Assembly (NCBI GenBank): GCA_951813535.1
Contig: OX638345.1
Coordinates: 137,029 to 201,028, forward strand
Origin: an uncultured Dehalococcoidia bacterium
GTDB lineage: Bacteria; Chloroflexota; Dehalococcoidia; Lucifugimonadales; UBA3495
Direction of reading: 5' to 3'
Length of the DNA: 64,000 nt
In this document: piece by piece, positions 1 through 64,000 of the stretch
Position numbering within the stretch: the stretch's first letter is position 1
How the letters are laid out: each line of letters starts with the position of its first letter
Notes under the pieces: model-generated
What the model was told of the DNA's origin: nothing
The model's database searches: none
Seen by the model: only the letters and a program-made list of their open reading frames with translations
Position numbers and translations under genes: made by a program

Positions 1-448
1 CGCCGCCCAGGTTGAGCAGGGCCAGCTTGACCGCGCGGCCGATGGTGGCGTTGGCCCGCCAACCGGAGCCGAAGCAGTTGTAGCCGCCGTTGATGCCCAG
101 CTCCTTGACGATGGGGCCGTTGACGATAAGCAGCGGAGTGTGGATGCCGGTGGAGCACATCACGCCACGCAGGTTGAACCGGTCATCCATCATCGCTTCG
201 AGGGCGGTGATGATCACCGGCATGTGCTCCGGCCGGCAGCCCGCCATGACCGCGTTGACCGCGACGCGCTCGACGGTGGCCCGTCCGCCCAGGGGCGGCA
301 GTTCCGCGATGAGTTCGTCGCCCCCGCGGCCGGCGCTCGCCACGAACCGGCGGACCAGGTCTTCGGACGGCGGCACGACCGGCAGGCCATCGGTCCACCC
401 GGTCTCGAACATCAATTCGATGGCATCAGAAATGTCGGTGGAAAGCAT
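1..448 (-). CDS. Conserved protein of unknown function, N-terminal part only
   Basis: A leftward gene begins at ATG 448 and runs off the window after about 149 codons. The visible part has a TDGLPVVPPSE stretch near residues 18-28 and a VAVNAVMAGCRPEHMPVI stretch near residues 60-77, followed by a Cys- and Gly-rich segment. This pattern belongs to an uncharacterised family that I associate with UGSC/thioredoxin-like proteins, but I know no established reaction. No Shine-Dalgarno is obvious before the ATG. The next gene to the right is read in the opposite direction, so promoters for both should lie in 449-855. I am confident that it codes, because the composition is ordinary and the motifs are conserved. 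I do not assign a function. Confidence 0.6.
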   Translation of the reverse strand, partial: MLSTDISDAIELMFETGWTDGLPVVPPSEDLVRRFVASAGRGGDELIAELPPLGGRATVERVAVNAVMAGCRPEHMPVIITALEAMMDDRFNLRGVMCSTGIHTPLLIVNGPIVKELGINGGYNCFGSGWRANATIGRAVKLALLNLGG

Positions 449-537
449 TATCGGGCCATAAAGGACGTTGGATTATCCGCGATTCAGCCGGGGCGAGTGT
501 AATCCTAGCAGATAGTGCCGTCAACGCGAGAACCGCC

Positions 538-704
538 CTCATGCGTACCCAGTTTGGCGGCGGGAAACGTCAGAATCACGATTTTCCAATTTTGGGGATT
601 ATCGGGATTGGAACCGTCGTGTGAGGGACATCTCCCAATCCTGCCAAATCATAAAATCCCGTAAATCTTGATTCTGACGATTTACCAAACTGGGTACGCG
701 TGAG
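538..704. repeat. MITE-like inverted-repeat element, copy A
   Basis: The element has 20-bp terminal inverted repeats with one mismatch: 538-557 reads CTCATGCGTACCCAGTTTGG and 685-704 is its reverse complement with C for T. Inside lies a second dyad, GTCAGAATCA near 568 facing TGATTCTGAC near 670, followed by GGGATT/AATCCC-type repeats. The whole could fold into one long hairpin. It fills the divergent gap between the partial gene and the CoA transferase. Copies at 5831, 33640 and 52056 match in layout and length. Confidence 0.85.
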
Positions 705-855
705 CTGTTGATCTGGATCGACGGGCAGTTGGACTCCGCCAATCTCGCGTCGCTTTTGGAAGACTGCTACGGTCATTGCTTCGGCCGACCTGTGATCCGG
801 AACTCGCTCGCCGTTGGCGTGTACAATCGGGACGCGAGCAAAGAGGAGGTCGCTC

Positions 856-2118
856 ATGGCTACGGGACTGCTGGCAGGGGTAACGGTTCTGGATTTCACG
901 GCGGCGTTTGTCGGGCCGTTTTGCAGCCGGATCATGGCCGATATGGGGGCGGAGGTTATCAAGATCGAGCGGCCGGCGGCGGACCAGGACGAACGGTTCA
1001 CGCCGGAGTCGCTGCCCACGCGCAACGGCGTGCCGTATCTGCACCTGAACGGCGGGAAGAAGAGCCTGTGCGTGGACCTGAAAACCGACGCTGGGCTGGA
1101 GATCGTTCACGCGCTGGTGAAGCGTGCCGACGTGTTCGTGGAGAACTACACCCCCCACGTGGTGCGGAGCTACGGGCTGGACTACCCCAACCTGCGCAAG
1201 CTCAATCCGGGCATCATCATGTGCTCCATGACGGGCTACGGTCAGGAGGGGTTCGCGCACAATCCCGAGCACGTCTGCACCGATCCGGTGGCGCAGGCGG
1301 TCAGCGGCCTCAACTGGATCACGGGCGAGCGGGACGGCGCGCCGTACACCATCGGCGGCGGCATCGGCGACACCGTCACCGGCATGACCGGGGCAATGGC
1401 CGTGGGCTACGCGCTGTTTCACCGGCAGCGGACGGGCGAGGGCCAGTACATCGACCTGTCCATGATCGACAGCCTGCTGTTCCTGGACTCGCTGGCGATG
1501 CCCCACGTGGCCGCCAACCACGGGGTTCCGCTGCACTACCGCAACGGGGAGCAGAACACCTACACCTTTCCCATGGGCATACTCAAGGCCAGGGACGGCT
1601 ATATCTCGCTGCAAGCGCCGGGGCAGGGTCCGAACAGCGCGTGGGGCCGGCTGTGCGAGTGCATGGGACGGGAGGACCTGATCGAAGACCCACGCTACCT
1701 GACGGACGACGACCGGGTGGAGCGTCGGGACGAGATCGTGGGCATCATCGAGGAATGGCTCCAGACCCTGCCGGACGACGAGGCGGCGTTGCTGGTGCTG
1801 GCGGAGGCGCGGATCTCATCGGGCCCGGTGCTGTCGCAGCAGGAGATCTGGCGGCATCCACACTACCGGGCGCGTGGGGCGTTCCAGGAGATTGCGTACC
1901 CGGAGGTCGGGCCGGTGGGGGTGGTGTCGCCGCCGTACCGGTTCTCGGCGACGCCGGCGGCGGTGAGCGGGCCGGCTCCGCAACTGGGCGAGCACAACTA
2001 CGCCGTGCTGGCCGAGCACCTGGAGTACTCGGCGAAGGATGTGGAGGCGCTGGTTGACGCCGGCGTATTGTACGAGTCTCCGGGGGCAAAGAGGCGCAAG
2101 CAGGCAGGCACCGATTAA
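856..2118 (+). CDS. CaiB/BaiF family (class III) CoA-transferase
   Basis: A 420-residue protein that probably moves CoA between acyl-CoA and a free acid; the substrate cannot be read from sequence. The N-terminus has the family pattern VTVLDFTAAFVGPFCSRIMADMGAEVIKIE, followed by DLKT (about residue 75), VENY and MTGYGQ. The segment YIDLSMIDSLL near residue 200 lies where the catalytic Asp of formyl-CoA transferase is found. Length is normal for the family. I chose ATG 856 because AGGAGG lies 7-8 bases upstream; an in-frame ATG at 814 has no such site. It stands alone on its strand. Class III CoA-transferases are common in organisms that degrade diverse organic acids, which fits the neighbouring flavoenzymes. 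Confidence 0.9.
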   Translation: MATGLLAGVTVLDFTAAFVGPFCSRIMADMGAEVIKIERPAADQDERFTPESLPTRNGVPYLHLNGGKKSLCVDLKTDAGLEIVHALVKRADVFVENYTPHVVRSYGLDYPNLRKLNPGIIMCSMTGYGQEGFAHNPEHVCTDPVAQAVSGLNWITGERDGAPYTIGGGIGDTVTGMTGAMAVGYALFHRQRTGEGQYIDLSMIDSLLFLDSLAMPHVAANHGVPLHYRNGEQNTYTFPMGILKARDGYISLQAPGQGPNSAWGRLCECMGREDLIEDPRYLTDDDRVERRDEIVGIIEEWLQTLPDDEAALLVLAEARISSGPVLSQQEIWRHPHYRARGAFQEIAYPEVGPVGVVSPPYRFSATPAAVSGPAPQLGEHNYAVLAEHLEYSAKDVEALVDAGVLYESPGAKRRKQAGTD

Positions 2119-2649
2119 TCAGAGAGGGTCCAACCAGGGTCTAATCGGGATGGAAGGATCAGGGCAGCGTATTGGGAGACGGGCGCAGCGCGGCAATCTC
2201 GTCGCCGGGTAGCGTAGTCTCTTACTCGACAAGATCACCTTAAGCGACTTCGCTCCTCTCGATGGGCGCGCCCTTTGTCGGCCAACTGGCAAAGTTGCTT
2301 GTGAACTCTGCCATCGATAGACTCGGATTACCGAGTTTGAACGATGACCAACTCCTACAAACGAATCATCAGAACCCGTGACTACCTAGATTTTCTGGGC
2401 GATCTCAATTCCACCTCGGTCTACCTCATCTACATGGGCCCGCCGTTCATCTCCGACCGGAACCTCAGTGTCCAGTGGGCAGTGCTGGGCCTGGCGCCGC
2501 CCTTGAGGTGGTGGCGCCGCGCAGATGGGAACGATCGGTATCCGCATCCGACCGTCTACAAGGAGCCAAAATAAGGCGTTGTCGTTGAATGTCCTGCCGT
2601 ACCAGTCGGAGCATTCAAGCACGTGTCACTGTAAGCAGAGGGCGAAATC
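2119..2649. other. Intergenic region without a supported gene
   Basis: This 531-bp gap separates the CoA transferase from the AT-richer Xre/DUF4411 pair. Around 2185-2205 the sequence GCGCAGCGCGGCAATCTCGTC resembles one arm of the TCATTGCGAG-type repeat seen at 11361 and 27878, so it may hold a decayed repeat copy. A 76-codon frame at 2344-2574 has no ribosome site and unconvincing composition. I see nothing else. Confidence 0.4.
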
Positions 2650-3825
2650 ATGGCTGAGCGCGCAACCCTAATAAACCCTCAAATGCTCAGGTGGGCGCGT
2701 GAACGATCCGGTTACACGGTAGAAGACATAGCCAAACGTCGGGGCACGACTGCACGTCAAGTCCTGGACTGGGAATCAGGAGATCGAGCACCGACGTGGC
2801 GCCAGCTAGAGATCTTGGCTTCTAGAGACTACCACCGATCGACTACCTTTTTTTTCTTAGATGATCCGCCGGATGAAAAGCACATCGATCAAGAATTTGA
2901 CAGGCTACCGTCTTCTACGCTGGTCAATCTGCACCCCGATACACTGTATGCCGTGAGGCAAGCTCGAACGCGGCAAGAACACGTGGAGCAATTGTTGGGG
3001 TACGAGGGCAACGGCCTCAGGGAAACCTGGGCTAATTTCACAGGCCACTTGGTTCCGGCCGAAGACCCAACAGCGATGGCCTCCAACGTCCGAGATCGTC
3101 TCAGGTTACGTCAATATGAGCCTACAATGGGATCATGGGGGTACCGTAGTCGCTTATTCGAGCCGTACCGAACGCTGGTGGAGCGAACTGGCGTATGGGT
3201 ATTCAAGCGGTCATTCAAACAAAAAGACGTGACTGGCTTGTGCATCAATCATTACCGATCCCCAGTCGTGTTTCTCAATTGCGCCCAGCCTCAGGAACTC
3301 CAGATCTTCACGTTGTTTAACCAACTGGCACACTTGGTGTTCGATTTCAATTACCTAGGACGCACGGATGAACAACACTATTTGCCGAACTTGGTAGGCG
3401 CAGATCGCAATATAGAGATTAGCTGCAACGAATACGGAAGGACATTTGACCGTACTTCTGACGTAGCAGACAGCTATATGAGCGACTACTACGGTATTGC
3501 AGATTTTCTAGATATCACTGATTCATTGAGCATTGAACAACTCCCGAGGGCTCAGGTTTTAGATATTGAATCTGGAAGGTCGATCCATCCGGAGTTTCAA
3601 GTTTTGGAAGTAGATCACGCCCAATCACAAGAAATGAACGAAGCCGTCAACGCCAAGCCCCAAGGAGGGTATTACGCTATTAAGAAATCCCACCTCGGCG
3701 AACGTTACATAAATGCTACTTTTCGGGCCTTAGAAGATGAGCGCATCGACGAGCATGAACTGTCCGAGTTTCTTGGGGTAACGGGACGTCATCTGAAACG
3801 TCTGGCAAATTATGTCCAGCGTTGA
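2650..3825 (+). CDS. Xre-family regulator with ImmA/IrrE-like domain lacking the HExxH motif
   Basis: A 391-residue, probably cytoplasmic protein. Residues 8-57 form a helix-turn-helix of the Xre type, with VEDIAKRRGTTARQVLDWESGDRAPT as the recognition region. The rest follows the ImmA/IrrE (M78) regulator architecture, ending in a C-terminal segment (LGERYINATFRALEDERIDEHELSEFLGV) typical of that family. Family members usually carry HExxH; here the site reads N224-Q225-L-A-H228, so two of the three key residues are replaced and peptidase activity is doubtful. Base composition is clearly more AT-rich than the surroundings, which suggests transfer. It overlaps the DUF4411 gene by 14 bp. By family precedent it should be the antitoxin-like or regulatory partner of that PIN-like protein. 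Confidence 0.82.
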   Translation: MAERATLINPQMLRWARERSGYTVEDIAKRRGTTARQVLDWESGDRAPTWRQLEILASRDYHRSTTFFFLDDPPDEKHIDQEFDRLPSSTLVNLHPDTLYAVRQARTRQEHVEQLLGYEGNGLRETWANFTGHLVPAEDPTAMASNVRDRLRLRQYEPTMGSWGYRSRLFEPYRTLVERTGVWVFKRSFKQKDVTGLCINHYRSPVVFLNCAQPQELQIFTLFNQLAHLVFDFNYLGRTDEQHYLPNLVGADRNIEISCNEYGRTFDRTSDVADSYMSDYYGIADFLDITDSLSIEQLPRAQVLDIESGRSIHPEFQVLEVDHAQSQEMNEAVNAKPQGGYYAIKKSHLGERYINATFRALEDERIDEHELSEFLGVTGRHLKRLANYVQR

Positions 3826-4330
3826 TGATCCCATTGCAACAGCGGTGTTCGTCTTGGATACTAGCACCGTTAGCCAAGCTTTTCGGGCCTATCCTAAAGG
3901 CATATTCCCGAGCTTCTGGCAAATTTTCGACGAGTTAGCCTTAGCTGGCGGATTGACATCGGTTCATGAGGTTAAACGCGAGCTTGACGCTTCCCCTAGC
4001 GAAATTGTGCGGGAAGCTGTCAGCTATTTGGAAAATCTTATCCCGGGCTTCTTTCCTGAGCCGACAGCTGGCGAACAAGCGCTTGTAAAACAAATGACGA
4101 ACAACCCGGATCTTTCGTCAGCTAGCAACCGATGGGTCAGCAAAGAAGTGACCGATGCAGACCCTTATGTTGTAGCTCGAGGTAGGGCATTAGCTCCGTC
4201 GGGGATTGTCGTCACTGAAGAAAGTCAACGCGCGGATCGGGATGATCGCATCCCTTCTGTTTGCCGCTATCACGGTTTACGGTGCATAAATCTTAACCAG
4301 ATGATGGGCATATTGCAGTGGCGGTTTTAG
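3812..4330 (+). CDS. DUF4411 family (PIN-like) protein, putative toxin
   Basis: A 172-residue protein beginning inside the end of the Xre gene (14-bp overlap). The family pattern is visible: FVLDTSTVSQAFR near residue 13 (first acidic residue of a PIN-like fold), FWQIF, TSVHEVKREL with an acidic residue, KEVTDADPYVVARG in the middle, and a C-terminal IPSVCRYHGLRCINLNQMM. DUF4411 proteins are PIN-superfamily members that usually sit behind Xre/ImmA-type proteins, so a ribonuclease toxin or a related stress role is likely but unproven. Like its partner, it is AT-richer than the flanks. The start at 3812 is the only in-frame ATG before the LDTS motif. Confidence 0.82.
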   Translation: MSSVDDPIATAVFVLDTSTVSQAFRAYPKGIFPSFWQIFDELALAGGLTSVHEVKRELDASPSEIVREAVSYLENLIPGFFPEPTAGEQALVKQMTNNPDLSSASNRWVSKEVTDADPYVVARGRALAPSGIVVTEESQRADRDDRIPSVCRYHGLRCINLNQMMGILQWRF

Positions 4331-4633
4331 CGGGAATGATTTTGTTGATACCCGCATGGACTCGCCCAATATTAGTTACGCAACCCCCTTCACTCGATAG
4401 TGTCGAAGACACTGTCCTTGCCAAAGTCGTCCGGCGATTTTGGCAATGCTAAGCAAGTTGAATGCGCCACGCAATTGACCGGAATCCATCGTCCACGCCG
4501 AACCGTTGCATGACGAGCGCCAGTTCCGGCAGATCCAAGGGGTTGTTGCTACCAAAACAACGTCGCGTCGGAAACTGAACATTGGCCAGTCAATCCTGAC
4601 GTCCCTGGGGAGCGGGCGACATCAGGCGCGAAA
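4331..4633. other. Intergenic region, no supported gene
   Basis: About 300 bp between the DUF4411 gene and tRNA-Ala. A 68-codon leftward frame (4376-4582) has no ribosome site and looks accidental or like a decayed fragment. No inverted repeat or att-like duplication of the tRNA end was seen. Confidence 0.35.
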
Positions 4634-4708
4634 TGGTGGAGGCTACGGGATTCGAACCCGTGACCCCCTGCTTGCAAAGCAGGTGCTCTCCCACTGAGCT
4701 AAGCCCCC
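4634..4708 (-). tRNA. tRNA-Ala (anticodon TGC)
   Basis: On the minus strand the sequence folds as a complete 75-nt cloverleaf including an encoded CCA end. The acceptor GGGGGCT pairs with AGCCTCC (one G-U), the D stem is GCTC/GAGC, the anticodon stem is CCTGC/GCAGG around loop TTTGCAA (anticodon TGC), and the T stem is ACGGG/CCCGT around TTCGAAT. Anticodon TGC decodes GCN alanine codons. Confidence 0.96.
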
Positions 4709-4715
4709 ATGAGTA

Positions 4716-4740
4716 AAGGGCGGCCGCGTTGACCGCCCTT
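4716..4740 (-). terminator. Weak hairpin between tRNA-Ala and the lactonase gene
   Basis: AAGGGCGG (4716-4723) pairs with CCGCCCTT (4733-4740) around a 9-base loop. It lies just past the stop of the leftward lactonase gene and ahead of tRNA-Ala. There is no clear T-run, so terminator function is uncertain. Confidence 0.35.
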
Positions 4741-4779
4741 CCATACTACCACCCAGCCGCGATTGCCGGCCATGCGCCG

Positions 4780-5811
4780 TCACAGGTCCACGATCAGCAC
4801 CCACATCGGCTCCCGCCCGATGTCATACACCTCCAGCGGCTCCAGTTCCCCGCTGTCCTGGTTCACCCGGTAGGACGCCAGCCGTCCCGTCTCCAGGCCC
4901 GACGCGTACAGGTAGTTGCCCGTGGTGTCCAGGCTGAAGGCCCGGGGCACCGCCTCGGTGGACACTCTGCCTATGGCGGTCAGGCTGCCGTCCGTGCCGT
5001 CCACGGCAAATCCGGCCACGCTGTTGTGTCCCCGGTTGGGCGCATACAGGAACCGGCCCGACGGCGTGATCTGGATCTGCGAGCAGGTGTTCCGCTCCGT
5101 GAAACCCTCCGGCAGCGTCGGCACCGTCTGGAAGGGCGACAGCGTGCCCGCGTCGGCGTCGAAACGGTAGGCGGTGACGCTGCACCCCTGCTCGTTGGAC
5201 GAGTACACCACGTCCAAGTTGGGGTTGAAGCAGATGTGCCGCGGCCCCTCGGGCGAGGTGGGGTGTGCCCGGTCCGGCGTGTTGGGGGTCAGCCGGCCCG
5301 TCGACTCGTCGAACCGGAACTGGAAGATGGCGTTGGGCCCGGTCTGCGACCCTTCGGCGATGTGCGGCACGAAGGCGTAGCGGTTGGACGCGTCGGTCTG
5401 CACGTAGTGCGCGCCGATGCCCGTCTCCCGCCACTCGATGGGCGTCGGTTCCAGCCGTCCGCCGTCGTCAAAGCCGTGCACGCCCACCCGCGACTGGTAG
5501 TAGTAGGCCGACAGCAGGTAGTTACCGGTGCGGTCGACAAAGAGATGCACCGGATTGCCGTCCAGGTCGATGTCGCTGATCCGCTCCAGTTTCCCGCTGC
5601 CGCCGTCGATGCTGTACGACGTCAGCCCGAACTCGCCCGGCCGGCGCCGCCCCACGAACAGGTAGCGCTTCTCGGGATCCGTCGCCATGGGCGCCGGCAT
5701 CCCCGCCAGCGCAAACTCGGTCCGCCCCGTCAACCCGCCCGTGGCCGGATCCAAATCGTACCGGGCGATGACGTCGTCCCCCTGCAGCGATACGTACAGA
5801 TAGGTAGCCAT
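4780..5811 (-). CDS. Lactonase family beta-propeller protein (6-phosphogluconolactonase-like)
   Basis: A 343-residue protein of the seven-bladed beta-propeller lactonase family (YbhE/Pgl type). Repeated blades each contain a D-x-TG or Y-x-S/A pattern: YLYVSLQGDDVIARYDLDPATG, RYLFVGRR, RTGNYLLSAYYYQSRVGVHGF, DVVYSSNEQG, GRFLYAPNRGHNSVAGFAVD and GNYLYASGLETGRLASY. Family members hydrolyse 6-phosphogluconolactone or other sugar lactones; the substrate is not proven here. The start at 5811 is favoured by GGAGGTG eight bases upstream; an ATG at 5838 would lie inside the flanking repeat. Before the insertion of the 161-bp repeat at 5831-5991 it probably lay 13 bp behind the flavoprotein gene in one operon. 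Confidence 0.85.
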   Translation of the reverse strand: MATYLYVSLQGDDVIARYDLDPATGGLTGRTEFALAGMPAPMATDPEKRYLFVGRRRPGEFGLTSYSIDGGSGKLERISDIDLDGNPVHLFVDRTGNYLLSAYYYQSRVGVHGFDDGGRLEPTPIEWRETGIGAHYVQTDASNRYAFVPHIAEGSQTGPNAIFQFRFDESTGRLTPNTPDRAHPTSPEGPRHICFNPNLDVVYSSNEQGCSVTAYRFDADAGTLSPFQTVPTLPEGFTERNTCSQIQITPSGRFLYAPNRGHNSVAGFAVDGTDGSLTAIGRVSTEAVPRAFSLDTTGNYLYASGLETGRLASYRVNQDSGELEPLEVYDIGREPMWVLIVDL

Positions 5812-5830
5812 GTCGACACCTCCGCTATTC

Positions 5831-5991
5831 TCATGCATGCCTGCTTTGGCAAGTCGTCAGAATCAGGATTTTCAAGATTTGGGGATTATCAGGATTGAAA
5901 CCGTTCCGTGATGGAAATCTTCCAATCCTGACAAATCATAAAATCCCGTAAATCCTGCTTCTGTCGATTTACGAAAGTGGACATGCCTGAA
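5831..5991. mobile_element. MITE-like element, copy B, with 11-bp target-site duplication
   Basis: 161 bp with imperfect terminal inverted repeats (left CATGCATGCCTGCTTT, right arm reversed CAGGCATGTCCACTTT) and the inner GTCAGAATCAGGATTTT / AAATCCTGCTTCTG dyad shared by the family. It is flanked by perfect direct repeats CTCCGCTATTC at 5820-5830 and 5992-6002. On the minus strand that repeat contains the TAG stop of the upstream gene and the GGAG of the next ribosome site. Removing the element and one repeat copy restores a 13-bp stop-to-ATG spacing. Confidence 0.85.
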
Positions 5992-5996
5992 CTCCG

Positions 5997-7175
5997 CTAT
6001 TCCATCACCCGCGCATCGGGCAGCCCCAGCAGGAACTGCCCGTGGTTCTCGTAGGCCGCGTCGCTCACCATCTGGTGCTGGGCCGCCGCGTTGATGTCCC
6101 GCAGGCACTGCTGCAGGATGTTGGGCGTGAACAGCGCCTCGCCGCCGCCGTAGCGGAAGGCTTGAGCCGTGACGTCCGCGGCCACGTCGGTGGTGTAGGT
6201 GGCGCAGCTGCGCATCTGCGCCTGCAGCGGCGCTGGCGGCGTGTGACCCGCACAGACCGATCGCCAAGCCTCTTCCAGGATCTCCACGTTCAGCGATCGC
6301 GCCGCCCGCAATCGCAGGTCGCACTCGCCCAGCGCGCGCTGGAACGTCGCCCGGTTCGCCAGTAGGTTCACCGAGTTGTACCCACGGGTCTTGGACGCCG
6401 CCGCCTCGGTCACCGCGTCCAGCGCCCGCCGCGCCACACCCAGCGCGAAGGCCGAGTGCTCGTTGGTCACAAATGCCGGCCGGCCCAGCCGGTACAGCGC
6501 GCCGCCCCGGAGTGGTTCCGTCAGCGTCGAGTCCCAGGCAAACCCGTGTGGCACGAACAGGTCGTCCACCGAGAAGTCGCAGCTTCCCGTGCCCCGCAGC
6601 CCCATTACCTGCCAGTTGTCGTGCACCTTCACCTTGTGCCTGGGCATGGCCATCCGGATCTGCCGCGGATGGCTGGCCGGTTCGTCCGCAACCACACGAG
6701 CGCCGGCAGAGACCCATTCGGCGTGCACGATCCCGCTGCCGAATCGCCAGTGTCCGGTGACCCGGTATCCGCCGTCCACCGGTGTCGCGGTGGCGGAAGG
6801 CGCGGCTGCGCCGGCGACCTTGGGCGGCTTGCCGCCGACGAATATCTCCTCGATGGAGTCGTCGGGAAGGAACGCGCCCAGGCTGCCCAGGCTCGCCGCC
6901 CCGATCATCAGGCACCAGCCCGAGGCCGGATCGATGCGGCTCACCGCTTCCAGCACGTCCAGCTGCGTCACCACGTCGGCCTCGGCGCCGCCCAGCGCGT
7001 GGGGCGTCTTCAGCCGCAGCAACCCCGATTCGTACAGCGCGTCCACCGACGCCGGCGCCAGCGTGCCAATTCGCTCCGACTCCTCCGCCCCCGCCTCCAG
7101 CGTGGCCCGCACACTCTCCACCGCGTCCATCAAGACACGATGCTTCTGCTTGCGGTCGTAGGGAAATCCTTTCAT
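5997..7175 (-). CDS. Acyl-CoA-dehydrogenase-like flavoprotein, probably a monooxygenase (HpaB/DszC-like)
   Basis: A 392-residue protein with the acyl-CoA dehydrogenase fold. The N-terminal helical domain is followed near residues 120-220 by the beta domain (YRVTGHWRFGSGIVHAEWVSAGA, VMGLRGTGSCDFSVDDLFVP), then by a type-2 C-terminal helical domain (AFRYGGGEALFTPNILQQCLRDINAAAQHQMV). That C-terminal domain is typical of flavin-dependent monooxygenases and not of true acyl-CoA dehydrogenases, and the normal catalytic Glu segment is not evident. ATG 7175 gives a natural N-terminus; the longer upstream frame overlaps the LLM gene. It follows the LLM oxidoreductase by 13 bp, so they are co-transcribed. 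The substrate is unknown. Confidence 0.85.
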   Translation of the reverse strand: MKGFPYDRKQKHRVLMDAVESVRATLEAGAEESERIGTLAPASVDALYESGLLRLKTPHALGGAEADVVTQLDVLEAVSRIDPASGWCLMIGAASLGSLGAFLPDDSIEEIFVGGKPPKVAGAAAPSATATPVDGGYRVTGHWRFGSGIVHAEWVSAGARVVADEPASHPRQIRMAMPRHKVKVHDNWQVMGLRGTGSCDFSVDDLFVPHGFAWDSTLTEPLRGGALYRLGRPAFVTNEHSAFALGVARRALDAVTEAAASKTRGYNSVNLLANRATFQRALGECDLRLRAARSLNVEILEEAWRSVCAGHTPPAPLQAQMRSCATYTTDVAADVTAQAFRYGGGEALFTPNILQQCLRDINAAAQHQMVSDAAYENHGQFLLGLPDARVME

Positions 7176-7188
7176 GCCGTCGCCGATC

Positions 7189-8106
7189 CTATCCGTCCAC
7201 CTTGGGAAACACGTCCTGCACCAGCGCGTCCATGGTGTCCAGCAGTTGTTGCAGGTCGCCGCAGTCGTGGCAGTTGATCTGGAATTCGTCCAGGCCGGAC
7301 TCCTGACGATATCGGTTGATGTCCGACACGATCTGCTCGGTGGTGCCATAGCCCGTCGGCCGGTCGCTGTCTGAGACGGAATGACCCGAGATTCTGCTAA
7401 TGTTCACCCGGAAGCTCATCCGCACCCGCGGAGGCTCGTCTCTTCCGATCTCCGCCGACACGTCCTTCAGGTACTGCCAGTTGCTCACCAGTGTCGGCAG
7501 CGGCGTCGGCGTCGGCTGCCACACCTGCGCGAACCGCGCCGCCCGGCGCAGCGAGGCGTGGCTGGAGCCGCCGATCCAGATGGGCGGGTGCGGCTGCTGC
7601 ACCGGCTTGGGGCTGGTATGCAGCCCGTCGAAGGAGAAGAACCGCCCGCTGAACGACACCGGATCCGGTTCCCAGCACGCTTTCCACAGCCGAAGGTACT
7701 CGTTGGTGCGCGCTCCTCGTTCCCGGTGCGGCACGTCCAGCGCGGCATACTCGGTCTCGTTCCAGCCGGACCCCACACCGACGATGGCCCGCCCTTCGGA
7801 CATCTGGTCCAGCGTGGCAACCATCTTGGCCGTCACCACCGGATTGCGGTAGGGCATTATCAGCACCGATGTGCCAAGCCCGATTTTCGACGTGCGCGAC
7901 GCCACGTAGGCCAGCGACATCAGCGGGTCGTACACCTGCCGCCACGGCTCGCTCCGCGCCCCGTCGTCCACGATCACGTGGTCGTTGACGAACACGGCGT
8001 CAAACCCCAGTTCCTCGGCCTTGATCGCCGTGTCGAGAATGCCCTTCGCCGACGCCGGAAAGCCCAGGTAGTCTGCGTTGGGCAACCGGAACGAGTACTT
8101 GACCAT
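7189..8106 (-). CDS. LLM-class (luciferase-like) flavin/F420-dependent oxidoreductase
   Basis: A 305-residue protein with the TIM-barrel pattern of the bacterial luciferase superfamily: AEELGFDAVFVNDHV (residues 30-44), KIGLGTSVLIMPYRNPVVTAKMVATLDQMSEGRAIVGVGSGW (about 75-116), then PPIWIGGSSHASLRRAARFAQVWQP. These positions form the FMN or F420 pocket. Family members act as monooxygenases or F420-linked reductases; which cofactor is used cannot be decided here. It is the first gene of a leftward unit with the flavoprotein and, originally, the lactonase. It diverges from the binding-protein-like gene at 8235. The start at 8106 matches the family's usual N-terminus. Confidence 0.88.
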   Translation of the reverse strand: MVKYSFRLPNADYLGFPASAKGILDTAIKAEELGFDAVFVNDHVIVDDGARSEPWRQVYDPLMSLAYVASRTSKIGLGTSVLIMPYRNPVVTAKMVATLDQMSEGRAIVGVGSGWNETEYAALDVPHRERGARTNEYLRLWKACWEPDPVSFSGRFFSFDGLHTSPKPVQQPHPPIWIGGSSHASLRRAARFAQVWQPTPTPLPTLVSNWQYLKDVSAEIGRDEPPRVRMSFRVNISRISGHSVSDSDRPTGYGTTEQIVSDINRYRQESGLDEFQINCHDCGDLQQLLDTMDALVQDVFPKVDG

Positions 8107-8171
8107 TCAATACCGCCTTGGTGTATGAATTATCGATCACGCTTGGCGGTCATCATATTGCCAACGCCAGG

Positions 8172-8200
8172 TTGAAACAAGGGTGAGCATCGGCGATAAT
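8172..8200 (+). promoter_or_regulatory. Sigma70-type promoter of the 8235 gene
   Basis: TTGAAA (8172-8177), a 17-bp spacer and GATAAT (8195-8200) lie 35 bp before the ATG at 8235, in the divergent gap with the LLM gene. Confidence 0.6.
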
Positions 8201-8234
8201 CCCGCTACGAAAACGCCCATAGCGGAGGCCCACC

Positions 8235-9122
8235 ATGTCCACGTTTCGTATCGTCCCCCACGGCCGGCTCCAGGAATGGGTCGCCGAGGAGAAGGGCTTC
8301 TTCGCCGACGAGGGCCTTGACTACGAGTTCGTCGCCTCGAACCGGCCCAGCGAACCGCTCAACCCTTCCGTCGATTCCGCCGAGGGCGCTCCCATGGAGA
8401 TCAAGCGCGGCGCCTTCGAGTCCATGGAGGCCGGCCGCGCCTGCGAGATCAGCTCCGCCTGCCACTGGGCAGTGGGCATGGCCGCCAGCGCCGCCCACGG
8501 CCGCATGTGGGGCCAGGCCTACTCCGTCACCCCCAGCGGCATCTGGGTCGCCCCCGAGTCGCCCCTGCAGACCCCCGAGGACCTGGCCGGCGTCGAGGTT
8601 GCTGTCGGCTGGCATTCGGGCAGCCACTTCTCCGCCCTCCAGGCCCTGGAGAGCATCCTGCCCCGCGACCAGATCAGCCTCCAGTTCGTGGGCGGACCGC
8701 TGGATCGCCTGCAGTTGGCCCTTGATCGCCGCGTCCAGGCCGCCAACGTCTTCGGCGCGCCCGGCTACGTGCTGGAGCAGCAGGGCTTCCGCAAGCTGGT
8801 CGACACCAGCTTCATGATCGGCTTCCTCATCAACGGCGACGCCACCGACGACCAGCTATGGGCCTACTTCAACGCCCTCCAGCGCGCCCAGCGCGAGATC
8901 GACGCCGCCAAGGAGCGCTACCAACACTACTTCCTGGAGGAACTGCCCGAACGCTACCACGCGCTGTTCGACCACCGCCGCGCCGGCATCGGCGAGCGCC
9001 TCGTCTTCGAGCCCTACACGAAGGAGATGTTCGACCGCACCCACCGCTGGATGCTGGACTGGCAAATCTTCCCCCAGGACCAGGTGGGCAGCGTAACCTA
9101 CGAACAGGCTGTGGCCGTGTAG
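8235..9122 (+). CDS. Periplasmic-binding-protein-fold protein without signal peptide (SsuA/NMT1-like)
   Basis: A 295-residue protein with features of type-2 substrate-binding proteins: an early EWVAEEKGFFADEGLDYEFV segment, TPEDLAGVEVAVGWHSGSHFSALQAL (residues about 111-136) as in SsuA/NMT1-like proteins, and LQLALDRRVQAANVFGAPGYVLEQQGFRKLVD. No signal peptide or lipobox is present: the protein starts MSTFRIVPHGRL, so it may work in the cytoplasm or be an enzyme with this fold. No ABC permease lies nearby. GGAGG precedes the ATG, a good promoter lies upstream and a terminator follows at 9152, so it is probably monocistronic. A second protein of similar type is encoded at 10137-11072. Confidence 0.7.
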   Translation: MSTFRIVPHGRLQEWVAEEKGFFADEGLDYEFVASNRPSEPLNPSVDSAEGAPMEIKRGAFESMEAGRACEISSACHWAVGMAASAAHGRMWGQAYSVTPSGIWVAPESPLQTPEDLAGVEVAVGWHSGSHFSALQALESILPRDQISLQFVGGPLDRLQLALDRRVQAANVFGAPGYVLEQQGFRKLVDTSFMIGFLINGDATDDQLWAYFNALQRAQREIDAAKERYQHYFLEELPERYHALFDHRRAGIGERLVFEPYTKEMFDRTHRWMLDWQIFPQDQVGSVTYEQAVAV

Positions 9123-9151
9123 CCTTCCACGACGTATGAACCGAAAGAAAG

Positions 9152-9180
9152 CGGGGGCGCAGATGCTGCGCCCCCGTTTG
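9152..9180 (+). terminator. Rho-independent terminator after the 8235 gene
   Basis: An 11-bp perfect stem, CGGGGGCGCAG (9152-9162) with CTGCGCCCCCG (9166-9176), has a 3-base loop and is followed by TTTG. Confidence 0.8.
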
Positions 9181-9253
9181 CATGTTGCCTTGCCGTTGCG
9201 ACTGGCAAACCGCCGCCTATCCCTGGTCCCCGGCTCAATATCCAAGTGGCATT

Positions 9254-9592
9254 TCAACCACGTCTGGACCGCCTGGCCTTGTCTAATCTCATCTTGTATC
9301 TCGCAAGTCGGCGCAACGAGTCTACGAATAGCAGCGAATAAGATTGGAAATTGTCGTATTGACGGTTGAACTTACGTACGTTGACTAACACCCTATGATA
9401 ATTCATCTCTGCCATGGGCTCGATAAATTGTTCTACGATAAATTCGGCGTGACGATGCAATCCTTGGTCCGAGAACATCTCAACCATGAGCTGCAAGGTG
9501 TTCAGCACGTCATCGTGCAGTTCGCCAAGTTCGGCCTCAAGCAGGATGAGCTCAATGTCGTCTTGCCAACTATTGCTTCTTTTTTCGCGCAT
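9254..9592 (-). CDS. Small helical protein of unknown function
   Basis: A 112-residue, charged, largely helical protein (WQDDIELILLEAELGELHDDVLNTLQLMVEMF...). I do not recognise the family. It overlaps the end of the 63-codon gene upstream by 23 bp, so the two are probably translated together. The pair is more AT-rich than its neighbours and stands alone between terminators and gaps, features shared with small transferred gene pairs such as toxin-antitoxin modules, but no toxin motif can be seen. There is no strong ribosome site of its own, in keeping with translational coupling. Confidence 0.55.
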   Translation of the reverse strand: MREKRSNSWQDDIELILLEAELGELHDDVLNTLQLMVEMFSDQGLHRHAEFIVEQFIEPMAEMNYHRVLVNVRKFNRQYDNFQSYSLLFVDSLRRLARYKMRLDKARRSRRG

Positions 9593-9761
9593 CGATTAGT
9601 TTGACCACTTCGTCAACCCGTCTGTTCCCTTCTTTCATGCGGCGCACTATGGGGCGCGCTTTCTTCAGAAAATCCTCGGAAGGTGGCGGAAAGTCGATGA
9701 TCTCGTTGCGCTCCGCATCGTAATATTCGTCGATTTTGATCTGCTTATTTGCCCGCACCAT
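9570..9761 (-). CDS. Small basic/acidic protein of unknown function, first gene of a two-gene unit
   Basis: A 63-residue protein preceded by GAGGAGG eight bases before ATG 9761, one of the better ribosome sites in the window, which supports it as a real gene. It has an acidic N-terminal half (KIDEYYDAERNEIIDFPPPSEDF) and a basic C-terminal tail (RMKEGNRRVDEVVKLIDARKKKQ). A small charged protein before a larger helical partner resembles an antitoxin-first operon, but I cannot name a family. It overlaps the next gene by 23 bp. Confidence 0.6.
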   Translation of the reverse strand: MVRANKQIKIDEYYDAERNEIIDFPPPSEDFLKKARPIVRRMKEGNRRVDEVVKLIDARKKKQ

Positions 9762-10136
9762 TTCGATGCCTCCTCACTTGGGTAATGAACGTCAAGGTAC
9801 TATCCAGTGTAACATCCTGTCAAGATTATATACTGGCTGCAGACCTCGAACGGACCTATCCCTGTTTACATGTTTCACACAGCGCAACATGCTACGCCCC
9901 AATAGTGATGTGCCATGTCGTTGCTAGCGGTATATCACTGTCATCGTATTATTGCAGGGCATCAGCTAGATGACCTTGAACCTGCCCGACGCCCGTGGGT
10001 TGCTGAATGACGGTTATGTGTATAGGTTTGCCGGATGGAATGCCACCCTGGTCAGTTACCCTGACGGCTGTGGCGGGTGGCAGACCACACGACGCAACAC
10101 AAGGGCCGGTATGCCCCCGACGTGGTCCTTTGTTGC
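9762..10136. other. Intergenic region, no supported gene
   Basis: 375 bp between two leftward genes. Rightward frames here (for example 9970-10263) have no ribosome site and mostly mirror the neighbouring gene. The region is mixed in composition and should hold the promoter of the small pair to its left. No repeat was recognised. Confidence 0.35.
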
Positions 10137-11072
10137 TTACCCCAGCCCCAGCGTCGCCGCCGGGAACAGCTCCTCCACGTCCACCGCCTCCGGTATCACC
10201 TTCTGCTCCACGTTGAACCCAACGAAGGTCTCCAGAGTCTTCCGCGAGGTCTCCACGCCGTAGGGCAGCGGGTCGTCGCCCACCACGTCCACCATCTGGT
10301 GCAGGAAGCGGTCCTCCGGCGCGGCGGCATCCCCGGAGCGCATTTTGCCGAGGTAGAGGGCCCGCGCGGTGTTGAACGTCTCGAACAGCTCACCCGCCAG
10401 GTCGGGGTTGGCGTCCAGCGCGGCGTTCTTCACCACCAGCATGTGGCTGATGGGATAGACACCCGTCTTCCGGTGCCACGCCGCGTCGGCAGCGTCCGGC
10501 TCCTCGAACAGCGGACGCACGTCCGGCGAGTCGATGGGACCCGTGCCGATGGCCGCGTCGATCTCCCCCGACACCAGCATCTCGCCCAGGTTGCCGTTGG
10601 ATGACGACACCACGTTGGCCGGCGCCACGTACTCCGCCACGTGCTCGTCTCCGGACAGCACCCACGTCACCGAGTCCAGGTCCACGCCGTACTCGGTCTG
10701 CAGCAGCCCCCGGGTCCACACTCCCGGAGTCAGCGTGTAGCTGCGCACGCCGAACCGCTTGCCCTCCAGGTCCTTGGGCGTCTCGATGCCGCTGTTCCGG
10801 TTCACCACGATGCCGCCGTGGTAAAAGGCCCGCGTCAGGAAGATCGGCACCCCCGTGAACTGCTTGCCGTGCGCCCGGGCGCACAGGTACGTGGACAGCG
10901 CCATCTCGGCCACGTCGAACTCCAACTCCCGCACCATTCGCCGGAAGATGCTGGTCACCGGCGACACCTCGATGTGTTCCATGTTGAACGACGGCGACGT
11001 GATCGTGCCATCCTTCAGGGGCGTCGTGTGCCCGTAGTTGCCTACGGCGGTCCGCAATACCAGGTCGCTCAT
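10137..11072 (-). CDS. 4,5-dihydroxyphthalate decarboxylase-like / substrate-binding-fold protein
   Basis: A 311-residue protein resembling the family annotated as 4,5-dihydroxyphthalate decarboxylase or ABC binding protein: LRTAVGNYGHTTPLKDG at the start, FRRMVRELEFDVAEMALSTYLCARAHGKQFTGVPIFLTRAFYHGGIVVN (about residues 44-92), then ETPKDLEGKRFGVRSYTLTPGVWTRGLLQTEYGVDLDSVTW, and LVSGEIDAAIGTG. No signal peptide is present, which favours an enzyme-like role over transport. GGGAGG lies seven bases before ATG 11072. There is no transporter nearby. Substrates such as aromatic acids are plausible by family, not shown. Confidence 0.8.
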   Translation of the reverse strand: MSDLVLRTAVGNYGHTTPLKDGTITSPSFNMEHIEVSPVTSIFRRMVRELEFDVAEMALSTYLCARAHGKQFTGVPIFLTRAFYHGGIVVNRNSGIETPKDLEGKRFGVRSYTLTPGVWTRGLLQTEYGVDLDSVTWVLSGDEHVAEYVAPANVVSSSNGNLGEMLVSGEIDAAIGTGPIDSPDVRPLFEEPDAADAAWHRKTGVYPISHMLVVKNAALDANPDLAGELFETFNTARALYLGKMRSGDAAAPEDRFLHQMVDVVGDDPLPYGVETSRKTLETFVGFNVEQKVIPEAVDVEELFPAATLGLG

Positions 11073-11221
11073 TTTTCTGCCTCCCGTGCGTTGCTCGTGT
11101 TCGATCCGGACTTCCCGTCAGCGATGCGCCAATCATCCCCCAAATGGAAGCCGCCCGCAAATGGAAGCCGCCCGCAAATCAGTACGCGGCTCTGGCCAGG
11201 GTCTCTTCAAAGTCCACCCGT

Positions 11222-11290
11222 CGTTCCCGCGAAAGCGGAAACCCAGAACCTCGTTATTCACCGCGGCCTCCGGATTCCTGCTTTCGCATG
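11222..11290. repeat. Imperfect inverted repeat of the TTCCCGCGAAAGCGG type
   Basis: CGTTCCCGCGAAAGCGGAAAC near 11222 faces GGATTCCTGCTTTCGC near 11275. The arms match a dispersed repeat found between genes of many bacteria (a CATTCCCGCGAAAGCGGGAATCC-like consensus). It lies beside another repeat at 11349. Confidence 0.55.
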
Positions 11291-11348
11291 AATGGCGATT
11301 GGGTGGCGCGAAGGTTATCGCAGCGATTTTCAATAGGCCTGGGGCCTT

Positions 11349-11474
11349 ACGCGTACCCAGTTTTGTCATTGCGAGCGAAGCGTGGCAATCTCGTGATGTC
11401 AGCCGAGGTCTCTTGCAGCAACGAGATCGCCAGGTCGCTGCGCACCTCGCGGTGACAAACCGGGTACGCGTGAG
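11349..11474. repeat. MITE-like element, copy C: same ends, different core
   Basis: The ends are ACGCGTACCCAGTTT (11349-11363) and AAACCGGGTACGCGT (about 11457-11471), as in copies A and D. The core, however, is an inverted pair of TGTCATTGCGAGCGAAGCG and its partner ending CTCGCGGTGACA, with GGCAATCTCG facing CGAGATCGCC. The right end abuts the TAG stop of the leftward gene at 11475. Confidence 0.8.
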
Positions 11475-12167
11475 CTACGAAACCATCCTCCCCAGGGCGT
11501 TGAACGCCAGATCCTCCCCCTCCTCCTCGATGATTTCCGCCATCCACTCGGCGATGAGCGGCGCCGCCCTTTCGATTGCGCTGGCCAGGGCGTCCCGCAT
11601 CAGCTCGCCGGTTGTCCCGTAGCCCCAATCCTCCTCGTCCTCCTCTTGGCGCAGCAGTTGCAACTCCTCTTGCAGCGCCGACTGAAGCGGTTGGTAGGCC
11701 TCGAAGACCTTCAGGCCAAAAACGTCGACAAAGCTGGAATCCGGCCTGACGCGTCCTTTCATTTCCACCAGGCGCAGGCACTCCTGCAGCAGACACCGTC
11801 TGAATTCAGCGGCCAGTTCGTCATCCACTCCCGCGCCTTCCAGCAGGCCTTCGACGCTGGCGCCGAAACCGTGATAATCGAAGGGCTGGTCCCAATCGGT
11901 GCCGATCTCGATCATCGGGGTTATCACGACCGCGTCGAATTCTTCGTCGAACCCCGTCAGGTCGTCCATATGGAACGAATCTTCATATCCTTTTTCCAGG
12001 ATGTCATTGATCGCATCGTAACCGTCCGTCTCGACCTCGTCCGCCAGTTCACTGACCAGCGCTGCGGCCAGTTGCCGGTTTTCGATCAGGTATACAACCA
12101 GCTCCTCCGCCGTGGAGATTGTCCGCTCCGTGCCCCCATGCTCCGGTTGTTCCGGCTGTTGATTCAT
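11475..12167 (-). CDS. Acidic helical protein of unknown function
   Basis: A 230-residue protein with very high Glu/Asp content (for example RQEEDEEDWGYGTTGE near 185-200 and EIIEEEGEDLAFN near the end). No signal peptide, membrane span or known motif was seen; I do not recognise the family. AGGAGCGGGGG precedes ATG 12167 as a ribosome site. Its stop codon lies directly at the edge of the repeat element at 11349-11474, so an insertion there may have replaced the original C-terminus or downstream region. It is monocistronic as far as visible. Confidence 0.6.
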   Translation of the reverse strand: MNQQPEQPEHGGTERTISTAEELVVYLIENRQLAAALVSELADEVETDGYDAINDILEKGYEDSFHMDDLTGFDEEFDAVVITPMIEIGTDWDQPFDYHGFGASVEGLLEGAGVDDELAAEFRRCLLQECLRLVEMKGRVRPDSSFVDVFGLKVFEAYQPLQSALQEELQLLRQEEDEEDWGYGTTGELMRDALASAIERAAPLIAEWMAEIIEEEGEDLAFNALGRMVS

Positions 12168-12468
12168 CCCCCGCTCCTGTGCGGCAACTCAGTTTGCGCC
12201 GCGCCGGCATTGTCCGCGCCGCCCCGCAACGCCGTCAACCTGACCATGGCGGATATCTGCTGTCGCGAATTGCTCTACTGGACCAACTGTGGCGACCTGA
12301 TATTCCTTCGTCTGATCACGTTCGCCTGATCACGTTCGCCTGATCACGTTGATGGATGGTTGACGATGAAATAGGCCCCGCAGGCCTTTTCGTCATTGCG
12401 CCCCAACGGTCTTGGCGGTATGATGATTCTCAGAGATTTCCCCCGTCACACCGCCGCTTGAATAACCT
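12168..12468. other. Divergent gap before gcvT with a short tandem repeat
   Basis: 301 bp between the acidic protein gene and gcvT. It contains two full copies and one partial copy of CTGATCACGTTCGC at 12312-12349. A small hairpin AGGCC-GGCCT followed by TTTT lies near 12373-12390. I looked for a glycine riboswitch before gcvT and found no matching core. Confidence 0.45.
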
Positions 12469-13626
12469 ATGGCTGCTGATACCACTGCTGCTGAGAATCT
12501 CCGCACCGCCCTTTACGATACCCATGTAGCTCTTGGCGCCCGCATGGTGCCCTTCGGCGGATGGGACATGCCGGTGCAGTACGAGGGAGTCATCGCCGAG
12601 GTGGCGGCGGTACGCAACGCGGCCGGCCTGTTCGACGTTTCGCACATGGGCCGACTGCACATCGGCGGCCCCAATGCAGCCGCGCTGCTGGACATCCTGC
12701 TCACCGGTTCCGCATCGGGCCTGCGTGTGGGGCGTGCCCGCTACTGCTTCATCTGCAACGAGCGGGGCGGCGTCATCGACGACACAATTTTCTACCGCCT
12801 CTCCGAGGATGAATTTCTGCTCATCCCCAACGCCGGCAACCGGCCCGCCGTGAGCCTCTGGTTTGACCGCCAGCTCGCTCAGCACTTCGACGGACGCGGC
12901 GTGCACATCACCGACCGCACCATGCTCACCGGCCTCATCGCCGTGCAGGGCCCCAAAGCTGTCGAGATAGTTGATCGGTTGTGCGAGGACTTCACCCCCG
13001 GCGCTCGTCGGGCAAGCAACCCGGGCCGCACCCCCGCCCCTTCCCAGCTGCGTCCCTTTACCTGGGGCCGCGGCCACATCGACGGGCGGCGGGTTTTCAT
13101 CGGACGCACGGGCTACACCGGAGAGGATGGGTTTGAGCTCGCCGTCGGTTCCACGGATGTCGTCGCCATCTGGAATAAGCTCACCGACGCCGGGGCGGTT
13201 CCCTGTGGCCTTGGAGCGCGGGACGTGCTCCGGCTGGAGGCCGGCCTCCCGCTGCATGGCCACGAATTGTCCGATACCATCACGCCCATCGAGGCCGGCT
13301 TCGGCCGGTTCGTGCGGCGCGACGGCGGCTACAACGGCGCCGACGTGCTGGACCACCAGCGGGTCTACGGGACCGAACGCCGCCTGATCGGGCTCACCCT
13401 GCCGGGGCGCAGCGCTCCCCGTGCCGGCTACGATGTGTTGGCCGATGGCGAGGTGGTCGGAACGGTCGCCAGCGGCAGCTATTCGCCAACCCTGGAGCAG
13501 TGCATCGCCATGGCTTTCGTGGACGCCGCCCACGCTGAACCAGATACGGTCCTCACCGTGGACATTCGTGGGCGCCGGGCCGAGGCCACAACGGCGGACC
13601 CGCCCTTCTACCAGCGTCCAGGTTAG
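12469..13626 (+). CDS. gcvT: Aminomethyltransferase, glycine cleavage system T protein
   Basis: A 385-residue T protein, which transfers the aminomethyl carbon from lipoyl-GcvH to tetrahydrofolate and releases ammonia. Typical motifs are [17 protein letters not shown] (22-38), [14 protein letters not shown] (54-67), RGGVIDD with Asp104/105 in the folate site, [10 protein letters not shown] and [22 protein letters not shown] short extra loop rich in Pro/Arg (about residues 180-195) interrupts the usual sequence after the FTPG segment. GcvH follows after 90 bp. No gcvP lies in the window. There is no good Shine-Dalgarno; the start is set by homology. Confidence 0.92.
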
Positions 13627-13716
13627 CCTCAACCGTCCCGCAATCATTGCGACCACAATGACGCTCTCGGTCGCCAGAATAGTTGACTACCCTACCCTTG
13701 GGAGGTATCAGACAAA

Positions 13717-14106
13717 GTGAATCCCGAAGACCGCAAATACTCCAGGGAGCACGAGTGGGCCCTGGTTGAAGATGCCGCCGCCGGAACCGTCCTGGTGGGC
13801 ATCACCCACTACGCTCAGGACCAGTTGGGCGACGTGGTGTACGTGGAGTTGCCCGACACCGGTGCCCCGGTCGGGCACATGGCCAAGATGGGTGAGATCG
13901 AGTCCGTCAAGGCAGTCTCCGACCTGTTTTCGCCCGTCAGCGGCGAGGTCACCGAAATCAACGGTCGCCTGGCCCAGGAGCCTGAACTGGTGAACACCGA
14001 TCCTTTCGGCGACGGTTGGATGCTGCGAGTTCGGATGACCGATCCAGCTGAGTTGGAAGCGCTGCTCGACGCGGGCAGTTACACCGAGTATCTGGGAGGC
14101 CTCTAG
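13717..14106 (+). CDS. gcvH: Glycine cleavage system H protein
   Basis: A 129-residue lipoyl carrier protein of normal length. GEIESVKAVSDLFSPVSGEV contains the lipoylated Lys65. Other family signatures are KYSREHEWALVE, THYAQDQLGDVVYVELPD and the terminal DPAELEALLDAGSYTEYL. The start is GTG at 13717 with GGGAGG about 11 bases upstream. It probably lies in one transcript with gcvT and is closed by the terminator at 14194. It would shuttle the aminomethyl group between the P, T and L proteins; the P protein must be encoded elsewhere. Confidence 0.95.
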   Translation: MNPEDRKYSREHEWALVEDAAAGTVLVGITHYAQDQLGDVVYVELPDTGAPVGHMAKMGEIESVKAVSDLFSPVSGEVTEINGRLAQEPELVNTDPFGDGWMLRVRMTDPAELEALLDAGSYTEYLGGL

Positions 14107-14193
14107 CCTCGGCAGCCCACCTCCAGGACACCACCTTCCGGGACGCACCGCCGAGCATCGTCGCCTGGCTCGCATCCCTGCCGAACAATTTAG

Positions 14194-14222
14194 AAGCCGG
14201 TCTCTACGGGGACCGGCTTTCT
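14194..14222 (+). terminator. Terminator after gcvTH
   Basis: AAGCCGGTC (14194-14202) pairs with GACCGGCTT (14211-14219), loop of 8, followed by TCTG. Confidence 0.75.
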
Positions 14223-15529
14223 GACGTCCTGTGATACCTGCGGGCAGCCAGCCATGAGGCCGTTTGTCCTGACGTTTCATCACCCGCCCAGAGGCCAAGT
14301 CGTGAGGCGACGACCGGAGGCCGACGCGCCGGTGAATGCGCATGCACCGTCTCCCGTCCCAGGACGGCGCCGCAGTTCTATCCGGCGAGTCGGTTTGCTG
14401 ACTCGCGTGCTATCGCTCTCTTGTTAATGGCTGGGGTGGGCTCGGTTCGTCCGATCCCTGGAATCTCCCTACGACGGTACCTACCGGCCCGGCCCTGTTT
14501 GCGCCTCTGCGACTACCACCGACGTCTCCAACCTCGCCGGATCGTCCTGTGGCTCCGGCATCTGTCCCGGATTGACCTCCCAACAGGTCATCGCAAAAAG
14601 CGTCACCATCAGCCCCAATCGCCAGCAGTTCCTGAGCAGAAGTTGGAGGTGTTGGGTGACGGTAGCCGTGAGTTTGTGGCCGATGTGCATTTATCCGGAT
14701 TCCTCCTGGATTGCGGTTGACGTGCATGGAATCTCCGTTGTCGATCCGCCCATATCCCCGAACGCTTTTGTATCGTTGCGAGGCAATCGCCAATTGCCGG
14801 GCACGGATAGGCCCCGCGGCGTGGTATTCCGACCCCATGTCGATTTGTCGAAGCGATCCTGCCGTCGGGGTACATGACCTCGACCAGGCAGTGTGCACTG
14901 GTACCCAGGCAGCAGGATTGACAGCAATGGCAAGCGGAGATGTCGATCGACGATCCTTTTTGCGCACGCGCATTGAGCGCCATGTGTCATCGGACATCTT
15001 TGAGGCTGCCCCGAGCGTTGCGCCGTTGTAGTCCACGCGGATGATATGCGCGGATCTCGACAAAGTCTGTGCATTCAACGTTTTGCACGGCCATTATGGA
15101 GCGTGTGCGCGAAAATGCCGTCGCTTGCCGTCTTGACCCGCGTTCACCGTTGGATAATTGCCAATCCGCCCCGATTGATGTTCATGTGCAAAGCGCTGCT
15201 TTGCACTCGCTGAGTCATGTAACAATAGCGGTGGCAATGATCGGACACAACGGAACATCCGCTAACGCGAGGTTCTGGCTGCGGCTGTGTATGGTTGCGT
15301 GGCGGGTCAGCCGCCGTTGGGCCTGTCAATCGCCGGCGGGAGATTCCAAAAAGGAGGGAACCGCGACTTCCGCGCATTCAGCATGGTTCGAGTCGTGGGA
15401 TCGTGGGAAAAGAACCAGCGGAATATCCGCTCGGCCGCCGCCTCGGTCGGTTCACCGGCGGCAGGAAGCGGCCCCGAAGACGCCCGTGCGCCACTTGCCA
15501 GCTTAAGAGTCGGCGACTATCATAGCCGC
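14223..15529. other. 1.3 kb region without a convincing gene
   Basis: No frame here has a ribosome site plus natural composition. Several overlapping frames (for example leftward 14410-15078 and rightward 15069-15506) are Arg/Ser/Pro-rich and mutually contradictory. Structured spots are visible: GCGAGTC/GACTCGC at 14385-14406 and a perfect hairpin GTGCAAAGC-GCT-GCTTTGCAC at 15186-15206. GC content is lower and more even than in the genes around. It could hold an unrecognised RNA gene, a decayed gene, or long control sequence for the DUF3090 operon. I looked for RNase P, tmRNA and common riboswitch cores and saw none. Confidence 0.5.
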
Positions 15530-16063
15530 ATGGCAGAGCGCGAAGTCCGCTACAAGATGGGTGCCGCCCAGTCCGTGTCCGCCGAAACCTTTGGGCGTCC
15601 GGGTCAGCGCACCTTCCGGCTGGTTGCGGAGGCCGGGCGAGCCCAGTCTTTCATCTGGCTCGAGAAAGAGCAGCTTTTACAGTTGGCGCTGTATCTGCAG
15701 CAGGCCGTAAAGCAGTTGAGCGAATCCGCGGGCGACCAGGAAAGCGCTCCCGGTGAGACCGCCTGGATGGGCGATCCACTGGAACAGGACTTCCGCGCCC
15801 GTCAGATGCAGCTCGAATACGACAAGGAAGCGAACTGCTTCGTCATCCACGCCTACGAGGGTGACGAGGATGACCCGGACGCCGGCGCCCAGACTTCCGT
15901 CAGTTTCTGGATGACCATGGCCCAGTCGTCAGCGCTGGCCGACCAGGCGCTGCGGATCTGCGCCGCCGGTCGACCCCCGTGTTTCCTGTGCGGCGCGCCA
16001 ATCGATCCCGACGGCCACCGCTGCGCCCGCGCCAACGGCCACGCCGTATTCGAAACCGGCTAG
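15530..16063 (+). CDS. DUF3090 family protein
   Basis: A 177-residue protein. The N-terminal part reads FGRPGQRTFRLVAEAGRAQSFIWLEKEQLLQLALYLQQ (about 23-60), and the C-terminus PPCFLCGAPIDPDGHRCARANGH carries a Cys-x2-Cys plus His/Cys zinc-ribbon-like pattern, both diagnostic of DUF3090. In Actinobacteria this family sits with a SCO1664-family kinase-like protein, as it does here (24 bp downstream). The role is unknown; the conserved pairing suggests a shared function. ATG 15530 was chosen because the longer frame upstream is not conserved-looking. Confidence 0.85.
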   Translation: MAEREVRYKMGAAQSVSAETFGRPGQRTFRLVAEAGRAQSFIWLEKEQLLQLALYLQQAVKQLSESAGDQESAPGETAWMGDPLEQDFRARQMQLEYDKEANCFVIHAYEGDEDDPDAGAQTSVSFWMTMAQSSALADQALRICAAGRPPCFLCGAPIDPDGHRCARANGHAVFETG

Positions 16064-16087
16064 CCGGCCATCCGGCCGCCTTTTCCC

Positions 16088-16819
16088 GTGGTCACCGACG
16101 GGACATCCGACCTTGACTTGCTGCGGCATGGGGAGATCCTGAGCTGCGACCTGACGCGGCAGGGTTCCAACTACACCTACCTGGCCGAGATTTCGCTGCA
16201 CGATCGGTACGCCCTGGCCATCTACAAGCCCAAGCAGGGCGAATGGCCCCTGTGGGATTTCCCCTCCGGTACCCTCTACAAGCGCGAGTACGCCGCCTAT
16301 CTGCTCAGCCACATCCTGGGTTGGGACTTCATCCCGCCCACCATCATTCGCGAAGGCCCGGGCGGAATTGGTTCGGTCCAACTCTATGTGGACCACAACC
16401 CCCGGGAAAACTACTACACCATCACCCGTGAGGAGTTGAGCGACTGCGACGCCGATCAGCTGCGCACCATCTGCTGCTTCGACCTGGTTGCCAACAACAC
16501 CGACCGCAAGCCAGAGCACGTCCTCCGCGCACCAGATAGCAAGTTGTGGGGCATCGACCACGGCCTGACCTTCCATGCGGACACCAAGATCCGCACCGCC
16601 ATCTGGGATTTCGCCGACGAACCCATTCCCGATCGCCTGCTGGAACCCCTGCGCAGCCTCTGCGGGCAACTGATTGCTCCCGTCGGCGAGGTCGCGGAAC
16701 TGGTGTCGCTTATGGATGCCGCCGAGGTCCGGGCCCTGATGCAGCGGCTGCAGTGGGTGCTGCAGGAAGGTACCTACCCCGGCCTCCCGGGGTATCGCCG
16801 GCGCCGACGACGGGACTAG
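16088..16819 (+). CDS. SCO1664 family (PI3/4-kinase-like) protein
   Basis: A 243-residue protein with the SCO1664 pattern: GSNYTYLAEI and ALAIYKPKQGEWPLWDFPSGTLYKREYAAYLLSHILGWDFIPPT (about residues 46-88, including a nucleotide-binding-type Lys), VANNTDRKPEHVL and WGIDHGLTFH, which resemble the catalytic HxxDN and DHG segments of phosphatidylinositol-kinase-like folds. It starts with GTG 16088, 24 bp after DUF3090, clearly one operon. Its end overlaps the oppositely oriented HAD gene by 4 bp. Substrate and activity are unknown. Confidence 0.85.
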   Translation: MVTDGTSDLDLLRHGEILSCDLTRQGSNYTYLAEISLHDRYALAIYKPKQGEWPLWDFPSGTLYKREYAAYLLSHILGWDFIPPTIIREGPGGIGSVQLYVDHNPRENYYTITREELSDCDADQLRTICCFDLVANNTDRKPEHVLRAPDSKLWGIDHGLTFHADTKIRTAIWDFADEPIPDRLLEPLRSLCGQLIAPVGEVAELVSLMDAAEVRALMQRLQWVLQEGTYPGLPGYRRRRRRD

Positions 16820-17478
16820 CTTCCCTCCGCCAGCAACCCGTAGTCGAAGTGCTCCAGGTTCTCGATGATCACGTCCGCCGCCGAGAGATCCAGGTGGCGC
16901 GTGGAATCGGTCAGCGTGCAGACCGTATAGGCCCCCGATCCGCTGGCGGCCGCCAGGCCAATCGGGGAGTCCTCGATGGCCACGCAATCCGTCGCCTCCA
17001 GCCCCAGCAGCCGCGCGGCCTTGATGTAGATGTCCGGAGCCGGCTTGCCGTTTTCGATGTCGTCTCCGCCCAGCGCCACCGGGAAGGCATCGGAAAGCCC
17101 GATCACCGACAGCTTCAGGTTCACCCACTCCCGCAGGGATGACGACGCCACGGCGATGGGCAGACCCCGTCGCTGCGCTTCCGCGATCAGCTCCCGCACT
17201 CCCGGCCGCGCCACCAGGTCCGAGCGCAGCACGTCCTTGACCACCTCGTTGTAGCCGGCCAGCAGCTCCGCCGGTGTCTGAGGTATCCCGCGCAGCTCCT
17301 TGACCCGCACCCAGGTCTCCTCCACCGTCGTGCCCAGCAGGTGGCGGTTGTTCTCCTCTTCCGTGATCGGCGCCGCGCCGCAGCGTTCCACCATCACGTT
17401 CACCGCCTTGTGGAACAGCGGCTCGCTGTCCACCAGCACCCCGTCCATGTCGAACAATATCCCCTTGTAACCAGGCAT
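16816..17478 (-). CDS. HAD-superfamily phosphatase / beta-phosphoglucomutase-like
   Basis: A 220-residue HAD subfamily IA protein. Motif I is FDMDGVLVDSEP (about 8-19) with two catalytic Asp residues, motif II VASSSLREW (about 110), motif III Lys in NGKPAPDIY, and motif IV IEDSPIGLAAA. The alpha-helical cap after motif I matches beta-phosphoglucomutase and related sugar-phosphate phosphatases. The exact substrate cannot be inferred. It is convergent with the DUF3090-SCO1664 operon with a 4-bp overlap of the coding ends. Confidence 0.88.
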   Translation of the reverse strand: MPGYKGILFDMDGVLVDSEPLFHKAVNVMVERCGAAPITEEENNRHLLGTTVEETWVRVKELRGIPQTPAELLAGYNEVVKDVLRSDLVARPGVRELIAEAQRRGLPIAVASSSLREWVNLKLSVIGLSDAFPVALGGDDIENGKPAPDIYIKAARLLGLEATDCVAIEDSPIGLAAASGSGAYTVCTLTDSTRHLDLSAADVIIENLEHFDYGLLAEGS

Positions 17479-17608
17479 CTCGCGGTCGATCTCCCATCTC
17501 TGTCGTGTCTCACGCGTGCGCGCGTGTGCTTGCCTTGACTTTGCAACCCCGTACCGGGCGCGAGACCAGGGACGCCACCCACCGAACTTGCATCAACAAT
17601 CTATCGGG

Positions 17609-17995
17609 TTAGCGCCCGTTGTTTTGGACACCAGCGTCGTGCTCTTTTGCGCGGCGTTGCTCCAGGACTTGCTCGAATAGCGAATTGTCGTTGCTCACGA
17701 GGCGTACGGCCTCCGCCCTTTTGTCCGCATTCCTCTCGTCCAGGAGTTTTATGATTGTTGCTATCCCGTAAAACACCGCCCTAGCTCCTCCAATTACCAA
17801 TAGATCAACGGATACTGCCAAGCTTCCGTAAATTATTGCACTGATACTGACGAAGTTCGCTAGCTCATCAAAATCTGCGCTACCGGTCCGCCAACGCGTT
17901 ATTAGCCAGGTGGTGAGCGCGATACCGAATGGCGACACCAAGAAGTGCAACCGCAGCAATCTATCCGGCGCAAACCACCGACGCCATCGTTCCAT
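17609..17995 (-). CDS. Small membrane protein of unknown function
   Basis: A 128-residue protein with two hydrophobic segments, about residues 14-34 (LHFLVSPFGIALTTWLI) and 47-80 (FVSISAIIYGSLAVSVDLLVIGGARAVFYGIATII), and a charged C-terminal tail of about 40 residues predicted to be helical and cytoplasmic. I do not recognise the family. Composition is AT-richer than that of the adjacent mod genes. No partner gene is adjacent on the same strand, apart from possible read-through from the mod operon. Confidence 0.55.
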   Translation of the reverse strand: MERWRRWFAPDRLLRLHFLVSPFGIALTTWLITRWRTGSADFDELANFVSISAIIYGSLAVSVDLLVIGGARAVFYGIATIIKLLDERNADKRAEAVRLVSNDNSLFEQVLEQRRAKEHDAGVQNNGR

Positions 17996-18111
17996 GCCGC
18001 CATTATATCAAGGAGCCCAGTCACACCGCCCGACTAATGTCGAATATCACCACCGCCAGATTGCTGTATCGCACACGAAATTGCACGTCCGAATTCGCCG
18101 GACCTGCTCAC

Positions 18112-19233
18112 TCACTCGCTCAGCAGGAAACACGACGACGCCTTGAAAATCGCCCACAGCGGCAGACCCGGGCCGATGCCCATCGCCTCCATCGACGTCC
18201 CCGTGATGTGGCACCGCAGCGGCACGCCGTCGCAGTCCAGCGTCACCTCGTACCCCGGCGGCCGCATCGTCACCGACGACACCACGCCGGACCAGGTGTT
18301 CCGGGCCGACGACTCCGGCAGCGGGCCCGCCGCCAGGATGATGTCCGACGCCCTGATTCCCACGGTCACCGGATCGCCCACCGCGCAGCCGTCCGCCAGC
18401 GGGGTCTCCAGCTGACGCTCGGCAGCCGCGCACACCATGGTGCCATCCTGCGGCAGCCGCGCCGTCACCCACATCTGCAGCAGGTTCTCCACGCCCACCA
18501 ACCGCGCCACGCGGCCCCGACCCGGCTGCTCCAGCGCCGTAAGCGGCGGCCCCGACGCCACGGTTACGCCGCCGTCGATGATCTGCACCTCGTCGCCCAA
18601 GGCCAGGGCCTCTTCCCGGCTGTGCGTCACCAGGATCACCGGCACGTCGAACTGCCGAACGGTCGCCCGCAACTCCGATCCCAGCTCACGCCGCAACTCC
18701 ATGTCCAGCGCGGCGAAGGGTTCATCCAGCAGCAGCAGGTCCGGCCTTGGCGCCAGCGCCCGGGCCAGCGCCGCCCGTTGCTGCTGCCCGCCCGAAAGCT
18801 GCCAGACCCGCCGGTCCCCGAGCCCGTCCAGCCGCAGCCGCTCCAGCAGTTCGGACACCCGTCGTCGGGCCGAATCGCCTCGCCGGTCCCGCAGGCCGTA
18901 GGCGATGTTCTGGCTCACCGTCAGGTGCGGAAACAGGTGGTTTTGCTGCGTGACGTATCCCACTGCCCGGCGGTGCGGCTCCACCCAGACCGGCCGCGCT
19001 CCGGCGCCGTTGCCGTCCTCGTACACCGTGCGGCCCGCTATGTCGATGCGCCCGGCGTCGGGTCGCACCAGGCCGGCGATGGTGCGCAATGCCGTGGTCT
19101 TGCCCGCCCCCGACGGCCCGAACAGGACCAGGATGCGCCCGGCGTCGACCTCGAAGGCAAGTTCCGTGCGAAAGTCGCCCAGGCTCACCGCAAAGTGGCC
19201 GGACGCGCCGTTGCTGCCGGTTTGCTCGCTCAT
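18112..19233 (-). CDS. modC: Molybdate ABC transporter ATP-binding protein
   Basis: A 373-residue ATPase. Walker A GPSGAGKTT at residues 39-47, Q-loop in VTQQNHLFPHLTV, signature LSGGQQQRAALARAL, Walker B LLLLDEPFAALD and the switch His in VTHSREEA are all intact. Residues from about 290 form the C-terminal molybdate-sensing TOBE/Mop-like domain (VGIRASDIILAA, ARNTWSGVVSSVTMRPPGYEVTLDCDG). ATG 19233 overlaps the end of modB by 4 bp, so translation is coupled; the longer upstream frame is only a shadow of modB. It energises uptake of molybdate or tungstate. Confidence 0.93.
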   Translation of the reverse strand: MSEQTGSNGASGHFAVSLGDFRTELAFEVDAGRILVLFGPSGAGKTTALRTIAGLVRPDAGRIDIAGRTVYEDGNGAGARPVWVEPHRRAVGYVTQQNHLFPHLTVSQNIAYGLRDRRGDSARRRVSELLERLRLDGLGDRRVWQLSGGQQQRAALARALAPRPDLLLLDEPFAALDMELRRELGSELRATVRQFDVPVILVTHSREEALALGDEVQIIDGGVTVASGPPLTALEQPGRGRVARLVGVENLLQMWVTARLPQDGTMVCAAAERQLETPLADGCAVGDPVTVGIRASDIILAAGPLPESSARNTWSGVVSSVTMRPPGYEVTLDCDGVPLRCHITGTSMEAMGIGPGLPLWAIFKASSCFLLSE

Positions 19234-20078
19234 GCCGTCGAACCCGTGCGCCGCAACAGCACGCTCAGCGCCGCCAGCGCCAGCGCGGACATCGCCAGCA
19301 GCAGCACCGCCAGCGCCAGCGCCGACCCCAGGCTCGACTCCATCGCCGTCATGATCGCCAGCGGCATGGTCTGCGTGCGCCCGGTCAGGTTGCCGGCGAA
19401 CATGATCGTCGCGCCGAACTCCGACACCGCCCGCGCCCAGGCCAGCGTAAGTCCGGTCAGCAGCGACGGCCAGGCCACCGGCAGCGTCAGCCGCCAGAAC
19501 GTCGCCCAAGGCGAAACCCCCAGCGTCTGCGACACTTCCTCGTAGGTCGGGTCGACGCCGGCGAACCCGATCCGCGCCGCCCGGATGTAGAAGGGCGCCG
19601 CCACGAACACCTGCGCGAAGATCACCGCTGCTGTAGTGAACGGCAGGGTCACGCCCAATCCGCCCAGAGCCGGCCCCAACAGGCCATTTCGCCCGAAGGC
19701 CATCAGCATCGCCACGCCGGCCACCACCGGCGGCAGCACGATGGGCAGCTCCACGAAGGTGTCGATCACCCGCAGCAGCGTCGACCGCCGGCGGGCCAGC
19801 AGCAGGGCAAAAGGCGTCCCCACCGCCACCACGACGACCATGCTCACCACGCTGGTGAGCACCGTGAGCCGCAATGCCTGGAGCACCAGTTCGCCGGTCA
19901 GTCCGGCCAGGAATCCTTCCTGCTGGCCCGCCCGCGCCAGCAGCGCCACGATGGGCAGCCCGATGAACAGCACGTAGACGACGGTCGCCGCCACGCCGGC
20001 GGGAGCCAACGCCCCCAGGGACGCCTGGTGTCGTCCGCCGTCAGTCCGGCCGTTGCCCAGCAGGAACCTCGGGATCAT
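19230..20078 (-). CDS. modB: Molybdate ABC transporter permease
   Basis: A 282-residue inner-membrane protein with about six spanning segments. The ATPase-docking EAA loop is visible as EEVSQTLGVSPWATFWRLTLPVAWPSLLTGLTLAWARAVSEFGATIMFAGN (about residues 180-230), which is highly typical of ModB. The first segment (PAGVAATVVYVLFIGLPIVALLARA) is preceded by a polar N-terminus of about 25 residues. It lies 3 bp behind modA and overlaps modC by 4 bp. Confidence 0.93.
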   Translation of the reverse strand: MIPRFLLGNGRTDGGRHQASLGALAPAGVAATVVYVLFIGLPIVALLARAGQQEGFLAGLTGELVLQALRLTVLTSVVSMVVVVAVGTPFALLLARRRSTLLRVIDTFVELPIVLPPVVAGVAMLMAFGRNGLLGPALGGLGVTLPFTTAAVIFAQVFVAAPFYIRAARIGFAGVDPTYEEVSQTLGVSPWATFWRLTLPVAWPSLLTGLTLAWARAVSEFGATIMFAGNLTGRTQTMPLAIMTAMESSLGSALALAVLLLAMSALALAALSVLLRRTGSTA

Positions 20079-20081
20079 CGA

Positions 20082-20963
20082 TCACTGTGGCGTTGACGGA
20101 GCAACGCTTCCGGTGGGCACTGGGTCGTGGCAGGGGCACGCGACGTTGGCCGGTGGCGCAAAGCCATAGTCCCGTAGAATGGCCTGCCCGTCGTCGCCCT
20201 GCACGAACGCAATGAAGTCCAGGGCGACCTGCGGATTGATGGCCTCCCCCAGGGCCGCGATGGGATACTCCGCCGCGGGGTTGAATTGCAGCGGAATTTC
20301 GATCACTCGAAATGAACCGTCGAGTTGCCCCGTCTTCGCGTCCGTCTCGTACACCATGCCAGCGTCAACCTCTCCCAGGGCAACCTTCTGCGCCACGGCG
20401 CGCACGTTGGTCTCGTGGGTCACCACGTTGGCCATCACGCTCTCGGCGAAGTCGTCGGGAAAATCTGCCGACTCCGCCATCAGGTCCAGCGTCGCCCGCG
20501 CGTAGGCGCCGGCCGGCACTTCCTCTGATGCGATGGCGATGCTCACCCCCGGGCGCGCCAGGTCGTCCAGGCTCGGCACGGCGTTTGAGCCGACCGGCGC
20601 GACTACCGCCAAACGGTTGGTGGCGAAGTATTCCGGGGTGTTCCCCAGCAGGTTCTCCTTCCTGATCGCCGCCATCTGCTCCCAATCGGCCGAGGCGAAA
20701 ACGTCCGCCCGCGCTCCGTGTTCCAGCTGGGTGCGCAACGCCTGGCTTCCCGCAAAGTTGAACGTCACTTTGACGCCGGGTTGGTCGGCCTCGAAAGCGT
20801 CAGCCACGGCGCGGAACGGCTCGCCCAGCGAAGCCGCGGCGAACACGGTCAGCATGTTCTTCGGCGCTGCGTCCTGCGATGCCGCGGCCGCGCACCCGCC
20901 GGCCATCACCGCCAGCGCCAATGCCGCCGCCGCCAGCGCCAGCGCAAGAAAGCCGGAGTTCAT
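20082..20963 (-). CDS. modA: Molybdate ABC transporter substrate-binding protein
   Basis: A 293-residue exported binding protein. The N-terminus has a hydrophobic signal (LALALAAAALALAVMAGGCAAAA) whose GGC resembles a lipobox, so a membrane-anchored lipoprotein is likely. The mature part shows ModA features: LTVFAAASLGEPFRAVADAFE with oxyanion-binding Ser, FNFAGSQALRTQLEHGARADVFASAD, and AQKVALGEVDAGMVYETDA. The C-terminal tail of about 20 residues is Pro/Ser-rich and unusual. It is the first gene of modABC and diverges from the Lin0512 gene. Confidence 0.93.
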   Translation of the reverse strand: MNSGFLALALAAAALALAVMAGGCAAAASQDAAPKNMLTVFAAASLGEPFRAVADAFEADQPGVKVTFNFAGSQALRTQLEHGARADVFASADWEQMAAIRKENLLGNTPEYFATNRLAVVAPVGSNAVPSLDDLARPGVSIAIASEEVPAGAYARATLDLMAESADFPDDFAESVMANVVTHETNVRAVAQKVALGEVDAGMVYETDAKTGQLDGSFRVIEIPLQFNPAAEYPIAALGEAINPQVALDFIAFVQGDDGQAILRDYGFAPPANVACPCHDPVPTGSVAPSTPQ

Positions 20964-21000
20964 CGAGCCAGGAATCCTCGTCGGTCACGCATAGAGGTGA

Positions 21001-21006
21001 ATTATA
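21001..21006 (-). promoter_or_regulatory. -10 box of modABC promoter
   Basis: On the minus strand TATAAT (21001-21006) lies 38 bp before the modA ATG. A weak -35 (CAAGTC) sits 16 bp further upstream, a pattern that often goes with an activator or repressor. Confidence 0.5.
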
Positions 21007-21020
21007 GCAACGGGCCCGCC

Positions 21021-21049
21021 TTGACTTGCCACAGGCGCTGCCGTTAAAT
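21021..21049 (+). promoter_or_regulatory. Sigma70-type promoter of the Lin0512 gene
   Basis: TTGACT (21021-21026), a 17-bp spacer and TTAAAT (21044-21049), about 78 bp before ATG 21127. It is nearly back to back with the modA -10, so the two directions may compete. Confidence 0.5.
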
Positions 21050-21126
21050 GGCCCAACGGCGGCGCCGAAGTCTGCGGACTGCCGCCTTCCCCTTGCAAGA
21101 CCAGTCGACCGTTAGGAGGTCACCAA

Positions 21127-21471
21127 ATGGCTCTCGTGCGTTGCGTTACCGAAATGGGCATGGGCGTGGATGTCCATGGCCTGGATTACACCCTCGCGGC
21201 CAAGCGGGCCGTATTCGATGCCATCCACCACAGCAGCCTCGGCTTCGCCCGCCTGGTGGACGCCACCGCCGACGATATGACGGTCAACGTCACCATCGGC
21301 GCGCCCCATCCCGAGAAGGTCAACGCTGACGAGGTCGCCGACTCGCTGCCCCACGGCCGCGCCAACGTGGACGTCGTCGTGGGCGGCCTCCAGCTGCTCA
21401 ACGAGGATGGCAGCGACGGCACGCTGATCGCCAACGCCATCATCACGGTCAGCATCGAGGACGGCAAGTAG
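21127..21471 (+). CDS. Lin0512 family protein
   Basis: A 114-residue protein of the Lin0512 family: GMGVDVHGLDYTLAAKRAVFDAIHHSSL (about 11-38), then VNVTIGAPHPEKVNADEVADSLPHGRANVDVVVGGL, and a terminal IANAIITVSIEDGK. Length equals the usual family length. AGGAGG lies before the ATG. The function is unknown; the fold is expected to be a small alpha/beta dimer. It is followed after 12 bp by a YkgJ-type protein, probably on the same transcript. Confidence 0.85.
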   Translation: MALVRCVTEMGMGVDVHGLDYTLAAKRAVFDAIHHSSLGFARLVDATADDMTVNVTIGAPHPEKVNADEVADSLPHGRANVDVVVGGLQLLNEDGSDGTLIANAIITVSIEDGK

Positions 21472-21483
21472 CCGAAGTCCCCC

Positions 21484-21846
21484 GTGCCCGATCTGACCTT
21501 ACTGCCCGAAGAAGCCAGCCGCATCTGCATGACAGAGTGCCACGCCATGTGCTGTCGTGGCCCCATCATCCTGCGGCTGGAACCGGACGAGGTCACCGGC
21601 TTCTATCGCCGGGCCGCCGATCTGGGTACCGAAGCCCGGATCAGCCGCGCCCCTGACGGCGGCGGCAACGTGCTGTTCCTGGATCAAGAGCGGGAGTGCT
21701 GCCCCATGCTGGACACGGCCACCTCCGGGTGCCGCATCTACGACCAGCGCCCCCGCGTCTGCAGGGAGTTTCCCCGCAAGCGTGAGCCCGGCTGCGCCAT
21801 ATCCGAGTGGATTACGCCGGAACCGGAACCCGACCAAACACCGTAG
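21484..21846 (+). CDS. YkgJ-type cysteine-cluster protein
   Basis: A 120-residue protein starting at GTG 21484. It has the CxxCxxCC-like metal-binding cluster pattern of YkgJ/UPF0153 proteins, here arranged as CMTECHAMCC near residues 15-24, then ECCPML near 77 and GCRIYDQRPRVCREFP near 87-101. The cluster probably binds zinc or iron; the role is unknown. The last 35 bp overlap the end of the SGNH gene on the other strand. Confidence 0.8.
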   Translation: MPDLTLLPEEASRICMTECHAMCCRGPIILRLEPDEVTGFYRRAADLGTEARISRAPDGGGNVLFLDQERECCPMLDTATSGCRIYDQRPRVCREFPRKREPGCAISEWITPEPEPDQTP

Positions 21847-22825
21847 CCGCCACCTTCGCCACGAAGTTCCGCCCCATGGCCTGGTAGCCCTCGGCGTCCG
21901 GATGCAGGTCGTCGGGCAGCATGTGGGCCATCTCCGGCCCGAAAAGTTCCAGCCCGTCCACGTAATGAAGGTTGCGGTCGCCCCGCGCCTGCATCAGCGC
22001 GGTCGCCTCGGCGACCTCCGCGCGCATCGCCGACAGGGTGAACCCAACGGGGTTCTCCGTGTCCTCCCGCCACGCTGAGAAGATCGGCGATATGATCGCC
22101 AGCGGCGTGTCGGGGTGTTTCTCCCTCAGGATGTGCACGAAGCCGATGACGGCCGGCATGAACGTGCGCAGGCCGATGCTGGCCGCGGTGTACATGTTGA
22201 TCCCAACCTTCATCGTGAGATAGTCGGCCGGCAGGTCCCGCATCATCCGTGCCACCATGGGCTCCAGGTGACACCCCCCGCCGTAGCCCAGGCAGGTCAG
22301 GTTCAGATCGCTGGCCCGCGCGGCGACGGCCGGCCAGGTCAGGCTGGGGCTGGCCGCCGTGCGGCAGTGGGTGATGGAGCTTCCGTAGGTCACCCAGCGC
22401 GGTCGCCGGTCGTCATAAGGCTCCACGCCGGCACCGTCCGAAACTTCCAGGCGCCGCAGCCGAAACTCGCCGTGTTGCGGCAACCACAGCTCCACCAGCT
22501 TCTCGCCGCCCGGCAGCCTCTCAAACCGGAAGCCGTCGCGTCCTTCCAGCGCGGCCGAGCCGTGGAACTCCCCGTCGCAGTAAAGATCAATCGCGCTGGA
22601 CTCCCCCGTCGGGACCACCGAGCCAGCCACAATTTCGGTGTCGCTGCGGAAGGCAATGCGCACGCCCGCCGGCATCGCCGCCCGCTCGCGCAATGCGTCA
22701 GGCGGAAACAGCGAACGGTCCTCATAGGGGATGCGCCACGGCATCCGCCATTCAGCAGTGTCGTGAAAAGAAATCGCCCCCTGCCAGGTCAGCCGGGGGT
22801 CGTCAGGTTGGATGGTTTGAGGCAT
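21812..22825 (-). CDS. SGNH/GDSL-family hydrolase
   Basis: A 337-residue protein. Residues about 1-140 form a beta-rich N-terminal domain; the SGNH catalytic domain follows, with YGSSITH (nucleophile Ser), GYGGGCH as the Gly block, KVGINMY as the Asn block and DDLHPDAEGY with the Asp-x-x-His dyad. Such enzymes are esterases or carbohydrate deacetylases. No signal peptide was seen. ATG 22825 is preceded by GGAGG. The end overlaps the YkgJ gene tail to tail by 35 bp. Confidence 0.85.
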   Translation of the reverse strand: MPQTIQPDDPRLTWQGAISFHDTAEWRMPWRIPYEDRSLFPPDALRERAAMPAGVRIAFRSDTEIVAGSVVPTGESSAIDLYCDGEFHGSAALEGRDGFRFERLPGGEKLVELWLPQHGEFRLRRLEVSDGAGVEPYDDRRPRWVTYGSSITHCRTAASPSLTWPAVAARASDLNLTCLGYGGGCHLEPMVARMMRDLPADYLTMKVGINMYTAASIGLRTFMPAVIGFVHILREKHPDTPLAIISPIFSAWREDTENPVGFTLSAMRAEVAEATALMQARGDRNLHYVDGLELFGPEMAHMLPDDLHPDAEGYQAMGRNFVAKVAATVFGRVPVPA

Positions 22826-22838
22826 GGTGGTCCTCCGT

Positions 22839-23279
22839 TCACGTTGCGCTGGTTTCCGCAAAGGGGTTCCTGATGGTCAAGCCTTCTACCCGTTGGCCGT
22901 TCTGCATATCCTCGCTGTACAGGGTGGTGCATCCCGCTCCCAGCGCCGCCGCCACGATCAGCGAATCATAAAAGCTGAACCCGTATCGCGCCCGGATACC
23001 CAGCCCGTGGCGATAGAGCTCCGGTGTTGGGATTATCCGGTTAATCCGCCACATGGGAATCAATATCTCATCAAGAAATTGCCCCACTCGCTGGTAGTTT
23101 ACTCCCGTCCTCCTCCCAATGACGTTCAACGTTTCCTGAACGACTTGGTAGCTGATGCAAGCGGTGCGGTTGTTCATGTTGTCCAGAACCAAGTCGTTGG
23201 CCCGCAAATACTTTTCCTCTTCGGTCCGCTCGAACAGATAAACAAAAATGTTCGAGTCGAGAAAATTTTCAGCGGGCAT
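22839..23279 (-). CDS. PIN-domain ribonuclease toxin (VapC family)
   Basis: A 146-residue PIN protein: FLDSNIFVYLFE (residues 6-17) holds the first Asp, SYQVVQETLNVI the conserved Glu, and YGFSFYDSLIVAAALGAGCTTLYSEDMQNGQRVEGLTIRNPF (about 98-140) the remaining Asp/Glu positions of the Mg-dependent active site. It overlaps the upstream antitoxin gene by 11 bp. VapC toxins cleave tRNA or rRNA unless bound by VapB; the specific target is unknown. Confidence 0.88.
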   Translation of the reverse strand: MPAENFLDSNIFVYLFERTEEEKYLRANDLVLDNMNNRTACISYQVVQETLNVIGRRTGVNYQRVGQFLDEILIPMWRINRIIPTPELYRHGLGIRARYGFSFYDSLIVAAALGAGCTTLYSEDMQNGQRVEGLTIRNPFAETSAT

Positions 23280-23538
23280 TCATCTCGTCCCGCGTGGGCT
23301 TGGGGCCGCTGGTGTCAATGTACTTGCGTAGCTCTTGAATCGTAGCCATCGCCCGTTCCACCTGCGCTTTGTGCAACGCTGGAGCGTCGGCGATTGCCTG
23401 CTTTGCCGCCTCTTCGCCGCCCAGATAGTCCACCATCCACTGGTGAAATAGCTCGTTTAAGCCGGTCTTTTCTTCCAGCGCCCTGCATCGCAGGGCGTCC
23501 ACCAGGCTACTGTCAGCGTATAGGATTACCTTCTCCAT
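23269..23538 (-). CDS. Antitoxin of the vapBC module
   Basis: An 89-residue protein. The N-terminus MEKVILYADSSLVDALRCRALEEKTGLNEL fits a ribbon-helix-helix DNA-binding domain, and the C-terminal helical part ending GPKPTRDEMNAR would wrap the toxin. ATG 23538 has GGAGGG just upstream; the longer frame is not needed. Being first and overlapping the PIN gene by 11 bp fits a self-regulated toxin-antitoxin operon. Confidence 0.78.
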   Translation of the reverse strand: MEKVILYADSSLVDALRCRALEEKTGLNELFHQWMVDYLGGEEAAKQAIADAPALHKAQVERAMATIQELRKYIDTSGPKPTRDEMNAR

Positions 23539-23718
23539 GGTGCCCTCCGTTGCCGTGGCTCTCGTCGCTCCATTATATATACAAAACCGCCCCGCCCCGG
23601 GTTCGAAGCGCCCCGCCAATCTGGAACTGCCCCGCCTTTTCAAGTATCATTGCGGAAATCAACCAGACTGCACTCGCATTCTCCTGAAACCGAACGCTCC
23701 TGAGCTAGGAGGATAGCC

Positions 23719-25266
23719 TTGAAGTACGACTACATCGTCATCGGCGCCGGCTCCGCCGGCTCCATCATGGCCACCCGGCTGAGCGAGGACCCCAACACCT
23801 CGGTGCTGCTCCTCGAGGCCGGGCCGGACTATCCCAACTTCGACCATCTGCCCGACGAGGTGAAGTTCGGGTACGCCACCGCCACCGACGTCATGACCAG
23901 CGACCACAACTGGCAGTTCACCGGGCATGGCACCGACGAGAACCCCGAGATCATGGTGCCTCGCGGCAAGGTCACCGGCGGCTCCAGCGCCATCAACGGC
24001 CAGATGTTCCTGCGCGGCGTCCCCGAGGACTACGACGGCTGGGCCGCCATGGGCAACGACCAGTGGAGCTTCCAGAACCTGGTGGGTTGTTTCCGCCGCC
24101 TGGAGACCGACACCGATTTCTCCGACGACTTCCACGGCAACGACGGTCCCATCATCGCGCGGCGCTTCAAGCGGGAGGAATGGCTCCCCGCCCAATCAGC
24201 GTTCTACAACGCCGCCCGCGCCTACGGTTTTCCGCATACGGACGACCACAACAGCCCCGATTCCACCGGAATCGGCCCCACGCCTTTCAACAACCCCAAC
24301 GGCATCCGCTGGAGCACCGCCCTGGGCTACCTCGACATGGCCCGGCACCGCCTCAACCTGACCATCCGCCCCAACTGCACGGTGCACCGCGTCGTGTTCG
24401 ACGGCAACATAGCGACGGGCGTGACGGTCGAAACGGGCGGCGAGGTCTTCACCGTTGAGGGCAACGAGATCATCCTCAGCGGCGGCGCCATCGCCTCTCC
24501 GCAACTGCTGATGCTCTCCGGCGTCGGTCCCGCCGACCACCTGCGCAGCCTGGGCATCCCCGTGGTGCACGACAGCCCCGGCGTCGGCCAGAATCTCCGC
24601 GACCATCCCATCGTTCCCGTCACCTGGCGGACCAGGCCGGGATTCGATCTCGACGGATTCGCGCCGAGGATCCAGACGTGCCTGAAATACACCGCCGAAG
24701 GGTCCGACCTGCGCAACGACATGATCATGATCTTCTCGTCCTTCGCCACCGAGCAGGTGATCCGCGGCGGCGACCGCATGGAACCCCTGGGCATCCGCGC
24801 CTCGGTGTCCATCTACCTGGCCGTCGGCGCCGGCGAGTTGAGGCTCCAGTCCACGGATCCGCACCAGCAGCCCTATCTGGACTACAACTACCTGAAGGAG
24901 GAATTCGACCGCAAGCGCCTGCGGGACGGCGTCCGCATCGCCGCGGAGCTCGGCAACCACAGCGACTTCGCCGACATCATCCAGGAGCGTACCGAGCCCC
25001 TGGACTCCGACCTCGAAACCGACGAGGCCCTGGACCACTGGCTCCGCAGCAACGTCTCCACCGCCCAGCACATCTCCTGCACCTGCAAGATGGGACCCGA
25101 CTCCGACCCCATGGCGGTGGTGGACCAGCAGGGCCGGGTCAAGGGCGTGCAGAACCTCCGCGTCGTGGACGCGTCCATCATGCCCGACTGCATCCGAGCC
25201 AACACCAACGTCACCACCATGATGATCGGCGAGCGCGTCTCCGAACTCATGCTACAGGGCAGCTAG
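23719..25266 (+). CDS. GMC-family FAD-dependent oxidoreductase
   Basis: A 515-residue protein. FAD-binding GAGSAGSIMATRLSED lies at residues 9-24, the GMC signature VPRGKVTGGSSAINGQMFLRG near 80-100, and the second signature SGGAIASPQLLMLSGVGP near 254-271. The active-site base is His451 in STAQHISC, and Asn497 in RANTNVT takes the second position, as in choline-dehydrogenase-like members. The start is TTG 23719 with AGGAGG seven bases upstream. It oxidises an alcohol; the substrate is unknown. No signal peptide. It leads a closely spaced operon with DUF1800, NHL and DUF1501 genes. Confidence 0.92.
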   Translation: MKYDYIVIGAGSAGSIMATRLSEDPNTSVLLLEAGPDYPNFDHLPDEVKFGYATATDVMTSDHNWQFTGHGTDENPEIMVPRGKVTGGSSAINGQMFLRGVPEDYDGWAAMGNDQWSFQNLVGCFRRLETDTDFSDDFHGNDGPIIARRFKREEWLPAQSAFYNAARAYGFPHTDDHNSPDSTGIGPTPFNNPNGIRWSTALGYLDMARHRLNLTIRPNCTVHRVVFDGNIATGVTVETGGEVFTVEGNEIILSGGAIASPQLLMLSGVGPADHLRSLGIPVVHDSPGVGQNLRDHPIVPVTWRTRPGFDLDGFAPRIQTCLKYTAEGSDLRNDMIMIFSSFATEQVIRGGDRMEPLGIRASVSIYLAVGAGELRLQSTDPHQQPYLDYNYLKEEFDRKRLRDGVRIAAELGNHSDFADIIQERTEPLDSDLETDEALDHWLRSNVSTAQHISCTCKMGPDSDPMAVVDQQGRVKGVQNLRVVDASIMPDCIRANTNVTTMMIGERVSELMLQGS

Positions 25267-25278
25267 AGGAGGCAACAC

Positions 25279-26694
25279 ATGGCAAACCGCGATATAGAAC
25301 TCATCGGCCACCTGATGCGGCGCGCCGGCTTCGGCGCCACTCGCCAGCAGCTGGAGGCCTACGCCGCCGAGGGCTACGAAGCCACCGTGGAGCGGCTTCT
25401 CGACCACAGCAGCGAACGGCGCATGGGCGACGACCTCATCCGCCGGTTCCATCCCGAGCTGTCCGGCATGATGGGCACCCTGGGCTCCGGCGAGAACTGG
25501 CTGTACCGCATGGCCACCACCACCACGCCGCTGCGCGAGAAGGTCGCCCTGTTCTGGCACGGCATCTTCGCCACCGGCTACCCCAAGGTCATCCACGGCA
25601 AGGCCCTCTCCGACCAGGTCCGCATGTTCCGCCATAAGGGCATGGGCAGCTTCAATGACCTGCTGCTCGAGTTATCCCGCGACCCGGCCATGATCATCTG
25701 GCTCGACAACCAGGACAACCACAAGGACGCCATCAACGAGAACTTCGGCCGCGAGCTGCTCGAGCTCTTCTCCATGGGCGTCGGCAGCTACACCGAGCAG
25801 GACGTCCAGGAGTGCGCCCGCGCCTTCACCGGCTGGACCCTGGGTAACCGCGAGTACATGGAACTGCGCTCCATGCGCGACTCCGATTGGCCCTACGGCC
25901 GCATCTCCTGGCACTTCGAGTTCCAGGACGAGGACCACGACTTCGGCGAGAAGGAGTTCCTCGGCCAGCGCGGGCAGTTCAACGGCGACGACATCGTCAG
26001 CATCATCTGCCAGCAGGAGGCCACCGCCCGGTTCATCTCCCGGCACATGTACAGCTTCTTCGTGGCCGACGAGCCGCCCGTCCCCGAGTGGCCCTACACC
26101 GAGCCCCAGGACCCGGCGGCCATCGACCTGCTGGTCCAGGCCTACTTCGACAGCGGCTACAGCATCGCCGCCATGCTCCGCGCCCTGTTCAATGCCGACT
26201 TCTTCCAGGACGAATCGAACTGGTACCGCAAGGTGAAGAGCCCGGTCGAACTGGTTGCCGGCGTACTCCGCCTCACGGGCGAGTTCGACCGCCCGCGCAA
26301 GGAAATGATCGACCGCTACCAGCAGGCCGTCTTCATGGGCCAGTTCCTCAACAACCCGCCCAGCGTGGAGGGTTGGCACCAGGGTACCGACTGGATCGAC
26401 ACCGGCTCCCTGGTCGAGCGCATCAACTTCGCTTCCCAGCAGCTTGGCGACACCGCCAAGCCCGGCGTCAGCGCCATGGTCGAGCGCATCGCCGAAAACT
26501 CGTCGGCCGTGTCGCCCGAAATGCTCGTCGATGCCTGCCTGGATCAGGTGGGTGCGATCACCGTCTCCGAGGCAACCCGCCGCGAGCTGGTCGACTTCGC
26601 CTCCGTGGTGGGTACTCCCGACGACGCCGGCCACGGCCGGATTGCCGAGGTGCTGCAGATGGTGGCGTCAAGCCACGAGTTCCAGCGGGCATAG
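25279..26694 (+). CDS. DUF1800 domain protein
   Basis: A 471-residue DUF1800 protein, 12 bp behind the GMC gene with its own GGAGG. Family marks are HLMRRAGFGATRQQLEAYAAEGYEATVERLL (about 10-40), REKVALFWHGIFATG, QDNHKDAINENFGRELLELFSMGVGSYTEQDVQECARAFTGW (about 150-195), HDFGEKEFLGQRG, and KVKSPVELVAGVLRLTG, with a C-terminal NNPPSVEGWHQGTDWI. The activity of DUF1800 is unknown; the family is usually encoded next to DUF1501, as here. No export signal was seen. Confidence 0.9.
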   Translation: MANRDIELIGHLMRRAGFGATRQQLEAYAAEGYEATVERLLDHSSERRMGDDLIRRFHPELSGMMGTLGSGENWLYRMATTTTPLREKVALFWHGIFATGYPKVIHGKALSDQVRMFRHKGMGSFNDLLLELSRDPAMIIWLDNQDNHKDAINENFGRELLELFSMGVGSYTEQDVQECARAFTGWTLGNREYMELRSMRDSDWPYGRISWHFEFQDEDHDFGEKEFLGQRGQFNGDDIVSIICQQEATARFISRHMYSFFVADEPPVPEWPYTEPQDPAAIDLLVQAYFDSGYSIAAMLRALFNADFFQDESNWYRKVKSPVELVAGVLRLTGEFDRPRKEMIDRYQQAVFMGQFLNNPPSVEGWHQGTDWIDTGSLVERINFASQQLGDTAKPGVSAMVERIAENSSAVSPEMLVDACLDQVGAITVSEATRRELVDFASVVGTPDDAGHGRIAEVLQMVASSHEFQRA

Positions 26695-26698
26695 GAAC

Positions 26699-26822
26699 GG
26701 TCAGAATCGGGATTTGCCGGATTGAAGGATTGACAGGATTGACAGGATTGGGTGTTCTTCACCACAGGATGGCTCCAATCCCGTCAATCCCATAATCCTG
26801 AAAATCCTGATTCAGACAATCT
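26699..26822. repeat. Inverted-repeat relative of the MITE-like family, copy F
   Basis: The core GGTCAGAATCGGGATT (26699 on) faces AATCCTGATTCAGAC (ending near 26817), with ATTGACAGGATTGACAGGATT repeats in the left arm and AATCCCGTCAATCC in the right. The CGTACCC-type ends of the other copies are missing. It lies within the operon, between the DUF1800 and NHL genes, and may fold in the mRNA. Confidence 0.75.
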
Positions 26823-26833
26823 CCAAGGATGAA

Positions 26834-27877
26834 ATGATTATGACCTCAGTCCAAGATATACCGGAGATCAAGCTCCTCGAATACCGCATGACCCTGGGCA
26901 TGACCACCATGGAGGGCCGGGGTTTCTACTATCCCACCGACGCCGCCATCGCCGATGACGGCCGGATGTACGTCGCCAACCGTTCGCTGGACAACGTCAC
27001 GCGAGGCGTGCGCGTCACCGTGTGCGACGCCAATAGCGAGTATTACGGGACCTTCGCGGCGTACGGCGAGTCGCCCGGCCAGTTCATCTGGCCCTCCGCC
27101 TGCACTCTGGACAGCCAGGGGCGGGTGTACGTCAGCGACGAACATTTGCACCGCGTCTCGGTCTTCGACCGCGAGGGCGCGCTGCTGTCCGTCTGGGGCG
27201 AGCACGGCTCCGCCGAGGGCCAACTCGACACCCCGTCCGGCCTCGCCTTCGACGCCGCCGACAACCTCTACGTCGCCGACACCTACAACCACCGCGTCCA
27301 GAAGTTCACCGTCAGCGGCCGCTTCCTGCTCGCCTTCGGCAACGAGGGTGACGGCCCCAACCAGTTGAGCCTCCCCTGGGGCCTCACCGTCGGCGCCGAC
27401 AACTGCGTCTACGTGGCCGACTGGGGCAACGACCGCGTCCAGAAGTTCTCCTCCGACGGCGAACACCTGGCATCCTTCGGAACCAGCGGACGCGGCGACG
27501 GCCAGTTCCATCGCCCCTCTGGTGTCGCGGTCGACGCGGCCGGCAACATCTACGTGGCCGACTGGGGCAACGAACGGGTCCAGGTACTTGACGCCGACGG
27601 CGGCTTCGTTCAGAAACTGCGCGGCGAGGCCACCCTGTCCGACTGGGCCGCCAACTTCCTGTCCGTCAACGTCGAGGAGGGCGCAGCCCGTTCCCGGGCC
27701 AACCTGGAACCCGAGATAGAGTACTTCGTGGACGAACCCCACGAGGAATCTTCCCACATCGAAAAGTATTTCTGGTCTCCCGTGTCGGTCAAGCTCGACC
27801 GCGACGGGAACCTGTACGTAACCGAAAGCAACCGGCACCGCATCCAGGTGTACCGGCCAGCCCACGCCTCCGCGTAG
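26834..27877 (+). CDS. NHL-repeat beta-propeller protein
   Basis: A 347-residue protein. Repeats of the type PSGLAFDAADNLYVADTYNHRVQKF are seen at about residues 90-110, 132-158, 180-206 and 228-254, with a last one near 315-342 (PVSVKLDRDGNLYVTESNRHRIQVY), giving a six-bladed propeller. An insertion of about 55 residues, rich in Glu and Arg, lies before the last blade. No signal peptide. NHL propellers bind protein or ligand. It is separated from the DUF1800 gene only by the inverted repeat at 26699, so still the same unit. Confidence 0.88.
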   Translation: MIMTSVQDIPEIKLLEYRMTLGMTTMEGRGFYYPTDAAIADDGRMYVANRSLDNVTRGVRVTVCDANSEYYGTFAAYGESPGQFIWPSACTLDSQGRVYVSDEHLHRVSVFDREGALLSVWGEHGSAEGQLDTPSGLAFDAADNLYVADTYNHRVQKFTVSGRFLLAFGNEGDGPNQLSLPWGLTVGADNCVYVADWGNDRVQKFSSDGEHLASFGTSGRGDGQFHRPSGVAVDAAGNIYVADWGNERVQVLDADGGFVQKLRGEATLSDWAANFLSVNVEEGAARSRANLEPEIEYFVDEPHEESSHIEKYFWSPVSVKLDRDGNLYVTESNRHRIQVYRPAHASA

Positions 27878-27952
27878 TCATTGCGAGCGTAGCGTGGCAA
27901 TCCCGTACCAATCCAGCAGGCCCCGGCAGACCACAAACAGGAGGATAGCCCG

Positions 27953-29080
27953 ATGACTTCCACCAAGAAGGAAAGGTCGGTGGTGGTGATTGAACTCCAG
28001 GGCGGCAACGACGCCCTGAACACCGTCATTCCCTACAACAACCCCCTCTACTACGACTTCCGCAACAACGTCGGCATACCCGAGGGCGACGTGCTGCATC
28101 TGGACGGCGAGGTCGGCTTCAACCCCAGCCTGGCGCCCATGAAGCACCTCTGGGACCAGGGGCAGATCGGCATCATCAATGGCATCGGCTACCCCAACCC
28201 CAACCGCTCCCACTTCCGCTCCCGTGACGTCTGGTACACCGCCGAGTCCGAGAAGATTGGCGCCGAGGGCTGGCTGGGCGCGGCCATCCGCGACCTGGAC
28301 GCCCGCGGCGAGAACGTCCTCACCGGCGTCAACTTCGGCCGCGGCCTCCCCCGGTCCATGGTCTGCAAGGGCGTGCCCGTCGCGTCCGTCGCCAACCTGG
28401 AGACCTACGGCCTGATGCCCGACATCCAGGACGAGAAGTCCCGCCAGTACGCCCTGGAGGCCTTCAGCCGCATCTACGGGCCGACCGAGAACAAGGACAT
28501 CGTGGCCCAGGTGCTGTCCGAGACCGGCTCCAACGCCCTCAAGGGCGCCGACCGGCTGCGCAGCGCTCCCGGCCTGTACTCGTCCACCGTCGAATACGCC
28601 GACACCCCCATCAGCCAGTCGCTGCGGAACATGGCGCAGGTGATGTCCGCTGACCTGGGCACCCGCATCTACTACACGATGCACGGCAGCTTCGATACCC
28701 ACAGCAACGAGCTCCCCGCTCACCACAAGCTCTGGACCGACGTGTCCACCGCCATCGCCGACTTCACCAGCGATCTGGACGAGCACGGCATGCTCGACGA
28801 CACGCTGATCCTGGTCTTCTCCGAGTTCGGGCGGCGTATCAAGGACAACGGCACCGGCACCGACCACGGTTCCGGCGGCGTGGCCTTCGTCCTCGGCGGT
28901 TCGGTCAACGGCGGCATCTACGGCGAGTACCCGTCCCTGCGCCCCGAGGACCATTCCGAAGGCGACATGCACTTCACCACCGACTTCCGCTCCACCTACG
29001 CCACCATCCTCAACCGGTGGCTGGAGCTCGACCCCATCCCTATAGTCCACGGCGACTACGAGCAGTTCGCCTTCCTGTAG
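27953..29080 (+). CDS. DUF1501 domain protein
   Basis: A 375-residue protein of the DUF1501 (sulfatase/alkaline-phosphatase-like fold) family. Visible are VVVIELQGGNDALNTVIPYNNPLYYDFR (about 10-37), MKHLWDQGQIGIINGIGYPNPNRSHFRSRDVWYTA, YYTMHGSFDTHSNE, LILVFSEFGRRIKDNGTGTDHGSGGVAFVLGG, ending with DFRSTYATILNRWL. Many relatives carry a Tat signal; here the conserved domain begins almost at once, so the protein should be cytoplasmic. AGGAGG precedes the ATG. It is the last gene of the GMC-DUF1800-NHL unit, closed by the strong terminator at 29101. Confidence 0.9.
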   Translation: MTSTKKERSVVVIELQGGNDALNTVIPYNNPLYYDFRNNVGIPEGDVLHLDGEVGFNPSLAPMKHLWDQGQIGIINGIGYPNPNRSHFRSRDVWYTAESEKIGAEGWLGAAIRDLDARGENVLTGVNFGRGLPRSMVCKGVPVASVANLETYGLMPDIQDEKSRQYALEAFSRIYGPTENKDIVAQVLSETGSNALKGADRLRSAPGLYSSTVEYADTPISQSLRNMAQVMSADLGTRIYYTMHGSFDTHSNELPAHHKLWTDVSTAIADFTSDLDEHGMLDDTLILVFSEFGRRIKDNGTGTDHGSGGVAFVLGGSVNGGIYGEYPSLRPEDHSEGDMHFTTDFRSTYATILNRWLELDPIPIVHGDYEQFAFL

Positions 29081-29100
29081 GCGATGGTGGCATAAGGCAA

Positions 29101-29140
29101 AAACGAGCAGGGGCGACCCATGGGTCGCCCCTGCTCGTTT
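29101..29140. terminator. 40-bp perfect palindrome, bidirectional terminator
   Basis: AAACGAGCAGGGGCGACCCA (29101-29120) is followed at once by its exact reverse complement (29121-29140), with A and T runs at the outer ends. It lies between the convergent DUF1501 and Dcd genes and can end transcription from both sides. Confidence 0.9.
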
Positions 29141-29162
29141 CTCCAACAGCGCCAATGCAGGT

Positions 29163-29696
29163 TCAACTGCCCTGGAACGCGCCCTGGTAACCACCCTGGG
29201 CGGCTCGGCCCAATCGCTCCACCACGAGTGAGCAAATCCTCATATTGGCGGTCAGGCCGATGGTCCACGGCCCCAGGTTGAACATTTCCAGGGTGATCCG
29301 GTTGCGGAAGCCGGGGTCGATTTTCGGGGCGGTGACGTGGACGCCGAGACCGAGACGGGCGAGGCGACTTCTTCCCTCCACCCGGCCGGCTAGGTCCAGC
29401 GGCAATCCGACGGTCTCCAGGGTTTGCCCGATGATGAAGCGACCGGGTTCGAAATTCCAGCTTTGTCCGCCCGACAGGTCAACCTTTTCCTCTGCATAGA
29501 GGCTTATGTGTTCTGCCACGTTCAACGCATCCGGATGGAGGGTCATGCCCGGTACCGGGTTGCGACGCTGGACAGTGAGCAACGGATCCAATCTCAAGTC
29601 GATGGATGACGGCTGCACGTTGTTGTCATCAAAGGGCATGATCAACAGATGTCCACTGGCGATGGCTTCAAATAATTCGCCGTCCGATAGCACCAT
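29163..29696 (-). CDS. dcd: dCTP deaminase family protein
   Basis: A 177-residue protein of the dCTP deaminase/dUTPase family. Residues 31-37 (SSIDLRL) match the early motif; VEGRSRLARLGLGVHVTAPKIDPGFRNRITLEMFNLGPWTIGLTANMRICSLVVE (about 107-160) is the nucleotide-binding core, with the catalytic Glu in TLEMFN. The usual GRSSLAR reads GRSRLAR here, so the second Ser is replaced and the precise activity should be treated with care. The ATG overlaps the stop of the upstream gene by one base (TGATG). Confidence 0.82.
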   Translation of the reverse strand: MVLSDGELFEAIASGHLLIMPFDDNNVQPSSIDLRLDPLLTVQRRNPVPGMTLHPDALNVAEHISLYAEEKVDLSGGQSWNFEPGRFIIGQTLETVGLPLDLAGRVEGRSRLARLGLGVHVTAPKIDPGFRNRITLEMFNLGPWTIGLTANMRICSLVVERLGRAAQGGYQGAFQGS

Positions 29697-30010
29697 CAGT
29701 TGGTCTCCGCCTTCGTCGCAACCTGGGCGTATTCGGCGTCCGTCAGCCGCCAGGCGGGACGCCCTTCATTGCTAGTGGCGAGATAGACCACAATCTTTCC
29801 CTGTGCGCGGCCCACGCGGGCTGCCATGACGTAACTCCGATCTTCGGCCACCGACCATGTCGGCACCAAAGCGTCAAACTGCTGGTTGCCGATTTTCCGG
29901 ATGATCACGGTGTCGTGGTCACCCCAGGGGCTGAGGCGCGCGTCGCCAGGCTCCAGGCTGATACGAATCGGAGTGGCGCTTTCGTCGAATTCTATCCACG
30001 GAATGGCCAT
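29696..30010 (-). CDS. Protein of unknown function, translationally coupled to dcd
   Basis: A 104-residue protein, probably beta-rich (TPIRISLEPGDARLSPWGDHDTVIIRKIG...). I do not recognise the family. ATG 30010 follows GGAGG; the stop shares one base with the dcd start, so the pair forms an operon. No membrane or metal motif. Confidence 0.6.
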   Translation of the reverse strand: MAIPWIEFDESATPIRISLEPGDARLSPWGDHDTVIIRKIGNQQFDALVPTWSVAEDRSYVMAARVGRAQGKIVVYLATSNEGRPAWRLTDAEYAQVATKAETN

Positions 30011-30097
30011 GCTGAATTCCTCCGTTGGAAATTGCCGCCGCATTATACCCATCGCCGGCCGCCGGCATAAAAGGCGGATGTCAGCAATTCACGCCCG

Positions 30098-31210
30098 CTA
30101 CCCGCCCCAAACCTCCCCAGCCACCTCCGCCACCAGCTCCAGCTTCCGCCACTGGTCGTCCTCGGTCAGCAGGTTGCCCGCCGCCGTTGACGCAAACCCG
30201 CACTGCGGGCTCAGGGCCAGCCGATCCAACGGCACGTATCCGCTGGCCTCCTCGATCCGCTCCAGCAGGTAGTCCCTGGTCTCCACCGCCGACTCCTTGC
30301 TGCTGACCAGGCCCAGCACGACTATCTTGTCCTCGGGCACGAAACGCAGCGGCTCGAAGGTGCCGGCCCGTTCCGTGTCGTACTCCAGCAGGAACCGATC
30401 CACGGCCAGGGAGCCGAACAGCCGCTCGGCGATGGCCTCGTAGCCGCCCTCGGCGTACCACTTGCTCTGGTTGTTGCCCCGGCAGATGTGCATGGCTACG
30501 GTCGCGCCCGGCCGCTGCGCCCCTTCCAGGCAGAAGTTGTCGGCGTTCACCGCTTCCTCGAACATCGCGTCCGGATCCTCGCCCAGCCCCCGCAGGTGCT
30601 CCCGCCAGCGCGGGTCGACATAGTAACTGTAGCGCGGCGCGTCGATCTGGATGTAGTCGATTCCCGCGTCCAGCAGCGCGGCAATCTCAGCCTTGATGAA
30701 ACCGGCGATCTCCCAAAGCAGGTCCGAACGGGTGGGATAGAACTGATCCGATACGCCCGGCTGGAAGCTGATGGCCGGAAACTGGCTCGGACTGGGCAGC
30801 GTCATCTTCACCGGACCCGGCGCGTGCTCCTGCAGGAACCCTCGCTGGTTCTCTGTCAGGCCGCGCACCTGTCGCAGCTTGGCCCCGACGACCTGCCGCG
30901 TGCCCTGCTCGGTGGGCACGCCGCCCGGCCCCTGCCAGACCCGCACCACGGCCGGCCGCTCCGGCATGACGAAGCCGTCCACCGCTTCGATCAGGTCGTT
31001 CTGGAACCCGGTGCGCCGGAACTCGCCGTCCGTATACACCGAAACACCGGCGGCCCGCTGCCGCTCGATGGCGTCCAGGATGGCCTCGTCCTCCACGGCG
31101 CGCAGTTCATCCGCGCCCAGCCGGCCTTCCTGGAAGGCGCGCCGCGCCGCGTGCACCGACTCCGGCCGCAGCAGGCTCCCCACGTGATCCGCCCGAAAAG
31201 TATCCGCCAT
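30098..31210 (-). CDS. Cobalamin-independent methionine synthase C-terminal-domain-like protein
   Basis: A 370-residue protein with the MetE C-terminal barrel: RADHVGSLLRPESV (about 5-18), TDGEFRRTGF, DAGIDYIQIDAPRYSYYVD (about 175-193), MHICRGN with His/Cys zinc ligands near 240 and LALSPQCGF with the last Cys near 338. These stand-alone MetE-like enzymes lack the N-terminal half of MetE and act as methyltransferases on varied thiols or are uncharacterised. ATG 31210 has GGGAGGG upstream. No SAM or cobalamin riboswitch was seen upstream; a 28-bp palindrome lies there instead. Confidence 0.87.
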   Translation of the reverse strand: MADTFRADHVGSLLRPESVHAARRAFQEGRLGADELRAVEDEAILDAIERQRAAGVSVYTDGEFRRTGFQNDLIEAVDGFVMPERPAVVRVWQGPGGVPTEQGTRQVVGAKLRQVRGLTENQRGFLQEHAPGPVKMTLPSPSQFPAISFQPGVSDQFYPTRSDLLWEIAGFIKAEIAALLDAGIDYIQIDAPRYSYYVDPRWREHLRGLGEDPDAMFEEAVNADNFCLEGAQRPGATVAMHICRGNNQSKWYAEGGYEAIAERLFGSLAVDRFLLEYDTERAGTFEPLRFVPEDKIVVLGLVSSKESAVETRDYLLERIEEASGYVPLDRLALSPQCGFASTAAGNLLTEDDQWRKLELVAEVAGEVWGG

Positions 31211-31244
31211 AGGTTCCCTCCCCAAAGAGACGGGCGCATGCATT

Positions 31245-31272
31245 GTAGGGGCGAATAATTATTCGCCCCTAC
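31245..31272. repeat. 28-bp perfect palindrome (GTAGGGGCGAATAA type)
   Basis: GTAGGGGCGAATAA and its exact reverse complement are joined without a loop. It lies between the nitroreductase stop and the MetE-like start. A degenerate relative, GTAGGGGCGAACAAGCATCCGCCCC, is at 46388-46413. Confidence 0.75.
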
Positions 31273-31301
31273 CCCTCGCAAGCATCAATGCGTCGGCAGA
31301 T

Positions 31302-31943
31302 TTAATCCGCGACGTACGTCTCGCCCCACTTGTCCAGGTACACCACGTCCGACAGCGGCCCCCGGCGCACCGGCCCGAAGTTGCCCATGGGATAGCCGAT
31401 GGGCAGGATGGCGTAGGAGTGGACACCGGGCGGCAGGCCCAGGATCTCCTCCACCTCCTTCTCGTGGCGCAGGTGCCGGCTGGTGAGCGTCGAACCGAGG
31501 CCCAATGCGCGGGCGGCCAGCAGCATGTTCTGCACCGCCGGATAGATCGACGCGCCAGCCGAACGCGTCGGCGTCTCCGCGCCGTCGTCCTGGCACGCCA
31601 CGATCCACACCGGCGCCTCGTGGTAGTGCTCGGTCAGGTACTCCACCGCGTCGTGCTGCCGGCGGTACCGCCCCGGGCTGGAACCGGGAGGAGGCTCGCT
31701 GCCCAGGTAGCGCGGCCCGACCACCTCGTCGAAAGCCTTCTGATACCACTTCTGCACCTGCTCCTTGATGCTGCGGTCCTTGACCACGAGGAACCGCCAG
31801 CGCTGGTTGGCCCCGCCGTTGGCGGCCCACTGGCCGGCCTGCAGGATGCGATGTATCAGCTCGTCTGGCACCGGGTCCGGCTTGAGCCGGCGCATGGCCC
31901 GCGTGGTGCGCATGATGTGAAACAGTTCGGTGGATTCCGTCAT
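31302..31943 (-). CDS. Nitroreductase family protein
   Basis: A 213-residue FMN-dependent oxidoreductase. The start IMRTTRAMRRLKPDPVPDELIHRILQAGQWAANGGANQRWRFLVVKD (about 10-57) holds the FMN phosphate-binding Arg residues and the GGANQRW substitution of the usual PSGGNxQPW pattern; PAVQNMLLAARALGLGSTLTSRH and HSYAILPIGYPMG follow. Natural substrates of such proteins vary and cannot be inferred. ATG 31943 follows GGAGG. Only 4 bp separate it from the enoyl-CoA hydratase, so the three genes 31302-33544 form one operon. Confidence 0.88.
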   Translation of the reverse strand: MTESTELFHIMRTTRAMRRLKPDPVPDELIHRILQAGQWAANGGANQRWRFLVVKDRSIKEQVQKWYQKAFDEVVGPRYLGSEPPPGSSPGRYRRQHDAVEYLTEHYHEAPVWIVACQDDGAETPTRSAGASIYPAVQNMLLAARALGLGSTLTSRHLRHEKEVEEILGLPPGVHSYAILPIGYPMGNFGPVRRGPLSDVVYLDKWGETYVAD

Positions 31944-31947
31944 TGCT

Positions 31948-32727
31948 CTACTCCTCCGCGTCAAATCGCGGCGCGCGCTTTTCCAGGAACGCGGTCATCG
32001 CCTCATGGGGGTACGGCGTGGCGAACCCCAGGGCAAAGGCCTTGATGGTGTACTCCGCTGACTCCGCCTCGCCCAGCTCCAGCCACTTGCCGACGATGTC
32101 CTTCTGCGACGCCAGCACCGGTCGGGCCATCCCCAGGAACTCCCGCGCCGTTGCCATCGCCGTTTCGTGTACAAGTTCGTGATCAACCACCTCATCGACC
32201 AGGCCGATGCGATGCGCCTCGGCGGCGTCCACGATCTCGCCAGTGAGCAGCATCTTCCGCGCCCGGCCCAGGCCCACCGTCGGCGGCAGCAGCGACGCCT
32301 CGATCACCGAGGGCAGGCCCACCCGCACCTCCGGCAGCCCGAAGATGGCGTCATCCGACGCGATGCGGATGTCGGCGGCCAGCGCCAACTCCAGCGCGCC
32401 ACCCAGACACGGCCCTTGTATCGCGGCGACCACGGGAACCGGCACGTCCACCAGGATGCGCGCCGCCCGGTGCAGACTGCGGATGAACTGCTCCGCCGTC
32501 AGCGGCGTCAAATCCTTCATCTCGCGCAGGTCCACGCCGGCGGAAAACGCCCGCTCACCGGCACCGCGCAGGATGATGGCCCGCACCGCCGTATCGTTGC
32601 CGCACTCATCGAACCGCTCCCGCAACTCCCGGAACACGTCGGGCCCCAGCAGGTTCAGGTGCGTGCGCCCCGCGATGGACAGCGTGGCGATGCCGTCCCG
32701 TCGCTCTACGGTTGTTCCACCGGGCAT
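31948..32727 (-). CDS. Enoyl-CoA hydratase/isomerase (crotonase) family protein
   Basis: A 259-residue crotonase-fold protein. Oxyanion-hole segments are AFSAGVDLREM (about 60-70) and GPCLGGALELALAADIRIASDDAIFGLPEVRVGL (about 103-136). The Glu within LPEVRVGL matches one catalytic position; the second Glu is less clear. ATG 32727 lies one base after the hydrolase stop (TGACATG), which favours coupling; a GTG at 32736 is the alternative. It acts on acyl-CoA esters, perhaps with the adjacent hydrolase in ring- or chain-cleavage. Confidence 0.87.
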   Translation of the reverse strand: MPGGTTVERRDGIATLSIAGRTHLNLLGPDVFRELRERFDECGNDTAVRAIILRGAGERAFSAGVDLREMKDLTPLTAEQFIRSLHRAARILVDVPVPVVAAIQGPCLGGALELALAADIRIASDDAIFGLPEVRVGLPSVIEASLLPPTVGLGRARKMLLTGEIVDAAEAHRIGLVDEVVDHELVHETAMATAREFLGMARPVLASQKDIVGKWLELGEAESAEYTIKAFALGFATPYPHEAMTAFLEKRAPRFDAEE

Positions 32728-32728
32728 G

Positions 32729-33544
32729 TCAGTCACCGACCGCAGCGGCCACCGGCTCCGGCGCAGCCACCGCCGCCTCGATGAACCGCAGCACCTCGAA
32801 GTTGAAGATGTCCGGCTTCTCGAAGTAGACCGAGTGGCCGGCCTCCGGCACCCGCAGCAGCCGCGACCCGGGGATGGCCCGCGCCCCGGCCTCGATCACC
32901 TGCGGCGGCGAAATCTGGTCGTCCTCGCCCACGAAAAACAGCGTCGGAACCTTCAGGTTCGCCAGTTGATCAGCGCTGGGTCCGGCCACCATGCCGCCCG
33001 GCGGCGTGTGACGCGGCGGGTTGGTGCGCGACACCTGGAGGTACAGGTTGGCCAGGTTGGGGTTACGCTGCACGAACAGGGGCGCCACCGCCCGGTAGCC
33101 GATATCGCCGCTGGCGGCGGGGTTGGACGCCTGCTGCTCCGCCCAGATGCGCTGCTGTTCCAGCACCTCGGCCACGTTCATCCCGCCCACCGTGTCGGCC
33201 ATCACCAGGCTCTTCACCCGGTGCGGATATGCCACGGCAAACCCCAGCATCGTCCGGCCGCCCATGGACTGCGCCACCAGGTGCGCCGACTCGATCTCCA
33301 GGTGATCCAGCAAACCGCGCAGGTCGTCGACGAAGGAGTTGGCGCCCGGCCCGTTGGGCACATCGTACGAGTGGCCGAACCCCCGGTGGTCGAAGGTGAC
33401 GCACCGGTACCGCTGGGAGAAGAAGGGTATCTGCTGCCACCAGCTCAGCAGGTTGCCGCCGGCGCCGTGGGCGAACACGATGGCCTCGCCCTCGCCGTAG
33501 CTCTGGTAGTGCAGGTCAATTCCGTTGATTAGCGCGCTGCTCAC
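32729..33544 (-). CDS. Alpha/beta hydrolase
   Basis: A 271-residue alpha/beta-fold hydrolase. HGAGGNLLSWW (about 26-36) is the oxyanion HGxxG segment, AQSMGGRTM (about 91-99) carries the nucleophile Ser, VGEDDQISPP the acid Asp and AGHSVYFEKP the catalytic His. It resembles enol-lactone or meta-cleavage hydrolases of aromatic degradation, but the substrate is not proven. The start is probably GTG 33544 with AGAGGTG upstream. It is the first gene of the operon with the crotonase and nitroreductase. Confidence 0.88.
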   Translation of the reverse strand: MSSALINGIDLHYQSYGEGEAIVFAHGAGGNLLSWWQQIPFFSQRYRCVTFDHRGFGHSYDVPNGPGANSFVDDLRGLLDHLEIESAHLVAQSMGGRTMLGFAVAYPHRVKSLVMADTVGGMNVAEVLEQQRIWAEQQASNPAASGDIGYRAVAPLFVQRNPNLANLYLQVSRTNPPRHTPPGGMVAGPSADQLANLKVPTLFFVGEDDQISPPQVIEAGARAIPGSRLLRVPEAGHSVYFEKPDIFNFEVLRFIEAAVAAPEPVAAAVGD

Positions 33545-33639
33545 GTTACACCTCTGCGTGGAGTCGATATGGGTTGAGGACGTAGTTCACTCGTCCCCCA
33601 AGTTTGGCACCGTCGGCTCAGGGTGGCAATCCCGCTGGG

Positions 33640-33809
33640 TTTCTCATGAGTACCCACTTTCGTAAATCGTCAGAATCAGGATTTTCAAGATTGGAGGATT
33701 ATCAGGATTCAGACCGTTCTGTGATGTAGATCTCCCAATCCTGCCAAATCATAGAATCCCGCAAATCCTGCTTCTGACGCTTCCCCGCCCCAGACCGGGT
33801 ACGCGTGAA
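33640..33809. mobile_element. MITE-like element, copy D
   Basis: The left end TTTCTCATGAGTACCCACTTT and the right end GACCGGGTACGCGTGAA are inverted partners; the inner GTCAGAATCAGGATTTTC (about 33669) faces AATCCTGCTTCTGAC (about 33763-33778). Size and order match copies A and B. The 7-bp repeat CGCTGGG flanks it (33633-33639 and 33810-33816), a possible target duplication. A GGTGGCAATCCCG scrap to the left belongs to the TCATTGCGAG family. Confidence 0.8.
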
Positions 33810-33967
33810 CGCTGGGATCCGTTGACCGAATCCTGCCGGCCAGCACAATGGCAGTTCGTGATATTCGTCATCATCCTATATGCCTTGTGAGCATATTTGC
33901 AAAAGGCGTAAAATGTGCGCCGTTGCGCAACGGCAATCGTCGCGTTGCGCCCTTTTGATTTATCGCG

Positions 33968-35323
33968 ATGAGCAGCAACGCTTCGCCTTCCGCCGGGCGC
34001 CGGTTCGGTTTTCTGCCGTCCAACATTTACTACGGCTGGTACATCGTCGTCATCACTGGCTTCGTGATGACCGTCGCCACGGTGCCCTTGTTCCATGCGA
34101 TGACGCTGTGGAATCCGGCGCTGGAAGCCCATTTCGGTTGGAAACGGGGCGCCCTGTCCATGGCCATGGCCTTGACGCGGATTGAAGGCGGGTTGATGGG
34201 CCCCATCGAAGGCTATCTCACCGACAAGCTGGGCGGTCGGAAGATGGTGTTAATCGGGTTCATCATCCTGGGCTTCGGTTTCCTGGCTTTTTCCCAGATC
34301 GGCGCCGGATTCTGGCCAGTTTCGCCTCTTTACACCTTCTACTTCGCCTTCATGCTAATGGCCCTGGGGCAGGGCATGGGTAGTTGGGTGCCCATGATGA
34401 CCACTATCAACAACTGGTTCTCCCGGCGTATGGCAACCGCCATGGCTTGGGCCAACTGGATCAGCCGCGGCGGAGCACTGATCGTGGTGCCCCTCATCGG
34501 ATTGGGCATCAATAGTCCCATCGGATGGCAGGGTACTGCGATGGTGGTCGCCGTAGTGGTGTTCGGCTCCGCCGTTCCGCTCTCCCTGGTAATTCGCAAC
34601 AAACCGGAGGACATGGGCCTGCAAATGGACGGCGATGCGGAGCCAGCCGGCCGTGCGCGTGGCGGTCAGCGCGGCCCGTCCGCGCCGCAGGGTTTGACGG
34701 CCCAGCAAGCGGTACGCACCGCGGCGTTCTGGCTCATCGCCGTAGGACACGGCCTGACCAGCATGATAATCCTGGCCATTATGACCCACCTGGGCCTGTT
34801 TTTGAACGACGCCGGGTTCGGGGGACATATCGCGCCGGTGGTCACCACCTATACCTTCGTCGCCATGTGGGCGCAGCTCCTTGGCGGGTACATGGGCGAC
34901 CGGTTCCCCAAGCGCGTCAGCATTTTTGTCTTCACCACCATTCAGGCCGGCGCCGTGGTGCTTCTAACCTTCAGCACCGACCTCTGGATGTTCTACGCCT
35001 TTGCCGTCACTTTTGGTCTGGGCTTCGGCGGACGCAACCCGCTGACCACCTCCATCCGAGGCGAGTACTTTGGTCGGGGCAATTTTGGCAAGATCCTGGG
35101 CATCAGCACCATTCCCATGAATATCCTGCTGCTGGGGGCCGGCCCCTTCGCCGGCTACATGTACGACTGGCAGGGGTCCTACACCATCGCCTTCCTGGTG
35201 CTGTCGGGGTTCAACTTCCTGGGAGGCATCTGCTTCCTCTTTGCCAAGCGCCCCCAAATCCCGACCGCTCCCGCCGCCTCGCCCAGAGTCCCCGCGCCCG
35301 CGCCCGCCGCCGGCGACTCGTAA
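33968..35323 (+). CDS. Major facilitator superfamily transporter (oxalate/formate-antiporter-like)
   Basis: A 451-residue membrane protein with about 12 spanning helices in two halves. The first helix begins YYGWYIVVITGFVMTVATVPLFHAM, followed by GYLTDKLGGRKMVLIGFIILGFG (the MFS A-motif type loop, about residues 78-100) and FALMALGQGMGSWVPMMTTINNWFSRRMATAMAWANWISRGG. A long central loop (about 220-245, RARGGQRGPSAPQG) separates the halves. It probably carries organic anions. There is no clear ribosome site before ATG 33968. A good terminator follows. Confidence 0.87.
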   Translation: MSSNASPSAGRRFGFLPSNIYYGWYIVVITGFVMTVATVPLFHAMTLWNPALEAHFGWKRGALSMAMALTRIEGGLMGPIEGYLTDKLGGRKMVLIGFIILGFGFLAFSQIGAGFWPVSPLYTFYFAFMLMALGQGMGSWVPMMTTINNWFSRRMATAMAWANWISRGGALIVVPLIGLGINSPIGWQGTAMVVAVVVFGSAVPLSLVIRNKPEDMGLQMDGDAEPAGRARGGQRGPSAPQGLTAQQAVRTAAFWLIAVGHGLTSMIILAIMTHLGLFLNDAGFGGHIAPVVTTYTFVAMWAQLLGGYMGDRFPKRVSIFVFTTIQAGAVVLLTFSTDLWMFYAFAVTFGLGFGGRNPLTTSIRGEYFGRGNFGKILGISTIPMNILLLGAGPFAGYMYDWQGSYTIAFLVLSGFNFLGGICFLFAKRPQIPTAPAASPRVPAPAPAAGDS

Positions 35324-35367
35324 GTCGCAACCCGCGCGCAGCGGTTGAGCGTGCCGTGCAAAAGATT

Positions 35368-35400
35368 GAGGGCGGGTTCGGAACCCGCCCTCGTTGCTTA
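35368..35400 (+). terminator. Terminator between MFS and cyclophilin genes
   Basis: GAGGGCGGGTTC (35368-35379) pairs exactly with GAACCCGCCCTC (35381-35392) around one base, followed by GTTGCTT. It can serve both convergent genes. Confidence 0.8.
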
Positions 35401-35419
35401 ACGTGAGTGCCGTCGCCGG

Positions 35420-35956
35420 TCAGCCCAGGTCGGTCTCGGTGATCTCGATGTTCTGGATCGCCAGACGCTCCGTGGGCTGGGAGCTCTCGCCGCTGCGGCT
35501 CTGCTGCACCGGCGAGGTGGCCAGCGCTTCCAGCACGTCGTCGCCCTCGGTCAGCATCCCGAAGATGGTGTAGTTGGGCGGCAGCCCCGCGTTCGCGCCG
35601 TGGACGATGAACCACTGGCTGCCGTTGGTGTTCGGGCCGGCGTTGGCCATGGCCAGGGTTCCCCGCGTGTAGGAGCGCGTCACTTCCTCGTCGCGAAAGC
35701 GGTAGCCCGGCCCGCCCGTGCCGTCGCCGCGCGGGCACCCACCCTGGATCATGAACCCGTTGATGACCCGGTGGAACTGGTTGTCTTCGTAAAATCCGTC
35801 CCGCGCCAGGAAGACGAAGTTGTTGACGGCTCTCGGAGCAACCTCCGACAGCAGCTCAATAGTCATGTCGCCCTTGTCAGTCTTGATGACGGCGTGGTAC
35901 CGCTTGGTCCCTTCAATGACCAGGCCGGGCGAGTTCTCATATTGCTTGGGGGGCAT
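35420..35956 (-). CDS. Cyclophilin-type peptidyl-prolyl isomerase
   Basis: A 178-residue protein. The cyclophilin core is complete: IKTDKGDMTIELLSEVAPRAVNNFVFLARDGFYEDNQFHRVINGFMIQGGCPRGDGTGGPGYRF (about 24-88), with the catalytic Arg in FHRV, then LAMANAGPNTNGSQWFIVHG and YTIFGMLTEGDDVLEAL. It catalyses proline cis-trans isomerisation. No signal peptide, so cytoplasmic. AGGAG precedes ATG 35956. It diverges from the asparaginase-like gene. Confidence 0.92.
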   Translation of the reverse strand: MPPKQYENSPGLVIEGTKRYHAVIKTDKGDMTIELLSEVAPRAVNNFVFLARDGFYEDNQFHRVINGFMIQGGCPRGDGTGGPGYRFRDEEVTRSYTRGTLAMANAGPNTNGSQWFIVHGANAGLPPNYTIFGMLTEGDDVLEALATSPVQQSRSGESSQPTERLAIQNIEITETDLG

Positions 35957-36098
35957 CGAATGTCTCCTGATGTTCGTGGAACGGATAAGTCCCGCCGATT
36001 ATACCCTACCGTCAGGCGCGACCTCCGGCGTTGCTATAATCCGGGCCGACCACGAACCATCAGGCGATCCTGCGGATCGCCGCCTTAAGGAGCCACCC

Positions 36099-37100
36099 AT
36101 GCCCAATCCCACCGTCCATATCATCGCCACCGGCGGCAGCATCGCCGGCGTCGGTCCCGACCGCATGGACTACACCCTGTACCCCGAGATCGGCGACCAT
36201 CTCACCATCGACCAGAACCTGGCCCGCGTCCCGGAGATCGGCGACCACTTCAACATCATCGCCGAGGACATGGTCAGCGTCGGCAGCACCGCCATCGGGC
36301 CCGCCAACTGGATCGCCTTGGCCGAGCGCATTCACGCCATCGACCGCGACGAGCCCGACACCGCCGGCATCGTCATCACCCACGGCACCGCCACCCTGGA
36401 GGAGACCGCCTACTTCCTGCACCTGACCGTCAAGACCGAGCGGCCCGTCGTCATCACCGGCGCCATGCGTCCGCCCACGGCGATCAGCACCGACGCCGAC
36501 CTCAACCTGCTGGACGCCGTGCGCATCGCCGCCACGCCCGAGGCCGCCGGCATGGGCGTGCTCACCGTGCTCAATAATGAGATCCACTGCGCCCGCGAGG
36601 TCTACAAAGCCAACACCCTGCGCGTGGAGACTTTCAGGGCCAACGAGCTGGGCTTCCTGGGCTACGCCGACTCCGACCATCAGGTCGTCTTCTACCGTCG
36701 TCCCGTCCGCAAGCACACCACCGAAACGCCCTTCCGAGTGGACGGCATGAGCGACCTGCCCCGGGTGGACATCGTGCATGCCTACGCCGGCGCCGACGGC
36801 ATGCTCATCGACGCGGTGCGCGCCCACGGATCGGCGGGCCTGGTGTTGGCGGGATTCGGCGCGGGAACCTTCCCGCCGGCGGTCATCTCGGCAGCCGAGG
36901 CCGCCGTGGCCGGCGGCATGCCCGTCGTCCTCGCCAGCCGCTCCATCGCCGGCCGCGTGGTGATGACACCGCGCAAGGACGAACAGGGCTTCATCGTCTC
37001 CGACAACCTCATGCCCCAGAAGGCCCGCATACTTTTGATGCTCGGCCTCACCGTGACCGACGACCGAGACGTATTGCAGGAGATGTTCTATGAGTACTGA
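36099..37100 (+). CDS. L-asparaginase-family protein with Asp-to-Ala change in the second catalytic motif
   Basis: A 333-residue type I/II asparaginase fold. IIATGGSIAG (8-17) holds the nucleophile Thr11. The second motif, normally GTDTxEET, reads G96-T97-A98-T-L-E-E-T, so the conserved Asp that binds the substrate amino group is Ala (codon GCC). GAMRPP, VLNNEIHCAREVYKANT with the conserved Lys, and AGFGAGTFPPAVI are normal. It may act on an amide without a free alpha-amino group, or be weak on asparagine. AAGGAG precedes the ATG, and a TATAAT -10 lies at 36035-36040. Confidence 0.87.
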   Translation: MPNPTVHIIATGGSIAGVGPDRMDYTLYPEIGDHLTIDQNLARVPEIGDHFNIIAEDMVSVGSTAIGPANWIALAERIHAIDRDEPDTAGIVITHGTATLEETAYFLHLTVKTERPVVITGAMRPPTAISTDADLNLLDAVRIAATPEAAGMGVLTVLNNEIHCAREVYKANTLRVETFRANELGFLGYADSDHQVVFYRRPVRKHTTETPFRVDGMSDLPRVDIVHAYAGADGMLIDAVRAHGSAGLVLAGFGAGTFPPAVISAAEAAVAGGMPVVLASRSIAGRVVMTPRKDEQGFIVSDNLMPQKARILLMLGLTVTDDRDVLQEMFYEY

Positions 37101-37274
37101 ACTTGTCCGCCGTTCCGCATCCGCGCTTAAGATTCAACCCCGTTCAGGCGGGGGGGCTGACAGGGGTATGCAAGGGGTTTTGCAGCAATCGTCTCCGCCG
37201 GTCAACGCAGTGTCGGAACACCATAGTGTAGAATGTCCGCCGCAGGATTAGGCCCAACCGGGTAAGGGTGCGAC

Positions 37275-38018
37275 ATGACCACCGCCGACACTTCCGCTAG
37301 TACGACCCAGGCCCGGAAGCCCTTCGGCTTCCCGGACCCGCCGGAAGACCCGGAAGACAAGATGACCAACTTCCACCAGATGGCTGTCACCGGCAACCTG
37401 CATCATCTGGTACATCATCTGGGCAACCCGGAGACCACCCTGGCGGTGGGCGAGAAATACCTGGCCCTGACGCCCACGCGCAGCCTGGCCGGAGTGCGCT
37501 ATCCCGACCTGCTGGTGGCCTTCGGGGTGGACCCGGGGGCCTACTACGCCAGCAACGCCTACGTCATCGCGGAGCAGGGGAAGCCGCCGGACTTCGTGCT
37601 GGAGGTGGCGTCCCGCAGCAGCGGCAGGCTCGACACCGTGGACAAGCGGCGGGACTACGCCGCCCTGCTCATCCCGGAATACTGGCGGTTTGACGAAACG
37701 GGGCGGTTTCACGGGGTCAAGCTGGCTGGCGACCGCCTGGTGGACGGGGAGTACATCGCCATCGAGATCGAAGAGTTGCCCGACGGGAGCTGGCAGGGAT
37801 ACAGCGGGGCGCTGAACCTGAACGTGCGCTGGGAACCGGCGGCGTTTCCGCCGTACCGGTATGGTCCGGCGCAGGGACTGCCCCGGGGTTTGCTGGGCTG
37901 GTACGATCCGGCCACGGGCTTGCCCATCGCCAGCTTTGAGAGCGAGCGGGAGCGGGCCGCCGCCGCCGAAGCCCGCGTGCGCGAGCTGGAAGAGCGGCTC
38001 CGCAACCAGAGCCCCTAG
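37275..38018 (+). CDS. Uma2-family (DUF820) putative restriction-endonuclease-fold protein
   Basis: A 247-residue protein. The Uma2 core is visible: RYPDLLVAFG (Asp, about residue 78), DFVLEVASRSSGRLDTVDKRRDYAALLIPEYWRFDETGR (about 103-141) giving the D-ExxS/K arrangement and the typical KRRDYAALxIPEYW motif. The C-terminal 30 residues form a coiled coil (ESERERAAAAEARVRELEERL). Family members are PD-(D/E)xK nuclease relatives of unknown target, abundant in Cyanobacteria and Chloroflexi. It is followed directly by a binding-protein pseudogene. Confidence 0.87.
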   Translation: MTTADTSASTTQARKPFGFPDPPEDPEDKMTNFHQMAVTGNLHHLVHHLGNPETTLAVGEKYLALTPTRSLAGVRYPDLLVAFGVDPGAYYASNAYVIAEQGKPPDFVLEVASRSSGRLDTVDKRRDYAALLIPEYWRFDETGRFHGVKLAGDRLVDGEYIAIEIEELPDGSWQGYSGALNLNVRWEPAAFPPYRYGPAQGLPRGLLGWYDPATGLPIASFESERERAAAAEARVRELEERLRNQSP

Positions 38019-38040
38019 CTAAACCAAATAAGCAAGTTGC

Positions 38041-38912
38041 AAGGAAGAAGAGCAGGTATTCGCCCTGATCGGCGCCGTCGGCACTCCCACCTCCCGGGCG
38101 GTGTCCCCGCTGGCCCACGCGGAAGGAGTGCCCTTCGTCGCCCCCTTCACCGGCGCTCAACTTTTGCGCGAACCCGGGCTGACCAACGTGCTCAACCTGC
38201 GTGCCTCTTATCACCAGGAAACCGACCGGATATTGGAATACCTTCAAGGCCAGGGCATCACCCGCGTTGCCGTGCTTTACCAAAACGATTCGTACGGCCT
38301 GGATGGTCTCACCGGCGTAAAGCAGCAGGTGGCCGCCCGGAACATGCAGTTGGTGGAGTCTTGGTATTACCGGCGCAACTCCGAGGCTGTGAAGTCAGCG
38401 GTGTTCCGTATCGCGGAAGCGGACCCGGCGCCCCAGGCGGTGATCATCATCGGCGCCTCCGATCCCGCGGCCTAGGCAATCAAAATGCTGCGCGAGAAGC
38501 TGGGTTCCGATACGATCTTCATGAACGTGTCTTTCGTGGGCAGCAATGCCCTGGCGACCCCGCTCGGCGCTGCCGGGCAAGGCGTTTTCGTGACGCAGGT
38601 GGCGCCTCTGCCAACCGATGCTAACGACCCGCTCGGTGCCAGATATCAAACGGCCCTGAATGTGCGCGACCCCAACGTGGTACCCGGGTTCATCTCACTG
38701 GAGGGCTACCTGGCCGGACGCCTGGCCATCGAGGGCCTCCAGCGTTGCGGCGAGGACCCACCCGGCAATGTTTCCTGAACGCGGTCCAGACCGCCGGGAC
38801 ATTCAACTTGGACGGCTTCTAGTTGATGTTCGGCGCCACTGACAACCAGGGATCCGACGCGGTGTTCCTGACTCAAATCGATGCGAACGGCAACTACCAA
38901 CTGGTTCCGTGA
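38041..38912 (+). pseudogene. Decayed branched-chain amino acid-type (LivK-like) ABC binding protein
   Basis: The reading frame without a start gives FALIGAVGTPTSRAVSPLAHAEGVPFVAPFTGAQLL, YHQETDRILEYLQGQGITRVAVLYQNDSYGLDGLTG and SVFVGS-type text of a type-1 periplasmic binding protein (Peripla_BP_6). An in-frame TAG interrupts it at 38473-38475; a frameshift follows near 38740-38766, another TAG at 38820-38822, and the natural end at 38910-38912. The first 100 or so residues, including the signal peptide, are absent, with an in-frame TAA at 38029. It is therefore truncated and broken at least three times. A terminator still follows at 38990. Confidence 0.88.
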
Positions 38913-38989
38913 CCGCGCAGGTTCACCCTGACGCGGGTTTTCGCGCCTCTCCGATGATCGGTTGAGTGCGGAACCGCCGTGACCGAGCC

Positions 38990-39027
38990 AACGCCCGCGG
39001 CCATCGATTGGCTGCGGGCGTTTTCTT
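38990..39027 (+). terminator. Terminator downstream of the pseudogene
   Basis: AACGCCCGCGGCCA (38990-39003) pairs with TGGCTGCGGGCGTT (39009-39022) apart from one G-T, with a 5-base loop, followed by TTCTT. Confidence 0.8.
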
Positions 39028-39137
39028 CCGCCGCATTGCTGCGCTTTCCCGCCCCTCGTCAGCGCCGGGCGCCAAGGTTAACGTCGTGTATAATGCGCCA
39101 AATCCCGCCCCTGGCCACCATCTGAGGAGCGCAATAC

Positions 39138-40481
39138 ATGGCACAGGCAGCCGGCGTCAGCCCCTCTCAATCCACGACGCAGGATGCGCCGCCCCGCACC
39201 AAGGGCTCGGTGATGGCGACCACGCTGGTGGGCGCTCACGCCTTCGAGCACCTGTACGCCCACAGCATCCCGATCATTATCCTGGCCATCATCACCGAGT
39301 TCGAGCTGGGCGCCCTCAGCGTCGGCGCGGTGGTTGCCATCCGCTCCATCTTCGGCGGCATCACCAGCACCGCCGGCGGTTTCCTCGTCGACCTGTTCCA
39401 CCACCGGGTGGCCTGGGTGCTGGCCATCAGCACGCTGATGATCGGCACGGGCTACTTGCTCATGTCCATCGCCCCGTCCTACGCCCTGATCCTGTGCGCC
39501 CTGGCGCTTGGATCCATGGGCAGCGCGTTGTGGCACCCGCCGGCCCTGGGCCTGCTCGCCCGGCGCTTCCCCGAGCGGCGCGGCCTGTTCATATCCATGC
39601 ACCGCTCCACCGGCAGTGTCGGCGACGTCATCGGCCCGCTGGCCGCCGGCGCGCTCATCGCCGGCGCCCTGACCTGGAGCGGCGGCGTTGGCGACGCCGA
39701 GGTCGCAGTGTCGTGGCCCTTGCCCTGGGGCACCGTGGACTGGCGTTACATCCTCGGGTTCAGCACTCCGGTGATGTTCATCGCCACGGTGGTCATCTTC
39801 ATCCTGCTGCGCAACGCCGGCAGCGAGCGGCCCGTCAACGTGGACATCGGCGCCCGCGTCCGCACCAACTGGGCCGGTATGAAGGACGCCTTCCGCGGCA
39901 CCGGCATGTGGGCCATCTTCACCGTCTCCGCCGTGCGCGGCATGGCCGACCGGTCCCTCGTGTTCCTGGTCCCCCTGTATTTGATCCACCTGGGCGTCGG
40001 CGAATTCCAGGCCGCCGTCCACGTCATGCTGATGGTGCTCCCCGGCATCCTCTTCGGCCCGATAATCGGCTCACTGTCCGACCGCATCGGCCGTCGCCCC
40101 CTGATCATCTTCATCATGGGCGTCACCACGATGCTCACCATCGCCATCATCATGGTCAGCGGCGAGGGCTACAGCCCGTGGATCACCATCTTCGTCGCCA
40201 TCTACGGGATGATGAACTTCTCGGTCAACAACCTGACCCAGGCGGCCGCCGCCGACATCGCCGCCGGCCGTCGGTTGGAATCCAGCTTCCTCGGCCTCAT
40301 GTGGGGCAACAACACCCTGTTCGGGGCCATCGCCGCCTTCATGATATTCGGCCCGGTGGAATGGTTCGACTGGCAGTACGGTTTCTTCATTGCCGCCGCC
40401 ATCTACTTCGCGGGCTTCCTCGTCTCGCTGATGATCCCGGGCAAGCCGCGCGAACCCGAGGCCGTACCGTCGCCGGCCTAG
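39138..40481 (+). CDS. MFS transporter, first of a tandem pair
   Basis: A 447-residue, 12-helix transporter with a polar N-terminus of 25 residues. Marks are GAHAFEHLYAHSIPIIILAI, GGFLVDLFHHRVAWVLAIS, ALWHPPALGLLARRFPERRGLFISMHRSTGSVGDVIGP (about 135-170) and GSLSDRIGRRPLIIFIMGVTTML (A-motif of the second half, about 310-335). The layout resembles the FsmR (fosmidomycin-resistance-like) group. The next gene is a close paralogue, colinear throughout. AGGAG lies before ATG 39138, with TATAAT at 39089-39094. The substrate is unknown. Confidence 0.87.
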   Translation: MAQAAGVSPSQSTTQDAPPRTKGSVMATTLVGAHAFEHLYAHSIPIIILAIITEFELGALSVGAVVAIRSIFGGITSTAGGFLVDLFHHRVAWVLAISTLMIGTGYLLMSIAPSYALILCALALGSMGSALWHPPALGLLARRFPERRGLFISMHRSTGSVGDVIGPLAAGALIAGALTWSGGVGDAEVAVSWPLPWGTVDWRYILGFSTPVMFIATVVIFILLRNAGSERPVNVDIGARVRTNWAGMKDAFRGTGMWAIFTVSAVRGMADRSLVFLVPLYLIHLGVGEFQAAVHVMLMVLPGILFGPIIGSLSDRIGRRPLIIFIMGVTTMLTIAIIMVSGEGYSPWITIFVAIYGMMNFSVNNLTQAAAADIAAGRRLESSFLGLMWGNNTLFGAIAAFMIFGPVEWFDWQYGFFIAAAIYFAGFLVSLMIPGKPREPEAVPSPA

Positions 40482-40499
40482 CCGCAGGGTAAATTCGGA

Positions 40500-41816
40500 T
40501 TGGCAGCAGCGCAGGGGACGCTTCCCGATGCGCCGGTGGCGAGTGACCGTCGCACCGGCAACCGTGTGCTGGCGTCCACGCTGATCGGCGCCCACGGCTT
40601 CGAACACCTCATCTCCAACAGCATCCCGCTGCTGACCACGGTGATGGCCGTGGACCTGGGCCTGGGCGCGCTGCAGGTGGGCGCCATCGTGGCCGTGCGC
40701 TCGGCCGCGGCCGGCATCACCAGCGTGACCGGCGGGTTCCTGTCCGACCTGCTCCACCACCGGATCGCGTGGGTGCTGTCCATCAGCGCCTTTCTCACGG
40801 CGGTGGGACTGCTGCTGATCGCGATATCGCCGTCGTATGGCGTGATACTGCTGGCGCTGGCGTTGGCGTCTTCCGGAGCCGCGCTGTGGCACCCGCCGGC
40901 CCTCGGTCTCCTAGCCCAGCGATTCCCCAACCGCCGGGGGCTGTTCCTGTCCATGCACCGCTCCACCGGCAGCGTCGGCGACGTGGTCGGCCCGATGATC
41001 GCCGGCATCCTGCTGCTGGGAGCCCTGCGCTGGGAGGCCGCCGATGGGCTGGCGATGGGTTGGGAACTGGGTCTGGAGCCGGTCAGTTGGCGCTGGATCC
41101 TGGCCTTCGGCGCGCCGATCATGTTCGTCGCCACGTTCGTCATCTACGGGCTGCTGCGCCACGCCGGCAACGCGCCGCCGGTGAACGTCGACCTGGGGCA
41201 GCGGCTGCGGACCATGTGGCAGGGCACCTACGTGGCCTTCCGGGGGACGGGCCTTTGGGCCATCTTCGCGGTGGCCGCGGTGCGCGGCATGGCCGACGGG
41301 TCCATGCTGTTCCTAGTGCCGCTGTACCTCACCCAGGCGCTGGGCATCAACACCTTCCAGGCTTCAGCCCACCTGGCGCTGATGGTCGGCCCGGCGATGG
41401 TCACCGCTCCGCTGCTGGGCGCGCTGTCCGACCGGGTGGGACGCAAGCCGCTCATCGTGTTGCTGATGGCCTTCGCCACCGTCTTGACCATCGCCATTCC
41501 CCTGGGCGGGCAACAGTACTCCGTCTGGATAACGGTCTGCGTCGCGCTCTACGGATTGCAGCACTTCACGGTGATCAACCTCACCTCGGCAGCCGCGGCC
41601 GACGTCGCCGCCCGTTACCGCCTGGAATCGAGTTTCCTCGGTCTCATGTGGGGCAACAACGTCCTCTTCGGCGCCGTCGCCGCCGTGTTCATATTCGGCC
41701 CCATCGAGTGGCTCGGCTGGCAATACGGCTTCTTCATCGCCGGCGGCATCTACGCCGTGGGCTTCCTGGCATCCCTGGCCATCCCCGGCCGGAGCCGGCA
41801 GCCGGCAACCGCCTAG
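40500..41816 (+). CDS. MFS transporter, second of a tandem pair
   Basis: A 438-residue paralogue of the preceding gene, 18 bp behind it. The same blocks recur with small changes: GAHGFEHLISNSIPLL, GGFLSDLLHHRIAWVLSIS, ALWHPPALGLLAQRFPNRRGLFLSMHRSTGSVGDVVGP, LSDRVGRKPLIVLLM and ESSFLGLMWGNNVLFGAVAA. The start appears to be TTG 40500; no stronger start fits. The duplication suggests either a two-subunit pump or two related substrates. Confidence 0.86.
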   Translation: MAAAQGTLPDAPVASDRRTGNRVLASTLIGAHGFEHLISNSIPLLTTVMAVDLGLGALQVGAIVAVRSAAAGITSVTGGFLSDLLHHRIAWVLSISAFLTAVGLLLIAISPSYGVILLALALASSGAALWHPPALGLLAQRFPNRRGLFLSMHRSTGSVGDVVGPMIAGILLLGALRWEAADGLAMGWELGLEPVSWRWILAFGAPIMFVATFVIYGLLRHAGNAPPVNVDLGQRLRTMWQGTYVAFRGTGLWAIFAVAAVRGMADGSMLFLVPLYLTQALGINTFQASAHLALMVGPAMVTAPLLGALSDRVGRKPLIVLLMAFATVLTIAIPLGGQQYSVWITVCVALYGLQHFTVINLTSAAAADVAARYRLESSFLGLMWGNNVLFGAVAAVFIFGPIEWLGWQYGFFIAGGIYAVGFLASLAIPGRSRQPATA

Positions 41817-41909
41817 CCCGGTGCTAAAATGACTTGGTAGAGTGCCACGGCACGTCGCTGATTGGTCGTGGACGCACAATACGAACCATCCGACCATGCA
41901 GCAAGCACC

Positions 41910-42389
41910 ATGGCCACCCAACCGGAATACGACGCCAACTCCGAGGCGGTTCGGACGCACCTGACCATCCTGCAGGACGTCATCCGCCGCATGGCCGGCA
42001 ACAGCGCGTCGTGCAAGAACTGGTGCATCGTGCTGGTGGCGGCCATCCTGGTGCTGGTGACTCGCACCGGCGCTCCCGCCTACGCCCTACTGGCCCTGCT
42101 CCCCGCGGCGCTCTTCCTGTTCCTTGACGCCTACTACCTGGCGCTGGAACAGGCCTTTCGCCAGTCCTATGACGCCTTCGTAGCGAAACTGCACGAAAGG
42201 GCGGTGACCCTGACCGACCTGTACGTGGTGAAACCCGGCCGGCCGGTGGGTCGGCAGATGCTGATCAGCCTGCGCTCCACGTCCGTCTGGCCCTTTTACC
42301 TGGCGTTGGTGGCGGCGATCCTGCTGGTCTGGGTACTCTTACCCGCATGGCTGCCGGGGGATTGGTTCTCCTACCCTGCACCGCCCTGA
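41910..42389 (+). CDS. Small membrane protein of unknown function
   Basis: A 159-residue protein. A short amphipathic start (VRTHLTILQDVIRRMAGNSASCKNW) leads into two close hydrophobic segments near residues 36-70, then DAYYLALEQAFRQSYDAF, a soluble middle and a third hydrophobic segment near the C-terminus. Uncharacterised proteins of similar layout (RMANNS-KGW, LDAYYL-E-FR) exist in many bacteria, and some are encoded in defence neighbourhoods; nothing here shows such a role. ATG 41910 is preferred over TTG 41862. Confidence 0.62.
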   Translation: MATQPEYDANSEAVRTHLTILQDVIRRMAGNSASCKNWCIVLVAAILVLVTRTGAPAYALLALLPAALFLFLDAYYLALEQAFRQSYDAFVAKLHERAVTLTDLYVVKPGRPVGRQMLISLRSTSVWPFYLALVAAILLVWVLLPAWLPGDWFSYPAPP

Positions 42390-42569
42390 CCGGAAAGCGG
42401 CGGAGGATGGCCCGGATCGATCACCGCAGCCCGCTATAATGTTTGCCATCCCATTTTGCCTGAACAATATGACGGACGTTCAAGTTCGAGACGCGGCTGA
42501 TACCACCCACGTCCTCATCAACCGCCTCCTCCCCATGACCACCTGACACGAGCTTTATCCCCGATTGAT

Positions 42570-43304
42570 ATGCACGTAGCCACCTTTATCGCCGGCAGCC
42601 CCCGCCTGGCCGGCATCTTCCTCCTGCTCACCGCTGCGGCCACCGCCATCATGGTGCCCACCCGGATCATGGCCGATGCCGACCAGCCCACTCTGCGCCT
42701 CGCCCTCGAGGCAATCGACGAGAATACGCTGGCCTACACCTACAGCGCCGTGGCGCGCATCGCCTCGGGCATATTCCTGGTGGCGGCAGCGGGCCTGTTG
42801 AGGTCCGTAACGACTCCCTATTACCCGGGGCCGGCGAAGCTGGCAATGACCGCCCTATCGTTGTCGGGCGTGATAACGGTCGTATCGGGCGTGTGCGCGA
42901 TCATCCTGACCAACATTGGCCCGTCCGCAATTGCATTCGATGACGCCCGCCTGTTCGAGTTGGCCAGCCGCTTGGACACCGCCCGTTGGATCACCGGCAA
43001 GGCAGGCTTCTCCCTGGCCGGCCTGGGTCTCATCGCTCTGGCACCGGTACAGTGGCGGGTGGGCGGCCTGCTCAAGGGCTCCGCCCTAGCCGACGTGGTC
43101 ATCGGCGTCGTTATGCTGTTCATCTGGGTCGATGCCGCCACTGTCATGCACCGCATTTCCGGCGTGGCATTCCTGGCCTGGCTCATTGTGAGCGGCCTGT
43201 GGCTGGTCGCCGGGCTGCTCAAGCCGCCGGCGCCAACCCTCGACGCCGACGATGCCCTTCAAACCGCAACCGGAGAGTACGAATATGGCCGACCGCGCAA
43301 CTAA
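42570..43304 (+). CDS. Integral membrane protein of unknown function
   Basis: A 244-residue protein with about six hydrophobic segments, beginning SPRLAGIFLLLTAAATAIMV and continuing with RIASGIFLVAAAGLLR, LAMTALSLSGVITVVSGVCAIILTNIG, WITGKAGFSLAGLGLIAL, ALADVVIGVVMLFIWVDAA and VAFLAWLIVSGLWLVAGLL. I do not recognise the family with confidence (DUF4386-like is possible). A TATAAT near 42434 may belong to its promoter. The end overlaps the next gene by 20 bp. Confidence 0.65.
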   Translation: MHVATFIAGSPRLAGIFLLLTAAATAIMVPTRIMADADQPTLRLALEAIDENTLAYTYSAVARIASGIFLVAAAGLLRSVTTPYYPGPAKLAMTALSLSGVITVVSGVCAIILTNIGPSAIAFDDARLFELASRLDTARWITGKAGFSLAGLGLIALAPVQWRVGGLLKGSALADVVIGVVMLFIWVDAATVMHRISGVAFLAWLIVSGLWLVAGLLKPPAPTLDADDALQTATGEYEYGRPRN

Positions 43305-43782
43305 CCTCGCCACCGTCCGCCGCGTCCGCGAAGAACTGACTGCGCTCCTGGACGGCATGGACTACTGCCTGGACTGGAAGGACGGCTCCGGATCCGACGC
43401 TGATCCATGGTGCGCCCGCGAGGTCCTCTACCACCTGGTGGACACTCCCGAAGGCGGCATCGGCAGCGTCATCGCCGGCGTGCTGAACGGCAGCCTGGCA
43501 GAAGTCACCATCCTGCCCGACATCAGCAACGTCACGCCGGAACGCCTGGCCGCCGAAATCGACGATGCCCGGTCCGGACCCCTGGCCATCCTGCAAACCG
43601 CCGAGGACGCCATCGCCAACGCCGGCGACGGTGACTTTGAGGAACGAACCGCCATGGCCCACCTGCCGCACCGCGAAATCCACGAACCACGCACGGCACA
43701 ATCGTTCATCGACGGCCTGGAACGGCACTGGGGCGAGCACTTAAACCAGCTCCGCGCCATCCGCGAAGCCCTCGGGATGTGA
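43285..43782 (+). CDS. DinB-superfamily-like protein
   Basis: A 165-residue helical protein. EVLYHLVDTPEGG near 48-60, HLPHREIHEP near 125-134 and the terminal HWGEHLNQLRAIREAL give three spaced His-containing helices, as in DinB/YfiT metal-binding proteins. Length is right for the family. ATG 43285 follows GGAGAG and lies inside the end of the membrane protein gene (20-bp overlap). Members are thiol-dependent transferases or of unknown function. Confidence 0.65.
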   Translation: MADRATNLATVRRVREELTALLDGMDYCLDWKDGSGSDADPWCAREVLYHLVDTPEGGIGSVIAGVLNGSLAEVTILPDISNVTPERLAAEIDDARSGPLAILQTAEDAIANAGDGDFEERTAMAHLPHREIHEPRTAQSFIDGLERHWGEHLNQLRAIREALGM

Positions 43783-43799
43783 TCGCTCAGCAACCCCGT

Positions 43800-43829
43800 T
43801 TGACACCCACGAAACCGCCCGGTTATATT
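43800..43829 (+). promoter_or_regulatory. Strong sigma70-type promoter for the 43868 gene
   Basis: A perfect -35 TTGACA (43800-43805), an 18-bp spacer and TATATT (43824-43829), 38 bp before the ATG; AAAGGAGG follows as ribosome site. It is the best promoter seen in the window. Confidence 0.7.
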
Positions 43830-43867
43830 TCGCCTACTTTCGTTCTCAAAAAAGGAGGAAACCAGCT

Positions 43868-44719
43868 ATGACAACTCAGAGGGGAAGAATTCGGTTTGAT
43901 GCGGGCAACGTGGGCTTCGTCGTCCAGCATGAACTGTGGGACGGCAACATCCAGGACCACTCCGACCAGGGCGTGGTCATCCTGGTAGAGGTCGGCGGCG
44001 AGACCGCCCTGCGCTTCAACTGCTTCGACATTGAGAAGAGCTACGTCTACGCACCCGACGGCGAGAACACCCAGTACCGCATGGACCACACCGTCGACGG
44101 CAACCCCATCGGCTGGTCGGTCCGGACCATGCGCAGCAACCTGGGCACCATGCTCACCCGCGCCGGCCATGCCGACGCCGCCGGCGCGCTGGACATGAAC
44201 GCGGTCAACGCTGCCCTGGACGAGGTGGACGCCGCCGCTCGGGTCAAGTTCGCCGCCGAGCGCAACACCGTCAAGCACAACCGCGGCACTGACATCATCG
44301 AAGCCGGCAACATCCGCTTCGGCCTCGAGATGCGCCGCCAGGCCTCCGGCGACGGCGGGCTGGCCATCCATGTCCTCAGCGACCTCGCCGGCAACACCGG
44401 CCGCGTGTTCACCGAGGAAACCGAGTTGCTGGCCTTTGACTGCTTCCGCGACGATCCCCACTACCACTATGGCCCGCGCAACAAGAACCACCGGATCTTC
44501 TGGGACAAGACCCTGGTTCCCGATCCGTTGGGCTGGTGCCTCGACCAGTTCAAGACCGGCAAGCTCAAGGCCATGCTGGAGCGCGCCGGCTACCCCGGCG
44601 TCGCCGCTGACCTGGACGAGGACCTCCTCGCCTCGGTGATCCCCCAGGTGGAATCCCGCGGCCGCGAGATGGAAGCCGGCGGAATTCCCCCCGAAGTCAC
44701 GCCCAACCTGGTGCAGTAA
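43868..44719 (+). CDS. Protein of unknown function with two tandem copies of one domain
   Basis: A 283-residue protein made of two related halves, about residues 5-120 and 138-260. Corresponding blocks are IRFDAGNVGFVVQHEL / DIIEAGNIRFGLEMRR, ALRFNCFDIEKSYVYAPDGEN / ELLAFDCFRDDPHYHYGPRNKN, YRMDHTVDGNPIGWSVRTMRSNLGTMLTRAGH / RIFWDKTLVPDPLGWCLDQFKTGKLKAMLERAGY. The aromatic-His-rich block and the shared PxGW motif hint at a binding site. I do not know the family. It has AAAGGAGG, its own strong promoter at 43800 and terminator at 44757, so it is monocistronic and perhaps highly expressed. No signal peptide. Confidence 0.75.
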   Translation: MTTQRGRIRFDAGNVGFVVQHELWDGNIQDHSDQGVVILVEVGGETALRFNCFDIEKSYVYAPDGENTQYRMDHTVDGNPIGWSVRTMRSNLGTMLTRAGHADAAGALDMNAVNAALDEVDAAARVKFAAERNTVKHNRGTDIIEAGNIRFGLEMRRQASGDGGLAIHVLSDLAGNTGRVFTEETELLAFDCFRDDPHYHYGPRNKNHRIFWDKTLVPDPLGWCLDQFKTGKLKAMLERAGYPGVAADLDEDLLASVIPQVESRGREMEAGGIPPEVTPNLVQ

Positions 44720-44756
44720 TCACACCGCGCCAACCGGGCCCATGAGGCCGAACGCT

Positions 44757-44793
44757 GCCGCCGCCGGTGATCCTGCCGGCGGCGGCTTTTTTT
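44757..44793 (+). terminator. Terminator after the duplicated-domain gene
   Basis: GCCGCCGCCGG (44757-44767) pairs exactly with CCGGCGGCGGC (44776-44786), then a run of seven T. Confidence 0.93.
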
Positions 44794-44890
44794 GCCGGTT
44801 TGCCGCTGTCAAACGTGCGGTGTTAGACTCATCATGGCTGCGCCTTGGCAAAGTGCCCGGCCACCGCAATCGCCCCCAACCGGAGCAAAC

Positions 44891-45118
44891 ATGGCTGCCC
44901 AGACCGTTGCCGAACTTACCATCGACGAATTCCGCGCGTTGATCCGCGAGACCGTCACCGAGGTCGTCGCCGAACTGCTGGACGACCCGGACGAGGGTTT
45001 GGAATTATCTGATTGGGCCGTGGCCAGGCTGGAAAAGGCGCAGCGGGAAGCCGCGACCGGCCAGCACTCCACCAAACCTTTATCAGAAGCGGCCCGAATC
45101 CAAAGCTTGTCTGCGTGA
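44891..45118 (+). CDS. Putative antitoxin
   Basis: A 75-residue acidic protein (AELTIDEFRALIRETVTEVVAELLDDPDEGLELSD..). Its stop shares one base with the start of the RelE/ParE-type gene (TGATG), a typical antitoxin-toxin layout. No clear DNA-binding motif is visible at this length; the C-terminal part probably wraps the toxin. ATG 44891 is chosen because the acidic conserved-looking part begins there. Confidence 0.7.
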   Translation: MAAQTVAELTIDEFRALIRETVTEVVAELLDDPDEGLELSDWAVARLEKAQREAATGQHSTKPLSEAARIQSLSA

Positions 45119-45381
45119 TGTACTTCGTGGAGCTGACTGATGATGCTGACGATGATCTGTTACAACTTGACCGGCAGGTGGCACAACAAGTTATAAACCG
45201 CCTGAACTGGCTAGGCGAAAACGCAGAATCGATCCACCACCAAGCATTAACCGGGCGTTGGCGCGGTTACCACAGGTTGCGTGTAGGGGATTGTAGCCCT
45301 TTGTACACATTAGATCGTGAGCACCAGCGCGTCGTTGTAGAACTGGTGGGACACCGTAGTGAAGTGTACCGTAGCAACTAG
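45118..45381 (+). CDS. RelE/ParE-family toxin
   Basis: An 87-residue protein. MYFVELTDDADDDLLQLDRQVAQQVINRLNWLGEN, then ALTGRWRGYHRLRVGDCSPLYTLDREHQRVVVELVGHRSEVYRS matches the RelE/ParE fold with the terminal beta-strand pattern GHRxxVY. RelE types cleave mRNA on the ribosome and ParE types poison gyrase; which applies is unknown. It overlaps the antitoxin stop by one base. Confidence 0.85.
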   Translation: MYFVELTDDADDDLLQLDRQVAQQVINRLNWLGENAESIHHQALTGRWRGYHRLRVGDCSPLYTLDREHQRVVVELVGHRSEVYRSN

Positions 45382-45404
45382 CACTTATTTTAGACGCAAC
45401 AGAT

Positions 45405-45857
45405 ATGGCCTCCAACGCAGACATCACCGTCAAACTGATCGAAACCCCCGCCGAGCTCGAGGGCGCGTTCAGCCTGCGTATTCGCGTCTTCGTGGGTGAG
45501 CAGGGCGTCCCCGCCGACATCGAGGTGGATGAGGCCGACACCGACCCTGGCACTGTCCACGCCGTGGCCCTGCATGACGGGGTAATCATCGGCACTGGCC
45601 GGCTCCTGCCCGACGTCGACGGCAAGGGCCCACACATCGGACGCATGGCAGTGGAACAGGACCGGCGTCGCGCCGGCGTCGGTGGCCTCGTGCTGAACTT
45701 TCTGGAAGACCAGGGCCGCGCCCGCGGCTTCCGGCAGGTCACCCTCCACGCCCAGGAGTACGTCAAGTCCTTCTACGCCGGCCACGGCTACCGGGAAGTG
45801 GGCGACATCTTCGAGGAAGCCGGCATCCCCCACCGCGAAATGGTCAAGGAACTTTAA
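45405..45857 (+). CDS. GNAT-family N-acetyltransferase (ElaA-like)
   Basis: A 150-residue GNAT protein: AFSLRIRVFVGEQGVPADIEVDEAD (about 20-44), VIIGTGRLLPD, then the acetyl-CoA-binding HIGRMAVEQDRRRAGVGGLVLNFLEDQGRARGF (about 78-110) and SFYAGHGYREVGDIFEEAGIPHREM, which is typical of ElaA-like members. The acceptor is unknown. It lies 20 bp ahead of a PPOX gene and may be co-transcribed. Confidence 0.9.
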   Translation: MASNADITVKLIETPAELEGAFSLRIRVFVGEQGVPADIEVDEADTDPGTVHAVALHDGVIIGTGRLLPDVDGKGPHIGRMAVEQDRRRAGVGGLVLNFLEDQGRARGFRQVTLHAQEYVKSFYAGHGYREVGDIFEEAGIPHREMVKEL

Positions 45858-45877
45858 AAACCGGAGAGGCGCCAAGC

Positions 45878-46390
45878 ATGGGAATTCTCACCGACGACAT
45901 GAAACGGGCCCTGACCGAACAGCGGCTCATTTTCGTAGCCACCGTCTGCCCGGATGGCACCCCCAACCTGTCGCCCAAGGCCACCACCATGATCTGGGAC
46001 GACGATCACATCCTGTTCGCGGATCTGGCTTCACCGGGCACCATGCGGAACCTGCAGCACAACCCTTCCATCGAGATCAACGTTGTGGACCAGTTCGCCC
46101 GCAAGGGCTATCGGTTCAAGGGCACCGTGGCCGTCCACTCCGGCGACGACCTTGAGGCAACGGTGAAGGAGCGGATGCGCAACGGACCGTCCAACGTGAC
46201 GGGCTTGGCCGACAGCGTGCGCGCCGTGGTCCTGATCCGCGTCGAACAGGCCCTGCCCCTGGTGTCTCCCGGCTACTGGGGCGGCGCCACCGAGGCCGAC
46301 ACCCGCCGCAACTGGGAAGACTACTGGGGCAACGTCAACGCCGGCTGGCACGAACGCCACGCCGAGCCGGCGCCGTCCCAACCCGCGTAG
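45878..46390 (+). CDS. Pyridoxamine 5'-phosphate oxidase-fold protein (PPOX)
   Basis: A 170-residue split-barrel flavin-binding protein: EQRLIFVATVCPDGTPNLSPKATTMIWDDDHILFADLASPGTMRNLQHNPSIEINVVD (about 14-71), with the flavin-phosphate-binding pattern of the family. A C-terminal extension (YWGGATEADTRRNWEDYWGNVNAGWHE) is not part of the core. It may use FMN or F420; the substrate is unknown. GGAGAGG precedes the ATG. Confidence 0.87.
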   Translation: MGILTDDMKRALTEQRLIFVATVCPDGTPNLSPKATTMIWDDDHILFADLASPGTMRNLQHNPSIEINVVDQFARKGYRFKGTVAVHSGDDLEATVKERMRNGPSNVTGLADSVRAVVLIRVEQALPLVSPGYWGGATEADTRRNWEDYWGNVNAGWHERHAEPAPSQPA

Positions 46391-46430
46391 GGGCGAACAA
46401 GCATCCGCCCCCCGCGTCTTCTGTAGCGAT

Positions 46431-46742
46431 CTAGGCTGCCGCCGCAGCCTCCACCCCGTCCATAACCCGCACTTCCATCTTCGCGATGTGGCTGGTGGGC
46501 CGGTCGCCCAGGGCGCTCCGCTCCGGCGACGCGAAGTAGGCCGATTCCTTCTCCGCGATCTGGTCCGCGCTGTCGAACCGGCGCACCCAGATGAACTCCG
46601 TGCGGTCGGCATTCACGTAGCTGGAAACAACTGGAATTCCCAGGCGGTCATGCAGCGGTCGGATGTGCTCGTTGAACAGCCCGAGCCACGAATCCATCAT
46701 GCCCCGGTTGATGGTGTAGATGCGCAACTGGTAGGTAGCCAT
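46431..46742 (-). CDS. NIPSNAP family protein
   Basis: A 103-residue protein: YQLRIYTINRGMMDSWLGLFNEHIRPLHDRLGIPVVSSYVNADRTEFIWVRRFDSADQIAEKESAYFASPE is the usual NIPSNAP dimeric ferredoxin-like (ALBB) fold. Enzymatic role not established. It lies head to tail after the enolase-superfamily gene on the same strand, separated by the inverted repeat at 46784-46845. Confidence 0.87.
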   Translation of the reverse strand: MATYQLRIYTINRGMMDSWLGLFNEHIRPLHDRLGIPVVSSYVNADRTEFIWVRRFDSADQIAEKESAYFASPERSALGDRPTSHIAKMEVRVMDGVEAAAAA

Positions 46743-46783
46743 TGATTAGCCTCCGTAAGTAATTGTGCTGCAAATGTGGTATT

Positions 46784-46845
46784 GCATGGATGAACAGGAT
46801 AAACAAGATAATTTTTTCTATCCTGAATATCCTGTTCATCCATGC
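46784..46845. repeat. Inverted repeat with two perfect 18-bp arms
   Basis: GCATGGATGAACAGGATA (46784-46801) and its exact reverse complement (46828-46845) enclose a 26-bp AT-rich centre that contains a further GATA..TATC pair. It lies between the NIPSNAP start and the enolase-superfamily stop. The AACAGGATA text recalls the AGGATT unit of the MITE-like family, but the ends differ. Confidence 0.8.
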
Positions 46846-46860
46846 CAAATTATCGGTCGG

Positions 46861-47946
46861 TTAGGCGACCTGGTACTGGGCGATGGCGTCCTGGCTGAAG
46901 GAGAGCCCCAGCCCCGGCCGGTCGGGCACCACCAGGTCCCCGTCCACGATGTCCGGCGTCTCGTCGAACAGCCGCAGCGTCCACGGCATGTACTCCACCG
47001 TCAGTCCGTTTGGGATGGCGGAGATCGTGTGCACCTGCACCTCGGGTATCAGGTGGGACACCACCGGCAGGTTGAAGGCCTCTGCCATACCGGCGATCTT
47101 GCGGAAGGGCGTGATCCCGCCGGCCCGCAGCAGGTCCACCATCACGATGTCGATGCTGCGCTGCTCCACCATGTGGCGGAAGGGCCGGATGCCGTACACG
47201 TACTCGCCGGCGCAGATGGGCGTGGTCAGCGCGTCGGCCACCCGGGCCAGACCCTGGTAGTCGTCCCTGGCCACCACGTCCTCCAGCCAGAAGAGGTGAT
47301 ACTCCTCGACCATGCTGCCGATCTGGATGGCCTGGTTCACGTTCCAGAGCTGGTTGATGTCGCACATCAGGTCGATGTCCGGCCCGATGGCGTCGCGCAG
47401 GGTGCGCATCCGCGCCACCTCGCGGGCGGCGGTGGGTTCGGCGCCCATCTGGGTCTTCATCTGGCGGAACCCCTGCTCCACCAGGCGCGGGCCGGCCTCG
47501 GACAGGTACTCCAGGCCCATGGGTCGCATCAGCGCACCGCTGGCGTAGGTGGGCGCGCGGTCCCGGTAGCCGCCCATCAGGCCGCACACGGTCTGGTCCA
47601 GCGCCTTGCCCTTGATGTCCCACACCGCCATGTCGATGGGCGCCAGCCCCAGCGACAGGATGCCCTCCGGCCCCGCTGACGCGCAGGCGTCCATCAGCTT
47701 GCCCCACACCGCCTCGGGGTTCATCGGATCCTCGCCCACCGCCAGTTGCACCAGGTCGTCCACCGCCCGGCGCAGCGCGTGCACCAGCGGGCCGCCGAAG
47801 AAGGTCAGGCCGATGCCGTTGATCCCCTCGTCGGTGTGCAGTTCCAGGGTGACGAATTCGCGGGTGCCCGGTTGGTCGATGCCCACGACCAGCGGGTTGT
47901 CCGCGGGTGTCTGCAGAACGCGCGTGGTGCCGCCGGTAATTCTCAT
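46861..47946 (-). CDS. Enolase-superfamily enzyme (mandelate racemase/muconate lactonizing type)
   Basis: A 361-residue protein with the N-terminal capping domain (residues 1-125) and the barrel domain. Metal ligands are Asp in LMCDINQLW (about 196), Glu in FWLEDV (about 222) and Glu in ICAGEYVY (about 248). The base His lies in VVSHLIPEV (about 298), and Lys in FRQMKTQMG (about 168) is the partner base. That set points to an acid-sugar dehydratase or racemase of the mandelate-racemase subgroup; the substrate is unknown. It is the only member in this window. Confidence 0.9.
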   Translation of the reverse strand: MRITGGTTRVLQTPADNPLVVGIDQPGTREFVTLELHTDEGINGIGLTFFGGPLVHALRRAVDDLVQLAVGEDPMNPEAVWGKLMDACASAGPEGILSLGLAPIDMAVWDIKGKALDQTVCGLMGGYRDRAPTYASGALMRPMGLEYLSEAGPRLVEQGFRQMKTQMGAEPTAAREVARMRTLRDAIGPDIDLMCDINQLWNVNQAIQIGSMVEEYHLFWLEDVVARDDYQGLARVADALTTPICAGEYVYGIRPFRHMVEQRSIDIVMVDLLRAGGITPFRKIAGMAEAFNLPVVSHLIPEVQVHTISAIPNGLTVEYMPWTLRLFDETPDIVDGDLVVPDRPGLGLSFSQDAIAQYQVA

Positions 47947-47948
47947 GG

Positions 47949-48857
47949 TCAGTTTTCTCCTTCTGCAGGCCTGTATCTGGGACGCAGGGTAATCACAGTT
48001 ACACCTGTCTCGGTGGCTCTGGTCTGGTCACGGTCATCTATCGATTCACCCACTACCACCGGTGCGGAGTTTTCGTGATACACCGCCGCAAGAATGTCAG
48101 CGCGATGCCGGGCGCGGATGATATCGTGCTCGTCGATCCTGGCTGAAGCTTCGATCACTACCCAGATCGGTTCGTTGTCGCTGGACTGTCGGCCATACAG
48201 GACCATGTCCGCCAGCCCGACTTCCTGATCGGAACTGCGTTCCACCGTACCTGCCTGCTCAGCCTGGCGAATGTCGTTGATACGATCTTGCGCTAAATTG
48301 ATCCCTGGGCCGACGATCGTGTCACAATGATATAAACCCATTTGCTGGATTACGCTGGGGAGGATCTTGCGGGCGGCAGTGATCTCGAACACGTCGCCCC
48401 GCACAGCACCTAGCTGGCTCTCGATGCGATCCAGCCGCCGGTTGGTTCGCGTCTGCTCCGTTTTCAAACTCCCGACGTCGGATTTCAGGTCGCCGACATC
48501 GGTCTTGACCTCAGCCATGTCGGATTTCAGGTCGGCGACATCAGCCTTGACCTCAGCCATGTCGGATTTCAGGTCTCCGACATCAGCCTTGACCTCAGCC
48601 ATGTCGGATTTCAGGTCGGCGACATCAGCCTTTAGCCCGCCTACATCAGTTTCCAGGCGTCCCAGACGTTCGTTAACGATGCGGAATTGCTCGGCGGTCT
48701 GCCGGGCCAATTCATCCACCGTTTTAGTCAACGACGCCATGGTTTCCGGAAGCCGCAGCACCTCCTCCGTGAGTACCAGTCCGCGAATGGTGCTGAGCCA
48801 TTCCGGTCGTTCTTGGAGGATCCTGGCCAGATCGCTGATGTCATTAATGGTAGTCAT
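47949..48857 (-). CDS. Coiled-coil protein with C-terminal nuclease-like (PD-(D/E)xK-type) domain
   Basis: A 302-residue protein. Residues about 45-150 are a heptad coiled coil in which the 14-residue unit EVKADVGDLKSDMA recurs with few changes; in DNA this is a 42-bp tandem repeat around 48490-48640. The C-terminal domain (about 185-280) has GLADMVLYG...WVVIEASARIDEHDIIRARHRADIL, where D-(x)n-E-x-S matches the D-ExK core of DUF3782-like PD-(D/E)xK proteins but with Ser for Lys. The target is unknown. ATG 48857 is the better start; 48881 is possible. It is not in an operon with the enolase-type gene for sure, although only 2 bp separate them. Confidence 0.7.
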   Translation of the reverse strand: MTTINDISDLARILQERPEWLSTIRGLVLTEEVLRLPETMASLTKTVDELARQTAEQFRIVNERLGRLETDVGGLKADVADLKSDMAEVKADVGDLKSDMAEVKADVADLKSDMAEVKTDVGDLKSDVGSLKTEQTRTNRRLDRIESQLGAVRGDVFEITAARKILPSVIQQMGLYHCDTIVGPGINLAQDRINDIRQAEQAGTVERSSDQEVGLADMVLYGRQSSDNEPIWVVIEASARIDEHDIIRARHRADILAAVYHENSAPVVVGESIDDRDQTRATETGVTVITLRPRYRPAEGEN

Positions 48858-49006
48858 TGGCACACGACTTCGCGTAAACATTCTGCTTGTGGGGATGACT
48901 CCCGGGCAATTATAACCCGAACTACCCGCCCCCGTTTGACGCCCGCCCCCAGCCGGCGTAGCATTACTTCACTTGTGCACCTATTCCAAATAACCGGGAG
49001 GCGCTG

Positions 49007-49882
49007 ATGACGACCACTCCAAATCAGACCGACGAAATCCGCCAGGCCGTCCAGGAACACTATGGTCAGCGCGCCTCGCGGGTGATCCAGTTGACCGACG
49101 TTACGCCCCAGGGCGTCGGATGCGGCGCCGAAAACTGCGGCCACGGAACCTGTGGCGGTGATGATTGCGGCCACGACGCTGCCGCCTGCGGTTGCGGCGA
49201 CACCACCGCCGCCGCCTGCTGCAGTCCCGCCGACACCGAGCACGCCATGGCGTTGTACAACGAAGCCCAGCTCCAGGGCCTGCCCGTGGAGGCCATGGCC
49301 GCCTCCGCCGGCTGCGGCAACCCCACCGCCCTGGCCGACCTGCGGCCGGGAGAAACCGTGCTCGATCTGGGCTCCGGCGGAGGCATCGACTGTTTCATCG
49401 CCGCCGAGCAGGTGGGCGAGTCCGGCCGGGTCTTCGGGCTGGACATGACTCCCCAGATGCTGGCCCTGGCCAACGCCAACCGCGACCGCATGGGCGTCAA
49501 CAACGTCGAGTTCGTCCAGGGCCACCTCGAGGACATCCCGCTGCCCGACGCCAGCGTCAACGTGGTGATCAGCAACTGCGTCATCTGCCTGTCCCCCGAC
49601 AAGGACGCCGTGTTCCGGGAAGCCTTCCGCGTCCTCGCGCCGGGCGGACGCCTCCACGTCTCCGACATGCTGGCGATGACCGAGGACGGCCCCCGCCTGA
49701 CCGATGCCGAGTCCTGGGCCTCCTGCATCGGCGGCGCCGAGTATCGCGGAACCTACCTGGCGCGCATGACCGCCGCCGGCTTCGTCGAAATCAACACCAT
49801 TGACGAGTCGATCCGCTGCGACGAAGACGATGTTCCCTTGAACGTCGCCAGCGTCAAGGTATCGGCACGCAAACCCGAATAA
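49007..49882 (+). CDS. arsM: Arsenite methyltransferase with Cys-rich insertion
   Basis: A 291-residue SAM-dependent methyltransferase. VLDLGSGGGIDCFIAAEQVG (about 121-140) is the SAM site; SNCVICLSPDKDAVF and SWASCIGGAEYRGTY carry the Cys residues that bind As(III) in ArsM. Between residues 38 and 73 there is a loop with eight Cys (GCG, ENC, GTC, DDC, ACGC, ACC) and several His, longer than the short CC of most ArsM. GGGAGG precedes the ATG. It methylates arsenite to volatile or less reactive forms. No arsR or pump lies beside it. Confidence 0.9.
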   Translation: MTTTPNQTDEIRQAVQEHYGQRASRVIQLTDVTPQGVGCGAENCGHGTCGGDDCGHDAAACGCGDTTAAACCSPADTEHAMALYNEAQLQGLPVEAMAASAGCGNPTALADLRPGETVLDLGSGGGIDCFIAAEQVGESGRVFGLDMTPQMLALANANRDRMGVNNVEFVQGHLEDIPLPDASVNVVISNCVICLSPDKDAVFREAFRVLAPGGRLHVSDMLAMTEDGPRLTDAESWASCIGGAEYRGTYLARMTAAGFVEINTIDESIRCDEDDVPLNVASVKVSARKPE

Positions 49883-49912
49883 GTCCGCCGATATCCCTCA
49901 GGTTGCTGGACG

Positions 49913-49937
49913 GGGCGGGCCCATCGGCTCGCCCTTT
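49913..49937 (+). terminator. Terminator after arsM
   Basis: GGCGGGCC (49914-49921) pairs with GGCTCGCC (49926-49933, one G-T) around CATC, followed by CTTT. Confidence 0.6.
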
Positions 49938-50020
49938 CCAATCTATACGCTGCCACACTCCTCCATTGCGCGTTATAATGCTGTGGGTTTGTCGCAGTCT
50001 GCCTGTTGAGTTGGTCCAGA

Positions 50021-51268
50021 ATGTCCGAATCGCCGCAAGATAGTACCGCAGACGAGTATGCTCGTCAGTTCATGCCGCCCGGGCGACGTGGCCAGCCGGC
50101 CCCCCGGCAACCCGCGCGGGACCCCGTTGAAGAAACAGTGGCCGTCGAAGAAACCGTCGCCGTCGAAGACGCTCCTCCGGCGAGTGTAGAGCCGGTCGCC
50201 GCAGCGCCGGCAGTCTCCGACAACGGGTCTGCTGGCCAGTCGGAAGAAACCGCCGTCGCCGAACCGCCACCCCCAGCCCGCCCCGCGTCCGATAACGGCG
50301 CTCGGTCCGTCGTGCCGGCTCCGGCCCCCGAGCCGTGGCAGGACGCTGACGACGATGAGACCACTCCGGCGTACGTTGAGGCCAACGACCTTTTCAAGAT
50401 CTACAAGCCAGCCGACCTGGAAGTGGTCGCCCTGCGCGGCGTCGACCTCGAAGTCCGGGCCGGCGAACTGATCGGCATCGTCGGCGCCAGCGGTTCCGGC
50501 AAGACCACCCTGCTGAACATCCTCGCCGGACTGGAGCGCCCCTCGGCCGGCGGCATCCGTGTGGGCGAGCGCGACCTGCTGGACATCACGGACCAGGATC
50601 TGGTGGCGTATCGCCGCCGCGAGGTCGGGTTCGTGTGGCAGGCCACCGGCCGCAATCTCGTGCCGTATCTGAGCGTACGCGACAACATCGAGTTGCCCCA
50701 GGCCATCGCCGGCGCGGGCAAGCGACAGCGCCGCGAACGCGCCGAGGAATTGCTCGAAGCCCTGCAGATGTCCGACAAGGGCCGCCGCTATCCGTCCGAG
50801 CTTTCCGGCGGCGAGCAGCAGCGCGTGGCCATCGCCGTCGCCCTGGCCAACAACCCGCCGCTGCTCCTGGCAGATGAGCCCACCGGCGAGCTGGACACCA
50901 ACATGGCCGAGGACGTCTTCCGGATGCTCCAGCGCATCAACCGCCGGTTCGGCGTCACCATCATCATCGTTACGCACTATGCCGGCATCGCCAATTGGGT
51001 TGACCGCGTGGTGCGCATTCGAGACGGCCGGATCGGTTCCGAGTCGTATCTCATGTCCTCCTATCGCGGTGGCGAAGGCCAGGAGGAGGAGTACCTGGTG
51101 GTTGACCGCGCCGGCCGCCTCCAGTTGCCTCGGGAATACGTGGAGCAGTTGTCGCTGGAGGGACTGGCTACCGCCGGCATGGACGCGGATACCGGCTCCA
51201 TCACCCTGCGCCCGGCCACGGCTCCCCACCGTAGCCGGGAGAGGTGGGAGACCGTTGCCGACGACTAG
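50021..51268 (+). CDS. ABC transporter ATPase (LolD/MacB type) with disordered N-terminus and AbrB-like C-terminal tail
   Basis: A 415-residue protein. The first 110 residues are low-complexity (Ala/Pro/Glu, with [14 protein letters not shown] repeated). The ATPase domain follows: [75 protein letters not shown] and IVTHYAGIA. The tail (about 345-400) reads [24 protein letters not shown], a pattern like the SpoVT/AbrB swapped-hairpin domain. An FtsX/MacB permease would be the expected partner, but none is adjacent. ATG 50021 is preferred; TATAAT lies at 49974-49979. Confidence 0.87.
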
Positions 51269-51322
51269 GCGCTCCGCCGCAGATATCGCGAGTTGAGGTA
51301 ACCCAATGGCGGGCGTAAACCC

Positions 51323-52027
51323 ATGGCAGAGATAACGGCGGCGCTGGCCACGGATTCGGTCGTCCGCGAGTTCGGCGACGGAGACAGCGCCGTCCGCGCG
51401 GTCAACGAGGTCACGGTGAATATCGCCCCCGGCGAGTTCGTCGCCCTCGTGGGACGGTCCGGGTCGGGCAAGACCACCCTGCTCAACCTGCTGGCCGGGC
51501 TGGATCGCCCCAGCTCCGGCAAGGTGTGGTTCGAAGGACGCGAGCTGTCCCAGATGCCGGAGCGCGACCTGGTCGGCCTCCGCCGCGAGCGCATCGGCTT
51601 CGTGTTCCAGTCCTTCGGGTTGATCCCCCTCCTGTCCGCCTTCGAAAACGTCGAGTTGCCCCTGCACATTGCCGGCATGTCCTGGCGGGACCGCCGCCGC
51701 CGCGCCAACGAAGCCCTCGACCTCGTCGGGCTCACCGGCCGCTCGGGCCATCGCCCCTACGAGCTATCCGGCGGCGAGCAGCAGCGCGTCGCCATCGCCC
51801 GAGCCCTGGTCGCCGATCCGTCCGTGCTCTTCGCCGACGAACCCACCGGCGAACTGGACAGCGTAACCGGCCAGACCATCGGCGGCATCATGCGCGACAT
51901 CGGCGCCAGCCGCGGCGTCACCGTGGTCACCGCCACCCACGATCTGCTGCTGGCCGACTTGGCCGACCGGCGCCTCCAGATGGCCGACGGGCGCATCACT
52001 GCCGTCGACGGCGCTTCATCCAGCTGA
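51323..52027 (+). CDS. ABC transporter ATPase (LolD/MacB type)
   Basis: A 234-residue ATPase with all motifs: [89 protein letters not shown] and VTATHDLLLADLADRRLQMADGRI. It follows the first ATPase by 54 bp and is closest to the LolD-like subgroup that works with FtsX/MacB permeases. No permease is present on either side; downstream is the repeat element at 52056. Confidence 0.9.
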   Translation: MAEITAALATDSVVREFGDGDSAVRAVNEVTVNIAPGEFVALVGRSGSGKTTLLNLLAGLDRPSSGKVWFEGRELSQMPERDLVGLRRERIGFVFQSFGLIPLLSAFENVELPLHIAGMSWRDRRRRANEALDLVGLTGRSGHRPYELSGGEQQRVAIARALVADPSVLFADEPTGELDSVTGQTIGGIMRDIGASRGVTVVTATHDLLLADLADRRLQMADGRITAVDGASSS

Positions 52028-52055
52028 CCTCAATTACCGGCGCTTTGTGAGGTCG

Positions 52056-52211
52056 TCGTTTGCGCACCCGGTTTGCGACCGGAAGCTGTCAGAATCCAGA
52101 TTATCAGGATTTACGGATTTGCCGGATTGGAGCCGTCCGGCTGGCGCGCTCAACCCTGGAAATCCTGTAATCCGGCAAATCCAGATTCTGACGATCTCGG
52201 AAGCAGGTACG
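52056..52211. repeat. MITE-like element, copy E
   Basis: The left end TTTGCGCACCCGGTTTGCG and the right end CGGAAGCAGGTACG are degenerate inverted partners; the core CTGTCAGAATCCAGATT (about 52087) faces AATCCAGATTCTGACG (about 52178-52193), with GGATTTGCCGGATTGGAG and CTCAACCCTGGAAATCC-type arms between. The direct repeat TGTGAGGTCG flanks it (52046-52055 and 52212-52221), but part of that resembles the family end, so target duplication is uncertain here. Confidence 0.72.
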
Positions 52212-52306
52212 TGTGAGGTCGCTGCGTCGTTTGCGGCGTTCCGTACGGGCGTGTTATAGTCAAGCCTACTTGAGAGTATTCGGAAACACGTAATCGGGAG
52301 CATTGC

Positions 52307-52492
52307 ATGGCTTACGTAACGCCGCGAGATGGCGAAACCCCAGAGAGCCTGGTGAATCGATTCCGGGCGTCGGTGCAGCACGCCGGCATCCTGCGCGAAC
52401 TGAAGGACCGACGGTTCTTCCGCTCCAAGGCGCAGAAGGAACGCCTGGCGGCCCAGCGTGCGGCGCGCCGACGGCGTCGGCAGCGGCGGTAG
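52307..52492 (+). CDS. rpsU: Small ribosomal subunit protein bS21
   Basis: A 61-residue basic protein: VTPRDGETPESLVNRFRASVQHAGILRELKDRRFFRSKAQKERL, then an Arg/Ala-rich tail, the normal bS21 pattern and length. It binds 16S rRNA near the anti-Shine-Dalgarno region. A TATAGT -10 lies about 45-55 bp upstream, and a terminator follows at 52504. Confidence 0.95.
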   Translation: MAYVTPRDGETPESLVNRFRASVQHAGILRELKDRRFFRSKAQKERLAAQRAARRRRRQRR

Positions 52493-52503
52493 GCCTTCGC
52501 GAC

Positions 52504-52524
52504 GCTGACCCGCGGTCAGCTTTC
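52504..52524 (+). terminator. Terminator after rpsU
   Basis: GCTGACC (52504-52510) and GGTCAGC (52514-52520) around CGC, followed by TTTC. Confidence 0.72.
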
Positions 52525-52637
52525 GCAAATTGACCGGTTGCGGGCGCAGTGCTAGACTCCGCCCGCGTCACAAACGGAATGCGCCGCACGGGGCCCCAAT
52601 CAGCCCGGCGGCATTCTTCATAGCAGGGAGGGCAGTT

Positions 52638-52979
52638 TTGCCGCGCTACGATTACCGCTGTACGGAGTGCTCAGACGAGTTCGAGTTGGTTCAGAAATTC
52701 AGCGAAGCGGGACAGGGAGAGTGCCCATCGTGCGGCGGCGCCGGCCAGCGGGTATTCCACGCCGTGCCGGTGATCTACAAGGGCAGCGGGTTCTACACCA
52801 CCGACTACGGCCGACCCAAGCGCCCCGTCGAGAAGGAAGACAGCAAAGAGTCGACCACCGAAACCGCGTCGACTTCATCCAACGGCAGCGGCGGCGACAG
52901 TTCGTCCGGCGATTCCGGTTCGTCGTCCTCCTCGGATTCACCCGCCCCGGCTGCGGCGGCTGCCGGCGATTCGGCCTGA
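52638..52979 (+). CDS. FmdB-family zinc-ribbon protein
   Basis: A 113-residue protein. PRYDYRCTECSDEFELVQKFSEAGQGECPSCGGAGQRVFHAVPVIYKGSGFYTTDY is the FmdB (CxxC...CxxC) zinc ribbon, with Cys8, Cys11 and two near 34-37. The C-terminal half is low-complexity Ser/Gly/Ala. The start is TTG 52638 with GGGAGGG upstream. The family name refers to an early link with formamidase genes; the role is regulatory or unknown. Confidence 0.88.
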   Translation: MPRYDYRCTECSDEFELVQKFSEAGQGECPSCGGAGQRVFHAVPVIYKGSGFYTTDYGRPKRPVEKEDSKESTTETASTSSNGSGGDSSSGDSGSSSSSDSPAPAAAAAGDSA

Positions 52980-53007
52980 TCAAACCCCTCGACCATACGA
53001 CCAAACG

Positions 53008-53034
53008 GGCCGCGCTCCAGGGTGCGGCCTTTCC
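53008..53034 (+). terminator. Terminator after the FmdB gene
   Basis: GGCCGC (53008-53013) and GCGGCC (53024-53029), loop 10, followed by TTTCC. Confidence 0.6.
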
Positions 53035-53109
53035 ATTGCTATTGGATACTGAAGTGACCAACAGGCCGGGACTGCAACCCTGCCTTTCGGCAACTGTAAA
53101 ACCCGGAGA

Positions 53110-53358
53110 TTACTGCTGCGAGAATCTCGCAAACCCCGGACCAGTTAGCACGCCAACGAAACCACCCACGAACAGGGTCACGCAGTGGGAGAGTACCACC
53201 ACTAAGGATTCAGCGGCCTCACTCGGCTTTTCAACTCGATCGACATACAGCGCCAGTCCTATAACCGAGACCAGGCAAAGGACCGTCAAGATGAAAATCA
53301 AGAGGACAACTAGGGCATAGAGCTTGCCCAGCGCAATTTCACTTGGCTGCTGCTTCAC
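53110..53358 (-). CDS. Small two-helix membrane protein of unknown function
   Basis: An 82-residue protein with hydrophobic segments at about 12-37 (LYALVVLLIFILTVLCLVSVIGLALY) and 54-72 (VVLSHCVTLFVGGFVGVLTG). Its start overlaps the end of the 60-residue gene by 20 bp. I do not recognise the family. AT-richer than the flanks, like other small pairs in this window. Confidence 0.55.
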   Translation of the reverse strand: MKQQPSEIALGKLYALVVLLIFILTVLCLVSVIGLALYVDRVEKPSEAAESLVVVLSHCVTLFVGGFVGVLTGPGFARFSQQ

Positions 53359-53521
53359 TGTCCAGCCAAACGTCGCCGGTGCGGTAGTCTACCCGAATTG
53401 GCTTGGCGCCGTGTCTTAGCGAAAATAGCAGGATGCGACCCGATGCCAGTGCCATAGCCACTATGGGATGCTTGGCAGTGCCCATTGGACGCTCGGCGAC
53501 AGCAGAGTCGTTGCGTTCCAT
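53339..53521 (-). CDS. Small soluble protein of unknown function, first of a pair
   Basis: A 60-residue protein preceded by GGAGG seven to eight bases before ATG 53521. The middle reads HPIVAMALASGRILLFSLRHGAKPIRVDYRTGDVWLD, a beta-rich small domain. It overlaps the membrane protein gene, so the two are likely made together. No known family. Confidence 0.55.
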   Translation of the reverse strand: MERNDSAVAERPMGTAKHPIVAMALASGRILLFSLRHGAKPIRVDYRTGDVWLDSEAAAK

Positions 53522-53776
53522 TATAGACGCCTCCAGGTAACGAACATATCAAGATTGTTGCTTGCCAGGCCATTGCCGTCGAGTCAATCCCTTTTTGGCA
53601 CTTTAGCACAAGAGTACAGTAACAGTGTAGCATCTAAATATGCGATCAATTCGTTCAAAATTCAATATCGTTGAATAGCGCCTCCAGGGAACCCCACCTA
53701 TCATTAGAACGTCTGACCTTTGGGTACTTTGTGATATGGTTCCTTTTCCATTACCCGACACACCTGATCTGCTCCC

Positions 53777-54241
53777 ATGCGTGCCCTCATCCAGCGGGTA
53801 ACCTCCGCCTCCGTCACCATCGACGACGCCGAGGTTGGCCGCATCGGCCCCGGCCTCGTGGTGCTCCTCGGCGTTGCGGAGGGCGACGACGAGCCCGACG
53901 CCCGCTACCTGGTCGACAAGATCGTCAATATGCGCATCTTCGCCGACGAGCAGGGCCGCTTCAACCTGTCAGCCCTGGACGTGAGCGGCGATATGCTGGT
54001 CGTGTCCCAGTTCACCCTGCACGCCGATACCCGCCGCGGCCGCCGTCCGGACTTCACCGCCGCCGCCGATCCCGAAACGGCCAACCGCCTCTACGAACGG
54101 GCGGTGACGATGTTCCGCGAAACCGGCCTCGCCGTGGCCACCGGCAAGTTCCAAGCCTACATGCAGGTCAGCCTGCAGAACGACGGGCCGGTCACCATCA
54201 TGGTCGACAGCGCCGACCGCGGCCGACCCCGTCGGGGATAG
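53777..54241 (+). CDS. dtd: D-aminoacyl-tRNA deacylase
   Basis: A 154-residue [58 protein letters not shown] (about 26-62), [27 protein letters not shown] (active-site SQFT) and the terminal [11 protein letters not shown] with the cross-subunit GP motif. It removes D-amino acids and glycine mischarged on tRNA. Confidence 0.94.
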
Positions 54242-54268
54242 TCAGTCGCGCAGTTCGTCGGCTCCGCC

Positions 54269-54799
54269 CTACCGGTGCCAGCCCATCCCCTTGTACATCC
54301 CGCGCATGAAGGCGATCTGCCCGCCGTGGGACACGCAGTCCCAGGTCATCTGACCCAGCGCCGCCGCCACCGTGCGCGGCTCCGACACCGGCGGGATGAT
54401 CTTCGCCTGCTGCATCTGGGCGTCCGTTAGCCCGGGCAGGTACTCGCGCAGCGCGGAACGCACTTGCTCGAAGTACTCCATCTGCAACTTGCGGGACGGC
54501 GGCTGCCAGTCGCACACCATCTGGTGCGTCCAGCCCAGACCACGGTTCTCGCCGTCGGCCGGCATCCCGTAGTGCTGCTCCCAGTTGTTCGTGTCCCACA
54601 GCTGCGGCAGGTCCCGCAGCCGGGTGTGGATGAACGAATCGATCACCCGGGACAGGTGCCAGAGAGTCCACCCCACCGAGTTGCAGTCCGGGGCCGGGAT
54701 CCGCTTGAACTCTTCCTCATCCAGATCTCTCAGCGCCAGGTCGATGGTCGTGAAGTTATTCTCCAGGGCCGAAATCAGGCCGTCGGCTGCAGCGGACAT
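54269..54799 (-). CDS. DinB family protein
   Basis: A 176-residue helical metal-binding protein. SVGWTLWHLSRVIDSFIHTRL (about 42-62), QHYGMPADGENRGLGWTHQMV and DCVSHGGQIAFMRGMYKGMGWH place three His residues as in DinB proteins. GGAGG precedes ATG 54799. The family includes bacillithiol or mycothiol S-transferases; the role is not established here. Confidence 0.83.
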   Translation of the reverse strand: MSAAADGLISALENNFTTIDLALRDLDEEEFKRIPAPDCNSVGWTLWHLSRVIDSFIHTRLRDLPQLWDTNNWEQHYGMPADGENRGLGWTHQMVCDWQPPSRKLQMEYFEQVRSALREYLPGLTDAQMQQAKIIPPVSEPRTVAAALGQMTWDCVSHGGQIAFMRGMYKGMGWHR

Positions 54800-54843
54800 G
54801 GTGGTCGCCTCCTGGTTGTGGGTAATGGAAAACCTGTCTCTAG

Positions 54844-57087
<2,244 letters not shown>

Positions 57088-57177
57088 ATTCAGCAACAAA
57101 CGCTAGTTTGCGAGATTACGCATTGTGCGCTATTCCGCTGCCACGGATCGACAGGAGCGGATTGGGTACTGGATCCG

Positions 57178-57993
57178 CTATCGTCCAACTGCGTACTCGG
57201 ACAAGAAATCTTGAGCACTAATGATGGGAATCCCCAGTTGTCGTGCCTTTCTCGCTTTTGCTGATGAGGTGGCAAGGTTCGCCGCAACCAGCACATCGCA
57301 TGCGCTAGAAACGGCTGAGGTCGACAAAAGGCCGTGCTGGGCCGCTATGGATTCCAGACGGACCCGAGTGTATCTCTCACCGTGAAATACGACTGCTCCA
57401 GTGAAACATACCATTTTCACTTTTGGTTCTGACGACCGATTTACGACTCTTGCGGTGATGTCCGATCCGTGACACTTGGCTTGCGCAGGTATCAGTGTCG
57501 CCCAGTCAGGAGCACAGTGAAACGTTAATAGTGCCGTTGCTTCTGCGTCGTGCGCAGCACGGTGCGCTGCATTGAAATCAATCCCGAAGTGGTGGCAAGC
57601 CGCTGCTAGTTTCATTCTCGTTGCCGACCACGTACAAAACCCGCGGCCAGGATCGAATTTGCCTCCGACCCTTGCGAACTCATTTTTCAACATCCTGACA
57701 TCAAACGGCAGGTTATGAGCCACTAGGATGCTACCGTCAATTATTTGGGCGATGGTAAATGCCACTTCAGCAAATGTCGGGGCCGACTCTACCATGTCGG
57801 ACGAGATGCCATGAACAAATGTAGCACCCACGCTCTGTTCGGGATTTATCAGCGTGCTGAACTGGTTTGTAATTTCTCCTGTTTTTGTGTCCAGGGTGAT
57901 GGTAGCAATTTCTACGATTCGGTCGCTGTTACTGAAGCCAGTGGTTTCAACGTCGAATACGGTTGCTTTCCTTGCCTCGCGTTCCGCTCTCAT
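57178..57993 (-). CDS. DEDDh exonuclease (DnaQ-like) fused to a BRCT domain
   Basis: A 271-residue protein. Exo I FDVETTGF (13-20), Exo II VAHNLPFDV near 93 and Exo III HRAAHDAEA near 144-152 give the DEDDh active site. The C-terminal 80 residues (VKMVCFTGAVVFHGERYTRVRLESIAAQHGLLSTSAVSSACDVLVAANLATSSAKARKARQLGIPIISAQDFL) form a BRCT domain. Such proteins trim DNA or RNA ends in repair. The gene is AT-richer than its surroundings. It lies 3 bp behind the zinc-motif gene, one operon, and converges on ligA. Confidence 0.88.
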   Translation of the reverse strand: MRAEREARKATVFDVETTGFSNSDRIVEIATITLDTKTGEITNQFSTLINPEQSVGATFVHGISSDMVESAPTFAEVAFTIAQIIDGSILVAHNLPFDVRMLKNEFARVGGKFDPGRGFCTWSATRMKLAAACHHFGIDFNAAHRAAHDAEATALLTFHCAPDWATLIPAQAKCHGSDITARVVNRSSEPKVKMVCFTGAVVFHGERYTRVRLESIAAQHGLLSTSAVSSACDVLVAANLATSSAKARKARQLGIPIISAQDFLSEYAVGR

Positions 57994-57996
57994 TTG

Positions 57997-58497
57997 TCAC
58001 CCCGCGATTACAATTGGAAATTCATAAAGGAATGTCTTCTTTTCCAGAGGTGCACTTCCTCCACCGTGTTGAGCGCAGAAACCGTTCACCTTGGCCCGGT
58101 AAGTGCAGGGCTGCCCGTTCCCTCTGTTGCCGACACATATGCGTCCGTCATCAGTTATTTCGTAACCTGCCTCGTCAGCGTGCTCTCTGCACAAAGTTTT
58201 CCAGAACCGTCTTTTCTCGCACCGGTTCCCGTCGGATTGGGATTCGACGCATAATCCCTGTTCGCCGGCATCTTTCCTGTCGGTGAATTCGTGCACCCAC
58301 CCTGTCACGGCCATCCCGTCCCGCGTTTCAAGTCGCACCTCCGTTGGCTCATTAAACGGCGGTTCGCCAGCGGGATGGGTGACTAGAAAATGGGCTGTGG
58401 GCTTGCCTGTGCCCTTTCGACGCAAGGTCCCTCCCTTTCTTTCTCCGTTGACGTGCCAGAAACCATTCCTTTTGAAATCGATATCCAGTTCACTCAT
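57997..58497 (-). CDS. Small protein with two CxxxC..CxxH zinc-like motifs
   Basis: A 166-residue protein. Residues about 80-105 (CVESQSDGNRCEKRRFWKTLCREH) and 120-145 (CVGNRGNGQPCTYRAKVNGFCAQHGG) are the same Cys-x9-Cys-x8/9-Cys-x2-His motif twice. This motif, ending in HGG, recurs in phage and plasmid proteins and probably binds zinc. The N-terminal part has FKRNGFWHVNGERKGG. The family is unknown to me. It is the first gene of a two-gene unit with the exonuclease. Confidence 0.68.
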   Translation of the reverse strand: MSELDIDFKRNGFWHVNGERKGGTLRRKGTGKPTAHFLVTHPAGEPPFNEPTEVRLETRDGMAVTGWVHEFTDRKDAGEQGLCVESQSDGNRCEKRRFWKTLCREHADEAGYEITDDGRICVGNRGNGQPCTYRAKVNGFCAQHGGGSAPLEKKTFLYEFPIVIAG

Positions 58498-58824
58498 GAA
58501 AGTTTCCTTTCGTTCATTAAAGTAGTGGTCTGCGTGCTCCGAAATTTAACCTCTGGGGGCTGGGGAAGGACGGTCGAGATGATAGGCACGCGCCGCAGAG
58601 GCTGTCAAACCGTGCCAAGCTGCCCAGGGGTCTCTTTGCGTTGCCCGTTCTGCCCATCGATTGCATCGTAACGTCACGCCCGAATCCCAGTAGGTAGTCT
58701 CAGTCGGCATAGTATTCGCAGGAATGCTACTATCCTGCGTGTACATAAGCCGACCGCGATCAAAGGCTGTGTACGCAGACCAGGGGCCCAAAAACTGAGT
58801 GGCCGACCCGGCCGGGAGGACAGC
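58498..58824. other. Divergent gap with two competing hairpins
   Basis: 327 bp between the zinc-motif gene and the hydrolase-methyltransferase fusion. At 58711-58739 two mutually exclusive hairpins are possible: AGTATTC/GAATGCT (58711-58717 with 58722-58728) and CGCAGGA/TCCTGCG (58717-58723 with 58733-58739). No gene is supported. Confidence 0.4.
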
Positions 58825-60159
58825 ATGACGACACAGGTAGAAGCTCCCGTTGACGAGAGGATCGTGGGTGTGTTGCGGCAACTCGGCATCGAGCGCGCCC
58901 ACTTCGCATCCCGCAATCTCGGCGACTGGCGAGGACTGACGGTCAATTTTCCGGACGCCATCGCTTCGATGACTTTGGTCTGTCCGCTGGGATTCGATTC
59001 CCAGGCTTTGGCCCCCTTCGGCAACCGGTTGCTGGTGTTCAACGCCGACCGCGGCGGCGCCACCGAGACCATCGACCGCAACCTGGCCGGCCTCCCGGCA
59101 GCGGCGAAGGTCACCCTGGCCGACTACGGCTACCCCAACAACTACGCCGACATCGGGGTCGAACAGGGCGATAGGATCGCCCCGGCCGTGCTGGACTTCC
59201 TGGCCGGCGCGGACTCGGGCGTTAACCTGCCCAGCGTATCCCCGTCTACCGAGGAAGGCGAGGTGGACGACATCTACTTCCGGGTCCAGGGATCCGGGCC
59301 GCCGCTGGTCCTGCTGCCGCTGGGCGCCGCGCCAGCCCAATGGGATCCGGTCCTCGCTGCGTTCACCGAGCGATACTGCGTGATCACCCTCACCGGCCCG
59401 GTGCTGGGCATGGTCGGCAGCCTGGAGGGCCGGGGCCGCACCCCCGGGTATCTGTCCGCCGTGGGCAGCCTCATCGACGCGGCGCAGATCCAGCCCGGCG
59501 AAAGGGTGCTGGAGGCCGGGTGCGGGACCGGCGTGCTCTGCCGCTGGGTGGCCCGCCGCACCAACCGCCAGAACCCCGTCGCCGGCGTGGACGTCAACAC
59601 CTACTTCCTGCGCGAGGCGGCCGACATCGCCCGGCGCGAGGGGATGGATGATCTGGTGAGCTTCCACGAGGGCAGCGCCGAGGCCTTGCCCTTCGACGAC
59701 AACAGTTTCGACGTTGTCTTCTCCAGCACCGTGATCCAGCGCGTCAACGCCGACCTGATGCTGCCGGAACTGGTCCGCGTCGTGAAGCCGGGCGGCCGGA
59801 TCGCCGTGCTGGGCCATGCCCACGACATGAACCGCTGGGTCAACCTGCCGCTGCGCCCGGACCTCAAGACCAGGATCGAGTCGCCGCCGTGGGTCGACGA
59901 CCCCGGTCATCCTCAGGGATGTGACAACGCTTCGCTCTACGAGCGCTTCGCAGGGCTGGGGTTGGATAACGCGCGGATGTTCCCGTTCATCAGCACCTTT
60001 TCGGAGCCGGACCGGCTGCAATTCATGCAGGGCGGCATCCTGCCCACCCTGAACGCCGAGGAGGCCGCCGAGTGGCGCGCGGCCGCAGCCCAAGCCCAGG
60101 CCGACGGGACCTTCTTCATCTCCACCCCGTTCCACTGCGCCGTGGGCGCCAAGCCATAG
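58825..60159 (+). CDS. SAM-dependent methyltransferase with re-ordered alpha/beta-hydrolase N-terminal segments
   Basis: A 444-residue protein. The C-terminal part (about 215-440) is a class I methyltransferase: ERVLEAGCGTGVLCRWVARRT (motif I), GVDVNTYFLREAADIARREG, FDDNSFDVVFSSTVIQRV and LPELVRVVKPGGRIAVLGHAH. Before it, residues about 50-130 look like the C-terminal half of an alpha/beta hydrolase (MTLVCPLGFD.., LLVFNADRGG, IAPAVLDFLAG), while 145-190 look like the N-terminal half (IYFRVQGSGPPLVLLPLG, QWDPVLAAFTERYCVITLTG). No nucleophile Ser motif is present. GGGAGG precedes the ATG. Function unknown. Confidence 0.82.
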   Translation: MTTQVEAPVDERIVGVLRQLGIERAHFASRNLGDWRGLTVNFPDAIASMTLVCPLGFDSQALAPFGNRLLVFNADRGGATETIDRNLAGLPAAAKVTLADYGYPNNYADIGVEQGDRIAPAVLDFLAGADSGVNLPSVSPSTEEGEVDDIYFRVQGSGPPLVLLPLGAAPAQWDPVLAAFTERYCVITLTGPVLGMVGSLEGRGRTPGYLSAVGSLIDAAQIQPGERVLEAGCGTGVLCRWVARRTNRQNPVAGVDVNTYFLREAADIARREGMDDLVSFHEGSAEALPFDDNSFDVVFSSTVIQRVNADLMLPELVRVVKPGGRIAVLGHAHDMNRWVNLPLRPDLKTRIESPPWVDDPGHPQGCDNASLYERFAGLGLDNARMFPFISTFSEPDRLQFMQGGILPTLNAEEAAEWRAAAAQAQADGTFFISTPFHCAVGAKP

Positions 60160-60232
60160 GCTTTCGCCGGTCGGACGCCAACAAACGCGGCCCCGCCGTC
60201 GCGTAGAGCCCGCCGGCGCCGCACCAACTTTA

Positions 60233-60275
60233 CCGGGCCGGCTGCCATCAACGGAGCAGCCGGCCCGGTCGGTTT
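60233..60275. terminator. Terminator between methyltransferase fusion and PPOX genes
   Basis: CCGGGCCGGCTGC (60233-60245) pairs exactly with GCAGCCGGCCCGG (60256-60268), followed by TCGGTTT. It serves convergent genes. Confidence 0.78.
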
Positions 60276-60283
60276 CTGTAGTG

Positions 60284-60718
60284 CTACCGTATCAGCCCGT
60301 AAACTCGCTCCGGCTGCACCCTAACGATCACCGCGTCCTGCTGCACCATCGCCCGGTCGTATTCCTCCCAGTCCGGGTGCTCGTGGTCGCCGCACGCCCG
60401 GAACGCCGTCCGCAGCATCTGCCGCATCTCCTCGGCGTCGGTGTTCTGGTAGTCGTGCAGCGTGACCGTCCCTTCCACCACGGCGAACTGCCTCCAGTCG
60501 TCGGCCACCGCCGTCACGTTGCACCGGTTGTCCCGCCGCAGGTGGCGAGCCTTGGCGGAGGTGCCCCGCACGATGACGAACACCGGTCCGTCATCGCCCT
60601 CGAAGGGCGACGCCCCGGATACCACGATGCTGGTCTGCGCCGAGCCATCGCGGCGGAAGGTGTTGATCATCCCCCGGTGGTTGCTGCTGAAAAAGTTGCG
60701 CACGTCGCTGAATTCCAT
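60284..60718 (-). CDS. PPOX-class, probably F420-dependent, oxidoreductase
   Basis: A 144-residue split-barrel protein: FFSSNHRGMINTFRRDGSAQTSIVV, VFVIVRGTSAKARHLRRDNRCNVTAVADDWRQFAVVEGTVTLHD (about 45-88) match the F420-linked PPOX group (TIGR03618-like), with Lys/Arg for the cofactor phosphate in KARHLRRD. The substrate is unknown. The cofactor assignment is by family. Confidence 0.85.
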   Translation of the reverse strand: MEFSDVRNFFSSNHRGMINTFRRDGSAQTSIVVSGASPFEGDDGPVFVIVRGTSAKARHLRRDNRCNVTAVADDWRQFAVVEGTVTLHDYQNTDAEEMRQMLRTAFRACGDHEHPDWEEYDRAMVQQDAVIVRVQPERVYGLIR

Positions 60719-60740
60719 GATTGCCTCCAGTGTTGCAGTT

Positions 60741-63191
60741 TCAGTTGCCGATTACTTCGTAGATTGCCACATCATCCGATGAGAAGGCCCGCTCCAGCCA
60801 GCCTTCGTCGAGCCATTCTTCTACCCTTTCGTCCACTTCTTCTCCGTAGGCGTCCCGCTCCCGGGCGCCTACGATGAGCCAACGGACTCCGTAGACTTCC
60901 AGCAGGCGCCGGGTTTCCATCCCGTCGGTTCCCTGGTAAATCGTCTCCACGTCGTGGCTGCGGCCGGCGAAGGCGCTGTCGTCGCCTCGCCACTGCTGTT
61001 GGTGGCCCTCCCAGCCCAACACCGTGGCCCGGCCCGTGGCCCCCGCGATGCGCCCATAGTTGCTGTACCCATCGCCCACCGCTTCGAGGATTCGACCCGG
61101 TTCCGCCTCGCTGTTAAGCCACACGATCGCGTCGTACTCCCCGGGCTCGCCGCGTCGCAGGAACTCCAGGCCGGCCAGGGTGTTGTCGCCAAAGCCCCCG
61201 CCGTCCTGAAACCATCCCGTACGGTCCAGAACCGCGGCCACGGGATAGTACGCCGAAGCCATGATGAGTCCCACTGCCAGGCCGGCCCACGCGATCCCCA
61301 GCGCCCGGAACAGGGGGGCTCGGTAGTCCCCCGGCCGCAGCCGGTATGGACCGGCCACAATGTAATAGATGCCCACCCCGCCGGCAATCCCAAGCAGGAC
61401 CCAGGCCTGGTAGTACACCTTGAACACCGTGTTCATCCGGTTGCCGAACAGGTCCACGATCCGGAAAAGCTCCGCGCCGGCCAGCAGGTAGAAACCCGCT
61501 GCCGCCAGTATCAGCGCAAACACCAGCCACTGCATCGGCCGCCGGTTGGCCGCCAGCACCAGCGCGCAGTAGGCGGCCAGCCCGCCCATGGTCAGCAGAG
61601 GTACTGCGAGCACCAACCGGTGCCAGACCAACCCGTCCGCCAGCGTGGTCTCCTCCGGCCGCAGGGAAACCAGCACGGCTACCGCCAGCAGCCAGACGAA
61701 GAACGGCGCCGCGCTGAATGCCGCCACCGGCGCCACCAGCAACCGCTTGCCCGACGTGGGTGATCCCAACGCCAGCAGCGACCTGCCCACCAGCGCCCCG
61801 GCCAGGAACGCCGGTACTCCCATCACCACCAGGAACAGGAACGGACGGGTCGCCGGCCCGGTGACGGGCAGTATGCCTCCCGCCTGGCTGTCAAAGGACT
61901 GGTAGAACGGCAGAAACAGCGCCAGCCCTGCAGCCACCAGCCCGAGGGCCAGCAGCGCGGCCCTCCCCGTCGCCCGACCCAGTGTGGCGGTGGACGCCGC
62001 GCTGCTGCTGCTCGTCCCCGCTTCCGACCGGTTGATGCGCCACGCCGACCAGCACGCCATTGCCGCCATCGCGGCGATCGCCACGTACAGCGGGAAGTCC
62101 CAGGCGTTGATGAACGCCAGCGAGCCCAGCGCCAGCGCCAGCGCCGCCGCCTCTCCCGGTCGATGGCGCAGCCAGCGCAGCCCGGGCGCAAAGGGCGACA
62201 CCATCAGCGCCAGCGTCAAGGTCAGCGCCAGCGTCACGAAGGGCAGCGCGGATACGTGCGCGTGCAGGTCGCCCAGCAGGAAACTGAAGAACGGAACTTC
62301 CGTGATGGTGTAGTCCAGCGACGTTCCCGTTTCCGTCAGCGTGTCGATCACCCGGGTCCCCCGCCACCACCACCAGAACCCGTCGGGCAGCCAACCGTCG
62401 CCGCCGGCCGGCGCCTCCAGGCCCTTTACCGCCACCCATTCCCAGAACCAGTCTCCGCCCACTCCTCGAACGTAGGCCAGCTCCAGCACGCCGGACAGAT
62501 TGCCCAGCATGGTTACGCCCACCGCCGTCAGCAATCCGGCTCCCAAGGCGGGAAATGCCCGCGCTCCGGCCAGGCGCAGCACGTTGTACACCAAGCCCAG
62601 TATTCCGGCGGCCAGCAAGGCTGGAATCGTCGCCACGGCCAGGTTGTACGTCTTGTCCGTCGCCACGCCGGTCAGCGTCGACAGCATCGCCGCCACGTAG
62701 TGGCCCCCGTAGTAGTAGGCGATGCTGTGCCCCGACAGCCACTGGTCTTCCGGCGGAAATCCGTCCGCGTTGGCCACGGCGTTGAGTATGCCGAAGTCCA
62801 TCGGCTTTTCCGTGTGGCTGATCCCCGGCGCCTCGCTGATCACCAGCGCCCAGAACGCGAAGACGGCCAGGAAGGTCAGCTCGGTGATCGCGACCACCGC
62901 CCAGCGCCGGCGGAAGAAGTCCGCCAGTTCTGCACGCCGCTGGTACGCCAGCCACGCCGCCGCGATGCCCATGATCACGAGCACGGCGGCGATGCCCGCC
63001 GCCGAGTTGGGCACGATCCCAATCGTGCCGCCGATCCACGTCACCCACGCCAGCGCCAGCAGCGCCAGCACTCGCGATACCGCCCACCCGCGATCGGCCA
63101 GCCGCCCCAGCCCGCACAGCGTGGATGCGATGGGGAACCCGACCAGCGACAGGGCCCACAGGGCGATGAGCCAGGCGAGAACGTCCTGCAC
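60741..63191 (-). CDS. DUF2298 (YYY domain) polytopic membrane protein
   Basis: An 816-residue protein with about 18 hydrophobic segments, typical of the YYY/DUF2298 family, which is most frequent in Chloroflexi. The conserved EKPMDFGILNAVANADGFPPEDQWLSGHSIAYYYGGHY (about 130-165) and LGDLHAHVSALPFVTLAL (about 300-318) resemble glycosyltransferase-C-like membrane enzymes with an acidic first loop. The C-terminal 200 residues are soluble (YDAIVWLNSEAEPGRILEAVGDGYSNYGRIAGATGRATVLGWEGHQQQWRG..). It is likely to transfer a sugar from a lipid carrier; substrates unknown. It lies 21 bp behind ftsY. Confidence 0.88.
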   Translation of the reverse strand: MQDVLAWLIALWALSLVGFPIASTLCGLGRLADRGWAVSRVLALLALAWVTWIGGTIGIVPNSAAGIAAVLVIMGIAAAWLAYQRRAELADFFRRRWAVVAITELTFLAVFAFWALVISEAPGISHTEKPMDFGILNAVANADGFPPEDQWLSGHSIAYYYGGHYVAAMLSTLTGVATDKTYNLAVATIPALLAAGILGLVYNVLRLAGARAFPALGAGLLTAVGVTMLGNLSGVLELAYVRGVGGDWFWEWVAVKGLEAPAGGDGWLPDGFWWWWRGTRVIDTLTETGTSLDYTITEVPFFSFLLGDLHAHVSALPFVTLALTLTLALMVSPFAPGLRWLRHRPGEAAALALALGSLAFINAWDFPLYVAIAAMAAMACWSAWRINRSEAGTSSSSAASTATLGRATGRAALLALGLVAAGLALFLPFYQSFDSQAGGILPVTGPATRPFLFLVVMGVPAFLAGALVGRSLLALGSPTSGKRLLVAPVAAFSAAPFFVWLLAVAVLVSLRPEETTLADGLVWHRLVLAVPLLTMGGLAAYCALVLAANRRPMQWLVFALILAAAGFYLLAGAELFRIVDLFGNRMNTVFKVYYQAWVLLGIAGGVGIYYIVAGPYRLRPGDYRAPLFRALGIAWAGLAVGLIMASAYYPVAAVLDRTGWFQDGGGFGDNTLAGLEFLRRGEPGEYDAIVWLNSEAEPGRILEAVGDGYSNYGRIAGATGRATVLGWEGHQQQWRGDDSAFAGRSHDVETIYQGTDGMETRRLLEVYGVRWLIVGARERDAYGEEVDERVEEWLDEGWLERAFSSDDVAIYEVIGN

Positions 63192-63212
63192 GGCTTTGGG
63201 CTAGCCCGGCCG

Positions 63213-64000
63213 TCAGGCGGCCGGCGACAGCATGGCGTCCACGAACTCGCGGGAATCAAAGGGAGCGATGTCGTCCAGCCCCTCGCCGGTGCCGATGAAC
63301 AGGATCGGCACGCCCAGCGCCCGCCGTATCGACAGTACAATCCCGCCCCGCGCGGTGCCGTCCAGCTTGGCCAGAAAGATGCCCGTGCAGCCCACCGCCT
63401 CGGTGAAGGCCTGGGCCTGCGTCAGCCCGTTGTGCCCGGTGGTGGCGTCCAGCGTGAGCAGCACCTGGTGCGGGGCGGCCTCGTCCAGCCCGTTGATGAC
63501 CCGCCGCACCTTGCGCAGTTCGTCCATCAGGTTCTGCCGCGTGTGCAGCCGTCCCGCCGTGTCCACGATCAGGATGTCCGCGCCCCGCGCCCGGGCCGCC
63601 TGCCAGGCGTCGTAGGCCACCGCACCGGGATCCGCGCCGTGCTGGTGGCTGATCACGTCCACACCCACCCGTTCGCCCAGGATCTCCAGCTGCTCCTCGG
63701 CGGCCGCCCGGAAAGTGTCGGCCGCGCCCAGGATGACCTTCTTGCCCGCTCCGGTGAAGTGATGCGCCAGCTTGGCGATGCTGGTGGTTTTGCCCACCCC
63801 GTTCACGCCGCACACCAGTATCACGTAGGGGGATGCGACGCCATCGTCGTCCAGCCACGCGTCCGGGTTGTCCGATGCCGCCAACTCCGATGCGATCAGC
63901 TCCTTGAGCCGGTCGAACGCCCCTTCGCCGTCCGCAACGCGCCCCGACCGGACCTCGGCCCGCAGCTCGTCCAGCACCGTCATGGTGGTGTCCACCCCAA
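63213..64000 (-). CDS. ftsY: Signal recognition particle receptor FtsY, 5' end outside the window
   Basis: About 262 codons of FtsY are visible, through the right edge of the window, so the first part is missing. The GTPase: [22 protein letters not shown] (G1), [105 protein letters not shown]. The in-frame GTG at 63995 is not the natural start, since the N domain begins further upstream (the residues before it read GVDTT, as in other FtsY). It docks SRP-ribosome complexes at the membrane. Confidence 0.93.

Follow-up and report, generated by a model that had tools for sequence, protein, structure and literature searches.

A flavoprotein gene and a lactonase gene follow one another, in that order, on the minus strand of an uncultured Dehalococcoidia genome, within the 64,000-nucleotide stretch of DNA analysed here as a whole (the window). 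Between them lies a 162-bp near-palindrome, which raises the question of how such a structure entered the operon, why neither gene was broken, and what has become of it since. The element is almost certainly a MITE inserted between the two operon genes, and its point of entry, in a recent ancestor within the genus, would have been behind the flavoprotein stop codon and ahead of the lactonase Shine-Dalgarno sequence. Transposition into a compact operon, as a preliminary description of this DNA had proposed, is now borne out by a dispersed family with common ends and target-site duplications (TSDs), an intact insertion sequence with matching ends, an empty site and orthologous filled sites. The features of the locus are as follows.

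4780..5811, minus strand: 7-bladed beta-propeller lactonase, the downstream operon gene (PF10282, E 6e-67); ATG at 5811, Shine-Dalgarno GGAGG at 5823..5819
5820..5829, unstranded: TSD CTCCGCTATT on the lactonase side, which keeps the lactonase Shine-Dalgarno; present as a single copy in the empty site of genome G004
5830..5991, unstranded: MITE of 162 bp, non-coding and near-palindromic; ends from the genomic-family alignment; fold z -8.4
5830..5847, plus strand: left terminal inverted repeat CTCATGCATGCCTGCTTT, diverged from the consensus CTCAYGCGTACCCASTTT
5856..5965, plus strand: palindromic core GTCAGAATCAGGATT...AATCCTGCTTCTG, about 110 bp, delimited by a profile HMM of cores and by orthologue comparison
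5974..5991, minus strand: right terminal inverted repeat TTCAGGCATGTCCACTTT, read on the minus strand
5992..6001, unstranded: TSD CTCCGCTATT on the flavoprotein side, which keeps the flavoprotein stop codon
5997..7175, minus strand: acyl-CoA dehydrogenase/HsaA-type flavin-dependent monooxygenase, the upstream operon gene (PF08028), with its stop codon in the TSD

The element and its duplicated target

The 11-mer CTCCGCTATTC is found twice, at 5820-5830 and 5992-6002, bracketing the element. On the coding (minus) strand it includes the TAG that stops the flavoprotein (5999..5997) and the greater part of the GGAGG that serves the lactonase as Shine-Dalgarno (5823..5819), and excision of the element together with one target copy leaves a junction that reads TAG-13 bp-ATG; both the placement of the two signals in the repeat and the restored 13-bp spacer had been described correctly beforehand. 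The preliminary description had also given the duplication as 11 bp and the element as the 161 bp at 5831-5991. The direct repeat and the element are real, but both boundaries shift by one base, because the terminal repeat of the family starts CTCAYGCG, which assigns base 5830 to the element (5830-5991, 162 bp) and leaves the 10-mer CTCCGCTATT as the TSD; the 11th matching base of the flanking repeat is a coincidence.

MITEs are short (below about 600 bp), non-coding and bounded by terminal inverted repeats, as is this element of 162 bp with the ends TCATGCATGCC / TCAGGCATGTC. Likewise, the TSD length is near-constant, being 10 bp at the operon copy and 9 or 10 bp throughout the family. The ends of the operon copy have drifted, with 5 and 6 mismatches of 18 against the consensus, which may have left it unable to move.

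The MITE family and its likely driver

Searching the element's own genome (G000; one contig, 4.378 Mb) with the element gave 40 scored places of 104 candidates, at an identity of at least 82%, and the edges of the genomic copies read CTCAYGCGTACCCASTTT as the family ends. The end pattern CTCATGCGTACCCAGTTT, allowing up to 3 mismatches, had 129 matches, compared with 1 for a reversed control pattern. Pairing of ends yielded 63 elements, a list hand-kept from the end pairs in which copy counts, collected by search and from taken stretches, are lower bounds; most measure 162-169 bp, a second class 129-138 bp, and three 1181 bp. In this genome, 41 dispersed copies belonging to the 155-175 bp class were examined, and near relatives hold 58-136 first-look MITE candidates. 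Besides the operon copy, the window contains two full copies of the same family and one member of the second class.

538..704, plus strand: full copy of the family, 167 bp, with no recognisable TSD
11346..11474 (genome 148374-148502), plus strand: second MITE class, 129 bp, with the same IS4 ends around an unrelated palindromic core (GTCATTGCGAGCGAAGCG...)
33643..33809, plus strand: full copy of the family, 167 bp, TSD 8/10, with the core reversed relative to its own outer arms

A 10-bp duplication (at least 8 of 10 matches) accompanies 25 of the 63 end-paired elements and a 9-bp one (at least 7 of 9) 8 of them, while none of the 63 showed a duplication of 8, 11 or 12 bp at n-2 matches. When flanks were shuffled between elements, only about 0.1-0.2 elements (range 0.01-0.4) passed these thresholds. 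The family with its 9-10 bp TSDs is established independently of the operon copy, and the proposed check for further copies with short direct repeats accordingly returned many. At genome 426978-427145 there is a tandem arrangement, in which the left flank repeats the right end of another copy along with the same 10-bp duplication.

Three insertion sequences, at genome 1903100-1904280, 3358610-3359790 and 3378135-3379315, are identical over all 1181 bases, have the same ends as the MITE, and are flanked by the duplications CATATTGACG, ATCCTCACG and CCCGCAACC (9-10 bp); they provide the autonomous partner that had been sought as a transposase gene with matching ends. Each encodes an intact 360-aa transposase, which scores 157.2 bits against NF033591 (NCBIfam IS4 family; cut-off 152) and 46.7 bits against PF01609 (Pfam DDE_Tnp_1), and which carries the IS4 signature Y-x2-R-x3-E-x6-K (the YREK motif) in YRKRMQPEQYFRDGK. 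IS4-family target duplications span 8-13 bp, so that DDE domain, motif and TSD length all agree with this family. The MITE and the insertion sequence have about 18 terminal bp in common, whereas their inner sequence is not shared. Judged by ends and duplication length, the transposase of the 1181-bp element is likely the mover of the MITEs. Related transposases occur in Dehalococcoidia and SAR202 assemblies. The genome as a whole is transposase-rich: its 4.4 Mb yield 77 matches to DDE_Tnp_1, some of them from a 468-aa group with about ten near-identical members.

Empty and filled sites in relatives

The operon junction was located in congeners through their lactonase orthologues. In G004 (lactonase identity 91%) the site is empty and reads GAATAACGGAGGTGTAAACATG, that is, a stop codon TAA, 13 bp and the ATG, with one copy of the 10-mer, just as had been predicted for the uninterrupted operon, and projection of the two flanks onto it gives an overlap of exactly 10 bp. 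The more distant G009 (lactonase identity 84%) is empty as well, with a spacer of 12 bp. Since G004 carries the MITE family in numbers elsewhere, its empty site does not come from want of elements. The element occupies the same operon site in G001, G012 and G013, and in G001 one of its arms has been replaced by a second repeat, of the TCATTGCGAG type. Furthermore, the MITE copy at genome 242822 has an exact empty site in G001. In the flavoprotein gene tree the four filled genomes are joined (support 0.95) with G004 outside, whereas the rpoB tree pairs the empty G004 with the filled G012 (0.986); this conflict implies either exchange of the locus between species or precise loss of the element in G004.

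Effect on the operon

The flavoprotein has an acyl-CoA dehydrogenase fold, its best model being HsaA with a score below the cut-off of that model. Neither gene is broken, because the 10-bp duplication copied both signals, so that one copy ends the flavoprotein and the other starts the lactonase. The element is predicted to form a single extended hairpin, at -76 kcal/mol and z -8.4 for RNA, which folds as DNA too, and the lactonase ribosome site stays outside the main hairpin. Searches inside the element for a terminator-like or promoter-like site found none. The retained Shine-Dalgarno, the kept stop codon and the lack of such sites suggest, as the simplest reading, that the operon insertion was near-neutral; alternatively, the element may affect mRNA stability or, as the preliminary description had suggested, the coupling of lactonase expression to the upstream genes.

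A stronger version of the latter, which makes the hairpin an adaptive structured RNA or attenuator, kept by selection because it uncouples the lactonase from the upstream genes, seems to us quite improbable. The great predicted stability of the mRNA-strand fold and the persistence of the element in four species would speak in its favour, but an Rfam search of the element gave no match, a terminator-like tail is missing, the same gene pair does without the element in G004 and G009, and dozens of copies stand in other genomic contexts.

Inversion of the palindromic core

At the operon site, the core in G012 and G013 runs opposite to that in G000 and G001. Compared with the G012 element, the operon element is 65.4% identical as it stands, 77.0% if only the core is flipped, and 66.5% if the whole element is flipped. 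Orthologous sites in five genomes were gathered by flanking homology and a profile HMM of the core. Among the 20 sites at which outer arms or flanks share one orientation, the core of about 110 bp was flipped at 9 and unflipped at 11, as template switching would have it (an inverted spacer between outer flanks that keep their orientation). Of the nine flips, that of window 33643-33809 against G012 agrees weakly at its junctions and might instead reflect independent insertions, and genome 4230200 versus G013, which looks like a whole-element reversal, was left out of the count. Examples are genome 320579 versus G001, in which the left arm is nearly identical and the core reversed, and genome 340471 versus G012. 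A third example, window 26700-26817 compared with G013 and G004, has no transposon ends, and its flanks remain conserved as far as the core.

Two types of outer arm can be distinguished, with a 13-nt or an 8-nt spacer between end and core, as can the two sides of the core. Across the orthologous sites, outer arms kept their orientation in about 20 cases and swapped in about 2. Among full copies in the own genome, arms and core are in one phase in 21, and in 7 the core is reversed relative to the arms; four full copies have two short-type arms, including the operon copy, the arms of which are only partly alike. On the flavoprotein side (right), the outer arms of G000 and G012 belong to different types, and at the 79804 site G012 shows partial arm-to-arm copying. 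For the MITE family, in-place inversion of the core is well supported; at the operon site, one of the two filled lineages (G000 and G001 versus G012 and G013) probably had its core turned around once the element was there.

The opposite cores could also be explained if members of this MITE family had inserted twice, independently and in opposite orientation, into one and the same 10-bp target, once in G000/G001 and once in G012/G013, with no inversion at the site. This history, which we consider unlikely, would fit the finding that the orthologous elements (87-89% over the core) are no closer than same-genome paralogues (up to 93%), as well as the different type of flavoprotein-side arm in G000 and G012. 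Yet the duplication is identically placed, and the duplications share no strong target consensus; flipping the whole element matches poorly where flipping the core alone matches well, and independent insertion would not give outer arms that so predominantly keep their orientation. As for the cause of in-place inversion, the core might be a programmed invertible segment, turned at the inverted repeats CGTCAGAAKCAGGATT by a dedicated site-specific recombinase and regulating the neighbouring gene. Flipping is indeed frequent and bounded by a conserved inverted repeat, but the hairpin is nearly identical in either orientation, no promoter-like site was found in the element, and the partial copying between arms at the 79804 site is not a recombinase product, all of which renders this possibility highly improbable. 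Recombination between the arms is an alternative mechanism.

On balance, the best candidate for the cause of inversion is template switching between the arms of the hairpin, which we hold slightly more probable than not. At inverted repeats it is reported to make arms alike and to invert spacers, as a recurrent and reversible process (PMC8604942, yeast; PMC8794818, rRNA genes). The flipped cores are one sign of it here, and the mosaic arms may be the other, although the two arms of the G000 operon copy are only partly alike. Because flips occur without IS4 ends, the transposase is not needed for them. Instead, a DNA polymerase would switch template between the hairpin arms during replication, thereby turning the core. 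A single switch that copied the core and one outer arm backwards could convert the G012 arrangement (short-arm ... long-arm) into that of G000, the product being short-arm ... short-arm, about 5 bp shorter, with the core reversed.

Other palindromes in and around the window

The second MITE class has about 12 further copies, and its GTCATTGCGAGCGAAGCG repeat translates as SLRAKRGNL. At window 26700-26817 a core lies between two genes and lacks transposon ends. Its orthologous region has the AATCCTG core in G000, G004 and G013, the TCATTGCGAG palindrome in G001 and G010, and remnants of the latter in G007 and G009, while G012 has a third palindrome; one intergenic place is hence taken by different palindromes depending on the species. 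A further core-like palindrome, with no recognisable IS4 ends, is located at window 52088-52195. In G025, G035, G045 and G057, from other genera and families of the order, there are many core-only matches, as short alignments at about query 26-67. By this distribution, the AATCCTG palindrome seems to predate the IS4-ended MITE and to be more widespread. Furthermore, a search of the own genome for the Y1 (RAYT) transposase PF01797 gave no match, control genomes being positive, and an REP/RAYT origin of the palindromes was rejected on the grounds that this genome is without any Y1 transposase.

Significance and comparison with known systems

With an empty site, filled sites, a duplication, a family and a likely driver, this is a complete case in an uncultured Chloroflexota lineage. 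It also illustrates how an insertion can be accommodated in a compact operon, since the sequence that is duplicated contains the stop codon as well as the ribosome site. The core inversions, if confirmed, would allow hairpin-templated mutation in bacteria to be measured at scale and would supply a natural reason why dispersed palindromes stay palindromic without RNA selection; covariation in such repeats would then be no proof of RNA function. In our literature search, the letters of the core repeat appeared in no paper, and none linked SAR202 to these MITEs.

With the IS4 family (NCBIfam NF033591, transpos_IS4_2) the driver shares a DDE transposase with YREK, ends beginning CT, and TSDs of 9-10 bp in this genome, the assignment resting on NCBIfam and Pfam models; no named insertion sequence with its ends was identified. 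The palindromes resemble REP/ERIC/RPE-type repeats in being dispersed and in many cases free of transposon ends (e.g. window 26700-26817), but here the Y1 (REP-associated) transposase is lacking, and palindromes are also enclosed in IS4 ends. The closest parallel to the operon insertion is Chunjie, a MITE of Geobacter uraniireducens (Chen et al. 2008), which a review (PMC10969869) summarises as 178-235 bp long, in tens of copies, with direct repeats, and which, according to the title of the original paper as cited there, sits in an operon and leaves its structure undisturbed. As far as that summary goes, both are non-coding inverted-repeat elements of similar size, in tens of copies, with a harmless operon insertion; they differ in sequence and host, and in the likely driver insertion sequence, the congener empty site and the in-place core inversion described here. 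The less ordinary features of the present case are the likely driver together with an empty site in an uncultured lineage, two unrelated cores within the same ends, and frequent core inversion. The last of these recalls template-switch inversion (PMC8604942, PMC8794818), in which a spacer is likewise turned in place and arms are made alike, recurrently and reversibly. In those cases, however, spacers are of few bases, being 2-5 bp substitutions in yeast coding genes (PMC8604942) and mostly loops of 4-8 nt in rRNA genes (PMC8794818), whereas here about 110 bp are turned and nearly half of the compared orthologous sites differ. We think it reasonably probable that in this genus of Dehalococcoidia palindromes of about 110 bp, whether inside or outside IS4-type ends, invert so often that their orientation is near-randomised between species at about 10% divergence, on a scale far above the few-base loop inversions of PMC8604942 and PMC8794818, and that the IS4 ends, found around two unrelated palindromes, serve as a general vehicle.
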